A stretch of DNA of 56,687 nt, taken from Flavobacterium psychrophilum (GTDB lineage: Bacteria; Bacteroidota; Bacteroidia; Flavobacteriales; Flavobacteriaceae). The notes beneath the pieces were generated by a model that worked only from the letters and a program-made list of their open reading frames with translations, was not told where the DNA came from and searched no databases. Shown piece by piece: positions 1 through 56,687 of the stretch; position 1 is the stretch's first letter; every line of letters starts with the position of its first letter. The DNA lies in NCBI GenBank assembly GCA_945860385.1, contig CAMAQD010000023.1, forward strand, positions 1 to 56,687. Reading direction: 5' to 3'. The translations under genes and the position numbers were made by a program.

Positions 1-29
1 GGCGTAATAAAAATCTATTTAAAAAATAG

Positions 30-60
30 TTGCAAAAAATATAAAATAGTAGTAGTTTTG
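30..60 (+). promoter_or_regulatory. Promoter of the CAU tRNA
   Basis: A TTG at 30-32 and TAGTTTTG at 53-60 are separated by 20 bases, matching the Bacteroidota -33/-7 promoter pattern (TTG, then TAnnTTTG). The tRNA begins 13 bases after the -7 box. Confidence 0.7.
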
Positions 61-73
61 CAACCGCAATATT

Positions 74-147
74 GGTCCTATAGCTCATTCGGTTAGAGCA
101 ACTGACTCATAATCAGTAGGTGCTTGGTTCGATTCCAAGTGGGACCA
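74..147 (+). tRNA. tRNA with CAU anticodon (Met, or lysidine-type Ile)
   Basis: A full cloverleaf can be folded. The acceptor stem is GGTCCTA against TGGGACC with one G-U pair, the D arm is GCTC/GAGC, the anticodon stem is ACTGA/TCAGT around loop CTCATAA, and the T arm is CTTGG/CCAAG. The discriminator is A, and CCA is not encoded. The CAT anticodon may read AUG as elongator Met, or AUA as Ile after lysidine modification. The sequence alone does not settle which. It is not the initiator, because the acceptor stem starts with a G-C pair. Confidence 0.93.
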
Positions 148-151
148 CAAT

Positions 152-188
152 AACCCTTCAGAATCGATGATTATGTAGGGTTTTTTTT
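152..188 (+). terminator. Likely terminator after the tRNA
   Basis: AACCCT at 152-157 pairs with AGGGTT at 177-182, followed by a run of T to 188. The loop is long (19 bases), so this is a modest candidate. From here to the next gene at 361 I see no further feature. Confidence 0.5.
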
Positions 189-360
189 ATTTAGTAGTTA
201 AATGACTGCGTTTTAACGTTATAAAACACGTTTTTATCGATATTCGTGTTGTTTTGTTATTAAATAAAAATAACTTTGTAAACACTATTTTATAAAATTT
301 TGAGTTATATAACTAGGCCGATATGAAATTATTCTTAAAAAGTGTTTTATTTTAATAAAC

Positions 361-582
361 ATGAAAATTATTGCAAACAAGTTTTTTATTATAACGATAT
401 ACCTTTTAGGTGTTTCTAATGCTTTTGCAGTACCACATCCGCCGCCTCCAACCGGCAAAAAACCGCCACCTCCGCCTGGTTTACCTCTTGATGAAAACAT
501 CATGATTTTATTAATGATTGCATTGCTTTTTGGAATTTATATCATTTACAATCACAGCATAAAAACAAAAACTCCAATGTGA
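361..582 (+). CDS. Small proline-rich membrane protein with C-terminal anchor
   Basis: 73 residues. An N-terminal signal sequence (about 1-23, ending near AFA) is followed by a proline block (VPHPPPPTGKKPPPPPGLP), a PLDEN motif, and one hydrophobic segment at about 47-63 with a short basic tail (KTKT). Flavobacteria carry many tiny proteins of this plan with a PxxPID-type motif before a terminal membrane helix, sometimes annotated as PID-CTERM sorting-domain proteins. The match here is from memory and the motif is PLD, not PID. A role as a sorted surface or envelope peptide is inference. Its stop codon lies in the loop of the downstream terminator. Confidence 0.65.
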   Translation: MKIIANKFFIITIYLLGVSNAFAVPHPPPPTGKKPPPPPGLPLDENIMILLMIALLFGIYIIYNHSIKTKTPM

Positions 583-594
583 TTTGGAGTTTTT
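567..594. terminator. Bidirectional terminator between the small gene and ribE
   Basis: ACTCCAA at 571-577 pairs with TTGGAGT at 584-590 around a 6-base loop, flanked by A-run and T-run. Both convergent genes can use it. The stop codon at 580-582 lies in the loop. Confidence 0.8.
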
Positions 595-617
595 ATTTTT
601 TTTATATAATCTCAATA

Positions 618-1205
618 TCACTTGTTAGAATATAATTTTGAAATGTACTTGCCAATTAAGTCGAATTCAAGATTTACTTTCGTGCCAATCTCAAAGGACT
701 TAAAATTAGTGTTTTCAAAAGTATAAGGAATAATGGCAACGCTAAACTCGTTTTTTCTTGAATCTATAACCGTTAAGCTTACACCGTTTACCGTAATCGA
801 ACCTTTTTCGATAGTGATGTTGCCAATAGTTTCATCGTATTGAAAAGTATAGTACCAACTTCCGTTTGTTTCATTGGCGACAGTACAAGTGGCTATTTGA
901 TCTACGTGGCCTTGTACAATATGACCGTCTAATCTATCGCCTAATTTCATCGCTCTTTCTAGATTGATGATGTCACCAATTTTTAAATTGGATAAATTTG
1001 TTTTTTTTATGGTTTCGCCAATTGCAGTTACTGTATAAAGGCTTTTGTCGATGGAAACCACCGTCATACAGATTCCATTGTGAGCAACACTTTGGTCTAT
1101 TTTAAGTTCATCTGTGATAGTCGAGTCAATTGTAATATGAACGTTATCCTTATCTTTTTTGATTTCTTGGACTGTGCCAAGGGATTCTATAATTCCTGTA
1201 AACAT
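618..1205 (-). CDS. ribE: Riboflavin synthase, alpha chain
   Basis: 195 residues, the usual length. The enzyme dismutates two 6,7-dimethyl-8-ribityllumazine molecules into riboflavin and 5-amino-6-ribitylaminouracil. The characteristic MFTGIIE amino terminus is present. Two lumazine-binding repeats are visible: one around AHNGICMTVVSID (about 40-52) and one around TVNGVSLTVID (about 139-149), with GHIVQGHVDQ between them. The ATG at 1205 is the only sensible start. No other riboflavin gene is adjacent. Divergent from pdxA, with interlocked promoter boxes in the 58-base gap. Confidence 0.95.
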   Translation of the reverse strand: MFTGIIESLGTVQEIKKDKDNVHITIDSTITDELKIDQSVAHNGICMTVVSIDKSLYTVTAIGETIKKTNLSNLKIGDIINLERAMKLGDRLDGHIVQGHVDQIATCTVANETNGSWYYTFQYDETIGNITIEKGSITVNGVSLTVIDSRKNEFSVAIIPYTFENTNFKSFEIGTKVNLEFDLIGKYISKLYSNK

Positions 1206-1222
1206 TTCTTATTTTATTTTAC

Positions 1223-1230
1223 TAAATTTG
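1223..1230 (+). promoter_or_regulatory. -7 box of pdxA
   Basis: TAAATTTG fits TAnnTTTG. It predicts a transcript starting near 1236 and a leader of about 27 bases. I see no convincing -33 TTG. Confidence 0.5.
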
Positions 1231-1235
1231 CACTT

Positions 1236-1243
1236 CAAAATTA
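1236..1243 (-). promoter_or_regulatory. -7 box of ribE
   Basis: TAATTTTG read on the minus strand, predicting a start near 1230 and a leader of about 25 bases. It is only five bases from the opposing pdxA box. Confidence 0.5.
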
Positions 1244-1263
1244 GCAATAAATAACGTGATGTC

Positions 1264-2313
1264 ATGATAAAAAAAGCAGAAAATATAATCGTCGGAATTT
1301 CAATTGGAGATTTAAACGGTATTGGAAGCGAAGTTATTTTAAAAACCTTCGAAGATTCTCGAATGTTGGAATTATGCACACCAGTAATTTTTGCTAATGT
1401 AAAAGTTCTCTCGTTTGTAAAAAAAAGCTTCGAATCAGCAGCAATGCTTCACGGAATCGATCGATTGGATCAAATAGTTCTAGGAAAAATTAATGTTTTG
1501 AATGTTTGGCAAGAAGGTGTAGAAATTAATTTTGGAGTAAATGATGAAAAAGCTGGTAAATATGCCATAAAATCATTTGTTGCCGCTACTAAAGCTTTGA
1601 AGGAAGGTGTTATAGATGTTTTGGTGACTGCACCAATAAACAAGTACAACATTCAATCAGAGGATTTTAAATTCCCCGGACATACCGATTATTTAGACCA
1701 AGAACTAGATGGTAATGCTTTAATGTTGATGGTACAAGATAATTTAAGAGTAGGATTGTTAACAGATCATATTCCTTTAAACGAAGTTGCATCTCATCTT
1801 ACAGAAGAATTGATTATCAGGAAAATTGAAACAGTAAAGCAAACAATTATTCAGGATTTCAGTATCAACAAGCCAAAAATAGCAGTGTTGGGATTAAATC
1901 CACATTGTGGCGATGGTGGTGTTATTGGAAAAGAAGATGATGAGGTTTTAAAACCAGCTTTAAAAAAATTATTTGAAAAAGGAACATTGGTTTTTGGACC
2001 TTTTGCCGCTGATGGTTTTTTTGGAAGCAATCAATATGATAAATATGATGCAGTTATTGCAACCTATCACGATCAAGGATTAATTCCGTTCAAAACGTTG
2101 TCATTTGGGAATGGCGTAAATTATACTGCAGGCTTAAATAAAATTAGAACATCGCCCGATCACGGCACAGCTTATGACATCGCTGGAAAAGGAATTGCGG
2201 ATTTTAATTCCTTCAAAGAAGCAGTTTATTTAGCAATTGACGTCTATAATTCCAGAAATCAATATGCAGAAATCAGCCAAAAACCGCTAAAAACAAAAGA
2301 AAAACAGATATAA
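1264..2313 (+). CDS. pdxA: 4-hydroxythreonine-4-phosphate dehydrogenase
   Basis: 349 residues, typical of the family. NAD-dependent oxidation of 4-phosphohydroxy-L-threonine gives 3-amino-1-hydroxyacetone phosphate, which PdxJ condenses with deoxyxylulose phosphate in the vitamin B6 pathway. The three expected metal-ligand histidines are visible: H140 in FPGHTDY, H214 in LNPHCGDGG and H269 in TYHDQGLIP. The start ATG at 1264 leads into the usual VGISIGDLNGIGSEV opening. The gene appears to be transcribed alone, followed by the separately promoted DUF177-rpmF operon. Confidence 0.95.
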   Translation: MIKKAENIIVGISIGDLNGIGSEVILKTFEDSRMLELCTPVIFANVKVLSFVKKSFESAAMLHGIDRLDQIVLGKINVLNVWQEGVEINFGVNDEKAGKYAIKSFVAATKALKEGVIDVLVTAPINKYNIQSEDFKFPGHTDYLDQELDGNALMLMVQDNLRVGLLTDHIPLNEVASHLTEELIIRKIETVKQTIIQDFSINKPKIAVLGLNPHCGDGGVIGKEDDEVLKPALKKLFEKGTLVFGPFAADGFFGSNQYDKYDAVIATYHDQGLIPFKTLSFGNGVNYTAGLNKIRTSPDHGTAYDIAGKGIADFNSFKEAVYLAIDVYNSRNQYAEISQKPLKTKEKQI

Positions 2314-2356
2314 ACAAAAAAAGATAAATAAGATTATTAGATTTCCAATAATTTTA

Positions 2357-2364
2357 TATCTTTG
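2357..2364 (+). promoter_or_regulatory. -7 box of the DUF177-rpmF operon
   Basis: TATCTTTG is a full TAnnTTTG match. Transcription would start around 2370, so the TTG at 2362, which would extend the reading frame, lies inside the promoter and cannot be the start codon. The early leader contains CCC (2369-2371) and GGG (2380-2382), a possible short hairpin. Confidence 0.7.
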
Positions 2365-2397
2365 CACTCCCGAAGTTTAGGGCAAATTGTTGTTGAA

Positions 2398-2949
2398 ATG
2401 AACAAGACGAAAGAATATTTAATTCCATTTATAGGATTAAAGCTAGGGAAACATCATTTTGAATATCAAGTAAGTAATGCGTTCTTTGAAATCTTTGATT
2501 ATCATGAATTTAATAATTCAAATATCAAAGTAAATGTAGTTTTAGAGAAAAAAAGTACACTGATAGAGTTGGCTTTCAAGCATAAAGGAACAGTTAATGT
2601 GCCTTGCGATATGACAAACGAAGAATTTGATTTGCCAATAAAAGGTACAATGAAATTAATAGTGCGTTTTGGAGATGCTTTTAATAATGACAATGAAGAG
2701 TTGCTTATTTTGCCACACGGAGAATTTCAGATAGATATTGCACAATATATATATGAAATGATAGTGCTTTCAGTTCCTCTAAGACGAATTCATCCAGGGA
2801 TTAAAGACGGAAGTTTAAACACGGAAGCTCTGATAAAACTCAAAGAATTGACCATTAAAGAACTGAAAAAAGAGAATAAAAAAGAACAATCACAAGAAAA
2901 TATTGACCCGCGTTGGGACAAATTAAAGCAACTATTAACGGATAAATAA
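2398..2949 (+). CDS. YceD/DUF177 family protein
   Basis: 183 residues from the ATG at 2398. The reading frame is open from a TTG at 2362, but that lies in the promoter. The acidic, mostly beta protein carries the family-typical central motif PCDMTNEEFDLPIKG and a hydrophobic IDIAQYIYEMIVLSVPLR segment before a charged Lys/Glu tail. DUF177 (YceD) is almost always found immediately upstream of rpmF, as here (9-base gap). In plants and bacteria it has been linked to 23S rRNA or 50S assembly. That role is family knowledge, not visible in the sequence. The two zinc-type cysteine pairs of some homologues are not seen; only one Cys is obvious. Confidence 0.88.
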   Translation: MNKTKEYLIPFIGLKLGKHHFEYQVSNAFFEIFDYHEFNNSNIKVNVVLEKKSTLIELAFKHKGTVNVPCDMTNEEFDLPIKGTMKLIVRFGDAFNNDNEELLILPHGEFQIDIAQYIYEMIVLSVPLRRIHPGIKDGSLNTEALIKLKELTIKELKKENKKEQSQENIDPRWDKLKQLLTDK

Positions 2950-2958
2950 TATAGTAAA

Positions 2959-3153
2959 ATGGCACATCCTAAGAGAAAAATCTCCAAAACAAGAAGAGAT
3001 AAAAGAAGAACACATTACAAAGCTACCGTAGCACAAATCGCTACCTGTCCAATCACTGGAGAAGCACATTTATACCATAGAGCCTACTGGCATGAAGGTA
3101 AAATGTACTACAGAGGGCAAGTTGTTATAGATAAATCTGTAGCTGTTGCTTAA
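2959..3153 (+). CDS. rpmF: 50S ribosomal protein L32
   Basis: 64 residues, highly basic, with the L32 opening [19 protein letters not shown]. It belongs to the large subunit near the peptide exit region. The four zinc-binding cysteines of some L32 proteins are absent apart from a single Cys (ATCPITGE), so this is the zinc-independent or Bacteroidota form. Co-transcribed with the DUF177 gene and terminated by the hairpin just downstream. Confidence 0.97.
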
Positions 3154-3176
3154 TACATTTTTCTAAATGATATCTG

Positions 3177-3202
3177 AACTCTCACTATGTGGGAGTTTTT
3201 TT
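3177..3202 (+). terminator. Terminator after rpmF
   Basis: AACTCTCA (3177-3184) pairs with TGGGAGTT (3190-3197, one G-U), followed by a T-run. fabH therefore probably needs its own promoter in 3203-3327. A TATTTTTC at 3264-3271 is only a variant -7 box. Confidence 0.75.
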
Positions 3203-3327
3203 GTTGTTTATAATTTCTGTTAAATAAGAACTAGTAAAACAATAAGGATTAAAAAAAAATTTGTATTTTTCGACTCCTTTAGAATTTTTTTTAAATTATA
3301 GCATTTGGCTAGAAAAAATAGAATACA

Positions 3328-4326
3328 ATGAATAAAATCACAGCCGCAATCACAGCTGTAGGAGCCTACGTTCCTGACTACGTGCTTACAAATAAAATTC
3401 TGGAAACATTAGTGGATACAAATGATGAGTGGATTACTTCACGAACTGGAATAAAAGAAAGACGAATTTTAAAAGATGACACTAAAGGAACCTCTTTTTT
3501 AGCTATAAATGCAGCACTTGACTTAATAAAAAAAGCAAATATTGACCCATTAGAAATAGATTTAGTGCTTTTGGCAACTGCAACAGCAGATATGCCAGTT
3601 GCCTCTACAGGAGCTTATGTTGCTACCGAAATCGGAGCTACAAACGCTTTTTCTTATGACTTACAATCTGCTTGTTCCAGTTTTTTGTTTGGAATGTCAA
3701 CAGCAGCAGCCTACATAGAATCAGGAAGATATAAAAAAGTATTATTGATAGGAGCCGACAAAATGTCCTCGATTGTAGATTATACCGATAGAACAACCTG
3801 TATCATTTTTGGTGATGGAGCTGGAGCCGTTTTATTCGAGCCAAATTTCGAAGGATTAGGTTTACAAGACGAATACCTAAGAACTGACGGAGACGGAAGA
3901 GATTTTTTAAAAATGACAGCCGGAGGCTCACTTTTGCCAGCTTCAGAACAAACAGTTGTTGATAATTTGCATAATATTATTCAAGACGGAAAATCAGTTT
4001 TTAAATATGCTGTTACTTATATGGCCGATGCTTGCGAGACGATTATGAAGAGAAATAATCTGACACACGATGATATTGCTTGGTTAGTTCCTCATCAGGC
4101 TAATAAAAGAATCGTTGATGCAACCGCTAATAGAATGGATTTAGAAGATTCAAAAGTATTAATGAACATTGAAAGATACGGAAACACCACTTCGGCAACA
4201 CTTCCTTTGGTGCTTAGTGATTTTGAACATTTATTTAAAAAAGGAGATACTATTATATTTGCCGCGTTTGGAGGAGGATTTTCTTGGGGATCTATTTATC
4301 TAAAGTGGGCTTACAACAAAAATTAA
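3328..4326 (+). CDS. fabH: 3-oxoacyl-ACP synthase III
   Basis: 332 residues. FabH starts fatty-acid synthesis by condensing acetyl- or branched acyl-CoA with malonyl-ACP. The catalytic triad is complete: C116 in LQSACSSF, H256 in VPHQANKRI and N286 in YGNTTSA. The C-terminal FAAFGGGFSWGS glycine-rich motif is also present. Iso-branched lipids are typical of Bacteroidota, so a branched-chain primer is plausible but cannot be read here. It sits in the rpmF-fabH-accB-accC order that ties lipid initiation to ribosomal protein genes. Confidence 0.97.
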   Translation: MNKITAAITAVGAYVPDYVLTNKILETLVDTNDEWITSRTGIKERRILKDDTKGTSFLAINAALDLIKKANIDPLEIDLVLLATATADMPVASTGAYVATEIGATNAFSYDLQSACSSFLFGMSTAAAYIESGRYKKVLLIGADKMSSIVDYTDRTTCIIFGDGAGAVLFEPNFEGLGLQDEYLRTDGDGRDFLKMTAGGSLLPASEQTVVDNLHNIIQDGKSVFKYAVTYMADACETIMKRNNLTHDDIAWLVPHQANKRIVDATANRMDLEDSKVLMNIERYGNTTSATLPLVLSDFEHLFKKGDTIIFAAFGGGFSWGSIYLKWAYNKN

Positions 4327-4349
4327 AATTAAATTAAAAACAAGTAATT

Positions 4350-4817
4350 ATGGATTTAAAAGAAATTCAAAATCTAATCAAATTTGTAGCAAATTCTGGT
4401 GTTGCCGAAGTTAAATTAGAGATGGATGATGTGAAAATCACCATTAGAACTACACTAGAAGGAAATGTATCCGAAGCCACTTATGTACAAATGCCAGTTC
4501 AGCCAGCGCTACAGCCAGCTGTCATTCCTCAACAAATTTCACCAGCAGTAGCAGCTCCTGTAGCAGAAAATGCTAATTATATCACTATTAAATCTCCCAT
4601 GATTGGTACTTTCTATAGAAAACCATCTCCAGACAAACCTTTATTTGTAGAAGTAGGAAGCGTAGTTTCAAAAGGAAATGTACTTTGTGTTATTGAAGCA
4701 ATGAAATTATTCAATGAAATAGAATCAGAAGTTTCCGGAAAAATCGTTAAGATTTTAGTGGATGATATGTCTCCTGTAGAATACGACCAACCTTTATTTT
4801 TAGTAGATCCATCATAA
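4350..4817 (+). CDS. accB: Biotin carboxyl carrier protein of acetyl-CoA carboxylase
   Basis: 155 residues. An N-terminal domain (1-55) is joined by a Pro/Ala-rich linker (about 50-72, MPVQPALQPAVIPQQISP) to the C-terminal biotinyl domain. The biotin attachment lysine is K119 in IEAMKLF. It carries carboxybiotin between AccC and the carboxyltransferase. It starts 23 bases after fabH and is followed by accC after a 96-base gap that holds a 7-bp repeat array. Confidence 0.97.
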   Translation: MDLKEIQNLIKFVANSGVAEVKLEMDDVKITIRTTLEGNVSEATYVQMPVQPALQPAVIPQQISPAVAAPVAENANYITIKSPMIGTFYRKPSPDKPLFVEVGSVVSKGNVLCVIEAMKLFNEIESEVSGKIVKILVDDMSPVEYDQPLFLVDPS

Positions 4818-4820
4818 AAA

Positions 4821-4848
4821 GTTAGAAGTTAGAAGTTAGAAGTCAGAA
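4821..4848 (+). repeat. Heptanucleotide tandem array in the accB-accC gap
   Basis: Four 7-base units: GTTAGAA three times, then GTCAGAA. The partly similar unit GTTTTGT follows. More loosely, TCTAATG, TCTAATT and ATCTAAT occur between 4876 and 4904, just before the accC start. The array lies in the intergenic leader, not in coding sequence. Confidence 0.85.
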
Positions 4849-4913
4849 GTTTTGTACTTACTTTATAATTTAATGTCTAATGGACCTTTGTCTAATTATC
4901 TAATTAAAAGATT

Positions 4914-6260
4914 ATGTTTAAAAAAATACTAATAGCCAATAGAGGAGAAATTGCACTTCGTATCATTAGAACTTGCAAGGAAATGGGCATCAAAACAGTT
5001 GCCGTTTACTCTACCGCAGATGCAGATAGTTTGCATGTAAAGTTTGCCGATGAAGCAGTATGTATCGGCCCTCCTCCAAGCAGCTTGTCCTATCTTAAAA
5101 TGTCAAATATCATTGCTGCTGCCGAAATTACAAATGCAGATGCAATACATCCGGGATATGGATTTCTTTCTGAAAATTCAAAATTTTCTAAAATATGTCA
5201 AGAGCATCATGTAAAATTCATTGGAGCTTCACCTGAAATGATTGACAGAATGGGCGACAAAGCTTCTGCTAAAGCTACTATGAAAGCAGCAGGTGTACCA
5301 TGTGTACCAGGTTCTGAAGGATTATTAGAATCTTTCGAACAAGCACAATCACTTTCAAAAGAAATGGGTTATCCAGTAATGTTAAAAGCAACTGCTGGTG
5401 GAGGTGGAAAGGGAATGCGTGCGGTTTGGAAAGAAGAAGAGTTACTAAAAGCTTGGGAAAGTGCACGTCAGGAATCAGCTGCAGCTTTTGGAAATGACGG
5501 AATGTATTTAGAAAAACTCATTGAAGAACCAAGACACATTGAAATTCAAATTGTAGGTGATTCTTATGGAAAAGCCTGTCACCTTTCAGAAAGAGATTGT
5601 TCTGTACAAAGACGTCATCAAAAATTGACCGAAGAAACTCCTTCGCCATTTATGACGGATGATTTGCGAAAAAAAATGGGTGCAGCAGCTGTAAAAGCAG
5701 CTGAATACATTAAATATGAAGGTGCTGGAACGGTAGAATTTTTGGTCGACAAACACCGTAATTTCTACTTTATGGAAATGAATACTCGTATTCAAGTAGA
5801 ACATCCAATCACTGAACAAGTTATTGATTATGATTTAATTCGCGAGCAAATTTTAGTTGCTGCAGGTGTGCCAATTTCTGGTAAAAATTATTTACCACAA
5901 CTTCACGCTATCGAATGTCGTATCAATGCCGAAGATCCTTATAATGATTTCAGACCTTCACCAGGAAAAATAACCACGCTTCATATGCCTGGAGGTCACG
6001 GTGTTCGACTAGACACCCACGTGTATTCTGGCTACACTATTCCGCCTAATTATGATTCGATGATTGCTAAGTTAATTACGACAGCACAAACCCGTGAAGA
6101 GGCAATCAGCAAAATGAGAAGAGCATTAGACGAATTTGTTATCGAAGGAATAAAAACAACTATTCCATTCCACAGACAGTTGATGGATGATCCAAGATAT
6201 ATTTCTGGAGATTATACCACCGCTTTTATGGACACTTTTTTAATGAATGATCCAGAATAA
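4914..6260 (+). CDS. accC: Biotin carboxylase, acetyl-CoA carboxylase subunit
   Basis: 448 residues, the usual length. ATP-dependent carboxylation of the AccB biotin is the first half of malonyl-CoA formation. The amino terminus [18 protein letters not shown] is diagnostic. The ATP-grasp glycine loop (GGGGKGMR, about 161-169) and the catalytic segment with [14 protein letters not shown] are both visible. The carboxyltransferase subunits are not in this window. The end of the operon is marked by the strong hairpin at 6281-6314. Confidence 0.98.
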
Positions 6261-6280
6261 AAATCAGATTTGTATTTATA

Positions 6281-6314
6281 AAAAAAACCATTTTCTCATG
6301 AAAATGGTTTTTTT
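6281..6314. terminator. Bidirectional terminator between accC and the S9 peptidase
   Basis: Fifteen-base arms, with CCATTTTC at the core, surround a TCAT loop and are flanked by A-run and T-run. It suits both convergent genes. Confidence 0.9.
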
Positions 6315-6335
6315 ATGTCTAAAATTGGGAAAAAA

Positions 6336-8237
6336 TCACAGGGTTTCTTTCAACCATTTGTAAAATTCTCTATGCCAAACTAACGCATTTTGAGGTTTTA
6401 AAACCCAATGATTTTCTTCGGGAAAATACAACAATCTGCTTTTTATTCCCAGCATTTGCGCCGCTTGAAAAGCTTCTTGCCCTTGCCCAATAGGAACTCT
6501 AAAATCATTTCCGCCTTGGATGATTAATATTGGAGTATTCCATTTTTCGACAAAATTGATAGGATTAAATTTAGTGTAGGCTTTTTGCGCAATTGCATTG
6601 TCTTTTTCCCAATAAGCTCCGCCAAAATCCCAATAGTTAAAGAACACTTCTTCGGTGGTGCCAAACATACTTTGGGTATTGAAAACCCCATCGTGAGCAA
6701 TAAAAGTTTTGAATCTATTGTTGTGTATTCCAGCCAAATAAAACACTGAATATCCGCCGTAACTTGCACCGATACAACCCAAACGTGTTTTGTCAACATA
6801 TTTTTCTGTGGCCACATCATCAATCGCCGACAAATAGTCATCCATAACTTGTCCGCCCCAATCTTTGCTAATTTGTTCGTTCCATTCCACACCGTGACCG
6901 TGCATTCCACGACGATTTGGGGCGACAATAATATAACCTTGAGCTGCCATTAATTGCAAATTCCAACGGAAAGAATAAAATTGTGTCAGCGGAGATTGCG
7001 GGCCACCTTGACAATAAAGTAAGGTTGGGTATTTTTTTGATGCATCAAAATTGGGCGGTAAAACAACCCAAACCAACATTTTTTTGCCGTCGGTTGTTGT
7101 TACATATCGTCTTTCGGTTTTGCTTAACGCTAGTGAATTGTATGTTGCCGTATTGACATTAGACAATTGAAGCCAAGTTTTTTTCTTTAGATTATACGAA
7201 TAAATTTCGGCTGCGTGGTTCATATCGGTTCTGGTGACAATCATATTTTCTCCAGAAAGACAGACTAAACTTGCTACATCAAAATCGCCATTGGTCAATT
7301 GAATTACTTGCGGTAATTTCTTAGTTAAACCCGGAAAGTCAACTTCAAATAACTGAATTGTTCCGTCAATTGGCGCTTGAAAATATACTTTTTTGCCATC
7401 GGCATTCCAAAGAAAACTTTCGACAGTTCCGTCCCAATTTGCCGTTAAATTGATATTCATTCCTTTGAAACTAACAATAATATCGTTTTTATCGGCTTCA
7501 TAACCGTCGCGTTTCATTTGTAACCAAGTCAAATTTCCTGTTGGTGAAAAAGCAGGATTAGTGTCATAACCCATGTTGCCTTCGGTTCTATTGATGGTTT
7601 TTCCAGTTTCTAAATTATATTCGTAAATATCGGTATTGGTGCTAATAGCATAAGCTGTTCCTGCTTTTTTCTTGCAAACGTATAAAATGCTTTTGCTGTC
7701 TGGCGACCAAATATAATCTTCGTCTCCGCCAAAAGGTTTTTGAGGACTATCAAAATTTTCGCCTTTCAAAATGTCAATTCCAACAGCACCTTCCTTGTTT
7801 TCTTTATAAAAAACGTGATTGAATTTGCCTTCGTTCCATTTGTCCCAATGGCGATAATCTAGTCCGTTGTAGATTTGAACATTCGATTTTTCGAGTTCAG
7901 GATAATAATCTTTTCCGTGAACTTTGTCGATTTTTACTTCTTCATCGTAAACTAAATATTTCCCGTCTGGAGAAATGTTTTTGTCATTTAATAATTCTTT
8001 AGTCGAGGCAATTTCGGTTGGATTTCCTCCGTTTATTGGTAAAGTATAAAGCTTAGAATTCGATTTGTTTTCTTCAGCAGAAGGAATAGCAACTTTGTAA
8101 ACAATGTTTTTTCCATCTTTTGAAAGCCCTAAAGTGGTTACTCTCCCAAGTTTTAAAAGTAATTCTGGGGACATTGTGTTTTGTGCCATCGCATTTAAGT
8201 TCATCATTATCAGTGTTATAAATACTATTTTTTTCAT
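6336..8237 (-). CDS. Secreted S9 family peptidase (prolyl oligopeptidase type)
   Basis: 633 residues. A signal peptide (about 1-18, ending AMA before QN) points to export. A propeller-like N-terminal region with WD40/PD40-type repeats (for example WSPDSKSILYV, ISPDGKYLVYD) precedes an alpha/beta-hydrolase domain from about 390. The triad is visible: S492 in GASYGGYS, D578 in GGNDFRVP and H610 in EENHWV. Family members cleave short peptides, as dipeptidyl- or acylaminoacyl-peptidases; the exact specificity is not readable. Probably a periplasmic peptide scavenger. It appears monocistronic. Confidence 0.93.
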   Translation of the reverse strand: MKKIVFITLIMMNLNAMAQNTMSPELLLKLGRVTTLGLSKDGKNIVYKVAIPSAEENKSNSKLYTLPINGGNPTEIASTKELLNDKNISPDGKYLVYDEEVKIDKVHGKDYYPELEKSNVQIYNGLDYRHWDKWNEGKFNHVFYKENKEGAVGIDILKGENFDSPQKPFGGDEDYIWSPDSKSILYVCKKKAGTAYAISTNTDIYEYNLETGKTINRTEGNMGYDTNPAFSPTGNLTWLQMKRDGYEADKNDIIVSFKGMNINLTANWDGTVESFLWNADGKKVYFQAPIDGTIQLFEVDFPGLTKKLPQVIQLTNGDFDVASLVCLSGENMIVTRTDMNHAAEIYSYNLKKKTWLQLSNVNTATYNSLALSKTERRYVTTTDGKKMLVWVVLPPNFDASKKYPTLLYCQGGPQSPLTQFYSFRWNLQLMAAQGYIIVAPNRRGMHGHGVEWNEQISKDWGGQVMDDYLSAIDDVATEKYVDKTRLGCIGASYGGYSVFYLAGIHNNRFKTFIAHDGVFNTQSMFGTTEEVFFNYWDFGGAYWEKDNAIAQKAYTKFNPINFVEKWNTPILIIQGGNDFRVPIGQGQEAFQAAQMLGIKSRLLYFPEENHWVLKPQNALVWHREFYKWLKETL

Positions 8238-8366
8238 TGTAAATTTTGTTTGTTGTAGGAGCTAAAAATACAAATTCTATTAAGAATATTAAGATGATAT
8301 TTCAATCTAATTTTATAAAACAGAAGCATTTTTTTTTACTTTTATAAAAAATTCTGAAATAATACA

Positions 8367-9107
8367 ATGGCTACCAAAATAACAGCAAAAAAACCTAAAC
8401 CTTCATCCCAAAAAAGTACAGGTACTTTCATGAACAAAGTGACACGTTTTCTATTTAAAGCGTTGCTATGGTTTTTTGGACTGTCTATTTTTTTTGTAAT
8501 TCTATATAAATTTGTCCCAGTTCCATTTACCCCTTTGATGGTTTTTCGGGTTGTAGAAAATAAATTAGCAGGAAAGGAAAATTATTATAGCCACGATTGG
8601 GAACCTTTAGAAAATATTTCGACCAATTTGCAAAAAGCGGTAATCGCTAGTGAAGACGGTACTTTTTTGACTCATAATGGTTTCGATTTTACGGCTATGC
8701 AAAAAGCCTATAAGAACAACGAAAGAGGCCGAAGAATAAAAGGAGGAAGTACCATTTCGCAACAAACGGCCAAAAATGTTTTTCTTTGGCAAGGAAGAAG
8801 TTATCTTCGCAAAGGTCTTGAAGCTTATTTCACAGTGTTGATAGAATTAATTTGGGGTAAGGAACGCATTATGGAAGTCTATCTCAACAGTATCGAAATG
8901 GGGAATGGCGTTTATGGTGCTCAAGCCGCAACCCAACATTGGTACAGAAAAGACGCGAGCAGTCTTACAAAAATGCAAGCTGCTGGAATTGCCGCTATTT
9001 TACCTAATCCAAGGAAATATTCAGCTACAAGTTCTTCGTCATACATCAATAACAGAAAGGCCAAAATTGTCCGCATTATGAGACATATTGGCAAGATAGA
9101 GTATTAA
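8367..9107 (+). CDS. mtgA: Monofunctional peptidoglycan glycosyltransferase
   Basis: 246 residues. A basic cytoplasmic start (1-27) and one membrane helix (about 28-47) precede a GT51 domain. The EDxxF motif (SEDGTF, E96 catalytic) and [12 protein letters not shown] (about 126-137) are present, as is the helix with [16 protein letters not shown]. There is no transpeptidase domain, so it polymerises lipid II without cross-linking. It is a family relative of the PBP1C encoded at 29863. The 3' end is followed directly by a REP-like palindrome. Confidence 0.95.
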
Positions 9108-9113
9108 AAAAAA

Positions 9114-9152
9114 GTCATTGCGAGTTACAAAATTTTCGTTCCTCGCAATGAC
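9114..9152. repeat. REP-like palindrome with GTCATTGCGAG arms
   Basis: GTCATTGCGAG (9114-9124) pairs perfectly with CTCGCAATGAC (9142-9152) across a 17-base loop, between an A-run and ACAAAAAT. The minus strand continues GTCATTGCGAGGAACGAA, a sequence that recurs between genes in many bacteria and is associated with REP elements. It lies between convergent mtgA and the TonB receptor, where it could also act as a terminator. Confidence 0.8.
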
Positions 9153-9159
9153 AAAAATC

Positions 9160-11367
9160 TTAAATATTAAAATTCAATCCTAGAATTATATTTCTTCCAA
9201 TATTTGGAATACCATCTGTTTTTAGTCTGGAAAGATGTGCTGTGTATTCTTTGTCTAATAAATTATTGGCATTCAAATTTAGATCAAAAATGGTTTTTCC
9301 AAATTTTACCGTTCCGCCAAAACCAAGATTTAGCAAAGTATAGCCGTTCGATTTGGTTTCAAAACCACTTACATTATTTTGATTGAAAGTAGAGGAAACG
9401 TTCAAAGTCGCAAAACCATCTTTTAACCAGTTTTTGATTTTGAACTCAGTTCTAATGGTATTATTCCAATTGTTTGCAGGAATCAAAGGCAAATAATCTC
9501 CATTCTGTTTTTTGCCTGTAACGGTTTCAAAACTAGTTTCATAATGCAACCAATCTAACGGATGAGGATGAAAATGCAATCCGATTTCGCAACCAAATAA
9601 TTTAGCGTCATTTTGAATATAATCGAAAACAACGTTCTCGGCAATAATATCACCAGTTGGTGAAGTGTATATATAATTATTGATGTGGTTGTAAAATCCA
9701 TTAGCAAAAAACTCGAAATGGCTGCTTTTGTATTCTAAATTCAGATCGGTTTGCAGATTTTGTTCGGTTTTCAAATCGGAGTTCCCTACTTCATATCGAT
9801 TGGTTCCTTCGTGAACACCGTTTGAAGTTAGTTCTGCTAAATTGGGTGCTCTAAATCCTGAAGCTACGTTCAAACGCAAAGATAAATCCTTGTTTAAATT
9901 GGTTTTATATCCCAAAGACGCATTAAAACTGTCGAATGATTTGTCGATGGCTTTAAAAGAACCTTCCTCACCCGAAACTCCTTGGGCAGTTGTCGAGATA
10001 TTTCTGTTATCGAAACGCAATCCTGCTTGAATTGCATTCGATTTCCATTCGTAAACTCCAGTTCCAAAAAGACCAAAATCATTGGTGGTCGCATCTGGAA
10101 TTAAATATTCTTCTCCCGAATTGGCATTGGTTTGGTGCATTCCTTGAATTCCAACTATGGATTCAAAATTTCCAATTTTTGGCAAATGGTATTTTGCATC
10201 ATAATTAAAAGTTTTCAATTTCATATGCAAAACAGCGATATTTCCGTCGGCTAATTCGCTTCGATCATTATCAATATAGCCCAAATCGACGTCTAATTTT
10301 GAGTTTTTGAAGAAAAAAATATTGTTCAAACTCAGCAAATTATTGTCTATAGCTTGACTTGGAAACTGTGTTATTTTGCTTTTGGTTTGTTCGGCAAGAC
10401 CGTTTTCTGGAATTCCTAAATCCAATTTATTGAAATTATATCTAAAAACGCTCGAAAACTTCGAATTGCTATAGCCAATTCCAGTTTTGAAATCAGTTTC
10501 ATTATAACGAGTATTGGTTACTCGATCCCCTTTCGCAATTTTATAATCGGAATGGGTGTTGTAAGTTCCACGAGCCAAGAATTTCCAATTTTCAGTAGAT
10601 GTTTTCAGTCCCAAAGTTGAATTGCTTCCCAAAGTGTTAGAGAAAAATTTCTGACTGAAATTTGTTTGAAAAGTGCCTGCATTAGCAAATTTTTCTGGAT
10701 TTAAGTACAAAACGCCGCCCAAAGCATCCGATCCATAAAGCAAGGAAGCGGGGCCTTTTATGACTTCGACACTTTCTATTCCAGCGTCATTTAATCCCAA
10801 ACCGTGCTCATCGCCAAACTGTTGATTTTCCATTCGAACACCTTGAGAATAGACCAAAACCCGGTTGCCACTCAAGCCACGAATGACAGGTTTCCCAATG
10901 GAAGTTCCCGTAGAAACTTGCGAAACTCCTGGAATGGTTGCCAATCCTTCGATTAAGGTAGAGGTTCCTTTTTGTTGCAGTTCTTTGATAGTGGAATGTT
11001 CGACTTTCATCACATTTTGCGATTGAATTTTATTAAAAGCTGTCGATACAATCACTTCATCCATATGCAAAACAGTTTCTTCAAGAATAATATCGAGAAT
11101 ATTTTCTTTTTTTAGAACATTAATGGTTTTATTTTGAGTTGCAAAACCTGTGCAGGCAAAGGTCAGTTTTGCGGTTCCAGTGGAAATATTGGACAAGGTA
11201 TATTTTCCGTTTTCGTCTGTCGATGTGCCTTTGTGTAATTCTGGTGCGTAAACAGAAACGCCAATTATGGGTTTGTTTTTTACATCGAGTATTTTTCCTG
11301 TAACGGAATTTTGAGCAGATAGTATAGCTGAAAACCCAAGAATTAGGGTAATTATGAAATTTTTCAT
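9160..11367 (-). CDS. TonB-dependent outer-membrane receptor, probably for a metal
   Basis: 735 residues. In order: a signal peptide (1-18, ending LSA), a carboxypeptidase-regulatory-like domain (about 20-95), a plug (about 105-225) with IRGLSGNRVLVYSQGVRMEN and VEVIKGPASLLYGSDALGG, and a 22-strand-type barrel ending in a hydrophobic/aromatic-spaced tail (ILGLNFNI). The plug sequence GDEHGLGLNDAGIESVEVI resembles zinc or copper receptors of the ZnuD kind, a judgement from memory. It lies 85 bases downstream of a small Cys/His-rich exported protein with no promoter box between, suggesting an operon for metal uptake. The substrate is not proved. Confidence 0.9.
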   Translation of the reverse strand: MKNFIITLILGFSAILSAQNSVTGKILDVKNKPIIGVSVYAPELHKGTSTDENGKYTLSNISTGTAKLTFACTGFATQNKTINVLKKENILDIILEETVLHMDEVIVSTAFNKIQSQNVMKVEHSTIKELQQKGTSTLIEGLATIPGVSQVSTGTSIGKPVIRGLSGNRVLVYSQGVRMENQQFGDEHGLGLNDAGIESVEVIKGPASLLYGSDALGGVLYLNPEKFANAGTFQTNFSQKFFSNTLGSNSTLGLKTSTENWKFLARGTYNTHSDYKIAKGDRVTNTRYNETDFKTGIGYSNSKFSSVFRYNFNKLDLGIPENGLAEQTKSKITQFPSQAIDNNLLSLNNIFFFKNSKLDVDLGYIDNDRSELADGNIAVLHMKLKTFNYDAKYHLPKIGNFESIVGIQGMHQTNANSGEEYLIPDATTNDFGLFGTGVYEWKSNAIQAGLRFDNRNISTTAQGVSGEEGSFKAIDKSFDSFNASLGYKTNLNKDLSLRLNVASGFRAPNLAELTSNGVHEGTNRYEVGNSDLKTEQNLQTDLNLEYKSSHFEFFANGFYNHINNYIYTSPTGDIIAENVVFDYIQNDAKLFGCEIGLHFHPHPLDWLHYETSFETVTGKKQNGDYLPLIPANNWNNTIRTEFKIKNWLKDGFATLNVSSTFNQNNVSGFETKSNGYTLLNLGFGGTVKFGKTIFDLNLNANNLLDKEYTAHLSRLKTDGIPNIGRNIILGLNFNI

Positions 11368-11399
11368 TTGAAATGATTTTATTGTTATATTGAAGTTCA

Positions 11400-11449
11400 G
11401 ACCTGACAGTTAATTAAAACCTGTTAAGTCTTTTAGAAATTTTCTAAAA
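11400..11449. other. Two inverted repeats in the operon gap
   Basis: GACCTGACAG (11400-11409) pairs imperfectly with CTGTTAAGTC (11421-11430), and TTTTAGAA (11431-11438) pairs with TTCTAAAA (11442-11449). They lie between the Cys/His-rich gene and the receptor gene. They may be an mRNA-processing or stabilising structure, or a regulator site. Confidence 0.4.
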
Positions 11450-11452
11450 TAT

Positions 11453-11803
11453 TTAAACAATAAAAACCGGGGGAGCACGAAGCGCAAAAAGGCTTCCTTT
11501 AAAAAATTGGGTTATTTCCCTGGATTTAAAAAAAGAATATCCAGAAGAAAATGTTGTTTTTTGGAATTCAAAATGCTGAATATCCGCGGTTACAAAACTG
11601 CTTACAGTAAAATTACACACAAAACAATGTTCTACATTATGATGCTGGTGCGTAATTTCTTGGCGTGAATTGTGTCTATGGTGGCATTCTTTTTCAGAAA
11701 GTTGTTTTGCCAGATGTTCATAACTATGCATAAACTGGAACAGCATTGAAAACAATACGGCAACTGTTAATACAGAATTTACTATAACAAATTTCTTTTT
11801 CAT
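11453..11803 (-). CDS. Small exported Cys/His-rich protein, possible metal binder
   Basis: 116 residues from the ATG at 11803. An upstream in-frame start at 11827 would place the promoter inside the gene. A hydrophobic N-terminal segment (about 6-24) acts as signal or anchor. Then come the ligand-rich residues ECHHRHNSRQ, THQHHNVEHC and CFVC: three cysteines and many histidines within about 35 residues. The C-terminus LFALRAPPVFIV resembles a common ending (LRxPP) of Bacteroidota proteins found beside metal-related TonB receptors. Function unknown; metal binding or sensing at the periplasmic face is inferred from ligands and neighbour. Confidence 0.75.
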   Translation of the reverse strand: MKKKFVIVNSVLTVAVLFSMLFQFMHSYEHLAKQLSEKECHHRHNSRQEITHQHHNVEHCFVCNFTVSSFVTADIQHFEFQKTTFSSGYSFFKSREITQFFKGSLFALRAPPVFIV

Positions 11804-11809
11804 TTGCTG

Positions 11810-11817
11810 CAAATATA
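11810..11817 (-). promoter_or_regulatory. -7 box six bases from the start codon
   Basis: TATATTTG on the minus strand ends six bases before the ATG at 11803, so the mRNA would have almost no leader. The matching -33 region would fall in the arm of the asd terminator (11832-11875). Confidence 0.6.
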
Positions 11818-11831
11818 GAAATAGCAAATAA

Positions 11832-11875
11832 AAAATCCAGTTAACTTTACGATTATTTAAAGTTAACTGGATTTT
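11832..11875 (-). terminator. asd terminator with 18-base arms
   Basis: AAAATCCAGTTAACTTTA (11832-11849) pairs perfectly with 11858-11875 around an 8-base loop. A T-run follows on the minus strand. It ends asd and directly abuts the promoter of the next gene. Confidence 0.9.
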
Positions 11876-11894
11876 GTTAAATATTAAAAGGCTT

Positions 11895-12884
11895 TTAAAC
11901 CAAATTATGTGCTACCAAATATTGTGCTATTTGAATGGTGTTTGTTGCAGCTCCTTTTCTCAAATTATCTGCTACAATCCACATATTTAAGGTGTTCGGT
12001 TGGCTTTCGTCACGACGAATTCTACCTACAAAAACGTCATTTTTTCCTTCGGAATATCTTGGCATTGGATAGGTAAAAGTGTCTAGATTGTCTTGAACCA
12101 CGATGCCATCGGTCTGGCTCAAAATTGTTCTTACTTCGTTCACGTCAAAATCAGTACTGAATTCAACATTTACTGCTTCGCTATGTCCGCCAACTACTGG
12201 AACACGAACTGCTGTTGCAGTTACTGCAATGCTGTTGTCTCCTAATATTTTTTTGGTTTCATTAGACAATTTCATTTCTTCTTTGGTGTAACCATTGGGT
12301 TCAAAACTATCGCATTGTGGAATACAATTGCGGTTGATTTTGTATTTATAAACCATATCGCCTTCAATTCCTGCACATTCATTTTCGAATTGTTGCACCG
12401 CTTTTACACCCGTTCCAGTGATGGATTGGTAAGTAGAAACCACAACACGTTTGATGTTGTATTTTTTGTGCAAAGGCGCTAAAGCCAACACCATCTGAAT
12501 AGTAGAACAATTTGGATTGGCTATGATTTTATCTTCTTTTGTCAATTCATTTGCGTTGATTTCAGGAACGATTAATTTTTTGGTTGGATCCATTCTCCAA
12601 GCCGAAGAGTTGTCGATTACCGTAGTTCCAGCCGCAGCAAATTTTGGCGCCCAATCTAATGAAGTTTGACCTCCAGCCGAAAAAACAGCTATATCTGCTT
12701 TCATATCAACTGCGGTTTGTAATCCGACAACGGTGTGTTTTTGTCCTTTGAATTCAATTATTTTTCCAACTGATTTTTCAGAAGCAACCAAGATTAATTG
12801 GGTGTAAGGAAAATTTGTTTCTTCTATTACTTTTAACATTATTTCGCCGACCATTCCTGTGGCACCTACAATTGCAAGTTTCAT
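11895..12884 (-). CDS. asd: Aspartate-semialdehyde dehydrogenase
   Basis: 329 residues from the ATG at 12884. The frame is open to 12941, but a -7 box lies between, so the extra 19 residues are not translated. The enzyme reduces aspartyl phosphate to the semialdehyde using NADPH, feeding lysine, diaminopimelate, threonine and methionine. The N-terminal nucleotide loop AIVGATGMVG and catalytic C126 in ANPNCSTIQM are clear, as are GGHSEAVNVEF and the helix ending in NTIQIAQYLV. Its partner kinase is encoded at 48165, not nearby. Confidence 0.97.
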   Translation of the reverse strand: MKLAIVGATGMVGEIMLKVIEETNFPYTQLILVASEKSVGKIIEFKGQKHTVVGLQTAVDMKADIAVFSAGGQTSLDWAPKFAAAGTTVIDNSSAWRMDPTKKLIVPEINANELTKEDKIIANPNCSTIQMVLALAPLHKKYNIKRVVVSTYQSITGTGVKAVQQFENECAGIEGDMVYKYKINRNCIPQCDSFEPNGYTKEEMKLSNETKKILGDNSIAVTATAVRVPVVGGHSEAVNVEFSTDFDVNEVRTILSQTDGIVVQDNLDTFTYPMPRYSEGKNDVFVGRIRRDESQPNTLNMWIVADNLRKGAATNTIQIAQYLVAHNLV

Positions 12885-12921
12885 ATTATTTATTTTAAAT
12901 TTTATTTCTAATTTTGAGATA

Positions 12922-12951
12922 CAAAAATAAGTAATATTCAAACGTAAACAA
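12922..12951 (-). promoter_or_regulatory. Promoter of asd
   Basis: On the minus strand TTG (12951-12949), 19 bases, then TATTTTTG (12929-12922) give a near-perfect Bacteroidota promoter. It fixes the asd start at 12884 with a leader of about 30 bases. Confidence 0.8.
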
Positions 12952-13003
12952 GCACGTTCACAAAAAATAACAAATTGTTATATTTATAACAATTAAAAAA
13001 AAG

Positions 13004-13025
13004 AACCACGCTGTATGGCGTGGTT
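13004..13025 (-). terminator. Terminator of mscL
   Basis: AACCACGC (13004-13011) pairs with GCGTGGTT (13018-13025) around a 6-base loop. A T-run follows on the minus strand. Confidence 0.85.
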
Positions 13026-13053
13026 TAGTTAGAATATATAATGTAGCGGAAAT

Positions 13054-13470
13054 TTATTTTTTAAGCAAATCTCTGATTTGTGTCAATAATTCTTCTTGAG
13101 TTGGTCCGGCTGGTGCGGCAGGAGCTACTTCTTCTTTTTTCTTAGCCTTTTCAGCAGCTCTCAATACTACAAAAACAAAAAATGAGATTACAACAAAATT
13201 GATGATGGCTTGAACCAAGTTTCCGTAAGTGATCACTGCAGCTCCAGCAGTTTTTGCAGCAGCTAAATCGGCATAACTATTACCGTCAAGAGTGATAAAT
13301 TTTTTAGTAAAATCTATTCCTCCAGTTATTAAACCTACAATAGGCATAATTACATCATCTACTGCAGAACCCACAATTTTGCCAAAAGCTCCACCAATAA
13401 CAACTGCAGTTGCTAAACTAAGTACATCGCCTCTCATTAAAGAAGCCTTAAAATCTTTAAAAAATCCCAT
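13054..13470 (-). CDS. mscL: Large-conductance mechanosensitive channel
   Basis: 138 residues, the usual size. It forms an inner-membrane pentamer that opens on hypo-osmotic shock. The pore-lining first helix [19 protein letters not shown] (about 17-35) with DDVIMPIVG is diagnostic. The second helix is at about 85-103 ([18 protein letters not shown]), followed by a charged cytoplasmic helix (EKAKKKEE) and a C-terminal bundle with [11 protein letters not shown]. It appears monocistronic between asd and murF-alr, all on the minus strand. Confidence 0.97.
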
Positions 13471-13532
13471 AGTTTTTTTGTTTTTTTAGTTAAAATGTAA
13501 CACGAATATAAAAATTTTATTTAAAATAACAT

Positions 13533-15962
13533 TTATTCTCTATAAAAAACTCGTTTTACTCTTTGTGAAATACTGGTCAGAATTTCATATGGAATAGTTT
13601 GTAATTGATTGGACATAAAAGTAACTGTTGGGCTTTCGCCAAAAATAATGACTGGATCTCCTTCCTTGCAATTGATGTCAGAAATGTCAACCATCAACAT
13701 ATCCATACAAATACTGCCAACGATAGTTGCTTTTTGATTGTTAATGGTTACGAAACCAACGCCATTTCCCCAATGCCTCGAAATTCCATCGGCATAACCA
13801 ATTGGGATTGTGGCAATTTTTGTGGGCTTATCAGCAATAAATCGTCTTCCATAACCCACGCTTTCGCTAGCCTGAATAGTTCTGATTTGTGAAATAATTG
13901 ATTTTAATGTACCTACATTTTCCAAATATTTCTGATCTTCAACTTCATTGGAAACACCATAAAGCCCGATGCCAAGACGAACCATATCGTATTGAGCTTG
14001 CGGAAAATTACTAATTCCCGAAGTGTTCAAAATGTGGCGAATGGGTTTTATTTTCATTTCAGCCATCAATTTCGATGATAATTTTTCAAATTTAACAAGC
14101 TGAGAATTTGCAAATTCTTGATGTTCTAAATCATCACTAGTGGCCATATGCGACAAAATACTTTTTACGGTCACGAATTTATTTTCCTTTAAAATCGCAA
14201 TTAATTGGTCCAGATTTTCTTCTTCGAAACCCAAACGGTGCATTCCCGTGTCGAGTTTGATGTGAATAGGGAAGTGTTTGAGTTTTCGCTTTTCGGCAAT
14301 TTTTAAGAAAGCGTTTAATCCTTTCAAACTGTAAATTTCGGGTTCTAATTTATACTGTATAATCGCCGAAAAGCTTGTGGTTTCTGGATTTAATACCATT
14401 ATTGGCAAAGTAATTCCAGCATTTTTCAACGAAATTCCTTCATCGGCAAAAGCCACGCCTAAATAATCTACTTTATGATGTTCAAGCAATTTTGCAATTT
14501 CAAATCCGCCGCTTCCATAACCAAAAGCTTTTACCATAACCATCATTTTGGTGGTAGGTTTTAGTTTTGATTTATAAAAACTGAGATTGTGACTGATGGA
14601 ATTCAGGTTGATTTCTAGAACCGTTTCATGCGTTTTCTCTTCTAAAGCGGCAACGATTTCTTCAAATTGAAAATGTCTCGCTCCTTTGATCAAGATGGTT
14701 TCATTGATGAAATTCAAATAGTTTAAATTTAGAAAAAAGTCGGCCGTGTTTTTAAAAGTGATACAATTTTTGAATTTGTGTTTGAATGTCGAAATGGTCT
14801 CGCCAATACCAATAACCCGATTGATATTATTGGAGGTAATCAACTGCGAAACCTTAGAATACAATTCCTCGTTAGACAGTCCGCTTTGGAAAATATCCGA
14901 TAAGATTAGCGTTTTATTCTTGTATTGTGTTTGACTTTCCAGAAAATCCAAAGCAATTTTTAATGACTGAAAATCCGAACTGTAACTGTCGTCAATCAGT
15001 GTTGTATTGTTGATTCCAGTTTTGACTTTTAAACGCATTTCGACTGGATACAACCATTTCATTCGGTTTTGAATTGTAGTTTTATCGTATTTAAAACTCA
15101 ATAGAACCATTAAACAACTGATGGCATTTTCAACAGAAGCTTCATCTTGAAAGGGTATTTGGATATCGAAATTATCTTTACCGTTACGTATTTGTAAAAC
15201 CGTTTTGTCTTGAATCTCCTTTTTTGAAATAAAGACATCGGCGGTTTCGTCGCTGAAACTCCAAGAAAAGGTCTTTATTTTGGATTCAATAAGTGCATCA
15301 ACCGATTTATTTTTTTGATAAATGATTAGTTTCGAATGTTTAAAAAGTTTTAGTTTTTCCTTAACTTTTTTCTCCAAATCTTCAAAGCCTTCATCGTGGG
15401 CCGAACCAATATTTGTTATAATTCCAATGGTGGGTTTGATGATGACTTCCAGTTTTTCCATCTCGTTCATTTTGGAAATTCCTGCTTCAAAAATGCCCAA
15501 ATTGTGTTTGTCATTAATCGAAATCACAGATAAAGGAACACCCACTTGCGAATTGTAGCTCTTGGGACTTCGGATAATGTTGAAATCTGGATTTAATAGA
15601 AAATTTAGCCATTCTTTGACAATGGTTTTTCCGTTACTTCCTGTCAATCCAATAACTGGAAATTTAAAAAGACTGCGATGATATGCAGCAAATTTTTGCA
15701 AGGCATCCAAAGTGTTTTCTACAATTAAAAAGCTGGCTTTATCAGACAATCCTTCTGGAATGCGGGTAACAACAAAGTTTTGAACCCCTTTTTCGATTAA
15801 GTTTGAAATATAGATGTGGGCATCATTATTAGGTCCAACTAAGGCAAAGAACAAGGTGTTTTTATTGTTTTGCAAAGAACGACTATCGATAGAGATATTG
15901 TCAATTGGGCCATTACTATCTCCAAACCTTTTGGCGTGAAGAATTTTTTCGAGGTTTTTCAT
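13533..15962 (-). CDS. murF-alr: Fused MurF ligase and alanine racemase
   Basis: 809 residues. Residues 1 to about 435 are MurF, which adds D-Ala-D-Ala to the UDP-MurNAc tripeptide; the ATP loop TGSNGKT contains K112. From about 440 the racemase domain supplies D-alanine; K478 in VKAFGYGSGG is the pyridoxal-phosphate lysine, and RLGIGLYGVS and SVGYGRRF are family motifs. Fusion of the two is a known Bacteroidota arrangement that links making D-Ala to its use. Both active-site motifs look intact. There is no frameshift at the junction. Confidence 0.96.
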   Translation of the reverse strand: MKNLEKILHAKRFGDSNGPIDNISIDSRSLQNNKNTLFFALVGPNNDAHIYISNLIEKGVQNFVVTRIPEGLSDKASFLIVENTLDALQKFAAYHRSLFKFPVIGLTGSNGKTIVKEWLNFLLNPDFNIIRSPKSYNSQVGVPLSVISINDKHNLGIFEAGISKMNEMEKLEVIIKPTIGIITNIGSAHDEGFEDLEKKVKEKLKLFKHSKLIIYQKNKSVDALIESKIKTFSWSFSDETADVFISKKEIQDKTVLQIRNGKDNFDIQIPFQDEASVENAISCLMVLLSFKYDKTTIQNRMKWLYPVEMRLKVKTGINNTTLIDDSYSSDFQSLKIALDFLESQTQYKNKTLILSDIFQSGLSNEELYSKVSQLITSNNINRVIGIGETISTFKHKFKNCITFKNTADFFLNLNYLNFINETILIKGARHFQFEEIVAALEEKTHETVLEINLNSISHNLSFYKSKLKPTTKMMVMVKAFGYGSGGFEIAKLLEHHKVDYLGVAFADEGISLKNAGITLPIMVLNPETTSFSAIIQYKLEPEIYSLKGLNAFLKIAEKRKLKHFPIHIKLDTGMHRLGFEEENLDQLIAILKENKFVTVKSILSHMATSDDLEHQEFANSQLVKFEKLSSKLMAEMKIKPIRHILNTSGISNFPQAQYDMVRLGIGLYGVSNEVEDQKYLENVGTLKSIISQIRTIQASESVGYGRRFIADKPTKIATIPIGYADGISRHWGNGVGFVTINNQKATIVGSICMDMLMVDISDINCKEGDPVIIFGESPTVTFMSNQLQTIPYEILTSISQRVKRVFYRE

Positions 15963-16152
15963 AGTAAAACTAAAAATTCTGTTGGTATCATTACTGGAAT
16001 TTCGGAGTCTACGAAATTAAAAAAAATGGTTGTCAATAATGATTTTTGTATGTATAAAAATACAGAAAAAACTTTACAATAAATAAAAAATTAGCTTTTT
16101 TCTAACTAAAAATAATTCCAGAATTATAAATTTTTAGAGAAGTTTTGGAAAA

Positions 16153-16743
16153 CTATTTCTCCTCATCTTTTTTCATCGCATAAAAATACGCAGCACGACT
16201 CAAGGGTTCGTATTCTTCAGTTTCACCGAGCATAACGAGTTTGTCATTATCGGTTTTTCTAAAACTGTAATTGGCTAAATTTCCTGTTCGAGTGCAAACG
16301 GCATGAACTTTTGTCACATATTCGGCTGTAGCCATTAATGCTGGCATTGGTCCAAAAGGGTTTCCCTTGAAATCCATATCTAATCCAGCTACAATGACAC
16401 GAATGCCTTGATTTGCCAAATCATTGCAAATTTTCACGATTTCGTCATCAAAAAACTGTGCTTCGTCAATACCAACAACATCGCAACCTTGTGCCAAAAT
16501 AGCAATGTTTGCGGCTGCTGGAACTGGTGTGGAGCGAATTTCGTTGGCATCGTGGGATACAACCATTTCGTCATGATAACGGGTATCAATGGCAGGCTTG
16601 AAAATTTCTACTTTTTGTTTGGCAAATTGCGCTCGTTTTAGTCTGCGAATAAGTTCTTCGGTTTTACCTGAAAACATCGAACCGCAAATAACTTCGATCC
16701 AACCAAATTGTTCTTTATGATTTACTGTATTTTCGAGAAACAT
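16153..16743 (-). CDS. tdk: Thymidine kinase
   Basis: 196 residues, type II (TK1-like) thymidine kinase for pyrimidine salvage. The phosphate-binding loop [11 protein letters not shown] (about 21-31) is clear, as is the DEAQFFDD acid motif (about 93-100). There is a C-terminal lid region with [15 protein letters not shown] and the substrate motif [10 protein letters not shown]. Only one of the zinc cysteines usual in this family is obvious (C in VCTRT). It has a -7 box TAAATTTG at 16804-16797 on the minus strand. Confidence 0.95.
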
Positions 16744-16796
16744 TTTGTATTTTTCTGCCTTTAAAAAGGATTAGTTTTTATTACTTTGTATCGAAA

Positions 16797-16804
16797 CAAA
16801 TTTA
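16797..16804 (-). promoter_or_regulatory. -7 box of tdk
   Basis: TAAATTTG on the minus strand fits TAnnTTTG, with about 50 bases of leader. No clear -33 TTG. Confidence 0.5.
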
Positions 16805-16844
16805 TTAAAAAAGACACACCTTACTCACTATAATTTCAAAAGTT

Positions 16845-17849
16845 ATGAAGAAAAAATTGGAAGCCGACTTAATGAGCATCGCGCACCGGGTTTTGCAAAT
16901 GAAAAACAAATCCGACATCAATCAATTGTACAATGAAACGCAAAAATTGCTTGAAAAATTGTCTGTCTTGAGATTTGTCGAAGAACATTTTGAGGGAGCA
17001 AAACCCACTATTGGTCAAGCGGAAGTTGTGGCGAAAATGAAGCAATTTTTTGAAGAAAATCATTTGTCAGAGGTAAAGCCAGCAATGACAAAGTTGGAGG
17101 TAGTTGTTGAAGATATTGTTGAGGTAGAGGTTGCTGAGGTAGAGGTTGCTGAGGTAGAGGTTGCTGATGAAGAAGTTGCCGAAGAAGAAATAATTGAAGA
17201 AGAGGTGATTGACCAAGAAACTGACGAGGATGACATTGCAAATGAAGAAAGCGCTGCAGAAGTCGAAGTTGATTTTAATGAAATAGAACCCGACGAAGAA
17301 GGAGAAGAAGAAATTTTAGAAGAAGAAAAATTGGAATTGAACGAAGCTGAGTTTCAGCCTGCTTTCGAATTAGATAGTGAAGCACAAGAGGAAATAGAAG
17401 TTTCTAAAAAAGCTGAAGCTGTTCAAATTTCCTTTGATGACTTTTTTGGTGGAGATTATTCCGACACTCTTTTTGTCAAATTGGATAAAGAGACAGAAAC
17501 TGTTGAACCCCAAATTGATTTTGAACTTCCAAAAGTTAATAAAATTGAGGAAGATTATAAAGAAGAATTAATTTCTGAAAATAGTGAGCTAAAAACAGTT
17601 TCTTTAAATGAGAAATTGGCAAAAGGAATAAGCATTGATTTGAACGATAGAATTGCTTTTGTAAAACATCTTTTTGGCAACAGTGACGAAGATTACAACC
17701 GTGTTTTAAACCAGTTAATTACTTACGATAGTTTTGAGGAAGCCCAGAATTTTATCGAAGATATGGTAAAACCAGATTACAATAACTGGGAGGGGAAAGA
17801 GGATTATGCGCAACGGTTTGTCGAAATCATCGAGAAAAAATTCTCCTAA
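16845..17849 (+). CDS. Uncharacterised very acidic protein coupled to rsmI
   Basis: 334 residues, not recognised by function. Three parts are visible. The first is a basic helical N-terminus (1-75, MKKKLEADLMSIAHRVLQM). The second is a long Glu/Asp/Val-rich middle (about 80-180) that includes VEVAEVEVAE repeats from a 15-bp tandem repeat. The third is a conserved-looking C-terminus (about 258-334) with DLNDRIAFVKHLFGNSDEDY and MVKPDYNNWEGKEDYAQRF. There is no signal peptide or membrane helix, so it is cytoplasmic. Its TAA is followed immediately by the rsmI ATG, predicting translational coupling. The context suggests a ribosome-related or regulatory adaptor, but that is only inference. Confidence 0.8.
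   Translation: MKKKLEADLMSIAHRVLQMKNKSDINQLYNETQKLLEKLSVLRFVEEHFEGAKPTIGQAEVVAKMKQFFEENHLSEVKPAMTKLEVVVEDIVEVEVAEVEVAEVEVADEEVAEEEIIEEEVIDQETDEDDIANEESAAEVEVDFNEIEPDEEGEEEILEEEKLELNEAEFQPAFELDSEAQEEIEVSKKAEAVQISFDDFFGGDYSDTLFVKLDKETETVEPQIDFELPKVNKIEEDYKEELISENSELKTVSLNEKLAKGISIDLNDRIAFVKHLFGNSDEDYNRVLNQLITYDSFEEAQNFIEDMVKPDYNNWEGKEDYAQRFVEIIEKKFS
17121..17165 (+). repeat. Three tandem copies of a 15-bp unit
   Basis: GAGGTAGAGGTTGCT occurs three times without change inside the acidic gene, encoding EVEVA three times. The frame is kept on gain or loss of a unit, so length variation between strains is likely. Confidence 0.95.
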
Positions 17850-18554
17850 ATGGGTAAACTATTCATTGTTCCAACGCCCATTGGCAACCTCGAAGATATG
17901 ACTTTTCGAGCCATTCGAATTCTCAAAGAAGTCGATTTAATTCTTGCAGAAGACACCCGAACCAGCGGAAAATTATTGAAACATTTCGAAATTGGGACGC
18001 ATATGCACAGCCATCATATGCACAACGAACACAAAACAGTAGAGAATCTAATCTCCAGGTTGAAAGCCGGAGAAACTATCGCCTTGATTTCGGATGCGGG
18101 AACACCAGCGATTTCTGACCCCGGATTTTTACTCACACGGGCTTGTGTCGAAAATAAAATTGATGTAGAATGTTTGCCTGGCGCAACTGCTTTTGTGCCA
18201 GCTTTGGTCAATAGCGGTTTGCCAAACGACAAATTCGTTTTCGAAGGATTCTTGCCCGACAAAAAAGGAAGACAAACCCGATATTTGGCTCTCGCCGAAG
18301 AAACCCGCACGATGATTTTGTATGTTTCTCCACATAAATTAGTCAAAACATTAGCCGAATTTATTACCTTTTTTGGCGAAGACCGACAAATTTGCGTTTC
18401 ACGGGAATTATCTAAAATGCATGAAGAAAATGTTCGTGGAACGGTACGAGAAGTACTGACCCATTTTGAAAATAAACCGCCAAAAGGAGAAATTGTGGTT
18501 GTCGTTGGGGGAAAAATTATAATTAAGGAGAATAAAAGGAATTCAGAAGAATAA
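17850..18554 (+). CDS. rsmI: 16S rRNA (cytidine-1402 2'-O)-methyltransferase
   Basis: 234 residues. RsmI methylates the ribose of C1402 in the decoding centre of the 30S subunit. The tetrapyrrole-methylase fold signatures are PTPIGNLEDMTFRAI at the N-terminus, AEDTRTSGKLL, the SAM site SDAGTPAISDPG (about 74-85), and LPGATAFVPALVNSGLP. It is slightly shorter at the C-terminus than the E. coli protein, which has an additional domain. It follows the acidic gene without any gap. Confidence 0.96.
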   Translation: MGKLFIVPTPIGNLEDMTFRAIRILKEVDLILAEDTRTSGKLLKHFEIGTHMHSHHMHNEHKTVENLISRLKAGETIALISDAGTPAISDPGFLLTRACVENKIDVECLPGATAFVPALVNSGLPNDKFVFEGFLPDKKGRQTRYLALAEETRTMILYVSPHKLVKTLAEFITFFGEDRQICVSRELSKMHEENVRGTVREVLTHFENKPPKGEIVVVVGGKIIIKENKRNSEE

Positions 18555-18728
18555 ATAAATAATTGGTCCAATGAATTGTACCAAATTATTGCCTATCTAC
18601 ATTTAAAATTGATTCAATTTTAGAGGTAAAAAACAATAAAGAAATCCCAATAATTTCATTTAATTTGACTATATTTGAGTTAGTTATAACTACAAAACCA
18701 TTTTTTATAGAATTAAAAAAAATTCAAA

Positions 18729-19208
18729 ATGGAAAATACAAAATTCGCCGTTACAGATGATTTATTAGCAACACGCTCGCAACGTTTTTTGAATTGCATT
18801 CTCGATTTGTTGATTGTCCATATTCTTATGGCCAGTATTGGAACAACTATTATCATCATTGGGGATGTTCTCAATAATTACGAATTGTCCAATTGGATAG
18901 AATCAACTACAACTCTAGAAAAATTACTTTTTTGGTCGGTAATATTGTTTTTATACTACTTCTTAACCGAGACCTATTTTTCAAGGACTTTAGCCAAATA
19001 TTTTACCAAAACAATCGTGGTGACAAAAGATGGTTCGAGGCCAAATAAAAGAACAATAAGCATTCGAACAATGTCTCGATTCATTCCTCTTGAGGCACTT
19101 ACTTTTTTAGGGACTAATGTAAGGGGATTGCACGATTTATTTTCGGATACCTATGTCGTGGGAAAACACGAGTTCAATCATAAAAAAGGAATAGTTGCAT
19201 TTCCTTGA
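18729..19208 (+). CDS. RDD family membrane protein
   Basis: 159 residues, with the RDD-domain pattern: R-F-x-N-x-I-L-D in the first helix (SQRFLNCILDLLIVHI, about 18-33), a second helix at about 67-83, and a third part with MSRFIPLEALTFLG ending in GLHDLFSDTYVV. RDD proteins are small inner-membrane proteins; a few are proposed ion exchangers, but the role of this one is not known. It lies between rsmI and dgt with no shared function visible. Confidence 0.85.
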   Translation: MENTKFAVTDDLLATRSQRFLNCILDLLIVHILMASIGTTIIIIGDVLNNYELSNWIESTTTLEKLLFWSVILFLYYFLTETYFSRTLAKYFTKTIVVTKDGSRPNKRTISIRTMSRFIPLEALTFLGTNVRGLHDLFSDTYVVGKHEFNHKKGIVAFP

Positions 19209-19303
19209 CTAAACCACAAAAATAGATTCAGCCGTCATTTTGATGGCTGTTTTCGTTTAATACAACTCCTTTTTATTATATTCGCTACATCTAAAACCGC
19301 ACA

Positions 19304-20650
19304 ATGAACTGGGAACAACTCTTATCACTAAAACGTCAAGGCGACACGAGCAAAAGATTACGAATAGAGCAAGACGACACGCGTTTAGGCTTCGAAGTAG
19401 ATTATGATCGAATTATATTCTCCTCAGCTTTCAGAAGTTTACAAGATAAAACACAAGTTATTCCGCTTTCGAAAACTGATTTTGTGCATACTCGATTGAC
19501 GCATAGTTTAGAAGTTTCGGTTGTGGGTCGTTCCATCGGGCGATTGGTTGGTAAAAAAATTATCGAAAAATATCCACATCTTGCAGCAATTCATGGTTTT
19601 AAAGCTAATGATTTTGGAGCAATTGTGGCTGCCGCATCTTTGGCACACGACATTGGAAATCCGCCTTTTGGTCATTCTGGAGAAAAAGCTATTGGCGAAT
19701 ATTTTTCCATTGGAAAAGGACAACAATACAAAGACCAACTTTCGGATAAAGAATGGCAGGATTTAATCGATTTTGAAGGCAATGCCAATGGATTTTCGGT
19801 TCTTACGGCAAGTCGTCCCGGAATTGAAGGAGGTTTGCGAATTTCGTTTGCAACTCTTGGCGCATTTATGAAATATCCAAAGGAAAGTTTACCCAAAAAG
19901 CCAACACAAAATATTGCTGACAAAAAATACGGATTCTTTCAATCAGACAGTCAATTTTTCCAAGAAGTAGCTTCTGAATTGGGGATGATTCCAAACAAAG
20001 ATGGAAACGACATTGGTTTCGAAAGACATCCTTTAGCCTATTTAGTAGAAGCCGCAGACGATATTTGTTACACCATAATCGATTTTGAAGATGGAATAAA
20101 TTTAGGTTTGGTTTCAGAGGATTTTGCTTTGGAATATTTAATAAAATTAGTTAAAGACAGTATAGATTCTTCTAAATACAATACTTTAACAACTAAAGAA
20201 GATCGAATAAGTTATTTGCGTGCTTTGGCAATTGGAAGTCTAATAAATGATGCAGTAAAAGTTTTTATCGAAAACGAAGAAGCGATTTTGGATGGAAGAT
20301 TTCCGTATGCGTTGACAGACAAAAGCAAGTATAAAGTTCAAATGGACGACATCATCAAGTTGAGCGTCAAAAACATTTATCAAAGCCGAGAAGTCATCGA
20401 AAAAGAAATTGTGGGTTATCAAATTATACAAACTTTATTGGATAAATTCATCACGGCTTTCAATAATAAATTTGATGGTAATTCGTCTAATTACGACAAA
20501 TTATTGTTGAAAATGTTACCCGAAAAATTCTTGGAAGAAAAAGAAGATTTATACAAAAGGCTTTTGCACATTTGCCATTACGTTTCCCTTTTGACCGATG
20601 GAAATGCCTTGGAATTATACGAAACCATCAATGGTAGAAAAACAAACTAA
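19304..20650 (+). CDS. dgt: dGTP triphosphohydrolase
   Basis: 448 residues, HD superfamily. It hydrolyses dGTP (or several dNTPs) to the nucleoside and triphosphate, affecting dNTP balance. The metal motif is visible as H in RLTHSLEVS and HD in AHDIGNPPFGHSGE (about 112-125), with the later D in LVEAADDICYTIIDFEDG. The start MNWEQLLSLKRQGD is typical of the Bacteroidota family. Its stop is only 3 bases from the end of the convergent DUF3078 gene, with no terminator between. Confidence 0.95.
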   Translation: MNWEQLLSLKRQGDTSKRLRIEQDDTRLGFEVDYDRIIFSSAFRSLQDKTQVIPLSKTDFVHTRLTHSLEVSVVGRSIGRLVGKKIIEKYPHLAAIHGFKANDFGAIVAAASLAHDIGNPPFGHSGEKAIGEYFSIGKGQQYKDQLSDKEWQDLIDFEGNANGFSVLTASRPGIEGGLRISFATLGAFMKYPKESLPKKPTQNIADKKYGFFQSDSQFFQEVASELGMIPNKDGNDIGFERHPLAYLVEAADDICYTIIDFEDGINLGLVSEDFALEYLIKLVKDSIDSSKYNTLTTKEDRISYLRALAIGSLINDAVKVFIENEEAILDGRFPYALTDKSKYKVQMDDIIKLSVKNIYQSREVIEKEIVGYQIIQTLLDKFITAFNNKFDGNSSNYDKLLLKMLPEKFLEEKEDLYKRLLHICHYVSLLTDGNALELYETINGRKTN

Positions 20651-20653
20651 TTT

Positions 20654-21688
20654 TTAAAAAACATAAACCATACCAACTCCAAGCGATTGTCTTAATTGCA
20701 ATGTTGGACCGCCTGCAACTTTAATACCATCAATTTCTTCGTAGGTTTTAACATCATCGTCATAAATTGCGTGTGTTCCAATATTTGCACTCACATATCG
20801 GTTCACAATTAAATCGAATTGCAATTTCCATTCCACATCAATATTTCCGAAATTATTAATATAATCCGAGTAAAGACTCAATCGGTTTTCCATAGTAATG
20901 TTTTTCCAAACTTCTTTTTTATAGTAGTTGGTCACTAAAAAGCCGATTTCAGTTTTTGATAATTTGCCTTCAGAAATTATATTGCCTTTTGAGTCATAAG
21001 TTGCCTTAGTTACTCCAAAAGCTCCTTTATCGGCCAAAGTTTGATCCAAAACCAAAGTATTTTTCATTGTTAGTGGTGAAATATAAACATCAAATTTCTT
21101 TTCCTTGTCGAAATAGTCGGCACCTGCTCCTAAGAAAGTATAAGCTGGCGCAAATGGTTTAGAAATAGGGGAACTGGTATCCGGGTATTTATATCCATTA
21201 GTAAATTGAGTGTTAAAATTAATTTTACAGGTATAGTACCAATTCGACAGAGGATCTTTTCTGTAGCCAAAAGTGGAATTAAATCGGAATTCATCATCCG
21301 ACTTTCTAATGGTTAGACCATCTTGTTTATTAATTCCGTATCGAACGATTAATTCATTAACCCATTTGCTGTTTTCTGTTGTGTAGGTTCTGATGAAGTT
21401 TCCTTTTAATAGGCCTGAAATGGAGCTAACTCCACCAGCATTCCAATTTACAAATGCAATTTCGTTGAGGTCAAAACCAACCGTGTTCTTACTATGCCAA
21501 GCCGAAACAGGAAATATTGGTAAAGGAAGACCTGTTTTTATTTTTCTGGTTGCTGTTATTGTTGCTGTTGCAACTACTGTTATAGGTTTTATTTCGACAA
21601 CTACTGACGTTGCTATAGAATCTTGTGAATAACTATTTATACTAATTGTGATTAAAAACAGGATTAAGAAGTTGTGAAGTAATTTCAT
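20654..21688 (-). CDS. DUF3078 outer-membrane-type protein
   Basis: 344 residues. A signal peptide (1-21, ending SYS before QD) is followed by beta-rich sequence with alternating aromatic residues and family-like segments VGFDLNEIAFVNWNAGG and GLTIRKSDDEFRFNSTFGYR. It ends QSLGVGMVYVF, a terminal Phe that suits an outer-membrane barrel. DUF3078 is confined to Bacteroidota and has no assigned function. It follows dxs on the same strand after 39 bases and is probably co-transcribed. Confidence 0.85.
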   Translation of the reverse strand: MKLLHNFLILFLITISINSYSQDSIATSVVVEIKPITVVATATITATRKIKTGLPLPIFPVSAWHSKNTVGFDLNEIAFVNWNAGGVSSISGLLKGNFIRTYTTENSKWVNELIVRYGINKQDGLTIRKSDDEFRFNSTFGYRKDPLSNWYYTCKINFNTQFTNGYKYPDTSSPISKPFAPAYTFLGAGADYFDKEKKFDVYISPLTMKNTLVLDQTLADKGAFGVTKATYDSKGNIISEGKLSKTEIGFLVTNYYKKEVWKNITMENRLSLYSDYINNFGNIDVEWKLQFDLIVNRYVSANIGTHAIYDDDVKTYEEIDGIKVAGGPTLQLRQSLGVGMVYVF

Positions 21689-21727
21689 TATAATTTATTA
21701 TGTTTGAAATGGCAAAAATAATTAATT

Positions 21728-23497
21728 TCAATAACTTGAAAAAAGAGTCGACAAGCTATTAACGTCAATTTTGCAATATTGTTGTAATTCTTCAACTGTT
21801 CCCTGTTCAATAAATTCATCTGGAATTCCAAGAATTTTTATGTTTGACATATAATTATTTTGTGCGGAAAATTGAAGAATGGCGCTTCCAAAACCACCTT
21901 TTATCACACCATTTTCTATCGTTATTATGGTTTTAAAATCCTTGAAAATGCTGTGTAATAATTTCTCGTCCAATGGTTTTACAAAAGAAAAATCATAGTG
22001 TGCAAAATTTTCTGGATGATTCATTTCGGCTAAAGCCAAAGTTACGTTATTGCCAATGGTTCCGTTGGATAAAATGGCCACTTTTGTACCTTTTTTGAGA
22101 CAATTTGCTTTGCCAATTTCGATTTTTTCATACGGTTTTTGCCAATCTACAATTTGTCCACGACCTCTCGGATAGCGAATCGCAATAGGATGATTTAAAC
22201 CCAATTGTGCGGTGAATAAAATGTTTCGCAATGCAATTTCATTCAGCGGCGAATACACAATCATATTGGGAATACAGCGTAAATACGCTAAATCAAAAAC
22301 GCCATGATGAGTTGCGCCGTCTTCGCCAACTAATCCCGCTCTGTCCAAACAAAAAATTACGGGTAAATTTTGTAAAGCCACGTCGTGAATGACTTGATCG
22401 TAGGCTCGTTGTAAAAATGTCGAATAAATATTGCAAAAAACTATCATTCCTTGAGTTGCCATTCCAGCTGAAAGTGTCACTGCGTGTTGTTCGGCTATTC
22501 CTACGTCAAAAGCACGTTTTGGAAAAGCGTCCATCATAAATTTCAACGAACTTCCCGATGGCATTGCCGGTGTGATTCCAACAATTTTTTCATTGGCTTT
22601 AGCCAAATCTAAAAGCGTTAATCCAAAAACATCCTGGTATTTTGGAGGTAGATTCTCTTCAGATTTTAATGGAATTTCTCCAGTAATTTTATCGAATTTT
22701 CCTGGAGCGTGGTATTTTACTTGGTCATCTTCGGCTTGTTGTAAACCTTTTCCTTTTGTTGTAATGATATGAAGAAACTTTGGTCCTTTTATTTTTTGTA
22801 ATCGTTTTAATTCTTTGATAACTGCAAAAATATCATGTCCGTCAATTGGTCCTGAATAATCAAAATTCAGGGATTTAATCATATTATTTTTTTTTGGATT
22901 TTTTCCTTCTTTCACAGCAGTGAGATAGTTTTTCAAAGCACCAACACTTGGGTCAATTCCGATGGCGTTGTCGTTGAGAATGACCAATAAATTAGCATCG
23001 GTAACTCCTGCGTGATTCAAACCTTCGAATGCCATTCCAGATGCAATCGAAGCATCGCCAATTACGGCAATATGATGTTTGTCGAAATCGCCTTTCAAAT
23101 TAGACGCAATCGCCATTCCTAAAGCCGCCGAAATAGAAGTGGAAGAATGCCCCACACCAAAAGCATCGTAAATACTTTCGCTTCTTTTTGGAAATCCGGA
23201 AATGCCATTTAGTTGTCTATTGGTATGAAAATTTTCTCTTCTTTCGGTTAAAATTTTATGTCCATAAGCTTGATGTCCCACGTCCCAAATTAATAAATCT
23301 TCTGGTGTTTTAAAAACATAATGCAACGCAATCGTGAGTTCAACAACACCAAGGCTGGCGCCCAAATGTCCTTCTTTTACGGAAACAATATCAATGATAA
23401 AATCACGCAATTCCTGCGCCACTTGAGGAAGTTGGGCTTCGTCGAGTTGGCGTAAATCGGTTGGATTGGTAATGTATTGAAGTAAATTCTCAGTCAT
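21728..23497 (-). CDS. dxs: 1-deoxy-D-xylulose-5-phosphate synthase
   Basis: 589 residues, a little shorter than E. coli Dxs (620). A thiamine-diphosphate enzyme that makes DXP from pyruvate and glyceraldehyde-3-phosphate. The ThDP motif GDASIASGMAFEGLNHAG to NDNAIGID, the DVGIAEQHAVTLSAGMA acid/His segment and LDRAGLVGEDGATHHG are all present. DXP feeds isoprenoids by the MEP route, but also vitamin B6 and thiamine. With mevalonate genes at 43798-45831 and pdxA at 1264, a B6/thiamine role may be the main one here. Its -7 box ends four bases before the ATG. Confidence 0.96.
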   Translation of the reverse strand: MTENLLQYITNPTDLRQLDEAQLPQVAQELRDFIIDIVSVKEGHLGASLGVVELTIALHYVFKTPEDLLIWDVGHQAYGHKILTERRENFHTNRQLNGISGFPKRSESIYDAFGVGHSSTSISAALGMAIASNLKGDFDKHHIAVIGDASIASGMAFEGLNHAGVTDANLLVILNDNAIGIDPSVGALKNYLTAVKEGKNPKKNNMIKSLNFDYSGPIDGHDIFAVIKELKRLQKIKGPKFLHIITTKGKGLQQAEDDQVKYHAPGKFDKITGEIPLKSEENLPPKYQDVFGLTLLDLAKANEKIVGITPAMPSGSSLKFMMDAFPKRAFDVGIAEQHAVTLSAGMATQGMIVFCNIYSTFLQRAYDQVIHDVALQNLPVIFCLDRAGLVGEDGATHHGVFDLAYLRCIPNMIVYSPLNEIALRNILFTAQLGLNHPIAIRYPRGRGQIVDWQKPYEKIEIGKANCLKKGTKVAILSNGTIGNNVTLALAEMNHPENFAHYDFSFVKPLDEKLLHSIFKDFKTIITIENGVIKGGFGSAILQFSAQNNYMSNIKILGIPDEFIEQGTVEELQQYCKIDVNSLSTLFSSY

Positions 23498-23501
23498 AAA
23501 G

Positions 23502-23509
23502 CAAATGTA
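23502..23509 (-). promoter_or_regulatory. -7 box of dxs, four bases before its ATG
   Basis: TACATTTG on the minus strand ends four bases from the dxs start codon, predicting a leaderless or nearly leaderless transcript. Confidence 0.6.
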
Positions 23510-23522
23510 CGAATTGAATTCT

Positions 23523-23530
23523 TATTTTTG
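23523..23530 (+). promoter_or_regulatory. -7 box of tadA, five bases before its ATG
   Basis: TATTTTTG ends five bases before the ATG at 23536. It diverges from the dxs box 13 bases away in a 38-base intergenic gap. Confidence 0.6.
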
Positions 23531-23535
23531 TAACT

Positions 23536-23979
23536 ATGATAAACCCTTTCACCGACGAATATTTTATGAAGAAAGCCTTGCAAGAGGCGCAAATCGCTTT
23601 TGAAAAAGACGAAATTCCTGTTGGTGCCCTAATTGTAATCGACAATAAAGTCATTGCACGAGGTCATAATCTTACCGAAATGCTTGTTGATGTTACCGCT
23701 CACGCCGAAATGCAGGCCATCACTGCAGCTGCCAATTTCTTGGGAGGAAAATATTTAACAGGCTGCACACTTTATGTCACTTTGGAACCTTGCCAAATGT
23801 GCGCTGGAGCTTTGTATTGGAGCCAGATTTCAAAAATTGTTTTTGGAGCCAGCGATGAAAATCGTGGTTTCGAGAAAATGGGAACGCAATTGCATCCAAA
23901 GACTACCGTTGTTCGTGGTGTTTTAGCGAATGAAGCTTCTGATTTGATGAAGCAGTTTTTTGCTAAAAAAAGGAAATAA
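23536..23979 (+). CDS. tadA: tRNA-specific adenosine deaminase
   Basis: 147 residues. It converts A34 to inosine in tRNA-Arg(ACG). The zinc-deaminase motifs are intact: H56-A-E58 (HAEMQAI) and PC86QMC89, with the family start MKKALQEAQIAFEKDEIPVGA just inside. The ATG at 23536 is followed by INPFTDEYFMKKAL. An alternative ATG at residue 11 would also fit, but the position of the promoter allows the first. Confidence 0.94.
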   Translation: MINPFTDEYFMKKALQEAQIAFEKDEIPVGALIVIDNKVIARGHNLTEMLVDVTAHAEMQAITAAANFLGGKYLTGCTLYVTLEPCQMCAGALYWSQISKIVFGASDENRGFEKMGTQLHPKTTVVRGVLANEASDLMKQFFAKKRK

Positions 23980-24174
23980 ATCTATTGGATTAAGGTTTTA
24001 TTTCTCTAAGTTTTTCACTTCCAAAAAATATTTCACCCACAAGGAATTTTCTTCTTAAAACATTAAAATAATCCTTTACATTTACTACAATATAATGCGT
24101 GATTTTGCAGTTATGGCTTAAACTGCGCAATGTTGCTGTAATTATAATTTGTAACCCCTTAACTCTTTCTAAAA

Positions 24175-27100
24175 GTGAAAACAAAAGGATTAATTTACGT
24201 GTTTAGTGTGTTTTTTTTGTTTCAAGCGTGTGGTAAGAAATCAGCCGCCGATTTTAATTCCGATTTTTCATTATTCAAAGAGTATATTGTAAGTTTTACT
24301 GGCGGAATTGTCTCGGCTCAATCCGACATTCGCGTGGTTTTAGCTTTCGATAACAATTGGAAAGTCAATCAGGTTCTGGACGATGATTTGTTTGATATTT
24401 CTCCAAGTGTGAATGGAAAAGTGATCGCACTTTCAAATAATACAATCGCTTTTATTCCCGAAAAAAAGTTAGAATCGGGTACCGAATATCAGGTGACTTT
24501 GCATTTGGATAAATTAAATCCAAAGATTGCAGAAAAAGACAAGGAACTTACTAATTTCAATTTTACAATAAAAACCATCAAACAGGATTTTGTTGTGAAC
24601 ATACTTGACCTTCAATCCTACAGCAAAGAATATCAGTATTTGAATTGTGTGCTGAAAACAGCGGACATTATCGATTTTGAAATCGCTAAAAAATTAATAG
24701 AAGCACAACATAACGGGAATGATTTGAAAATTATTTTCGAAAAATCGAACGCAGTTGGCAAAGAGTTTAAATTTAGAATTGACAGTATTCAGCGATTGGA
24801 TTCTAAAAGTAAGCTCGAAATTGCATACGATGGAAACGATTATGATATCAATCAAAAAGGAACAATTGATTTCCCAATTATGGCTTTGAATGAGTTCAAA
24901 GTCATTAAAACCGAAATGCAGGAAGGAAACAATCAATCGTTATCCATTAATTTTTCGGAACCATTGGAAAAAGGTCAGGATTTTAAAGGATTGGTTGCGA
25001 TTCAAAACACTAGTAATTTGAAATTTTCGACTCAGGGAAATGTCTTGAAGGTCTATTTTGATAATGACAAAGCTGTTGAAAAACTAGTTGAAGTTGCTCC
25101 AGAACCCGTTGCAATTGCAGTTGCTTCTGATACTACGGCTGTAGCAGTCGATACAGCTTCGGTTGAAGAACCCGAAGAAGTTGCCGTTGTTGAGCAAGAA
25201 CCAGCAGTTATTTTTTCGCAAAAGCTCTCGGGAGAATTATTATTGGAAGTTTTCCAAGGGATAGAAAGCGAATACGGTAAAAAGTTAAATGAAAATTTCT
25301 CTGAAAAGATTTCATTTGACGAAATAAAACCCAACGTTCGTTTCATTAAAAATGGAACGATTCTGCCAAGTTCGAGTAATCTAAAACTCAATTTTGAAGC
25401 CGTAAATCTTCGTGCTGTTGATGTAAAAGTGTATAAAATTTACAAAAATAACATTCTTCAATTTCTTCAGGATAATGAATTGAACGGTACTCGAAACTTA
25501 AAAAGAGTGGGACAGCCTGTTGCAAAATCAACGCTTTATCTGAATGAAAATAAGTTGGTCAATACCAGCAAATGGAACACTTTTGCATTGGATTTGTCCA
25601 AAATTATAACACCAGAACCAGGAGCTATTTACAGAGTAGAGTTCTCTTATAAAAAAGCGTATTCTTTATATAAATGCGAAAATTCAGAGGTGGATGAAAG
25701 CGAAAATGAGGAAGAAGAAGTTGATGAAAATGATGTGAATTATAGTGGAAATTCCTATGATGATTACTATTATGACGATTATGAATGGAGACAAAGTCAA
25801 GATCCGTGTTCGAGTTCGTATTATTACAATGCCAAGATTGGAACAAATATCTTGGCTTCGGATGTTGGTGTTATTGCCAAACGAGGAGAAAACAAATCGT
25901 ATCTATTTGCCGTAAATAACATTATTACTACTGAACCAATTGCAAATGCAAGAGTAGATTTGTACAGTTTTCAACAACAAAAATTGACTACGGGAACAAC
26001 AAGTAGTGAAGGAATTGCCAGTTTTCAGTTGAACACCTTTGCCTATTTTGCGATTGTCACTTCTGGGACTCAATCGACCTATGTGCGTCTTGACGATGGA
26101 AATTCATTGTCGGTAAGTAATTTTAATGTGGCAGGCGAAACCTTGCAAAAAGGGCTCAAAGGCTTTATCTATGGCGAACGTGGGGTTTGGCGACCTGGTG
26201 ATAATTTGTATTTGTCTTTTATTTTGAATGATGCTTCGAATAAAATTCCGTTGGGACATCCCATAAAGTTCAGATTGAGCAATCCTAACGGAAAAGTAAC
26301 GTATCAAACGGTTCAAAAATCGAATGAGTGGAATCATTATGCTTTTACTGTCCCAACAGAAGGTGATGCGCCAACCGGAAATTGGGAAGCGATGGTCAGT
26401 GTTGGTGGTGCTAAGTTTTATAAAAGCATCAAAATTGAAACCATCAAGCCCAATCGTTTAAAAATTAAAAACACTTTCAAAAGAGCGGTGCTTTCATCTT
26501 CTTATCCAAACACGAGTAATCTTGAAGTAACTTGGCTTCACGGAGCTGTGGCCAAAAATTTGAATGTAGAAATGCAAGCCAAATTTTCGCAACAAGCCAC
26601 GACTTTCAAAAATTATGAAAAGTATGTTTTTGATGATTTGGTTCGGAAATTCAACACTGAAGAAATCAATATTTTCTCTGGAAAATTAGATTCCAATGGA
26701 AAAGCCAATGTAGATATAAACCCAAAAATTCAAGGACAAGCACCTGGAATGTTGAAAGCCGCATTTATCACCAAAGTCTATGAAGAAGGCGGCGATTTTA
26801 GTACAGATGTTATTGCAACGACTTATTCTCCGTATAACATTTATGTGGGTTTGAAATCGCCAGAACCTAACAAATATGGAATGCTGGAAACTCGAAAAGT
26901 AAATCAATTTGACATTGTTACGGTTGATGAAAACGGCAGACCAAAGTCAGTTAAAAATCTGGAAGTAAAAGTATACAAAGTAGAATGGCGTTGGTGGTGG
27001 GATGCTTCAAGCGATAATTTATCGAATTATAATGCAGATAATTCGACGACTTCGTATAAAACTTTTAGAATAAATACCGATGCTAGCGGAAAAGGGAATG

Positions 27101-29838
27101 TGCGATTTGCCTTAACGGATGAAGAATGGGGACGCTATATGATTCGGGTTTCGGATGCCGTAGGCGGACACGCATCCGCATTAACTGTAAATATCGATTG
27201 GCCAATGTGGTCTGGTAAAACTAAAAATACTGATGCTTCAACAGCAAATATGCTGGTTTTTTCTACCGATAAGGAAAAGTATGCTGTTGGCGAAAATGCT
27301 CAAATTTCCTTCCCTTCAAGTGAAGGAGGACGTGCATTTATTTCTATTGAAAATGGTTCAAAAGTAGTACAAACACTTTGGGCAAAGACCCAAAAAGGCG
27401 AAACCAAAGTCATCATTACGATTACGGCTGCTATGGCTCCGAATGTGTATTTCAACATTACATTATTACAACCACACGCTGCAACTAAGAACGATTTGCC
27501 AATAAGAATGTATGGAATTGTACCAATTGAAGTGATTGATAAAAATACCATTCTAACACCTAAATTAGCGATGCCAGACGTGTTGCGTCCAGAACAATCA
27601 TTTGCTGTAAAAGTGAGCGAACAATCCGGAAAAGCAATGACCTACACAATTGCTATTGTTGATGAAGGATTGTTAGATTTAACACGTTTCAAAGCACCAA
27701 ATGCTTGGGATGCTTTTTATGTCCGCGAAGCTTTGGGCGTAAAAACCTGGGATATTTATGATGATGTGATTGGAGCGTATGGCGGAAAAGTGAATCAGAT
27801 TTTCAGTATTGGAGGAGATCAGGATTTGGGTGGTGGAAAGGCTAAAAAAGCCAATCGCTTCAAACCAGTTGTGATTTACTTGGGACCTTTTAAATTGGAA
27901 AAAGGACAAACTAAAACCCATCAGATAAAACTACCGAAATACATTGGTTCTGTAAAAACAATGATTGTGGCTGGCGATGCGACAACGAGCGCTTATGGAA
28001 GTGTCGAAAAAGCAACTCCTGTTCGCAGTCCGCTGATGGTCTTGGCTTCATTGCCTAGAAAAATTACTCCATCCGAAAAAGTGACGATTCCAGTTACCGT
28101 TTTTGCAATGGAAAAAAACATCAAAAATGTTACGGTGCAGATTAAGACGAACAACGGATTAAAAGTTATTGGAAGTGCTACTCAAAAGTTATCATTCGCA
28201 CAACCCGACGAAAAAATGGCTTATTTCAATTTGGCCGTCGGTTCCATTACTGGAATTGGAAAAGTACAGATTGTGGCGACTTCCGGCAAAGAAAAATCGG
28301 TTTATGATGTAGAAATCGATATGACCAACCCAAATCCGGTTACCAATACATTTACCGATGTAATTTTAGAACCCAATAGTGCTAAAACTATTTCGTGGAA
28401 AACATTTGGTGTTTCGGGAAGTAACAAAGCAAAATTGGAGGTTTCATCAATGCCAATCATCAATTTAAATGGACGATTACTATATTTGATTCAATATCCT
28501 CACGGATGTGTTGAGCAAGTTACTTCATCTGTTTTTCCTCAATTGTATCTCAATGAGATTGTCGATTTGGATGCGACTCGTCAAAATTTAACTCAAAAAA
28601 ACATAACAGCAGGAATTGCAAAATTAGGAAGTTTTCAATTATCCAATGGAGGAATTGCGTACTGGCAGGGCGGAACAACAGCTGATGACTGGGGCACTTC
28701 GTATGCTGGACATTTTATGATTGAAGCTGAGAAAAAAGGATACTTTTTACCCATTAATTTTAAATCAAAATGGATTTCTTTCCAACAAAAAGAATCCAAA
28801 CAATGGCGATTTGAATCCAAATATGGAAATGATTTAGCGCAAGCTTATCGCTTATACACTCTGGCTTTGGCGGGAGCACCAGATTTATCTTCGATGAATC
28901 GATTACGTGAAACCAAAGGAATTTCGAACGAAAGTAAATTACGTTTGGCTTCGGCTTATGTTTTGGCGGGGCAAAAATCTGCCGGTTTGAACTTGTTGCT
29001 AAAAACTACAATTGATGATAATTCGAATTATAATTACTACTATTATGGTTCTGCCGATAGAAATCGCGCAATGGCTTTGGAAACAATGTTGTTATTGGGA
29101 CAAAAGCAAAAAGCATTTACAATGGCTACAAAATTAGCTAAAAATATGTCAAGCGACCAATGGATGAGTACGCAAACAACAGCTTATTGTTTGTACGCAA
29201 TGTCTAAATTTTCAGCGAATAATGGCCCTAAAGGAATCGACGTTCAGTTTACCAAAGATGGAAAAACGCAGGCAGTTAAAACTATGAAAACTATCGCCGA
29301 TAGCAATTTGGCTGTCAAAACGGGTTCGAATAGTATAACTCTAAAAAACAACAAAAAGAACAGATTGTTTGTCCGTGTTTTGAACACAGGAATTCTTCCA
29401 ATTGGACAAGAAAAAGCGATTCAAAGTAATATTTCAGCTTCGATTGTTTTCAAAAACAGAAAAGGAGGCGTTATCAATGTGTCTACAATTAATCAGGGAA
29501 CAGAGTTCGTTGCCGAGGTATCGGTTAAAAATCAGAAAAATGAGCGTGTAGAAAATGTAGCATTGTCTCAAATTCTACCTTCCGGTTTTGAAATTGTAAA
29601 TACCCGTTTTACCGATTATGGTGATGCGACCAATAATATTGCGGATTATATTGACATTCGCGATGACAGAACTAATTTCTACTTTGGATTGAAAGCCGGA
29701 GAAGAAAAAACCTTTAGAATTTTACTGAACGCATCTTATTTGGGAACGTACTATTTACCGGGACTACAATGCGAAGCAATGTATGACAATACGTTTTTGG
29801 CAAGAACTAAAGGATTTTGGGTTCAGGTGGTGAAGTAA
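24175..29838 (+). CDS. Bacterial alpha-2-macroglobulin lipoprotein with thioester
   Basis: 1887 residues, starting at GTG. A lipoprotein signal (LFQACGKK, lipid on Cys about 19) anchors it in the envelope. Macroglobulin domains include an MG2 region (about 655-760, GLKGFIYGERGVWRPGDNLYLSF) and an alpha-2-macroglobulin core. The thioester motif is C1445-V-E-Q1448 in YPHGCVEQVTSS, so trapping of attacking proteases is chemically possible. The pair with PBP1C downstream (24-base gap) is the classic arrangement, proposed to protect and repair the wall. Odd: an Asp/Glu/Tyr-rich insert at about 503-543 between two Cys. Confidence 0.95.
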   Translation: MKTKGLIYVFSVFFLFQACGKKSAADFNSDFSLFKEYIVSFTGGIVSAQSDIRVVLAFDNNWKVNQVLDDDLFDISPSVNGKVIALSNNTIAFIPEKKLESGTEYQVTLHLDKLNPKIAEKDKELTNFNFTIKTIKQDFVVNILDLQSYSKEYQYLNCVLKTADIIDFEIAKKLIEAQHNGNDLKIIFEKSNAVGKEFKFRIDSIQRLDSKSKLEIAYDGNDYDINQKGTIDFPIMALNEFKVIKTEMQEGNNQSLSINFSEPLEKGQDFKGLVAIQNTSNLKFSTQGNVLKVYFDNDKAVEKLVEVAPEPVAIAVASDTTAVAVDTASVEEPEEVAVVEQEPAVIFSQKLSGELLLEVFQGIESEYGKKLNENFSEKISFDEIKPNVRFIKNGTILPSSSNLKLNFEAVNLRAVDVKVYKIYKNNILQFLQDNELNGTRNLKRVGQPVAKSTLYLNENKLVNTSKWNTFALDLSKIITPEPGAIYRVEFSYKKAYSLYKCENSEVDESENEEEEVDENDVNYSGNSYDDYYYDDYEWRQSQDPCSSSYYYNAKIGTNILASDVGVIAKRGENKSYLFAVNNIITTEPIANARVDLYSFQQQKLTTGTTSSEGIASFQLNTFAYFAIVTSGTQSTYVRLDDGNSLSVSNFNVAGETLQKGLKGFIYGERGVWRPGDNLYLSFILNDASNKIPLGHPIKFRLSNPNGKVTYQTVQKSNEWNHYAFTVPTEGDAPTGNWEAMVSVGGAKFYKSIKIETIKPNRLKIKNTFKRAVLSSSYPNTSNLEVTWLHGAVAKNLNVEMQAKFSQQATTFKNYEKYVFDDLVRKFNTEEINIFSGKLDSNGKANVDINPKIQGQAPGMLKAAFITKVYEEGGDFSTDVIATTYSPYNIYVGLKSPEPNKYGMLETRKVNQFDIVTVDENGRPKSVKNLEVKVYKVEWRWWWDASSDNLSNYNADNSTTSYKTFRINTDASGKGNVRFALTDEEWGRYMIRVSDAVGGHASALTVNIDWPMWSGKTKNTDASTANMLVFSTDKEKYAVGENAQISFPSSEGGRAFISIENGSKVVQTLWAKTQKGETKVIITITAAMAPNVYFNITLLQPHAATKNDLPIRMYGIVPIEVIDKNTILTPKLAMPDVLRPEQSFAVKVSEQSGKAMTYTIAIVDEGLLDLTRFKAPNAWDAFYVREALGVKTWDIYDDVIGAYGGKVNQIFSIGGDQDLGGGKAKKANRFKPVVIYLGPFKLEKGQTKTHQIKLPKYIGSVKTMIVAGDATTSAYGSVEKATPVRSPLMVLASLPRKITPSEKVTIPVTVFAMEKNIKNVTVQIKTNNGLKVIGSATQKLSFAQPDEKMAYFNLAVGSITGIGKVQIVATSGKEKSVYDVEIDMTNPNPVTNTFTDVILEPNSAKTISWKTFGVSGSNKAKLEVSSMPIINLNGRLLYLIQYPHGCVEQVTSSVFPQLYLNEIVDLDATRQNLTQKNITAGIAKLGSFQLSNGGIAYWQGGTTADDWGTSYAGHFMIEAEKKGYFLPINFKSKWISFQQKESKQWRFESKYGNDLAQAYRLYTLALAGAPDLSSMNRLRETKGISNESKLRLASAYVLAGQKSAGLNLLLKTTIDDNSNYNYYYYGSADRNRAMALETMLLLGQKQKAFTMATKLAKNMSSDQWMSTQTTAYCLYAMSKFSANNGPKGIDVQFTKDGKTQAVKTMKTIADSNLAVKTGSNSITLKNNKKNRLFVRVLNTGILPIGQEKAIQSNISASIVFKNRKGGVINVSTINQGTEFVAEVSVKNQKNERVENVALSQILPSGFEIVNTRFTDYGDATNNIADYIDIRDDRTNFYFGLKAGEEKTFRILLNASYLGTYYLPGLQCEAMYDNTFLARTKGFWVQVVK

Positions 29839-29862
29839 AGAAATATAGAAACAAAATTCACT

Positions 29863-32238
29863 TTGAAAAACAAACTAATTGCGTTACTACAACGTATCAT
29901 CAATTGGATAAAACGACATAAAATTAAATCATCAATAGCGTTTCTGCTATTGGTGGTTTATTATTTTTCGTTGCCACGAACTTTGTTTCAGGAACCTTAT
30001 TCTACGGTGATTGAAAGCAAAGAAGGAGAATTACTTGGTGCTAAAATTGCGCTTGACGGACAATGGCGATTTCCTGCACAAGACAGTGTTCCGGATAAAT
30101 TCAAGAAGTGTATCGTCTATTTTGAAGATGAATATTTTTATAAACATCCCGGATTCAATCCTGTGGCGATGATTAACGCTTTTAAGCAAAACAGAAAAGC
30201 GGGGAAAGTTGTTCGTGGAGGAAGTACCTTAACACAACAAGTTATTCGTTTGTCCAGAAACGGAAAAGGACGAACTTATTTCGAAAAAATAATTGAACTC
30301 ATTCTTGCTACGAGGTTAGAGGTCGGATATTCTAAAAATGAAATTTTGGAATTGTATGCTTCACACGCTCCATTTGGAGGAAATGTTGTGGGACTGGAAA
30401 TGGCTTCCTGGCGGTATTTTGGTGTACAATCCCATCAATTGTCTTGGGCGGAAAGTGCTACTTTGGCTGTTTTGCCGAATGCACCGAGTTTAATTTATCC
30501 AGGAAAAAACCAGATTAAATTATTGAGTAAACGCAACCGACTTCTGCTGAAATTAAATCAGGAAGGAATAATCGACAAAGAAACCTATGAACTTTCAATT
30601 GACGAGCCTTTGCCTCAAAAACCGTTTTATTTACCTCAAATTGCACCTCATTTATTAGAACGAGTTGCCAAGAACCAACGAGGAACACGGGTGAAAACGA
30701 CAATAGAAATTGGGTTGCAAAACAGAGTCAATCAAATTGCAAAGTATTATTACAATCAATACAAGCAGAACGAGGTTCATAATTTGGCTATTTTGGTCAT
30801 TGATGTTTCCAATAGAAAAGTGATGAGTTATGTGGGGAATTCGCCCTCGGACGGTAATCATCAAAAAGATGTGGATATTATTGACGCACCAAGAAGTACT
30901 GGAAGTATTCTGAAACCACTTTTATATGCTGGAATGCTTGACGATGGAGATTTGTTGCCCAATACTCTTGTTGCAGATATTCCAACGCAGATTTCAGGGT
31001 ATACCCCTCAAAATTTCAATTTGACATTTGATGGTGCGGTCCCGGCACATCGGGCTTTATCGCGTTCTTTGAATATTCCTGCTGTATTAATGTTGCAAGA
31101 TTTTGGTGTGCATAAATTTTATGAAGAATTACAGCGGTTCAAATTGAGGGATATTTCAAAACCGCCAGACCATTACGGTTTGTCACTTATTTTGGGTGGT
31201 GCCGAAAGTAATTTGTGGGATTTGTGCCGAACCTACGCCGGTTTGTCTTCGACTTTGAATTATTTTAATAAAAATCAGGGACAATACAGAACCAACGAAT
31301 TTGCCGAATTAAATTATGATGATGATTTTCAAATTGATTTTGGAAACGAAACGAAACAAAAAAATATTTTAGGAGCAGGTTCAATTTGGCTAACCTACAA
31401 TGCAATGGAGCAAGTCAACCGTCCTGAAGGTGATGAGGCTTGGAAATTTTATGACAGCTCGCTCAAAATTGCGTGGAAAACGGGAACAAGTTTTGGGAAT
31501 CGTGATGCTTGGGCAATAGGAACGAATACGAGATATGTAGTTGGTATTTGGGTTGGGAATGCAACAGGCGAAGGAAGACCGACATTGACTGGAGTTACTA
31601 GCGCTGCACCGATTTTGTTTGATGTTTTTAATTTGTTGCCCAGACAGCGGTGGTTCGATATACCTTACAAGGATTTAGAAGAAGTTGAGGTTTGCAGTTT
31701 GAGTGGTCATTTAGCTAAAGATGGCTGTCCAACAATAAAACAATGGGTTCCGAAAAAAGGAAGGAACACTTCGATTTGTCCGTATCATAAAACGGTTCAT
31801 TTAGATAAATCAGAGCAGTTTCAATTGAACAGCAGTTGTGAAAGTATAGAGAACATTGTAACTAAAAATTGGTTTGTTTTACCCCCAGTAATGGCTTGGT
31901 ATTACAAAAGTCAGCATATAGAATATTTGACGTTGCCGCCGTTTCGGAATGATTGCATGGGAACGCAAACTGCGACGATGGATTTTATTTATCCAAAAAC
32001 GAATAGTAAAATCTATCTCACCAAAAATTTCAACAGCGAAGTCCAACCCGTGATTTTAAAAGTAGCCCATTCGCAACGGGAAAGCAAACTATTTTGGTAT
32101 ATCGATAATGTTTATAAAGGAGCGACAAAAACCTTTCACGAAATGCCTATTTCAGCGACCACAGGATTTCATTATATTACAGTGGTGGATGAGTTTGGAA
32201 ATGAAATTAGGAGAAAAATTGAGATTGTGAAGGAGTAA
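29863..32238 (+). CDS. pbpC: Penicillin-binding protein 1C
   Basis: 791 residues from a TTG; no in-frame ATG precedes the conserved domains. A cytoplasmic stretch and one membrane helix (about 22-39) lead to a GT51 glycosyltransferase with E88 in FEDEYFYKHPG and GGSTLTQQVIRLSR. The transpeptidase follows, with S348-I-L-K351 (STGSILKP) and K539-T-G-T (WKTGTSFGNRDAWA). The C-terminal domain (about 690-791) is the BiPBP_C type. It makes and cross-links peptidoglycan in the periplasm, probably under the same transcript as the macroglobulin gene. The E. coli homologue has little transpeptidase activity, so activity cannot be assumed. Confidence 0.95.
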   Translation: MKNKLIALLQRIINWIKRHKIKSSIAFLLLVVYYFSLPRTLFQEPYSTVIESKEGELLGAKIALDGQWRFPAQDSVPDKFKKCIVYFEDEYFYKHPGFNPVAMINAFKQNRKAGKVVRGGSTLTQQVIRLSRNGKGRTYFEKIIELILATRLEVGYSKNEILELYASHAPFGGNVVGLEMASWRYFGVQSHQLSWAESATLAVLPNAPSLIYPGKNQIKLLSKRNRLLLKLNQEGIIDKETYELSIDEPLPQKPFYLPQIAPHLLERVAKNQRGTRVKTTIEIGLQNRVNQIAKYYYNQYKQNEVHNLAILVIDVSNRKVMSYVGNSPSDGNHQKDVDIIDAPRSTGSILKPLLYAGMLDDGDLLPNTLVADIPTQISGYTPQNFNLTFDGAVPAHRALSRSLNIPAVLMLQDFGVHKFYEELQRFKLRDISKPPDHYGLSLILGGAESNLWDLCRTYAGLSSTLNYFNKNQGQYRTNEFAELNYDDDFQIDFGNETKQKNILGAGSIWLTYNAMEQVNRPEGDEAWKFYDSSLKIAWKTGTSFGNRDAWAIGTNTRYVVGIWVGNATGEGRPTLTGVTSAAPILFDVFNLLPRQRWFDIPYKDLEEVEVCSLSGHLAKDGCPTIKQWVPKKGRNTSICPYHKTVHLDKSEQFQLNSSCESIENIVTKNWFVLPPVMAWYYKSQHIEYLTLPPFRNDCMGTQTATMDFIYPKTNSKIYLTKNFNSEVQPVILKVAHSQRESKLFWYIDNVYKGATKTFHEMPISATTGFHYITVVDEFGNEIRRKIEIVKE

Positions 32239-32259
32239 AAATTCATTCTGAAAACGAAT

Positions 32260-32347
32260 GCCCTAGCCCAGATAGCAGTGAAAATCCTTTTCTTTTTTGC
32301 TGCCAAAAAAGAAAAGATTGTAACGGATAGCTGGATTAGCTCCTAAA
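32260..32347 (+). other. Structured intergenic element, copy 1
   Basis: The 5' box CCCTAGCCCAGATAGCAGTG, the words AATCCTTTTCTTTTTT and AAAAAAGAAAAGATT forming a central hairpin, and the 3' box GGATAGCTGGATTAGCTCCT match the element at 42786. Boxes are conserved while the central hairpin differs in sequence. It lies downstream of pbpC. It resembles a repeat I recall from many Flavobacterium genomes and may correspond to the Flavo-1 RNA motif. Confidence 0.65.
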
Positions 32348-32357
32348 AAAAGACACA

Positions 32358-32390
32358 AAAAAACCGCCAATCTTTCGAAAGGCGGTTTTT
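32358..32390. terminator. Terminator shared by pbpC and rng
   Basis: CCGCC (32364-32368) pairs with GGCGG (32381-32385) inside A-run and T-run flanks (12-base loop with CTTTCGAAAG). It separates convergent genes. Confidence 0.8.
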
Positions 32391-32393
32391 GAT

Positions 32394-33938
32394 TTATTCT
32401 ATAATAACATTCTTCTTTTTGTCGTAGAAATGATATTCTAGATACGTGTAAGCGTCACGCGGTATGATTTTCACCCATTTTTTATGTTCAAAAAACCATT
32501 TTGAACGTATTGATGGAAAACCTTTTGTTAAATATGCGGCAACAAATGGATGTACGTTAAGCACAACATCTGTGTTCGTTTTTAATATACTTTCTAGATC
32601 AAGCGCGATTTTATCAATGATTTGAATAGGCGCTTCAATTTCGCCTTCAATATTGTTTGGATCTTCTTCTCTAGTTTTAATGTTGACTTCCGGTCTTACT
32701 CTTTGTCGGGTAATCTGGACTAATCCAAATTTACTCGGCGGTAAGATTTTGTGTTTTGCTTTATCATCGTCCATTTCTTCCCTGAGGAAGTCGAACAACA
32801 CTTTGCGATTTTCGGGATTGCCCATATCGATAAAATCAATTACGATTATTCCGCCCATATCACGAAGACGTAATTGTCTTGCGATTTCAGCGGCAGCAAT
32901 CATATTGACTTCCATGGCAGTATCTTCTTGATTAGATGCTTTATTAGAACGGTTTCCACTATTTACGTCTATAACGTGCAAAGCTTCGGTGTGTTCGATA
33001 ATAAGATAAGCACCTTTACTCATGGAAACTGTTCTTCCAAAGGAGGTCTTGATTTGTCTCTCGATATTGTATTTCTCGAAAATTGGAGTGTCTTTTGATT
33101 GATAAAACTTAACAATCGATGTTTTCGAAGGGGCTATTTCTTGTAAATAGTCCTTTGTCTGGTTGTACAACTCTTCATCATCTATTTGGATACTACTAAA
33201 TGTATCGTTGAAGACGTCTCTTAATATTGATGAAGCTCTATTGAGCTCTCCTAATACCTTGGACGGATGATGAGCGGTTGGTAATTTTTTACACATTGCA
33301 GTCCATCTCTCTATGAGGTTCTGCAAATCTTTTTCTAATTCTACTGTGCTTTTGCCTTCGGCTACTGTGCGAACAATAACGCCAAATCCTTTTGGTTTGA
33401 CAGCTTGCACCAATCGTTTCAAACGTTCTTTTTCTTTTTTGTCTTCTATCTTTTGAGAAATAGAAACACGGTCAGAAAACGGAACCAAAACAATAAATCT
33501 TCCGGCAAGTGAAAGCTCTGCGCTAATTCTTGGTCCTTTGGTAGATATTGGTTCTTTGACGACTTGTACTAAAATAGACTGATTCGAATTGATAATATCG
33601 GTTATCGAACCATCTTTGTCTATCTCTTTTTCAAACTGAAAGTTTTTTAGGGAGAAATCTTTTATTTTACCTGCGCTTACAAGTTTTATGAATTTCAGTT
33701 GCGAAGCAAGATTAGGACCTAAATCGTGATAATGTAAAAAGGCGTCTTTTTCGTAGCCAACATTTACAAAAGCAGCGTTTAGTCCAGCAACGGGTTTTCG
33801 TATTTTGGCAATAAAAATATCACCAACTTGGAAATTGCTTGTTTCTTGTTCTTTGTGTAATTCAATTAGTTTTCCATCTTTTAATAAGGCAAAATCTACA
33901 GCTTCGGAACTTGATCTAATGATTAATTCTTTATTCAC
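32394..33938 (-). CDS. rng: Ribonuclease G/E family endoribonuclease
   Basis: 514 residues. It cleaves single-stranded RNA (rRNA maturation, mRNA decay). An S1-like RNA-binding domain at about 35-125 contains VGDIFIAKIRKPVAGLNAAFVNVG. The catalytic metal aspartates are in HVIDVNSGNRSN and IIVIDFIDM, typical of the family. There is no long C-terminal degradosome scaffold, so it resembles RNase G. The start MNKELIIRSSSE is family-typical. Upstream gaps hold 7-bp repeat arrays that would fall in its leader. Confidence 0.96.
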   Translation of the reverse strand: MNKELIIRSSSEAVDFALLKDGKLIELHKEQETSNFQVGDIFIAKIRKPVAGLNAAFVNVGYEKDAFLHYHDLGPNLASQLKFIKLVSAGKIKDFSLKNFQFEKEIDKDGSITDIINSNQSILVQVVKEPISTKGPRISAELSLAGRFIVLVPFSDRVSISQKIEDKKEKERLKRLVQAVKPKGFGVIVRTVAEGKSTVELEKDLQNLIERWTAMCKKLPTAHHPSKVLGELNRASSILRDVFNDTFSSIQIDDEELYNQTKDYLQEIAPSKTSIVKFYQSKDTPIFEKYNIERQIKTSFGRTVSMSKGAYLIIEHTEALHVIDVNSGNRSNKASNQEDTAMEVNMIAAAEIARQLRLRDMGGIIVIDFIDMGNPENRKVLFDFLREEMDDDKAKHKILPPSKFGLVQITRQRVRPEVNIKTREEDPNNIEGEIEAPIQIIDKIALDLESILKTNTDVVLNVHPFVAAYLTKGFPSIRSKWFFEHKKWVKIIPRDAYTYLEYHFYDKKKNVIIE

Positions 33939-34002
33939 TCTGTAAATTTTTATCTGTATTTTTAGAAAAAAGAGAACAGAAAAAAGAAATTAGATTTTTT
34001 AA

Positions 34003-34036
34003 AAATCTGAAATCTGAAATCTGAAATCTGAAATCT
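34003..34036. repeat. AAATCTG heptamer array
   Basis: Four exact 7-base units of AAATCTG, then AAATCT, in the leader region of rng. Confidence 0.95.
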
Positions 34037-34096
34037 TATTTACAGATGGATTAAACAATAATTTTAACAGGTATTGAACCCGGGAGGAATTAGTTA

Positions 34097-34152
34097 GCAG
34101 GTGGCAGTTTTCAGGCAGCAGTTAGAACTGCAATCTGTATTCTGTAATCTGC
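34097..34152. repeat. Degenerate heptamer array
   Basis: Eight consecutive 7-base units keep one phase: four GCAG/TCAG-led units, a GAACTGC, then three of the form AATCTGT, ATTCTGT and AATCTGC. It lies in the gap between rng and the 30-residue basic gene. I see no coding potential in 33939-34205. Confidence 0.6.
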
Positions 34153-34189
34153 CTTCTTTTTTCCAAATTTCAATGAACTTTTAAAAAGA

Positions 34190-34214
34190 AAAAAGTAGTT
34201 TAAAACTACTTTTT
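34190..34214 (-). terminator. Terminator overlapping the stop of the 30-residue gene
   Basis: AAAAAGTAG (34190-34198) pairs with CTACTTTTT (34206-34214). The minus-strand stop codon (34208-34206) lies in the arm. Confidence 0.75.
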
Positions 34215-34298
34215 CTTTTTGTGACGGTTAGCTCTCGCTCTTTTCTTGCGTTTGTGCGTTGCTACCTTATGTCTCTTCCTCTTTTTACCACTTGGCAT
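34206..34298 (-). CDS. Thirty-residue highly basic conserved protein
   Basis: 30 codons (MPSGKKRKRHKVATHKRK, ending NRHKKKK): 19 of 30 residues are Lys, Arg or His, with no acidic residue. Too short for usual gene finders. The same sequence type is, to my memory, widespread in Flavobacteria beside HU. The composition strongly suggests rRNA binding, hence a ribosome-associated peptide, but the Thermus THX sequence is different. It lies 32 bases downstream of HU on the same strand, and is probably in its transcript. Confidence 0.85.
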   Translation of the reverse strand: MPSGKKRKRHKVATHKRKKRARANRHKKKK

Positions 34299-34330
34299 AA
34301 TCTGGTGATTTTGTAATTAATAAATATTTT

Positions 34331-34621
34331 TTATTTTGCTTCGTTATTCGTTTTTACTCCTTCTACAAATACTTTTGCAGGTTTGAATGCTGGAATATTG
34401 TGAGCAGGAATTTTGATAGTGGTATTTTTTGAAATATTTCTTCCCGTTTTTTCAGCTCTTGTTTTCACAATGAAACTTCCAAAACCTCTTAAATAAACAT
34501 TGTCTCCAGTTTCTAATGAGTTTTTTACTTCTGTCATAAAGGTCTCAACTGTTGCCTGAACATCTCCTTTTTCTAGACCTAATCTTTCTGAGATTTTTGC
34601 TACGATATCTGCTTTTGTCAT
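34331..34621 (-). CDS. hup: HU family DNA-binding protein
   Basis: 96 residues from the ATG at 34621. The frame extends upstream to 34696, but the promoter lies at 34665-34696. MTKADIVAKISERLGLEKGDV, the beta-arm region with VYLRGFGSFIVKTRAEKTGRNISKNTTI and the DNA-contacting HNIPAFKP are classic for HU/IHF. A nucleoid protein that bends DNA. The small basic protein is co-directional downstream. Confidence 0.96.
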   Translation of the reverse strand: MTKADIVAKISERLGLEKGDVQATVETFMTEVKNSLETGDNVYLRGFGSFIVKTRAEKTGRNISKNTTIKIPAHNIPAFKPAKVFVEGVKTNNEAK

Positions 34622-34664
34622 TTTAATTCGTAATTTATAATTGTATACTAATTTTTTGAGGTTG

Positions 34665-34696
34665 CAAATATATGAATTAAAAAAACAATTATTCAA
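34665..34696 (-). promoter_or_regulatory. Promoter of HU
   Basis: On the minus strand TTG (34696-34694), 21 bases, then TATATTTG (34672-34665). It gives a leader of about 40 bases and rules out upstream starts. Confidence 0.75.
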
Positions 34697-34729
34697 GCTA
34701 ATTCATTAAATTTTAACAACATAAACTTT

Positions 34730-34737
34730 TACTTTTG
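34730..34737 (+). promoter_or_regulatory. -7 box of mutY
   Basis: TACTTTTG fits TAnnTTTG, with the start ATG 17 bases further on. The -33 element is weak. Confidence 0.5.
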
Positions 34738-34754
34738 CTAACTAAAAATTAACA

Positions 34755-35798
34755 ATGAATTTTTCCAACATATTGATAAGGTGGTATTTAGAAAATAAGC
34801 GCGATTTGCCGTGGCGAAAAACTGATAATCCGTATCTAATTTGGCTCTCAGAAATTATGCTCCAGCAGACAAGAGTAGCGCAAGGAACACCCTATTTCTT
34901 GTCTTTTACGAATGCTTTTCCAACTGTTTTTGATTTGGCTGCAGCCAATGAAGAACAAGTTTTAAAGCTATGGCAAGGTCTAGGTTATTATTCTCGGGCT
35001 CGAAATCTGCACAAAACTGCTCAGTTTGTTGCCACAGAATTATCGGGAAAATTTCCAGACAATTATAATGACTTATTAAAATTAAAAGGAGTTGGTGAAT
35101 ATACAGCAGCTGCAATTGCTTCTTTTTCTTATAACGAACCCGTTCCTGTAGTAGATGGAAATGTTTTTCGGGTTTTGTCTCGGTATTTCGATGTAGAAAC
35201 CGACATTGCTTCGGCTTCCGCCAAAAAAGAATTTTCCGCTTTGGCTTTTGAATTAATGCCAAAAGACAATCCAGCTTTATTCAATCAAGCCATTATGGAG
35301 TTTGGTGCTTTGCAATGTGTGCCTAAAAGTCCTAATTGTGGCATTTGTGTATTCAACGACAGTTGCGCTGCTTTGCAAAAAAAGAAAGTTGATCAATTGC
35401 CAGTGAAATCAAAGAAGTTGAAGGTGAGAAACCGATACTTTAATTATTTGGTAGTTTCGGATGAAACTGAAAATACGATAATTCAAAAACGAACAGCTAA
35501 AGGGATTTGGCACAATCTCTACGAATTTCCGCTAATTGAAACTGAGAAAACAGAAAATTTTGAATTCATTGCCCAACAAATTCAATCCGATTTTTTCAAA
35601 GAAAACGAAATGGAAAGCCTTTCAGAAATCAACCCTGACAGTATAATTCACAAATTATCACATCAGCATTTGCATATTAAGTTTTGGAAAGTTCATTTAA
35701 AAGGAACTATCGAAAACGGAATTACCTCCAAAGTTTTAAAAACTTTCCCTTTCCCTATTGCGATTCATAATTTTATCGAAAAGGACTTTTTAAACTAA
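34755..35798 (+). CDS. mutY: A/G-specific adenine glycosylase
   Basis: 347 residues. It removes adenine mispaired with 8-oxoguanine. The helix-hairpin-helix glycosylase has SEIMLQQTRV (catalytic Glu), LKGVGEYTAAAIASF and VVDGNVFRVLSR (catalytic Asp). The 4Fe-4S ligands follow C-x6-C-x2-C-x5-C (CVPKSPNCGICVFNDSC). The C-terminal NUDIX-like domain (about 225-347) contains KGIWHNLYEFPL. Next gene ssb has its own -7 box. Confidence 0.97.
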   Translation: MNFSNILIRWYLENKRDLPWRKTDNPYLIWLSEIMLQQTRVAQGTPYFLSFTNAFPTVFDLAAANEEQVLKLWQGLGYYSRARNLHKTAQFVATELSGKFPDNYNDLLKLKGVGEYTAAAIASFSYNEPVPVVDGNVFRVLSRYFDVETDIASASAKKEFSALAFELMPKDNPALFNQAIMEFGALQCVPKSPNCGICVFNDSCAALQKKKVDQLPVKSKKLKVRNRYFNYLVVSDETENTIIQKRTAKGIWHNLYEFPLIETEKTENFEFIAQQIQSDFFKENEMESLSEINPDSIIHKLSHQHLHIKFWKVHLKGTIENGITSKVLKTFPFPIAIHNFIEKDFLN

Positions 35799-35810
35799 CG
35801 CAAATTTTAG

Positions 35811-35818
35811 TATATTTG
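35811..35818 (+). promoter_or_regulatory. -7 box of ssb
   Basis: TATATTTG at 35811-35818, 19 bases before the ATG at 35838. It suggests ssb-gldE-gldD can be transcribed apart from mutY. Confidence 0.6.
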
Positions 35819-35837
35819 AAATAGAAAATAGATTATT

Positions 35838-36278
35838 ATGAATTCGACGTTAAATAAAGTAATGCTGATTGGCCATTTGGGCGACGATGTCAAAATGCAC
35901 TATTTCAAAACCGATTCTTGCATAGGGAAATTCCCCTTGGCGACAAACGAGACCTATATTAATAAAGAAACGGGCGAAAAAATCACTTCTACCGAGTGGC
36001 ACAATATTGTGGTGAGGAATAAAGCGGCAGAATTGTGTGAAAAATATTTGTCGAAAGGCGATAAAATTTTCATAGAAGGTCGCATAAAATCGCGCCAATG
36101 GCAAGCCGAAGACGGAACCACTAAATACATCACTGAAATTCAAGCAATAGACTTTACTTTTCTTACAACCAAGAAGGAAACCGAGAGTGGTAAAGAGAAT
36201 AAATCTATTGAACCAACAAAAAACGTTAACTTTGACCCAGAAAATAACGGTTTGCCTGTAAATGATTTACCGTTCTGA
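35838..36278 (+). CDS. ssb: Single-stranded DNA-binding protein
   Basis: 146 residues. OB fold (about 1-110) with NKVMLIGHLGDDVKMHYF and TEWHNIVVRNKAAELCEKYL. An acidic, poorly conserved linker leads to the C-terminal partner-binding tip (NGLPVNDLPF), the Bacteroidota variant of DDDIPF. Two such proteins exist in many Bacteroidota; this may be the housekeeping copy next to gliding genes, the order known from Flavobacterium johnsoniae. Confidence 0.93.
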   Translation: MNSTLNKVMLIGHLGDDVKMHYFKTDSCIGKFPLATNETYINKETGEKITSTEWHNIVVRNKAAELCEKYLSKGDKIFIEGRIKSRQWQAEDGTTKYITEIQAIDFTFLTTKKETESGKENKSIEPTKNVNFDPENNGLPVNDLPF

Positions 36279-36301
36279 TTGTTTAACTAATCTTCTCTAA
36301 T

Positions 36302-37597
36302 TTGGACCCAGAGCCCAGTTTTTTTCTTCAATATTCGCTAGATACGGAAATGGTATTTGGTTTTATCGTAATTTTTGCTTTGCTATTTTGTTCTGCCTTA
36401 GTTTCTGGCGCCGAAGTAGCACTTTTTTCATTGTCGCAAAAAGATATTGATGACACTTTACAAGAAAATCCTTCGAAAGGCAAAATCATTTCGGAACTTT
36501 TAGAAAAGCCAAAAAAATTATTAGCAACACTTCTTGTTGCCAACAATTTTATCAATATTGGTGTTGTAATTTTATTTTCTTACGTAGGTCACGAATTATT
36601 TTCGGCAATTTCTTCAGCTGTTCTGAAATTTAGTATTGAAGTAATTTTAGTTACTTTTTTAATTTTATTGTTTGGCGAAGTTTTGCCAAAAGTCTATGCC
36701 AGCAGAAACAACATTAAGTTTGCCAAATGGATTGCTTATCCAGTTTCGGGATTGGATACATTGCTTTCGCCAATCAGTTTGCCAATGCGTAAAGTCACTA
36801 TTTACTTGCACAATAAATTAGGTAAACAGAAAACAAACTTCTCTGTAGATCAGTTATCACAAGCTTTAGAACTTACTGATTCGGATGAAAGTTCATTCGA
36901 AGAACAAAAGATATTAGAAGGAATCGTGACTTTCGGAAACACAGATACAAAGCAAGTAATGAGTCCGAGAATGGATATTTTTGCCTTAGAAATCGATGAA
37001 TCTTTCGCCTCTATTTGTCCAAAAATTATTGAAATGGGTTTCTCGAGAATTCCAGTTTATCGGGACAATATTGACCAGATAGAAGGCGTTTTGTTTGTAA
37101 AAGATTTACTTCCGCATATCAATAAAGAAGATTTTGATTGGAAGACATTATTACGAGAACCATTTTTTGTTCCTGAGAATAAAAAAATAGACAATTTGCT
37201 TAAAGATTTTCAAAGTATGAAAAGCCATTTGGCTATTGTAGTGGATGAATATGGTGGGACTTCGGGATTGATTTCCCTCGAAGATATTATAGAGGAAATT
37301 GTGGGCGATATCAGTGATGAATTTGATGGAGACAATCCTAATTATTCCAAAATTGATGAGAAAAACTACCTTTTTGAAGGAAAAACAAATCTCAAGGATT
37401 TTTACAGAGTGATTGATGTTGAGGAAGAACTATTCGAAATAAAGAAGGGTGAAGCCGAAACATTGGCTGGATTTATTCTTGAAATTTTAGGTAATTTTCC
37501 AAAAAAAGACCAAAAAATCAGTTTTGAAAACTGTATGTTTACCATAGAAACGGTTGACAAAAAACGTGTAAAACAAATAAAAGTGACCCTTGAATAA
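36302..37597 (+). CDS. gldE: Gliding-motility-associated GldE (CorC/CBS type)
   Basis: 431 residues from TTG; no in-frame ATG fits before the first helix except one at residue 17. Transmembrane DUF21-type domain (about 15-165, with VFGFIVIFALLFCSALVSGAEVA), two CBS domains (about 215-340, with DIFALEI and MKSHLAIVVDEYGGTSGLISLEDIIEEIVGD) and a CorC_HlyC C-terminus. In F. johnsoniae gldE lies directly upstream of gldD, and extra gldE partly suppresses other gliding defects. The molecular role, perhaps ion transport, is not known. Confidence 0.92.
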   Translation: MDPEPSFFLQYSLDTEMVFGFIVIFALLFCSALVSGAEVALFSLSQKDIDDTLQENPSKGKIISELLEKPKKLLATLLVANNFINIGVVILFSYVGHELFSAISSAVLKFSIEVILVTFLILLFGEVLPKVYASRNNIKFAKWIAYPVSGLDTLLSPISLPMRKVTIYLHNKLGKQKTNFSVDQLSQALELTDSDESSFEEQKILEGIVTFGNTDTKQVMSPRMDIFALEIDESFASICPKIIEMGFSRIPVYRDNIDQIEGVLFVKDLLPHINKEDFDWKTLLREPFFVPENKKIDNLLKDFQSMKSHLAIVVDEYGGTSGLISLEDIIEEIVGDISDEFDGDNPNYSKIDEKNYLFEGKTNLKDFYRVIDVEEELFEIKKGEAETLAGFILEILGNFPKKDQKISFENCMFTIETVDKKRVKQIKVTLE

Positions 37598-37604
37598 AAA
37601 TAAA

Positions 37605-38171
37605 ATGCTAAAAAAACAAGTTGCAATTGCTGTACTTTTAATAGTGTTATTTACTGTTTTTAGCTGTAAAGACGAAGTTTTACCAAAACCCGCAAGCTAT
37701 TTGAGATTGGATTATCCCGAGGCTGAATATGTGTATTTTGAAAATAGCGCTTCGCCATTTGCATTCGAAATGAATTCAGAAGCGATAATCAAAGGTGGTA
37801 AAGATGGTGGTTTTACAATTACTTACCCAAAAATGAAAGCCACGATTTATTTGACTTATAAACCCGTGAATAATGATATCAATAAATTATTGCGAGACGC
37901 TCAAAAACTAACCTACGAACACGTAATAAAAGCCGATGATATTCTGGAACAGCCATATTTAAATCCTACCAAAAAAGTTTATGGAATGTTTTATCAAGTT
38001 GATGGGAACGCAGCCACAAACTCGCAGTTTTACGTTACCGATAGCATCAAACATTTTGTAACAGGCTCGGTTTATTTCTATGCAAAACCCAATTTCGATT
38101 CAATTATGCCAGCAGCAAGTTACGTTCGAAACGATATGCAAAGGTTGATGGAAACTTTGAAGTGGAAGTAG
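37605..38171 (+). CDS. gldD: Gliding-motility lipoprotein GldD
   Basis: 188 residues from the ATG at 37605 (a TTG at 37590, overlapping gldE, is less likely). Lipoprotein signal with box VFSC (Cys about 18). The mature part has YLRLDYPEAEY, FTITYPKMKATIYLTY and a C-terminal MPAASYVRNDMQRLMETLKW. GldD is needed for gliding in F. johnsoniae, as shown by mutants. It is odd that the last 13 codons and stop have a diverged second copy at 38995-39036. Confidence 0.93.
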   Translation: MLKKQVAIAVLLIVLFTVFSCKDEVLPKPASYLRLDYPEAEYVYFENSASPFAFEMNSEAIIKGGKDGGFTITYPKMKATIYLTYKPVNNDINKLLRDAQKLTYEHVIKADDILEQPYLNPTKKVYGMFYQVDGNAATNSQFYVTDSIKHFVTGSVYFYAKPNFDSIMPAASYVRNDMQRLMETLKWK

Positions 38172-38281
38172 TCAGGAATTTGAGTAATTTAATAGTCGAA
38201 CTAATTACAAAAATGTTCTCAAGTAAATGTGCAGTCGTATTTGTTTATCCGAGTACAACAAAACTAATAAACTTAAAACAG

Positions 38282-38980
38282 ATGAAACATCTACATTTTA
38301 TAATCATTGCCGCAATTCTTATGATAAGTTGTGCATCTAGATCTGATAAAAGCATAATTGTTCAAACTAGTCCAATTAGTCAAATTAATGACACACTCAT
38401 TGAAAAATATGCAGTAGTCAGTGATTTTTTAGACACAAAAATTAAAGACCGCTCTAAAAAAATTATGATTCTTAGTAAAAAAATCAATACCAATACCACC
38501 TTACATATTCTTAAGCTAAATGATATTTATGAATTGGATTCTATAACCGGAAAGTACAAGGAAGATAAAACATTTTATAAAGAAGCAGAGTGGGAAATAG
38601 CAAGAAGAAAATACAGCAAAAACTCTGTAGCAGAAATAGAAAATGCTACTGATCGAGATTTAGAATGTTGCTGGGTTGCAGAGAATTTTAACTATAAAAA
38701 TGTAATTTTTGAAGAATCACTACCTGGCTCAACAACTTTTATTGAAAAATATATGTCTTCGAAAGTAACGGATATTGATGCGAATTTTTTCAATACGCGT
38801 AATTATGATTTTTATTTTTTTTCGGAACCTATCTATTATCAAAATAGAGAATGTTTAATTTTTACTTTTTCTGAAGGCTATATTGATGGTTTGAGTGGTA
38901 GTTCATATATTATAATATATAAAAAGAAAAATGGCAAATGGGTTCAAACGCACAAAGGAATGCCAAATTGGATTAGTTGA
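38282..38980 (+). CDS. Unknown lipoprotein inserted after gldD
   Basis: 232 residues from the ATG at 38282. The open frame extends upstream to 38162, inside the end of gldD, but the lipoprotein signal begins here (MKHLHFIIIAAILMISCAS; lipid Cys about 17). The mature part is Lys- and Asp-rich, with KMGMP-like end HKGMPNWIS, a WVAENF motif, and a C-terminal beta-pair SSYIIIYKKKNGKW. I do not recognise the family. It is bracketed by gldD tail sequence on both sides, which suggests insertion as a cassette. No partner gene is nearby. Confidence 0.7.
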   Translation: MKHLHFIIIAAILMISCASRSDKSIIVQTSPISQINDTLIEKYAVVSDFLDTKIKDRSKKIMILSKKINTNTTLHILKLNDIYELDSITGKYKEDKTFYKEAEWEIARRKYSKNSVAEIENATDRDLECCWVAENFNYKNVIFEESLPGSTTFIEKYMSSKVTDIDANFFNTRNYDFYFFSEPIYYQNRECLIFTFSEGYIDGLSGSSYIIIYKKKNGKWVQTHKGMPNWIS

Positions 38981-38994
38981 AAATATTTAGAACA

Positions 38995-39036
38995 AACGAT
39001 ATGCAGCGTTTGAGGGAGACTTTGAAGTGGAAATAA
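38995..39036 (+). pseudogene. gldD: Detached second copy of the gldD 3' end
   Basis: Encodes NDMQRLRETLKWK and stop. The tail of gldD (38130-38171) reads NDMQRLMETLKWK and stop. The two differ at 7 of 42 bases, and six of these are synonymous (including TAG/TAA). It is not in a translated gene here. Confidence 0.85.
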
Positions 39037-39040
39037 AAGG

Positions 39041-39084
39041 ATAAGGCAAATGTATTTTAGTTTTTTTTAAAGTGTTTGCCTTAT
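39041..39084. other. Inverted repeat after the gldD remnant
   Basis: ATAAGGCAAA (39041-39050) pairs perfectly with TTTGCCTTAT (39075-39084) over a 24-base loop containing a long T-run. It may be the original gldD operon terminator. Confidence 0.55.
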
Positions 39085-39154
39085 AAATCTAACAGATATC
39101 CGGTCAATTGTTAAATGTTTTTGTAGATTTACGACTAAAATTAATTTAACTCAA

Positions 39155-41302
39155 ATGAGAAATAAATCCCTTTTCATATTGTTGGTCATTGGAAATCTGC
39201 TAACAATTGAAGCTCAAGAAAAAAAAGAGAATACCACTATGAATCCATTCTTCCAGGCTTACGACACACCTTTCAATGTGCCGCCTTTCGACAAAATTAA
39301 AAACGAACATTTTAAACCCGCTATTTTAGAAGGAATAAAAAAACACCAAGAGGAGATTGATGCGATTGCTAATGCTTCTGCGGCCCCCACTTTTGAAAAC
39401 ACCATTCTAGCAATGGAAAATGCAGGAGAATTACTGTCGAATGTGAATGTAGTTTTTTCGAACCTTAATTCGGCAAACACCAACAAGGAAATTCAGAATA
39501 TTGCCAAAGAAACTGCCCCAAATCTATCGGCACACCGAGATAACATTTACCTTAACGAAAAATTATTTGCAAGAGTAAAAGCACTTTGGGATAAAAAAGA
39601 AACCTTGGGTTTGAATTTGGAACAAGCAAAAATTCTAGACAATTCTTATAAAGACTTTGTTCGAAGCGGAGCTAATTTATCGGATTCGGATAAAGGAATA
39701 TTAAGAAAAATCAACGGTGAACTTTCGCTTACCAGTTTGAAATACGGCCAGAATATTTTGGCTGAAACCAATAAATATGAATTGGTTATTGAATCCAAAA
39801 AAGATTTGGCAGGTTTGCCACAAGGATTGATAGATGCCGCCGCAGCTGATGCTAAAGCAAAAGGAAAAGAAGGAAAATGGATTTTCACACTTTCAAATTC
39901 GAGTGTGATGCCGTTTTTGCAATACAGTTCCAATAGAGAATTGCGGAAACAAATTTGGAATGCCTATCAAACCAGAGGAAACCACGACGATGATTTGGAC
40001 AACAAGAAAAACGCAGTGGAATTAGCTAATCTTCGTGGTCAAAAAGCACGATTGTTAGGCTATAAATCACATTCAAATTATGTGCTTGAAGAATCGATGG
40101 CTAAAACTCCGGAAAATGTAAACAAGCTTTTGAATGATTTATGGAAACCAGCTTTGGAAATTGCCAAAACGGAAGCTTCGGATATTCAAAAAATGATGAT
40201 TAAGGATGGAATTAAAGGAGCTGTTCAACCTTATGATTGGAGATATTATACCGAAAAAATCAGAAAAGAACGTTTCGATTTAGACGAGGAAGAGTTAAAA
40301 CCATATTTCAGTTTAGAGAATGTTAGAAAGGGCGTTTTTCAGGTCACCGGAAAATTATACGGCATACAATTCAAGGAGTTGAATGATGTTCCAAAATACC
40401 ATCCAGACGCATCAGTTTGGGAAGTGACAGAAGCCAATGGAACTCTTGTAGGTGTTATCTATATGGACTTTTTTCCAAGAGATTCAAAACGTGGTGGTGC
40501 TTGGATGACTTCCTACAGAACTCAGAAAACGGTTGACGGCAAACGATTGGCGCCAGTGATTTCGATTGTTTGTAATTTCACCAAACCATCGGGAGATACT
40601 CCTGCTCTTTTAACTTTCGATGAAGTGTCAACTTTCTTTCACGAATTTGGACACGCTTTGCACGGATTATTGTCGAATGTGACTTACCGAAGTTTAGCAG
40701 GAACAAGTGTTCCAAGAGATTTCGTGGAATTGCCTTCGCAAATTATGGAAAACTGGGCTGCTGAACCAGAAGTTTTAAAAATGTATGCGAAACATTATAA
40801 AACAGGCGAAGTTATCCCGGAAGCTTTAGTAAATAAATTGAAAAAAGCGGGAACTTTCGACCAAGGTTTCGCCACAACCGAATATCTTGCCGCATCCTTG
40901 TTGGATTTGGCCTATCATTCACAAACCAAAGATATTACAACTGATGCCAACACTTTCGAAAAAGCGGCGATGACAAAAATTGGTTTAATTGAGTCCATTA
41001 TTCCAAGATACAGAAGCACCTATTTCAGTCACATATTTTCTGGCGGCTATTCTTCAGGATATTACAGCTATATCTGGTCTGGAGTTTTGGATACCGATGC
41101 TTTTGAAGTTTTTAAAACCACTACTTTATTCAATCCCGAAAAGGCAAAATCATTCCGTGAGAATGTTTTAGAAAAAGGAGGAACCGAAGATCCGATGGTT
41201 TTATACAAACGTTTCCGTGGTGCAGAACCAAGTATAGAGCCCTTGTTGAGAAAACGTGGATTAGACAAAAAAGAAGAACCACTTAAAAAAGTGAGAGGAT
41301 AA
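39155..41302 (+). CDS. dcp: M3 family peptidyl-dipeptidase
   Basis: 715 residues. A signal peptide (1-20, ending IEA) indicates export. The M3 zinc metallopeptidase motif HEFGH is at 496-500 (FFHEFGHALHG), with the downstream Glu of the family in SQIMENWAAEPEVL. N-terminal NPFFQAYDTPFNVPPF is characteristic of Dcp. It removes dipeptides from C-termini. The upstream gap includes only a variant -7 box TAGATTTA. It ends with a strong terminator. Confidence 0.96.
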   Translation: MRNKSLFILLVIGNLLTIEAQEKKENTTMNPFFQAYDTPFNVPPFDKIKNEHFKPAILEGIKKHQEEIDAIANASAAPTFENTILAMENAGELLSNVNVVFSNLNSANTNKEIQNIAKETAPNLSAHRDNIYLNEKLFARVKALWDKKETLGLNLEQAKILDNSYKDFVRSGANLSDSDKGILRKINGELSLTSLKYGQNILAETNKYELVIESKKDLAGLPQGLIDAAAADAKAKGKEGKWIFTLSNSSVMPFLQYSSNRELRKQIWNAYQTRGNHDDDLDNKKNAVELANLRGQKARLLGYKSHSNYVLEESMAKTPENVNKLLNDLWKPALEIAKTEASDIQKMMIKDGIKGAVQPYDWRYYTEKIRKERFDLDEEELKPYFSLENVRKGVFQVTGKLYGIQFKELNDVPKYHPDASVWEVTEANGTLVGVIYMDFFPRDSKRGGAWMTSYRTQKTVDGKRLAPVISIVCNFTKPSGDTPALLTFDEVSTFFHEFGHALHGLLSNVTYRSLAGTSVPRDFVELPSQIMENWAAEPEVLKMYAKHYKTGEVIPEALVNKLKKAGTFDQGFATTEYLAASLLDLAYHSQTKDITTDANTFEKAAMTKIGLIESIIPRYRSTYFSHIFSGGYSSGYYSYIWSGVLDTDAFEVFKTTTLFNPEKAKSFRENVLEKGGTEDPMVLYKRFRGAEPSIEPLLRKRGLDKKEEPLKKVRG

Positions 41303-41321
41303 AAAACTTAGTTTTTTAAAT

Positions 41322-41360
41322 AAAAAACCTGCAACATTAAAATTGTGTTGCAGGTTTTTT
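41322..41360 (+). terminator. Terminator after dcp
   Basis: Fifteen-base arms (41322-41336 and 41346-41360) around CCTGCAACA/TGTTGCAGG with a T-run. Confidence 0.9.
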
Positions 41361-41380
41361 TTGTTTTTATCAAGGAATAG

Positions 41381-41743
41381 TTATCCGTGATATACACGCG
41401 AAAAAACAATTTTATCTTCTTTTATTTCTAGAACTTCAGCAATAAGCATATCGTTTTCACCTTGTACGGTTCTTACATATTCCATAAAAACCCGATTCTC
41501 ATTTGCGGTAAGCGAAGTTACTTTGTAATGCAAGCTTGGCAACTGCTCAAAGGCTTCTTGCCACCAATCGTGTAGCGATTGTTTTCCTTTTACCAAACCA
41601 TTGGTTTCTGGTTTTTTGATTTTAAGTTTTGGACTAAAATGTTCCGCATCATCATCATACAAAGACAAAAGTTGTTCCAGTTTATGGTCATTGAAGGCTT
41701 CAAACCATTTGTGTGCGATTGATAAATTCTTAGTAGAGGTCAT
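41381..41743 (-). CDS. NTF2-like (SnoaL-type) protein
   Basis: 120 residues. An alpha+beta cone fold: helix IAHKWFEAFNDHKLEQLLSLY, then DDDAEHFSPKL, a GKQSLHDWWQEAFEQLPSLHY segment and strands NRVFMEYVRTVQG. Such proteins are small ligand-binding or isomerase-like folds; no substrate is readable. It begins 20 bases after the convergent dcp terminator and lies downstream of the pseudouridine synthase terminator, so it is a separate transcript. Confidence 0.8.
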   Translation of the reverse strand: MTSTKNLSIAHKWFEAFNDHKLEQLLSLYDDDAEHFSPKLKIKKPETNGLVKGKQSLHDWWQEAFEQLPSLHYKVTSLTANENRVFMEYVRTVQGENDMLIAEVLEIKEDKIVFSRVYHG

Positions 41744-41760
41744 ATTTTGTGGTTAAAAAG

Positions 41761-41792
41761 AAAATTCCCGCTTGAAAAAGAACGGGAATTTT
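41761..41792 (-). terminator. Terminator of the pseudouridine synthase gene
   Basis: AAAATTCCCG (41761-41770) pairs with CGGGAATTTT (41783-41792). Confidence 0.8.
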
Positions 41793-41815
41793 AATTAAAA
41801 TTGTATTTGAAAAAC

Positions 41816-42721
41816 TTATACGTTTTTCAAATTGATAATTTCTTGTTCGGTAAGCAATCTCCAGTTTCCTCTTGGTAAATTCTTTTTAGTCAAACCTGCA
41901 AAAGCAACTCTGTCAATTCTCAAAACATCATAACTAAAGTTTTCGAAAATAGAGCGAACTACTTTAACATTGGCTGATCTTAATTTCAAACCAATTTCGC
42001 TTTTTGCTTCTCCTTCAATATAACTTATATCTTCAACAAAAACACGGTGTCCGTCAAGAACAAGTCCTTTGTTTATTTTTTCTAAATCCTCGAATTTTAA
42101 GTTTTTATCCAATGAAACCTGATAAATTTTTGATGATTTGTTAGTTGGTAACGTAAACTTGCGCATCATATCAGTGTCGTTGGTAAACAACAACAATCCA
42201 GTTGTATTTTTATCCATTCTTCCAACAGGGCCTATTTTTGCTGTTGTTGAACCTTTTACCAATTCCAAAACATTGCGGTATTCCTGACCTTCGTCGAGTG
42301 CGGTTGTAAAGTTTTTTGGTTTGTTCAATAAGATGTACACTTTTTTCTCTGGCGTTAAAACCGCTCCGTCAAAATTCACAACATCGCCGGGTTTTACCAT
42401 ATAACCCATTTCGGTTACAGGAATTCCATTTACTTTTACGTTTCCAGATTGGATATAAATATCGGCATCACGACGAGAACAAACACCAGAATTAGAGATG
42501 TATTTGTTCAAACGAATTTCGTCTTTTACTTTAGGTCTTTTTGGTGCCTGATTTGGTTTTTTTTCTACCTTGTCAGTTGTATCTGCAACTTTAACAATTG
42601 TCTTTACTTTTTTAGGCCCTTGTGCCCTTTTTTGCATCGCAGGTTTTGGCTTATTGGAGCTTGGTCTAGAACTGTTTGCTCTGCCACCGCTTTTATTATT
42701 GTTGCCTTCCTTGTTATTCAT
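41816..42721 (-). CDS. rRNA pseudouridine synthase (RsuA/RluB type)
   Basis: 301 residues. A Lys/Asn/Pro-rich basic N-terminus of about 65 residues, variable in Bacteroidota homologues, precedes an S4 RNA-binding domain (RLNKYISNSGVCSRRDADIYI, about 71-91). The catalytic aspartate is D170 in GRMDKNTTGLLLFT. The subfamily (RluB, RluE or RsuA) cannot be fixed from this. It has a -7 box TATCTTTG at 42748-42741 and is followed by the second copy of the structured element upstream. Confidence 0.92.
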   Translation of the reverse strand: MNNKEGNNNKSGGRANSSRPSSNKPKPAMQKRAQGPKKVKTIVKVADTTDKVEKKPNQAPKRPKVKDEIRLNKYISNSGVCSRRDADIYIQSGNVKVNGIPVTEMGYMVKPGDVVNFDGAVLTPEKKVYILLNKPKNFTTALDEGQEYRNVLELVKGSTTAKIGPVGRMDKNTTGLLLFTNDTDMMRKFTLPTNKSSKIYQVSLDKNLKFEDLEKINKGLVLDGHRVFVEDISYIEGEAKSEIGLKLRSANVKVVRSIFENFSYDVLRIDRVAFAGLTKKNLPRGNWRLLTEQEIINLKNV

Positions 42722-42740
42722 AATATTCTATAATTTTTGC

Positions 42741-42748
42741 AAAGATAG
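42741..42748 (-). promoter_or_regulatory. -7 box of the pseudouridine synthase gene
   Basis: TATCTTTG on the minus strand, about 20 bases from the ATG. There is no clear -33 TTG. Confidence 0.55.
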
Positions 42749-42785
42749 CTTTTTATTGCTTACTAGTTGATTGTTTTTGGATTAG

Positions 42786-42872
42786 GGTTGCCTAGTCCTG
42801 ATGGAAACGGCATCCTATTGTGGCGGGGTTCGCCACAATAGATATAGTGAACAGCAGGAAACAGCTCCTGAA
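42786..42872 (+). other. Structured intergenic element, copy 2
   Basis: The 5' box GCCTAGTCCTGATGGAAACGG, then ATCCT, a perfect 9-base hairpin ATTGTGGCG/CGCCACAAT (GGGTT loop), AGATATAGTGAACAGCAGGA and AGCTCCTGAAAA. It follows the same plan as the element at 32260-32347, but the hairpin sequence is unrelated. Both neighbouring genes are on the minus strand, so the plus-strand RNA would be antisense or from its own promoter. Confidence 0.65.
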
Positions 42873-42875
42873 AAA

Positions 42876-43796
42876 TCAAAACGATAGAAATAATTTTTTT
42901 CCGTGCCACAACACATTAGGATTGATGAGAATAATACTGAAAACGCCTGCCACGATTAGGAATTTCAGCACGTTATGAAGTAGAACAAATTGTTGTTTGG
43001 TATTTGATTTCCAAAGATATTGCAAGAAGAAAATTAGAATGATAAGACAGGTATAAAAATAAATGTCCATATAACCTACGTCGAATATTTCAATTAAAAC
43101 ATAGACGGGAATTATGGTCAAGATGGTCAAAAAAGTAATGATTTTCTTTGAAACCACTTCGCCGTAAATAATAGGAATCGTTTTGTAATCGTTGGCCAAA
43201 TCACCTTTGATGTTCTCCAAATCTTTGATCATTTCGCGAATTAAAAGCAATAAAAACAAGAAAACAGCGTGACCAAAAATGACTTCATAGAAATTTTTGT
43301 AATACAGTAGAATGGCAAAAAACGGCAAAACCGACAGAAAAGCGGAAGTCAAATTGCCAATAAATGGGAGTTTTTTTATTCGATGGGAATAATACCAAAT
43401 CAGGAAAATGTAGGCTGAAAAATATAAAAAAGCGCGCCATGAAACGATGATTGCCAAGATTGCCACAATGAAATTAAGCGTGAAATAAACTTGAAGTTTT
43501 GTTTTTTGGCTAACCAATCGGTCGAGCATTGACTTATTAGGACGATTGATTAAGTCCTTCTTACTGTCATAAAAATTATTAATAATGTAACCCGACGCAA
43601 TGGTTAACGAAGATGCAAAAACAATGACGAATAAATTGAAATCTAGGAGAATTGACAAAGCTCTATTTTCAGGAGCGAGGATAAATATCGCCGAAAGATA
43701 CTGCGCCAAAACGATTATCGGAATGTTGTAACCCCTAACCACAGAGAACAAACTGATGAATTTCATCATGGTTATTTTGTTCTTTCTGCTTAACAT
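42876..43796 (-). CDS. UbiA family prenyltransferase
   Basis: 306 residues with 7-8 hydrophobic helices. The first metal-binding motif is NNFYDSKKD (about 72-80) and the second is in EMIKDLENIKGDLANDY, the UbiA pattern. Bacteroidota homologues are annotated as geranylgeranylglycerol-phosphate transferases, but the acceptor is not readable here. It is the last of a three-gene operon with the mevalonate kinase-like and decarboxylase genes (1- and 6-base spacing), which ties it to isoprenoid supply. Confidence 0.9.
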   Translation of the reverse strand: MLSRKNKITMMKFISLFSVVRGYNIPIIVLAQYLSAIFILAPENRALSILLDFNLFVIVFASSLTIASGYIINNFYDSKKDLINRPNKSMLDRLVSQKTKLQVYFTLNFIVAILAIIVSWRAFLYFSAYIFLIWYYSHRIKKLPFIGNLTSAFLSVLPFFAILLYYKNFYEVIFGHAVFLFLLLLIREMIKDLENIKGDLANDYKTIPIIYGEVVSKKIITFLTILTIIPVYVLIEIFDVGYMDIYFYTCLIILIFFLQYLWKSNTKQQFVLLHNVLKFLIVAGVFSIILINPNVLWHGKKLFLSF

Positions 43797-43797
43797 T

Positions 43798-44736
43798 TTA
43801 GAATTGATAAACTACTTCCAGCTTATAATCTTTCAGAGCTAATTTTGCTTTTTCCAAGTCTTGGGTAAATCCTAGAATATAACCGCCACCGCCTGAGCCG
43901 CATAGTTTTAGGTAATAATCATTAGAATCTATTCCTTCTTGCCAAATACCGTGAAATTGCTCCGGAATCATTGGTTTGAAGTTATTTAAAACGACTTTTG
44001 ATAATTTTTTAGTATTGGCAAACAAAGATTTCATATCGCCACCCAAGAAATTTTCTACGCAAGCATCGGTATGTTTTATGAATTGCGATTTCAACATTTT
44101 TCTAAAACCTTGATCTTTCAATTTTTCCATAAAAATATTGACCATCGGAGCAGTTTCGCCCACAATTCCTGAATCTAATAAAAATACAGCTCCAGTTCCT
44201 TCCAAACTTTGAGTTGGAATTCCGGTTGCTTCGATGTTGTCTTTGGAATTGATTAAAATAGGAATGCTTAAATAACTATTCAAAGGATCCAAACCAGAAC
44301 TTTTTCCGTGGAAAAAAGACTCCATTTGGGAGAAAATAGTTTTGAGTTGCAATAATTTTTCACGAGTTAAATTTTCTAAAACCGTGATTTTATTTTGTGC
44401 ATATTTATCGTAAATCGCCGCAACTAACGCTCCGCTGCTTCCCACTCCATATCCTTGCGGAATACTAGAATCGAAGAACATTCCGGATTCGACATCATTT
44501 TTTAAAGTGTCTAAATCAAAAGTAACTAATTCCGGTTGTTCGCTTTGCAAAGTTTCCAAATGAGTAACAAAACGCTTCAAATTTTCGTTAGATTTTATGG
44601 CTTCGGCTGATGGATTTTCTTCTCTTTTCAGCGCGCCATTGTAGAAATTATAAGGAATTGATAAACCTTTCGAGTCACGAATAATTCCGTATTCTCCAAA
44701 AAGTAATATTTTTGAGTAAAATAAAGGTCCTTTCAT
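43798..44736 (-). CDS. Mevalonate kinase-like GHMP kinase
   Basis: 312 residues. GHMP signatures: the ATP loop IPQGYGVGSSGALVAAIYD (about 91-109), the substrate/metal region SSGLDPLNSYLSIPI and the C-terminal glycine loop CGSGGGGYILGFT. In the mevalonate operon it most likely phosphorylates mevalonate, or acts as phosphomevalonate kinase. It is one base from the prenyltransferase gene and six from the decarboxylase gene. Confidence 0.85.
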   Translation of the reverse strand: MKGPLFYSKILLFGEYGIIRDSKGLSIPYNFYNGALKREENPSAEAIKSNENLKRFVTHLETLQSEQPELVTFDLDTLKNDVESGMFFDSSIPQGYGVGSSGALVAAIYDKYAQNKITVLENLTREKLLQLKTIFSQMESFFHGKSSGLDPLNSYLSIPILINSKDNIEATGIPTQSLEGTGAVFLLDSGIVGETAPMVNIFMEKLKDQGFRKMLKSQFIKHTDACVENFLGGDMKSLFANTKKLSKVVLNNFKPMIPEQFHGIWQEGIDSNDYYLKLCGSGGGGYILGFTQDLEKAKLALKDYKLEVVYQF

Positions 44737-44742
44737 ATTTAA

Positions 44743-45831
44743 TTATCCAATTAATAATTGACTTCCAATTCCAATTTCGTCACAAATGTACTGACCATTT
44801 TGGCAATAGCCAACTAATTCGTCCTTAATAAATTGCAAAATTTTTTGTTTTGTGTTTTCAGGATATAAAATATGGACATTTGCACCAGCATCAAGAGTAA
44901 AACAAACTGGGATTTTGGTATCATTTCGATACTTCCAAATCGCATTAATAATTTCGAGTGTATTGGGTTTCATCAAAATAAAATAAGGAATTGATGTCAT
45001 CATCATCGAATGCAGTGTCAAGGCTTCGCTTTCTACAATTGTAATAAATTCATCCAAATTTCCGCTTTCGAAAACGGCAATTAATTTGTCCAAGTTTTCG
45101 TGTGCTTGTTCAAATCGCCTTTCGGCAAAAGGATGTCCGTTCATTAAATTATGGCCAACAGAACTCGAGACTTGTTTTTCACCTTTGTCAACTAATAAAA
45201 TCGTGTCTTGAAAATTCTTGAAATTCTCGTGAATGGTATTTGGAAATTCTACTCCAAAAAAATCGGAACTTCCTTGAATATTGTTGTGATTTCCCCAAAC
45301 AACTACTTCTCCTTTAACGCTTCGGCAAGCACTTCCTGATCCCAAACGCGCCAAGAAAGAAGCTTTTTGGTAAAAATAATCCTCGGTCATTTCGGGGTTT
45401 AAAGCTTTTTCTAAACTCATCAAGTTCATTGCTAAAGCTGCCATTCCTGAAGCCGACGATGCAATTCCTGAACTGTGCGGAAAGGTATTTTGAGTATCAA
45501 TTGTGAAATGATAATCTTTTAAAAAAGGCAAATAAACCAAAACTCTTTCAAAAAATTGCTGGATTTTTGGTTTGAAATCTTCTTTTGGTTTTCCTTCAAA
45601 TAGTAAATCAAAAGAAAAAGTATCTTGGTCTTGCTTTTTGGCGAAAGCTAATTTTGTAATTGTCTTGCAATTATTCAAGGTAAAACTTACCGAAGGATTG
45701 GCCGGAATCTGGCTGTCTTTTTTCCCCCAATATTTCACCAAAGCAATGTTACTTGGCGAACTCCATTGAAAATTTCCTTTTTCTATGGAATGATTGTAGG
45801 GCGAAGGAATAAAATCGTTTGCTGAAAACAT
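44743..45831 (-). CDS. mvaD: Diphosphomevalonate decarboxylase
   Basis: 362 residues from the ATG at 45831; the in-frame TTG at 45834 adds one residue. It converts mevalonate diphosphate to isopentenyl diphosphate using ATP. Signatures: SNIALVKYWGKKD, the GHMP loop PHSSGIASSASGMAALA, and SGSACRSVKGEVVVWG. Head of the operon with the kinase and the prenyltransferase. -7 box TATCTTTG lies at 45855-45848 on the minus strand. Confidence 0.96.
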   Translation of the reverse strand: MFSANDFIPSPYNHSIEKGNFQWSSPSNIALVKYWGKKDSQIPANPSVSFTLNNCKTITKLAFAKKQDQDTFSFDLLFEGKPKEDFKPKIQQFFERVLVYLPFLKDYHFTIDTQNTFPHSSGIASSASGMAALAMNLMSLEKALNPEMTEDYFYQKASFLARLGSGSACRSVKGEVVVWGNHNNIQGSSDFFGVEFPNTIHENFKNFQDTILLVDKGEKQVSSSVGHNLMNGHPFAERRFEQAHENLDKLIAVFESGNLDEFITIVESEALTLHSMMMTSIPYFILMKPNTLEIINAIWKYRNDTKIPVCFTLDAGANVHILYPENTKQKILQFIKDELVGYCQNGQYICDEIGIGSQLLIG

Positions 45832-45847
45832 CAATTAAAAATTTGGG

Positions 45848-45855
45848 CAAAGATA
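45848..45855 (-). promoter_or_regulatory. -7 box of the mevalonate operon
   Basis: TATCTTTG (minus), 16 bases before the mvaD ATG. The -33 element is not clear. Confidence 0.55.
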
Positions 45856-45868
45856 CTGATTTCTTTTG

Positions 45869-45902
45869 TTTGTGGTATTGGTCGAAGTTTTGATTAAATT
45901 TG
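45869..45902 (+). promoter_or_regulatory. Promoter of tspO
   Basis: TTTG (45869-45872), 22 bases, then TAAATTTG (45895-45902). It excludes the upstream TTG start at 45866 and sets the ATG at 45917. Confidence 0.6.
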
Positions 45903-45916
45903 TAAAAAAATATAAG

Positions 45917-46393
45917 ATGAACAAAATTTCCAAAATTTTAGTTGTGGTTGTCACTTGCTTGGTGATTGGTTATTTCTCTGGAATGGTAACTCGTTCTGCG
46001 ATTACAACTTGGTATCCAACATTGGTCAAGCCGAGTTTTAATCCGCCCAATTGGATTTTTGCACCGGTGTGGAGTATGCTTTATATTATGATGGGAGTTG
46101 CGGCAGGATTGGTTTGGGACAGAATGGAACAAGAAAAAGAAGCCGTAAAAAAGGCGCTAGTTTTCTTTGCCGTTCAATTGGCTTTGAATGCACTGTGGTC
46201 TTTTTTATTTTTTGGATTAAAGAATCCTATGTTGGCGGGACTTGAAATAGTAATTCTATGGTTAATGATTTTTGAAACCTATTCTAAATTTATAAAAATC
46301 AATAAAATTGCAGGGTATTTATTGATTCCTTATTTGCTTTGGGTGAGTTTTGCAACGGTTTTGAACGCCAGTATTTGGTGGTTAAATCGATAA
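45917..46393 (+). CDS. tspO: TspO/MBR family membrane protein
   Basis: 158 residues, the usual size, with five membrane helices. Signatures: TWYPTLVKPSFNPPNWIFAPVWSMLYIMMG (about 35-64) and ALNALWSFLFFG, the tryptophan-rich porphyrin/steroid pocket. Bacterial members bind tetrapyrroles and are linked to oxidative or light responses. Divergent from the mevalonate operon (85 bases between start codons). Confidence 0.95.
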   Translation: MNKISKILVVVVTCLVIGYFSGMVTRSAITTWYPTLVKPSFNPPNWIFAPVWSMLYIMMGVAAGLVWDRMEQEKEAVKKALVFFAVQLALNALWSFLFFGLKNPMLAGLEIVILWLMIFETYSKFIKINKIAGYLLIPYLLWVSFATVLNASIWWLNR

Positions 46394-46406
46394 CTCTCAA
46401 AGCTTT

Positions 46407-46452
46407 AAAAAATCAAAGAAACCCTTAGATTTGAGAGCTTCTTTGATTTTTT
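46407..46452. terminator. Bidirectional terminator between tspO and fbp
   Basis: AAAAAATCAAAGAA (46407-46420) pairs with 46439-46452 (14 bases). A second pairing, CTCTCAAA with TTTGAGAG, is nested differently. Confidence 0.85.
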
Positions 46453-46457
46453 TGGTT

Positions 46458-47477
46458 TTAGTATTTGCTTAATTTTGCCAATCTTATAAAATCTTCGGAT
46501 TTTTCGACCATATTGTAACTTCCACAAAAGAAAGGCGCTCTTTCGTGTAATTCTGTAGGTTGAATTTCCATAATTCGGTTCAGTCCATCGGATGCTTTTC
46601 CGCCAGCTTGTTCAACAATAAAAGCCATAGGATTACATTCATAAAGCAATCGCAGCTTCCCTTTGGGTGATTTTGAACTAGTTGGATACAAATAAATGCC
46701 ACCTTTTAACATATTTCTGTGAATGTCTGAAACCAAACTTCCTATATATCTAGAGGTGTAGGGTCTATCATCTTCCTCGAGTTGGCAATATTTGATGTAG
46801 TCTTTTACGCCCTGAGGGAAGTGAACATAATTTCCTTCGTTTATAGAGTAAATAATGCCGTCTTTTGGAAATTGAATATCGGGATGCGAAAGGTAAAATG
46901 TTCCAATAGCAGGATTTAACGTAAACCCATTTACACCTTGTCCAGTAGTATAAACCAGCATTGTAGATGTGCCGTAAATGACATACCCAGCCGCAACTTG
47001 GTTAATACCAGGTTGTAAAAAATCTTCGATTGTTGCTGGAGTTCCTAATGGAGAAATTCTTCTGTAAACAGAAAAAATAGTTCCCACCGAAACATTTACA
47101 TCAATATTCGAAGACCCATCAAGCGGATCCATCAATACTACATATTTATTGTTGTGACTCTTGTCTGACCCTTCAACTGTAATAAATTCATCATTTTCTT
47201 CGGAGGCAATACCACAAACAATCTCGCGATTGATCAGTGTTTGAATAAACACTTCATTGGCATAAACATCCAATTTTTGCTGATTTTCTCCTTGAATATT
47301 TTGTGCGCCAGCGGCCCCAACAATATCAACTAAACCGGCTTTATTCACCTTATAATTGACTACTTTAGCTGCTAATCGAATGGAATTAATGATTCGTGAT
47401 AATTCGCCTGACGAATATTGAAAGGCTGATTGGTTTTCGATAATAAATTCTCCTAAAGTTTTGTTGCGCTCTTCCAT
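46458..47477 (-). CDS. fbp: Class I fructose-1,6-bisphosphatase
   Basis: 339 residues. A gluconeogenic enzyme. Metal-site motif [13 protein letters not shown] (about 116-128), [18 protein letters not shown] acidic loop, the sugar-binding motif [17 protein letters not shown] and [20 protein letters not shown]. It begins [12 protein letters not shown], typical for the family. Complete with no obvious oddity. Confidence 0.97.
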
Positions 47478-47625
47478 TGCGAAATCGTTATAGTTGTTTT
47501 GAAGTCACAAATATCGTCTTTTTTGTGAAATTGAAAATAATTTATTCTAATCCTTTGTCAGAATTGTATATTTGCCATAGATTTTATTAAATTTTGTCTT
47601 TATAACCATTTTTTCATTAAAAATT

Positions 47626-48105
47626 ATGAATATCAGAAAAGGAAATCCCGACGATATGGGAGGCGTTTTAAGTCTCATTAAGGAATTGGCCGTTTTTGAA
47701 AAAGAACCTCAAGCAGTGGTTATTTCTGTTGAAGATTTGGTGAAAGATGGTTTTTCCTCTTCGCCTTTGTTTCAGGTTTTTGTTGCTGAAATTGAACAAC
47801 AAATCGTTGGAATCGCTTTGTATTATTACCGTTATTCTACTTGGAAAGGGAAAACAATTCATTTAGAAGATTTGGTGGTGAAACAAAACATGCGCGGTTC
47901 GGGGGTAGGCTATGCCTTGTATTCTGAAATCATAAAACAAGGAAAAAAAGATAAAGTTCGAAGAATTGAATGGAACGTTCTCGATTGGAACACACCAGCC
48001 ATCGAATTCTATAAAAATTCAGGCGCAAAAATACTAGATGATTGGAAAGTGGCACAAATGGATGAGGAAGCCATCAACTATTTCGTTGACAATAAGTTAA
48101 AATAA
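47626..48105 (+). CDS. GNAT acetyltransferase, spermidine/thialysine type
   Basis: 159 residues. A GNAT fold with the acetyl-CoA loop QNMRGSGVGYALYSEI (about 87-102), YYYRYSTWKGKTIHLEDLVV and WNVLDWNTPAIEFYKNSGA. The pattern, including VFEKEPQAV and FYKNSGAK, closely follows the diamine/thialysine N-acetyltransferase (SSAT) branch. The precise amine is unknown. Preceded by a -7 box TATATTTG at 47567-47574. Confidence 0.88.
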   Translation: MNIRKGNPDDMGGVLSLIKELAVFEKEPQAVVISVEDLVKDGFSSSPLFQVFVAEIEQQIVGIALYYYRYSTWKGKTIHLEDLVVKQNMRGSGVGYALYSEIIKQGKKDKVRRIEWNVLDWNTPAIEFYKNSGAKILDDWKVAQMDEEAINYFVDNKLK

Positions 48106-48115
48106 AATTATTTTC

Positions 48116-48164
48116 AAGTTTCAGTTTACAATCTGAAATTTAAAATCTGCAATCTAAAATTAAA
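48116..48164 (+). repeat. Phased 7-bp array abutting the aspartate kinase start
   Basis: Seven contiguous 7-base units: AAGTTTC, AGTTTAC, AATCTGA, AATTTAA, AATCTGC, AATCTAA, AATTAAA. The last base touches the ATG at 48165. It makes up almost all of the gap after the acetyltransferase gene (stop at 48105). Confidence 0.75.
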
Positions 48165-49421
48165 ATGAGAGTATTCAAATTTGGTGGTGCATCCGTAAAA
48201 GACGCTGCAGGAATAAAAAACGTTTATGACGTTTTACAAAAAGTAGGTTATGAAGACGTATTGTTGGTAGTTTCTGCCATGGGAAAAACGACAAACGCTC
48301 TCGAAGAAGTAATAAAAAATTATTTCGAAAAATCTGAAGAATTGAATTCATCGGTGCAAGAAGTAAAAAAATACCACAATCAAATTTTGTTGGATTTATT
48401 CGAAGATGAAAAAAACGATGTTTTTGCGGCCGTAACTTCACTATTTTCTGAATTAGAATATTTTTTAGCACACAACAAATCACCAAATTATAATTTTGTT
48501 TATGACCAAATTGTCAGTTACGGAGAGTTAATTTCGACTACCATTTTGAGCCATTTTATGAGTTTTATGGGTATTAAAACCCAATGGCTTGATGTGCGTA
48601 ATTTCATAAAAACAAATTCAAACTATAGAGATGCGGAAGTAGATTGGGAATTAACTCAAAAAAATATTACTAAAAACGTCAAGAAAAAAATGCTGAACAT
48701 TACTCAAGGATTTTTGGGTTCTGACGAAAATAATTTCACTACAACTTTAGGTCGTGAAGGTTCCGATTACACTGCTGGAATTTTTGCATATTGCCTCAAT
48801 GCCGAAAGCGTAACCATCTGGAAAGACGTTCCCGGAGTGATGAATGCTGATCCAAGATATTTTGAAAATGCGAGTTTGTTGAGCCATATTTCGTATCGCG
48901 AAGCCATAGAAATGGCCTTTTATGGCGCAACTGTAATTCACCCAAAGACGTTGCAACCACTACAAAAAAAGGAAATTCCTTTGTATGTAAAGTCGTTTAT
49001 AAACCCAATGCTAGCCGGAACTTGTGTGTCTAAAGGTTCTGATTCGGAATGGCAAATTCCAAGTTTTATCGTCAAAAGAAATCAACTTTTGATTTCGCTT
49101 TCTTCTATAGATTTTTCGTTTATTATGGAAGAAAATATTAGCGAAATCTTTGCTTTGTTTCACCAATTTAAATTGAAAGTAAATCTAATTCAGAATTCAG
49201 CCATCAGTTTTTCGGTTTGTGTGGAAGACAAATTTGAAAATTTTAAAGATTTGAATCCTATTCTTTCTAAAAAATTTAAAGTCGATTTTTATGAAAATGT
49301 AACACTTTACACCATTAGACATTTTAATGATAAAGCAGCTCAAACTGTTGAGCACAATAAAACTGTTTTGCTAAAACAAGTGAGCCGCGAAACCATGCAA
49401 ATTGTTACCAAGGAAAGTTAG
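48165..49421 (+). CDS. lysC: Aspartate kinase
   Basis: 418 residues, monofunctional. It phosphorylates aspartate at the head of lysine/diaminopimelate, threonine and methionine synthesis. Signatures: MRVFKFGGASVKD (ATP site), the acidic LGREGSDYTAGIFAY loop and WKDVPGVMNADPRYF. Two ACT-like regulatory regions follow (about 300-418). There is no fused homoserine dehydrogenase. The leader is a 7-bp array, and the asd partner is unlinked. Confidence 0.95.
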   Translation: MRVFKFGGASVKDAAGIKNVYDVLQKVGYEDVLLVVSAMGKTTNALEEVIKNYFEKSEELNSSVQEVKKYHNQILLDLFEDEKNDVFAAVTSLFSELEYFLAHNKSPNYNFVYDQIVSYGELISTTILSHFMSFMGIKTQWLDVRNFIKTNSNYRDAEVDWELTQKNITKNVKKKMLNITQGFLGSDENNFTTTLGREGSDYTAGIFAYCLNAESVTIWKDVPGVMNADPRYFENASLLSHISYREAIEMAFYGATVIHPKTLQPLQKKEIPLYVKSFINPMLAGTCVSKGSDSEWQIPSFIVKRNQLLISLSSIDFSFIMEENISEIFALFHQFKLKVNLIQNSAISFSVCVEDKFENFKDLNPILSKKFKVDFYENVTLYTIRHFNDKAAQTVEHNKTVLLKQVSRETMQIVTKES

Positions 49422-49444
49422 AAATAACTATTGAAAATAATCTT

Positions 49445-49492
49445 AACCGCAAATTTGCAAATTTTATAATTTGTTCATTTGCGGTTTTTTTT
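49445..49492 (+). terminator. Terminator after lysC
   Basis: AACCGCAAAT (49445-49454) pairs with ATTTGCGGTT (49477-49486), then eight T. Confidence 0.88.
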
Positions 49493-49548
49493 ATAAATCG
49501 ATTTTCAAAATCAAGATTTTCTCATTACTATTTCCCAATTATAAATAC

Positions 49549-49556
49549 TACTTTTG
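49549..49556 (+). promoter_or_regulatory. -7 box of the barrel gene
   Basis: TACTTTTG, 22 bases before the ATG at 49579. Confidence 0.5.
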
Positions 49557-49578
49557 ATACTTTGGAGTTAAAGTATTT

Positions 49579-52500
49579 ATGTTAAAAAAAATCCTGATTT
49601 TGTTAGCAATCTTCTGCTTTTCTGGACTTCAAGCTCAGGAAGGAAATTCGTTGTACAAAATCAAAAAGATTCCCTTTACTCGTGATACTATTCATCTCGA
49701 AAACTCAAGCATTAATTCGAGTAATTTTAAATTGCTTGACGCCAATAACAAACCCATTGATTCCATATTTTACAAAATAAATTTTGCAAAAGGAACACTG
49801 TTTTTAAACGAAAAATTCTCTGCAAATTCGGATTCATTAACGGTCCATTACCTGAAACTTCCCGAGAGTTTAACCAAAGAATATCGCATTTATGACGACA
49901 GTAAAGTGGTCAGCAATGAAGCAGTTTCGGGAAGTTTATATAGAGTAGAAAATGAAAGTCTGCAGAAAAAAAACATTCCGTTTGAAGGACTCAACACTTC
50001 GGGAAGTATTACACGTGGCGTTACTATTGGTAACAATCAAAATTCAGTTTTAAACTCCAATCTCGATTTGCAAATCACGGGAAAACTGTCTGAAAAAGTA
50101 AGTTTGCGGGCTTCTTTGCAAGATAATAATATTCCTTTGCAAGATGGTGGTTATTCACAAAAACTAGATCAATTCGACAATGTTTTTATGGAACTTTTTA
50201 GTGATAAATGGAATATTCGGGCAGGTGATGTTTTTCTGGAAAACCGCAAAACCCAATTCCTGAATTTCAACAAAAAAGCACAGGGAATCGCAACGAGTTT
50301 CGACTTTGGAAACGATGAAAACAAGATGAATGTTTTTGCTTCGGCTGCTTTGGTGCGAGGACAGTATGCCAAAAGTGATTTTGTAGGTCAAGAGGGAAAT
50401 CAAGGTCCTTACAAATTAATAGGTCAAAGTGGCGAACTGTATGTTTTGGTTATTTCGGGTTCGGAGCGGGTTTTCGTCAACGGAGTCCTTTTGAAACGAG
50501 GCGAGAACAATGACTATACGATTGATTACAACGCGGGAGAAATCATATTTACACCACTTTTTACGATTACTTCCGAAATGCGAATTGCCGTCGAATATCA
50601 ATATTCCAATCAAAATTACACTCGACTGGTTACTTATGTTGGCGGAAGCCATGAAAACAAAAAGTGGAGTTTCGGTAGTTATTTGTATTCTGAAAACGAT
50701 TTGAAAAACCAACCTTTGCAACAAAGTCTTTCAACAGAACAAGCGCAAATTTTGGTTGATGCTGGCGACAATACCGACTTGATGGTGGCGCCTTCTGCTT
50801 ATCTGGATTCCTATTCCGACAACAAAATATTGTATAAAAAAACGCTGATAAACGCAGTTGAAGTTTTCGAATATTCGAATAATCCGGACGATGTTTTATA
50901 CAATGTAAGATTCAGTCAAGTTGCTGCTAACAAAGGAAATTACGTCCTAAAAAATAGTGCAGCCATTGGTAGAATTTATGAATATATCGAGCCCGTGAAT
51001 GGAATTCCGCAAGGAAATTATGAACCCGTAATTCAATTGGTTGCGCCAATAAAAACCCAAGTTGCGACTTTTTTAGGAAAATACAATCCAACGGAGAAAA
51101 CAGCAATTGATTTTGAAATCGGCATAAGTAATAACGACAGGAATCTTTTTTCTTCGCAAGACGATTCGAACAATCAAGGATTGGCAACGAAAATGAATGC
51201 CCGACAACGCCTTTTTTCGAAAAAGTGGAATGTGGATGCTTTTGCCAATTACCAGTTCATTGCCAAAGATTTCCGCACTGTAGAGCGTCTTTACAGCATT
51301 GAATTTAGTCGGGATTGGAATTTAGGAACAACTGCCATTGGCAATCAAAGTTATTTGGTTTCGGGATTGCAAATGAGTTTGCCAGAAAAGGGAAACTTAG
51401 TTTATCAATTCGAAAAGCTGGATTTCTCGGAGAGTTTTTCGGGGAATCGCCACATTTTGAATGCTTCGTTTAATTTGGATAATTGGAAAATTCAAAGTTT
51501 GGGAAGTTTCTTGAATAGCGATGCTACGACTTCAACATCAAAATTCTTGCGAAACCAAACCCAAGTCAAATATAATTTCAAGAAAAACTGGATTGGCACT
51601 CGTTTAAGATTGGAAGACAATCAAGAAAAAAATAAAACTACCAATAAATTTTCTGCATTAAGTCAAAAATTCACGGAATACGGATTTTTTGCCGGTCGTG
51701 GTGACAGCACCAAAGTTTTCGTGGAATTGGGTTATTTTAAAAGAGCCAATGATAGTTTGCAAAACGGAATCATTCAACGAGTGAACAATTCCCAAACCTT
51801 CGCCTTACGGTCAAAATTGATTCAAACCAACAAAAGTGATTTGTCAGTTTTTGTGAATTACCGGGTTTTGGATTTTGTGGATGCAACCAAGAAAAACGAA
51901 CCTTCGTTGAATTCCAGAATGATTTATAACGACCGTTTTTTCAATCAATTGATTCAATCGACAACGGTTTTCGAAACCAATTCGGGTTCCATTCCACAGC
52001 AGGAATTTACCTATCTTGAAGTTCCCGTTGGGCAAGGCGTTTATACTTGGAACGATTATAACGCGAACGGAATTCAGGAATTAGAAGAGTTTGAAGTCGC
52101 GCCCTTTGTGGATCAGGCGAAATACATTAGAATTTATTTGCCAAACCGAATCTACATAAAAACCCACCAGAATAAATTCTCCCAATCGCTTACTTTAAAT
52201 CCGAATCAGTGGCAAAATGAGACAGGATTCAAAAAAATGCTTTCCTATTTTTACAATCAAACTTCCTTTCTTATCGATCGAAAGGTAGAAAACAAAGGAG
52301 ATAATTTTGACTTGAATCCGTTTAGTAAATCCGAGGAAAATGTATTGGGATTGAATTCAAGTTTGCGAAATAGTTTGTTCTTTAATCGCGGAAAACAGTT
52401 GCATTCCGTGACATATACATATGTTCAAAACGAAAATAAAAACTTGCTTTCCATAGGCTCGCAAAATGCTAAAAATAGTTCAAATCAATTACAATACAAT

Positions 52501-52995
52501 CATTTGTATCGTAAAAGCTGGTTGTTCGGGATGTTTGCCAAAACAATTCAAACCTCTTTGACATCCGAAAATTATCCGGAAAAAAACTTTGAAATCAAAG
52601 GCTATCAATTGGCTCCAAAAATTAGTTATTTATTTTCCAAAAGCACGAGTTGGGACTTGTTTTATGAATTGCAAAACAAGGAAAATCAAATTGGCAGTTT
52701 TGAAACTTTATTGCAAAGCCGGTTTGGAACCTCTTTTACTTATGCAGGTGAGAAAAAATTCACGATGAACGGAGAAGTTTCTTTTTATCAAAATAAATTT
52801 GTTGGCGATGAGTTTTCGTCTGTAGGATTCCAAATGCTCGAAGGATTGCAAACAGGACAAAACCTGACTTGGCGATTGCTTTTGCAAAAAAACCTGACCA
52901 ATTTTCTAGACATCAATTTCAATTATCAAGGGCGAAAAAGTGAAACCAGCCAAGCAATTCATACAGGAAGTGTGCAATTGCGAGCTTATTTTTAA
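49579..52995 (+). CDS. Large outer-membrane beta-barrel, possibly SprA-related
   Basis: 1138 residues. Signal peptide (1-19, ending LQA before QE). An N-terminal beta domain (about 20-130) is followed by GSITRGVTIGNNQNSVLN (about 141-158), LDLQITGKLSEKVSLRASLQ, DNNIPLQDGGYSQKLDQFD and KWNIRAGDVFLEN, then long alternating aromatic strands to a C-terminal Phe (VQLRAYF). The segment at about 141-215 resembles the N-terminal part of SprA, the type IX secretion translocon, which is about twice as long; this is a family impression. Role unknown; an export or transport barrel is inference. It is followed by a small exported protein. Confidence 0.75.
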   Translation: MLKKILILLAIFCFSGLQAQEGNSLYKIKKIPFTRDTIHLENSSINSSNFKLLDANNKPIDSIFYKINFAKGTLFLNEKFSANSDSLTVHYLKLPESLTKEYRIYDDSKVVSNEAVSGSLYRVENESLQKKNIPFEGLNTSGSITRGVTIGNNQNSVLNSNLDLQITGKLSEKVSLRASLQDNNIPLQDGGYSQKLDQFDNVFMELFSDKWNIRAGDVFLENRKTQFLNFNKKAQGIATSFDFGNDENKMNVFASAALVRGQYAKSDFVGQEGNQGPYKLIGQSGELYVLVISGSERVFVNGVLLKRGENNDYTIDYNAGEIIFTPLFTITSEMRIAVEYQYSNQNYTRLVTYVGGSHENKKWSFGSYLYSENDLKNQPLQQSLSTEQAQILVDAGDNTDLMVAPSAYLDSYSDNKILYKKTLINAVEVFEYSNNPDDVLYNVRFSQVAANKGNYVLKNSAAIGRIYEYIEPVNGIPQGNYEPVIQLVAPIKTQVATFLGKYNPTEKTAIDFEIGISNNDRNLFSSQDDSNNQGLATKMNARQRLFSKKWNVDAFANYQFIAKDFRTVERLYSIEFSRDWNLGTTAIGNQSYLVSGLQMSLPEKGNLVYQFEKLDFSESFSGNRHILNASFNLDNWKIQSLGSFLNSDATTSTSKFLRNQTQVKYNFKKNWIGTRLRLEDNQEKNKTTNKFSALSQKFTEYGFFAGRGDSTKVFVELGYFKRANDSLQNGIIQRVNNSQTFALRSKLIQTNKSDLSVFVNYRVLDFVDATKKNEPSLNSRMIYNDRFFNQLIQSTTVFETNSGSIPQQEFTYLEVPVGQGVYTWNDYNANGIQELEEFEVAPFVDQAKYIRIYLPNRIYIKTHQNKFSQSLTLNPNQWQNETGFKKMLSYFYNQTSFLIDRKVENKGDNFDLNPFSKSEENVLGLNSSLRNSLFFNRGKQLHSVTYTYVQNENKNLLSIGSQNAKNSSNQLQYNHLYRKSWLFGMFAKTIQTSLTSENYPEKNFEIKGYQLAPKISYLFSKSTSWDLFYELQNKENQIGSFETLLQSRFGTSFTYAGEKKFTMNGEVSFYQNKFVGDEFSSVGFQMLEGLQTGQNLTWRLLLQKNLTNFLDINFNYQGRKSETSQAIHTGSVQLRAYF

Positions 52996-53029
52996 TTTAA
53001 TTTTTCAAATATTTTTTAAATCGTAATAC

Positions 53030-53037
53030 TAATTTTG
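53030..53037 (+). promoter_or_regulatory. -7 box of the Lys/Thr-rich gene
   Basis: TAATTTTG, 36 bases before the ATG at 53074. Confidence 0.5.
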
Positions 53038-53073
53038 TTAACTTTATTCTTTAAACCTTAAAATCAAATCATT

Positions 53074-53649
53074 ATGAAAAAATTAATGCTGTTATGCTTC
53101 TTTTTTATTTTTTCAGGGTCTTTTTATGCACAAGACTCCAAAACAAAAAGTGAACCTGTTAAAACGGAAACAACCAAAAAGAAATCAAGTTACGATTATG
53201 ACAAAGATGTTCCAGTAAAATCTACTAAAAAAGAGGTGACATCTAAATCAACATCTTCTAAATCCACTACAAGTAGTGCTAAAGAAACACCGAAAAAAGA
53301 AACTACCAAAAAGAAGTCAAGTTATAACTATGACAAAGATGTTCCTGTAAAATCTACAAAAAAAGAAACTACTTCGAAATCGACAGTGACGAAAGATGCA
53401 GATAAAAAAACAATCAAAACAGTAGAAACCACAAAAGCTAAAGCTACAAAAGCTGAAAAATCAAGCAAAGAAAAAGCGAAACCAGCCACGAAAAAAGCGG
53501 CTCCAAAACTAAAAGAAACTAACGAAAAAGCTCCAAAAACTCCAGATAAAGTTACGGGAGAATATAACGGCAAAAAAGTGTATACAGGCCCAAGAGGTGG
53601 AAAATATTACATTAACAAAAACGGAAATAAAACTTATATTCAAGATTAA
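53074..53649 (+). CDS. Exported Lys/Thr-rich repeat protein with GPRGGKYY tail
   Basis: 191 residues. Signal peptide (1-19, ending FYA before QD). Two copies of a roughly 30-residue repeat are visible, around KKKSSYDYDKDVPVKSTKKE (about 35-54) and KKKSSYNYDKDVPVKSTKKE (about 75-94), then a very basic region. The C-terminus VYTGPRGGKYYINKNGNKTY resembles the basic adaptor domain named from a chlorovirus protein (PF08789). The highly basic, disordered nature suggests binding to a negatively charged surface or peptidoglycan, which is not shown. Confidence 0.8.
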   Translation: MKKLMLLCFFFIFSGSFYAQDSKTKSEPVKTETTKKKSSYDYDKDVPVKSTKKEVTSKSTSSKSTTSSAKETPKKETTKKKSSYNYDKDVPVKSTKKETTSKSTVTKDADKKTIKTVETTKAKATKAEKSSKEKAKPATKKAAPKLKETNEKAPKTPDKVTGEYNGKKVYTGPRGGKYYINKNGNKTYIQD

Positions 53650-53665
53650 TATTTTTTAAAATCTT

Positions 53666-53703
53666 AAAAACTGTTCAAGATCTAAGTTTTGGACAGTTTT
53701 TTT
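53666..53703 (+). terminator. Terminator after the Lys/Thr-rich gene
   Basis: AAAAACTGTTCA (53666-53677) pairs with 53690-53701 (one G-U), then T. Confidence 0.85.
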
Positions 53704-53790
53704 ATACCTTAACTTAACGGTATAGTAATACTGTAAAAATAGGAATAACTATTGTTTTGTTACCTTTCGATTTTAATATTATTTAGATAA

Positions 53791-54858
53791 ATGAGTTTCA
53801 ATATTGCTAACAAAACTATTCTGGTTGCTCCGTTAAATTGGGGATTAGGTCACGCAACACGTTGTATTCCAATAATTAAAGCCTTACAGGAAAATAATTT
53901 TATTCCGATTATTGCTTCTGATGGAATTGCACTTGAATTATTGCAAAAAGAGTTTCCTTATGTTCAAACGTTAAAATTACCTTCGTACAAAATTGAATAT
54001 GCTAAAAACGGCAAAAATTTTAAATGGAAATTATTGAAAAATTTTCCGGAAATGATAAAAGCTATTTGGAAAGAAGAGAAAAAAGTCAAAAAATGGATTA
54101 AAAAATATGATATTGATGGTATTATTTCCGATAATAGATTGGGTGTTTTTAGCAAAAAAATACCTTCGGTTTATCTGACACATCAATTGAATGTGATGAC
54201 TGGAAACACAACTTGGTTTACCAGTATTTTGCATCAGCATATTATCAAAAAACACAATGAATGTTGGGTTCCTGATATGGAAGGAGTTCCAAACTTAACT
54301 GGCAAATTAGGTCATATTGAAAATCCTGATTTCAATTTGAAATACATTGGGCCATTGAGCCGAATGAATAAAAAAGAAACACCAAAACAATATGATTTAA
54401 TGATTGTTCTTTCAGGTCCAGAGCCTCAACGAGGATTATTGGAAGATAAATTAAAAGTTGAAATTCTTGGTTATAAAGGGAATGTGGTTTTCATAAAAGG
54501 TATTATCGAAAAAGACCAGAAGAAGGAACAATTAGAAAATGTCAGCTATTATAATTTTATGAATAGTCGTCAGCTCGAACAAACTTTCAATGAAAGCGAA
54601 ATCGTGCTTTGTCGCTCTGGCTACACAACAATTATGGACTTGATAAAACTGGAGAAAAAAGCTTTTTTTATTCCAACGCCAGGTCAATATGAACAGGAAT
54701 ATTTGGCGAAAAAATTAAAAGAAGAAGGTCTTGTTCCTTTTGCCAAACAAGACGATTTTCGTATTGAAGATCTAAAGGAAATAGAAAATTACAAAGGATT
54801 ACCGTTGATAGAAACTCCTATTAATTGGAAGAATTTATTTCAAGTTTTTGAAGATTAA
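53791..54858 (+). CDS. MurG-like glycosyltransferase family protein
   Basis: 355 residues with a two-domain GT-B plan. The N-terminal NWGLGHATRCIPIIKAL (about 15-31) is a glycine-rich substrate loop. The C-terminal half holds the nucleotide-sugar region NSEIVLCRSGYTTIMDLIKL, then PTPGQYEQEYLAKKL, as in Glyco_tran_28 members. The donor and acceptor are not readable. It is a solitary gene between a terminator and the convergent LacI gene. Confidence 0.83.
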   Translation: MSFNIANKTILVAPLNWGLGHATRCIPIIKALQENNFIPIIASDGIALELLQKEFPYVQTLKLPSYKIEYAKNGKNFKWKLLKNFPEMIKAIWKEEKKVKKWIKKYDIDGIISDNRLGVFSKKIPSVYLTHQLNVMTGNTTWFTSILHQHIIKKHNECWVPDMEGVPNLTGKLGHIENPDFNLKYIGPLSRMNKKETPKQYDLMIVLSGPEPQRGLLEDKLKVEILGYKGNVVFIKGIIEKDQKKEQLENVSYYNFMNSRQLEQTFNESEIVLCRSGYTTIMDLIKLEKKAFFIPTPGQYEQEYLAKKLKEEGLVPFAKQDDFRIEDLKEIENYKGLPLIETPINWKNLFQVFED

Positions 54859-54892
54859 AAGAGGTAACCTACTTTATATTCAAAAATTTCTT

Positions 54893-55918
54893 TTAAACTT
54901 TTCTAGTTGATTCTCTTTCTTTCAAAAGAGTTTTTATTATAGTCGTTTTATAAGGATACTCGTTCTCTTTGCTTTCTAATCTTTCGATTAGTAATTCTGC
55001 TGCTGCTGCACCTATTTCGGGACCGTGTTGACTTACAGTAGTTAAACTCGGCGATAATCTTCTTGAAGCAAGGATTCCGTCTGCAAAACCTATAATGGAA
55101 AGATTTTCGGGAATTTTATAACCTCTTTTGAGGCTAATTCGCAAAGCTACGACGGAATCATCCTCGTCTAATGCAAATATGCCGTCAATAACTTGATTAT
55201 CAAATAAAATTTCTGCTTTTGCTTTTAATGCATCCTCGGAATCAGTTCTTAAAATTAAATCTGTGTTGATGGCAATATTATTATTTTGCAAGGCTTTGAG
55301 GTATCCTTCGGCTCTTAGTTTTCCTACGCTTAAATTATCTACGGAAGAAAATAAAGCGATTTTTTTGCATCCAATATTTATAAGATGTTGAGTTGCATTT
55401 AAAGCAGAATCAAAATCATCAACAACTACTTTATCACATTCAACTTCATCAACAATTCTGTCAAACATCACTATTGGCGTTCCTTCATTTATAATATCTT
55501 TAAAGTGATTGAACTCATGAAGTTTCTGTGCCTCTTCAGAAACCGATAAAATAAAGCCATCGATAGTTCCGTTGCTTAACATATCCAAAGTGCTAATTTC
55601 TTTTTTCAAAGACTCATTCGAAATGCATGTTATCACATTATATCCTTTTTCTTCAGCTACTTTTTCAATTCCAGTAAATACTTTGGCGAAAAACGAATTA
55701 AGGATGTTTGGAATAATTACACCAATAGTTTTGGTTTTTCTGTTTTTTAGATTCAGACCAATTACATTTGGTTTGTAATTTTTAAGCTTAGCATATTCTT
55801 TAATTCTGGTTTTTGTTTGTTCACTAATTTCAGGGCTATCATTAAGTGCTTTTGAAACAGTAGAGACAGAAACGTTTAGTTCTTTGGCGATTTGTTTTAG
55901 AGTAGCTTTGGCTTTCAT
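54893..55918 (-). CDS. LacI family transcriptional regulator
   Basis: 341 residues. The N-terminal helix-turn-helix with TLKQIAKELNVSVSTVSKALN (about 6-26) and hinge RKTKTIGVIIPNI leads to a periplasmic-binding-like sensor domain (about 64-335) with VEDQ-type contacts SLIGFADG. LacI regulators in Bacteroidota often govern carbohydrate loci, but no transport or hydrolase genes are adjacent. A candidate operator (GCATAT, 11 bases, ATATGC) lies at 55959-55981, upstream of its start. Confidence 0.92.
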   Translation of the reverse strand: MKAKATLKQIAKELNVSVSTVSKALNDSPEISEQTKTRIKEYAKLKNYKPNVIGLNLKNRKTKTIGVIIPNILNSFFAKVFTGIEKVAEEKGYNVITCISNESLKKEISTLDMLSNGTIDGFILSVSEEAQKLHEFNHFKDIINEGTPIVMFDRIVDEVECDKVVVDDFDSALNATQHLINIGCKKIALFSSVDNLSVGKLRAEGYLKALQNNNIAINTDLILRTDSEDALKAKAEILFDNQVIDGIFALDEDDSVVALRISLKRGYKIPENLSIIGFADGILASRRLSPSLTTVSQHGPEIGAAAAELLIERLESKENEYPYKTTIIKTLLKERESTRKV

Positions 55919-56528
55919 ATGTCAATATTTATTGCTTTTTATTAATCCTATGTAATTCGCATATATTTTATTGGAATATGCACCGCAATTATGTTATGCT
56001 CATTTCCGATTTAGAATATAGTTTTAAAGTGCTAAAGTAATAAAAAACTGCTTACTAGTGCCTTTATGTGAATGGTAAAATAACAACAAAAAGCATTATT
56101 TTTTTAAAAACAGATTATAAATGGAACGATTATATTCAATTGATGGAATATTTTTACTTTAAATCAGCAACTGTCAATTCGCAAAAAACAACTGTTTTGG
56201 TAATAATTTAAGAAAAGTAATAGTTTTTTGGGAAGTATTTTTCTGAAATAGATTACTGTTTTCCTGAGAAATGTTGCACGAATAGAGTTCAGTATTATTT
56301 TCCTGTATTGCATTAAATGCAAAGTAAAATAATGAAGCAATTGGCAAGAATGGTATACAAATTATAAAAATTAATTCTTCAGTTGTCTAAAAAACGAATC
56401 GAAAGTTAATACATCTTATTAAAGATAGAAGCCCAAAATTAAATCATCCTAAAAAACGAACTCTTTACGGACTGATAATCAGAATAAAATAAAATTTAGA
56501 GACTATTTGCATTTCAAAAAAATAATTG
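55919..56528. other. Gene-free stretch between lacI-type gene and rplM
   Basis: About 610 bases, very A+T rich. I see no plausible reading frame, RNA gene or long repeat, apart from the palindrome at 55959-55981. The right end leads into the rplM promoter. Confidence 0.6.
55959..55981. promoter_or_regulatory. Candidate LacI operator
   Basis: GCATAT (55959-55964) and ATATGC (55976-55981) are inverted repeats with an 11-base centre, about 45-60 bases upstream of the regulator start. A typical LacI operator is more compact, so this is tentative. Confidence 0.3.
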
Positions 56529-56536
56529 TACTTTTG
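56506..56536 (+). promoter_or_regulatory. Promoter of rplM
   Basis: TTTG (56506-56509), 19 bases, TACTTTTG (56529-56536): the clearest promoter in the window. The early leader CTCCCTTTATTGGGA (56539-56553) forms a short hairpin resembling that of the rpmF operon. Confidence 0.85.
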
Positions 56537-56581
56537 CGCTCCCTTTATTGGGAATGGAATGTTTAATTAAAATAAATTATT

Positions 56582-56687
56582 GTGAACGCATTAAGCTACA
56601 AAACAGTATCGACAAGCAAAGCAACCGTATCCAAAGAATGGATTGTGGTAGACGCTGACGGTCATAACTTAGGTCGTCTTGCATCAA
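56582..56687 (+). CDS. rplM: 50S ribosomal protein L13, 5' end only
   Basis: 35 codons and one base, cut by the window edge. The start is GTG at 56582, then NALSYKTVSTSKATVSKEW and IVVDADGHNLGRLAS, which matches the Bacteroidota L13 opening. The rest, and probably rpsI (S9), lie beyond the window. An early assembly protein of the large subunit. Confidence 0.94.
   Translation, partial: MNALSYKTVSTSKATVSKEWIVVDADGHNLGRLAS

Follow-up and report, generated by a model that had tools for sequence, protein, structure and literature searches.

In the window (the whole stretch of 56,687 nucleotides that was analysed), the 3′ end of the gene gldD occurs twice, once as the end of an intact, working gene and once as a short repeat lying behind a single lipoprotein gene, here called lip. 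Most simply, the second of these ends would be the old gldD end, now dead, and the end of the working gene would be the newcomer. The best explanation, and in our judgement a reasonably probable one, is a capture event in which one side of an incoming fragment paired with gldD by homology while its far side was joined illegitimately, so that a probable orphan immunity gene was left between the new gldD end and the old. Gene-end scars of the same kind are found around relatives of lip at several other genes. The features of the locus are:

37605..38171, + strand: gldD, intact, an ORF read from ATG (Pfam GldD_lipo PF25593, E 6.5e-64)
38130..38171, + strand: tail 1, the closing 13 codons and stop codon of the working gldD
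38172..38281, + strand: leader of 110 bases from gldD to the lipoprotein gene, with no terminator-like fold (z -0.25)
38282..38980, + strand: lip, a gene for a 232-aa lipoprotein (lipobox found by eye), probable orphan immunity gene
38981..38994, + strand: joint from cargo to gldD remnant, 14 bases after the lip stop codon
38995..39036, + strand: tail 2, the apparent remnant of an older gldD end
39041..39084, + strand: terminator-like hairpin, apparently the original gldD 3′ flank, in the same place in L014
39155..41302, + strand: M3 family peptidase gene (PF01432, E 2.3e-136), the presumed downstream neighbour of gldD in an L014-like ancestor

The first-pass annotation had reported that the closing 13 codons and stop codon of gldD recur at 38995-39036 and that six of the seven differences between the copies are synonymous; coordinates and count are both right. 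Compared by identity over their 42 bases, the tails agree at 35, and the one non-synonymous difference turns ATG into AGG (Met to Arg). A repeat finder returned the same repeat shifted one base to the left (86%), and blastn self-comparison over 16 kb gave it an E value of 2e-7. The similarity is above chance, because when each of 80 other gldD loci is searched with its own tail, the best second match reaches 21 to 26 of the 42 bases. In a simulation of tails identical at birth and changing without constraint, the probability of seeing one or no non-synonymous change in seven was 1e-4 (2 in 20,000); with an assumed 60% non-synonymous share, representing constraint on the working copy, it was 0.019.

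Which of the tails is the older can be approached through L014 (loci are numbered with an L), a contig of the metagenome-assembled genome (MAG) of Flavobacterium sp. BC.034, genome G001, where a single gldD tail is followed by the M3 gene. Tail 2 matches this sole tail at 40/42 bases, the top score among the 80 loci, and it carries the L014 base at five of the seven positions at which the window tails differ. Window positions 38994-42027, taking in tail 2, the hairpin region and the M3 gene, align to L014 in one piece at 90.6%. Since tail 2 runs on into its flank as in L014, and has the L014 base at those five positions, we consider tail 2 to be the older end; and because six of the seven differences are also synonymous, both tails look like alleles that already differed before the event. 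Of the two remaining tail 2 differences, the Met-to-Arg change occurs in 0/80 relatives, all 80 of which have ATG, and the other base is present in 9/80, so that tail 2 reads as a dead remnant. This bears out the earlier suggestion that the second copy is the end of a once-functional, diverged gldD, since tail 2 and its flank align to the single gldD end of L014.

One side of the insert is thus continuous with a homologous gldD allele: gldD runs intact through tail 1, and tail 2 with its flank is L014-like. Window identity to L014 is 79.7% to the left of the cassette and 90.6% to the right, a step to be read beside the variation in identity to G001 elsewhere in the window (82%, 90%, 81% and 87%); identity to L001 is 86.0% to the left and 89.5% to the right. 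The insert itself (38172-38994) holds one gene only. Resemblance of the leader to the leaders of relatives is confined to its last 25 or so bases, homology of the window to other lip loci begins at 38257-38268, and alignment at the joint found no homology upstream of 38994. The inverted repeat that had been described at 39041-39084 is present and folds at -15.5 kcal/mol (z -3.5); the L014 hairpin in the same place is weaker (-7.8 kcal/mol, z -1.6).

Among the 80 other gldD loci, of which 78 have at least 2.6 kb of sequence behind gldD and two have short flanks (834 bases in L080 and 23 bases in L060), none has lip behind gldD and none has a second gldD tail. A lip gene and second tail shared by nearly all relatives, which the first-pass annotation had named as evidence against its reading, were therefore not what we found, and L014 is a relative of the sort that it had proposed to look for, lacking lip and having a single gldD tail followed by a weaker hairpin. 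A few other gldD loci that were compared carry different genes behind gldD. The M3 gene (39155-41302) is itself not a universal neighbour, lying behind gldD in 3/80 loci: L001, L014 and L004, in the last of which a 591-aa gene intervenes.

The lipoprotein gene had been described as belonging to no familiar family, and the intact 232-aa ORF indeed has no match in Pfam, nor in NCBIfam or PADLOC at E ≤ 0.1. With lip as query, a protein search found 67 relatives at E ≤ 1e-3, one of them its own copy, and at that threshold lip is present in at least 37 of 398 Flavobacterium-group genomes; a further genome set gave at least 5/395 at E ≤ 1e-30, all five already among those at least 37. From 33 of the 37 genomes, leaving out places on short contigs, 39 lip regions were fetched, and as one (L123) has no lip ORF, 38 lip loci are counted. 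In 19 of these lip stands directly downstream, and on the same strand, of a secreted HExxH protein, 13 of the 19 lying outside the six lip loci from which our model of this effector was built. The effector model matches in 25/38 loci and finds nothing in the other 13; 22/38 have more than one lip ORF; and neither the lip model nor the effector model matches in 79 control regions. This position behind the HExxH protein, the several lip copies and the absence of both families from the controls suggest that lip is probably an immunity gene and, because no effector match was found in the window, that the window copy is an orphan.

All 39 aligned secreted proteins share H351, and at least 90% of them have H347, E348 and H393, which gives a motif resembling the zincin HExxH; the protein has no Pfam match above cut-off. 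Its predicted structure (pLDDT 74.7) has no structural match at E ≤ 0.001; a few zinc proteases appear among the weak matches and are not counted as evidence. The predicted lip structure is moderate (pLDDT 76.8), with no PDB match at E ≤ 0.001 and weak NTF2/SnoaL-like matches only. Remnant-like matches to the effector model occur in L112, L114 and L117, and a TssD/Hcp gene (PF17642, E 3.4e-28) lies near the lip genes of L129, the locus in which Type VI secretion (T6SS) linkage was looked at. In a 260-aa protein, P0067, a Tae4 amidase domain (PF14113, E 7e-12) is fused to the N-terminal portion of a lip relative; this fusion, which has no genome placement and is left out of the evidence, may have arisen by recombination or through faulty assembly.

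A search for lip behind other genes had been proposed, and relatives of lip were found behind recA, dprA and other gene ends; this recurrence, and the effector-immunity-like family to which lip belongs, go beyond what the first-pass annotation had seen. In genome G001 itself (L111), an intact recA is followed by an effector and lip cassette and then by a second recA 3′ end with a hairpin (237 bases, 92.4%). The two copies lie at 6328-6561 and 8962-9198, and the second begins at the lip stop codon; they differ by seven synonymous and four non-synonymous changes, and of 29 relatives many, though not all, are nearer to the remnant than to the working copy. In L117 the end of dprA is repeated across lip genes (106 bases, 92.5%), with the dprA remnant abutting a truncated effector gene. 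L129 repeats the end of a 494-aa gene across lip genes (125 bases, 88%), and in L112 a diverged epimerase-gene end (66 bases, 80%) is found again on the far side of a four-gene lip array. The distance from the last cargo stop codon to the start of the remnant is 0 to 14 bases in the four same-direction cases. A further repeat is present in L117, where the end of a PAS-domain gene and its downstream flank (2722-3103 and 7228-7609, 95%) enclose several small lipoprotein genes in an array, along with a protein whose JAB match is below threshold. The recA-dprA stretch (names given by eye) carries differing cassettes in L111, L114, L117, L119 and L316, and looks like a hot spot.

A uniform scan for repeats, within 6 kb, of a gene's 3′ end and no more of it gave seven in the 39 lip loci (four spanning lip, two of lip itself and one over a neighbouring array), none in the 80 gldD loci, one in 39 control regions of the same genomes (uvrA, L245) and matches in four of 40 further regions (L316, L285 and the tandem-repeat loci L280 and L287). 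The equivalent scan of 5′ ends gave one in the lip loci, which was lip itself, and two matches at one locus among 159 control loci. At L245 the uvrA 3′ end (8227-8369 and 10199-10341, 94.4%) flanks an AAA ATPase with its partner, the two matching PDC-M29, a candidate system in PADLOC, and the second end begins 10 bases past the last cargo stop codon; at L316 (F. franklandianum) a thioesterase 3′ end (10806-10871 and 11612-11677, 92.4%) flanks a HigBA-like pair (Gp49, HTH_3). The L285 match is the 3′ end of a 184-aa gene (12402-12584 and 15976-16158, 88.5%) on either side of a P-type cation ATPase gene. Leaving out the two matches that are lip itself, scars near lip number 5/582 ORFs against 5/1715 in controls that were hand-placed at round coordinates and are not random draws (one-sided P 0.08), or 5/582 against 3/1715 (P 0.029) when the tandem-repeat loci L280 and L287 are set aside. 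What we claim is recurrence of the scars, not strong enrichment; the enrichment near lip is modest.

We propose that the window descends from an L014-like ancestor with gldD, the hairpin and the M3 gene in that order, and that DNA from a related Flavobacterium, with an immunity gene behind its gldD and the effector present or not, would have come in by some route. The fragment would have paired by homology in or upstream of gldD, so that the recipient gene gained the donor 3′ end; on the reading favoured here, the 3′ part of the present gldD is the incoming copy. The other end of the fragment would have had no homology; illegitimate joining would have linked it, a few bases past the lip stop codon, to the recipient gldD at a position 13 codons short of that gene's end. 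As a result gldD would be intact, an immunity gene would have been added on the same strand, and 42 bases of the former gldD end, now dead, would stand before the old hairpin, which may now terminate the lip transcript. The gene may be retained as protection against the matching effector of neighbouring strains. One-sided homology with an illegitimate joint would explain why the gene is intact, why the tail on the anchor side differs and why the far-side tail and flank are the older; it would also explain the one-gene insert, the variety of targets and the junction of dprA remnant and truncated effector gene in L117. The two options first offered for the window, a cassette rebuilding the gldD C-terminus and recombination with a related strain, fit together as one such event. 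The donor is hypothetical: gldD beside lip was found in none of the 80 gldD loci and in none of the lip loci L081-L149. This counts against the explanation, as do the modest enrichment of scars near lip, the 13 lip loci that lack an effector match and the relatives to which the recA remnant of L111 is not the closer copy. Counting against it too is that F. johnsoniae reportedly lacks natural competence in the laboratory, which Riemerella species have (PMC7965970).

Several other events could leave a similar locus. Both tails might derive from one recipient tail, a module having copied part of its target on entry and the copies having drifted since; such insertion with long target duplication has an identical anatomy, a direct repeat of part of a gene around a small module, and two papers record it for restriction-modification genes of H. 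pylori (PMC1643837, PMC3031569). We think it unlikely for gldD, where six of seven differences are synonymous and tail 2 has the L014 base at five. Alternatively, lip might have entered later, between two gldD copies that arose by partial tandem duplication or by single-crossover integration and a subsequent deletion. This would also be expected to give a truncated second gldD, and seems quite improbable: a fresh duplicate is identical at birth, which the mainly synonymous divergence contradicts, and two events would be needed, with the same pattern arising at several genes.

About equally improbable, to our minds, is that a recombinase, working in trans or lost afterwards, integrated the cargo site-specifically at gene 3′ ends. 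Some islands carry a replacement 3′ end of their target gene, as e14 does at icd, and they typically show a rebuilt 3′ end whose differences are mostly synonymous; the close spacing of remnant and last cargo stop codon in the four same-direction cases would suit such a mechanism too. Yet the targets are several and unrelated, the repeats range from 42 to 237 bases or more, the four joints share no common motif as judged by eye, and inspection by eye of the listed ORFs on either side of the window's insert showed no recombinase. Similarly, because the target genes differ, and because lip relatives were found on no plasmid or phage record (E 1e-5) and confirmed in no viral contig, a single mobile element is disfavoured. 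Finally, chance similarity, a conserved functional signal or an assembly error could be supposed; the window joint comes from an assembled contig, and G001 is a MAG. We regard these as very improbable indeed, since the tail match far exceeds the second-best matches of the other gldD loci, those loci do without a second tail, and the same architecture occurs in the long contigs of L117 (1.42 Mb), L129 (2.34 Mb) and L245 (3.85 Mb).

Capture through one-sided homology, as favoured here, has known counterparts. Homology-facilitated illegitimate recombination is reported for naturally competent bacteria and for E. coli conjugation (PMC3240628, PMC2884548); those cases are experimental and in other bacteria, whereas ours is inferred from sequence and has no donor. 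It has been proposed for the orphan T6SS immunity arrays of Vibrio cholerae (Kirchberger et al. 2017, PMC5361080), and in the pandemic lineage a second crossover is placed at the 3′ end of an immunity gene (PMC9711863). The V. cholerae arrays resemble our loci in having effector-less immunity genes, effector remnants, one homologous anchor and one illegitimate joint. The anchor there is described as the T6SS cluster (vgrG, chaperone, effector); in Flavobacterium a gene of housekeeping or motility (gldD, recA, dprA) takes this role, and its broken 3′ end is the mark that is left.

The repeats around our modules, of 42 bases at gldD, 237 at recA (L111) and 106 at dprA (L117), invite comparison with the insertion with long target duplication reportedly described by Nobusato et al. 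in 2000. The likeness lies in small toxin-antitoxin-like modules inside a long direct target repeat, in the H. pylori papers (PMC1643837, PMC3031569), which regard the repeats as copied from the target; the gldD tails, in contrast, look like differing alleles, and their synonymous excess (P 1e-4 to 0.019, by null) does not fit an origin of both as copies of one target. Both the one-sided-homology process and long target duplication are already published. What looks new here is the anchoring of such cargo in housekeeping genes, not in an effector cluster; among the papers searched, none linked Flavobacterium with orphan immunity. Minimal mobile elements are alternative cassettes between the same conserved neighbours. 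The varying genes behind gldD among relatives are reminiscent of these, although minimal mobile elements do not by themselves predict a broken duplicate of the flanking gene.

That such scars recur at several genes, around cargo of toxin-immunity, toxin-antitoxin and candidate defence type, adds to the finding in the window. We tentatively raise a wider idea, which we hold to be doubtful as yet: that Flavobacterium has a general, integrase-free class of small cassettes which enter the 3′ ends of housekeeping genes. These might carry orphan immunity genes, effector-immunity pairs, toxin-antitoxin pairs or candidate defence pairs; they would rebuild the host gene with the allele that they bring and leave a 3′ scar whose start lies at most about 15 bases from the last cargo stop codon, with cargo able to borrow host transcription and terminator, and with scars offering homology to later exchanges, so that these gene ends would become docking sites.

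Gene-end scars offer a readable record of how, with no mobile-element machinery, immunity and defence genes enter a genome. The foreign copy can be recognised from synonymous divergence between the tails, and one-sided capture can in this way be told apart from true target duplication, which matters for the similar pattern in Helicobacter as well. If the process is genus-wide, scanning for scars would list gains of defence and immunity genes and lead to new families, such as the unnamed effector-immunity-like pair of the lip loci.
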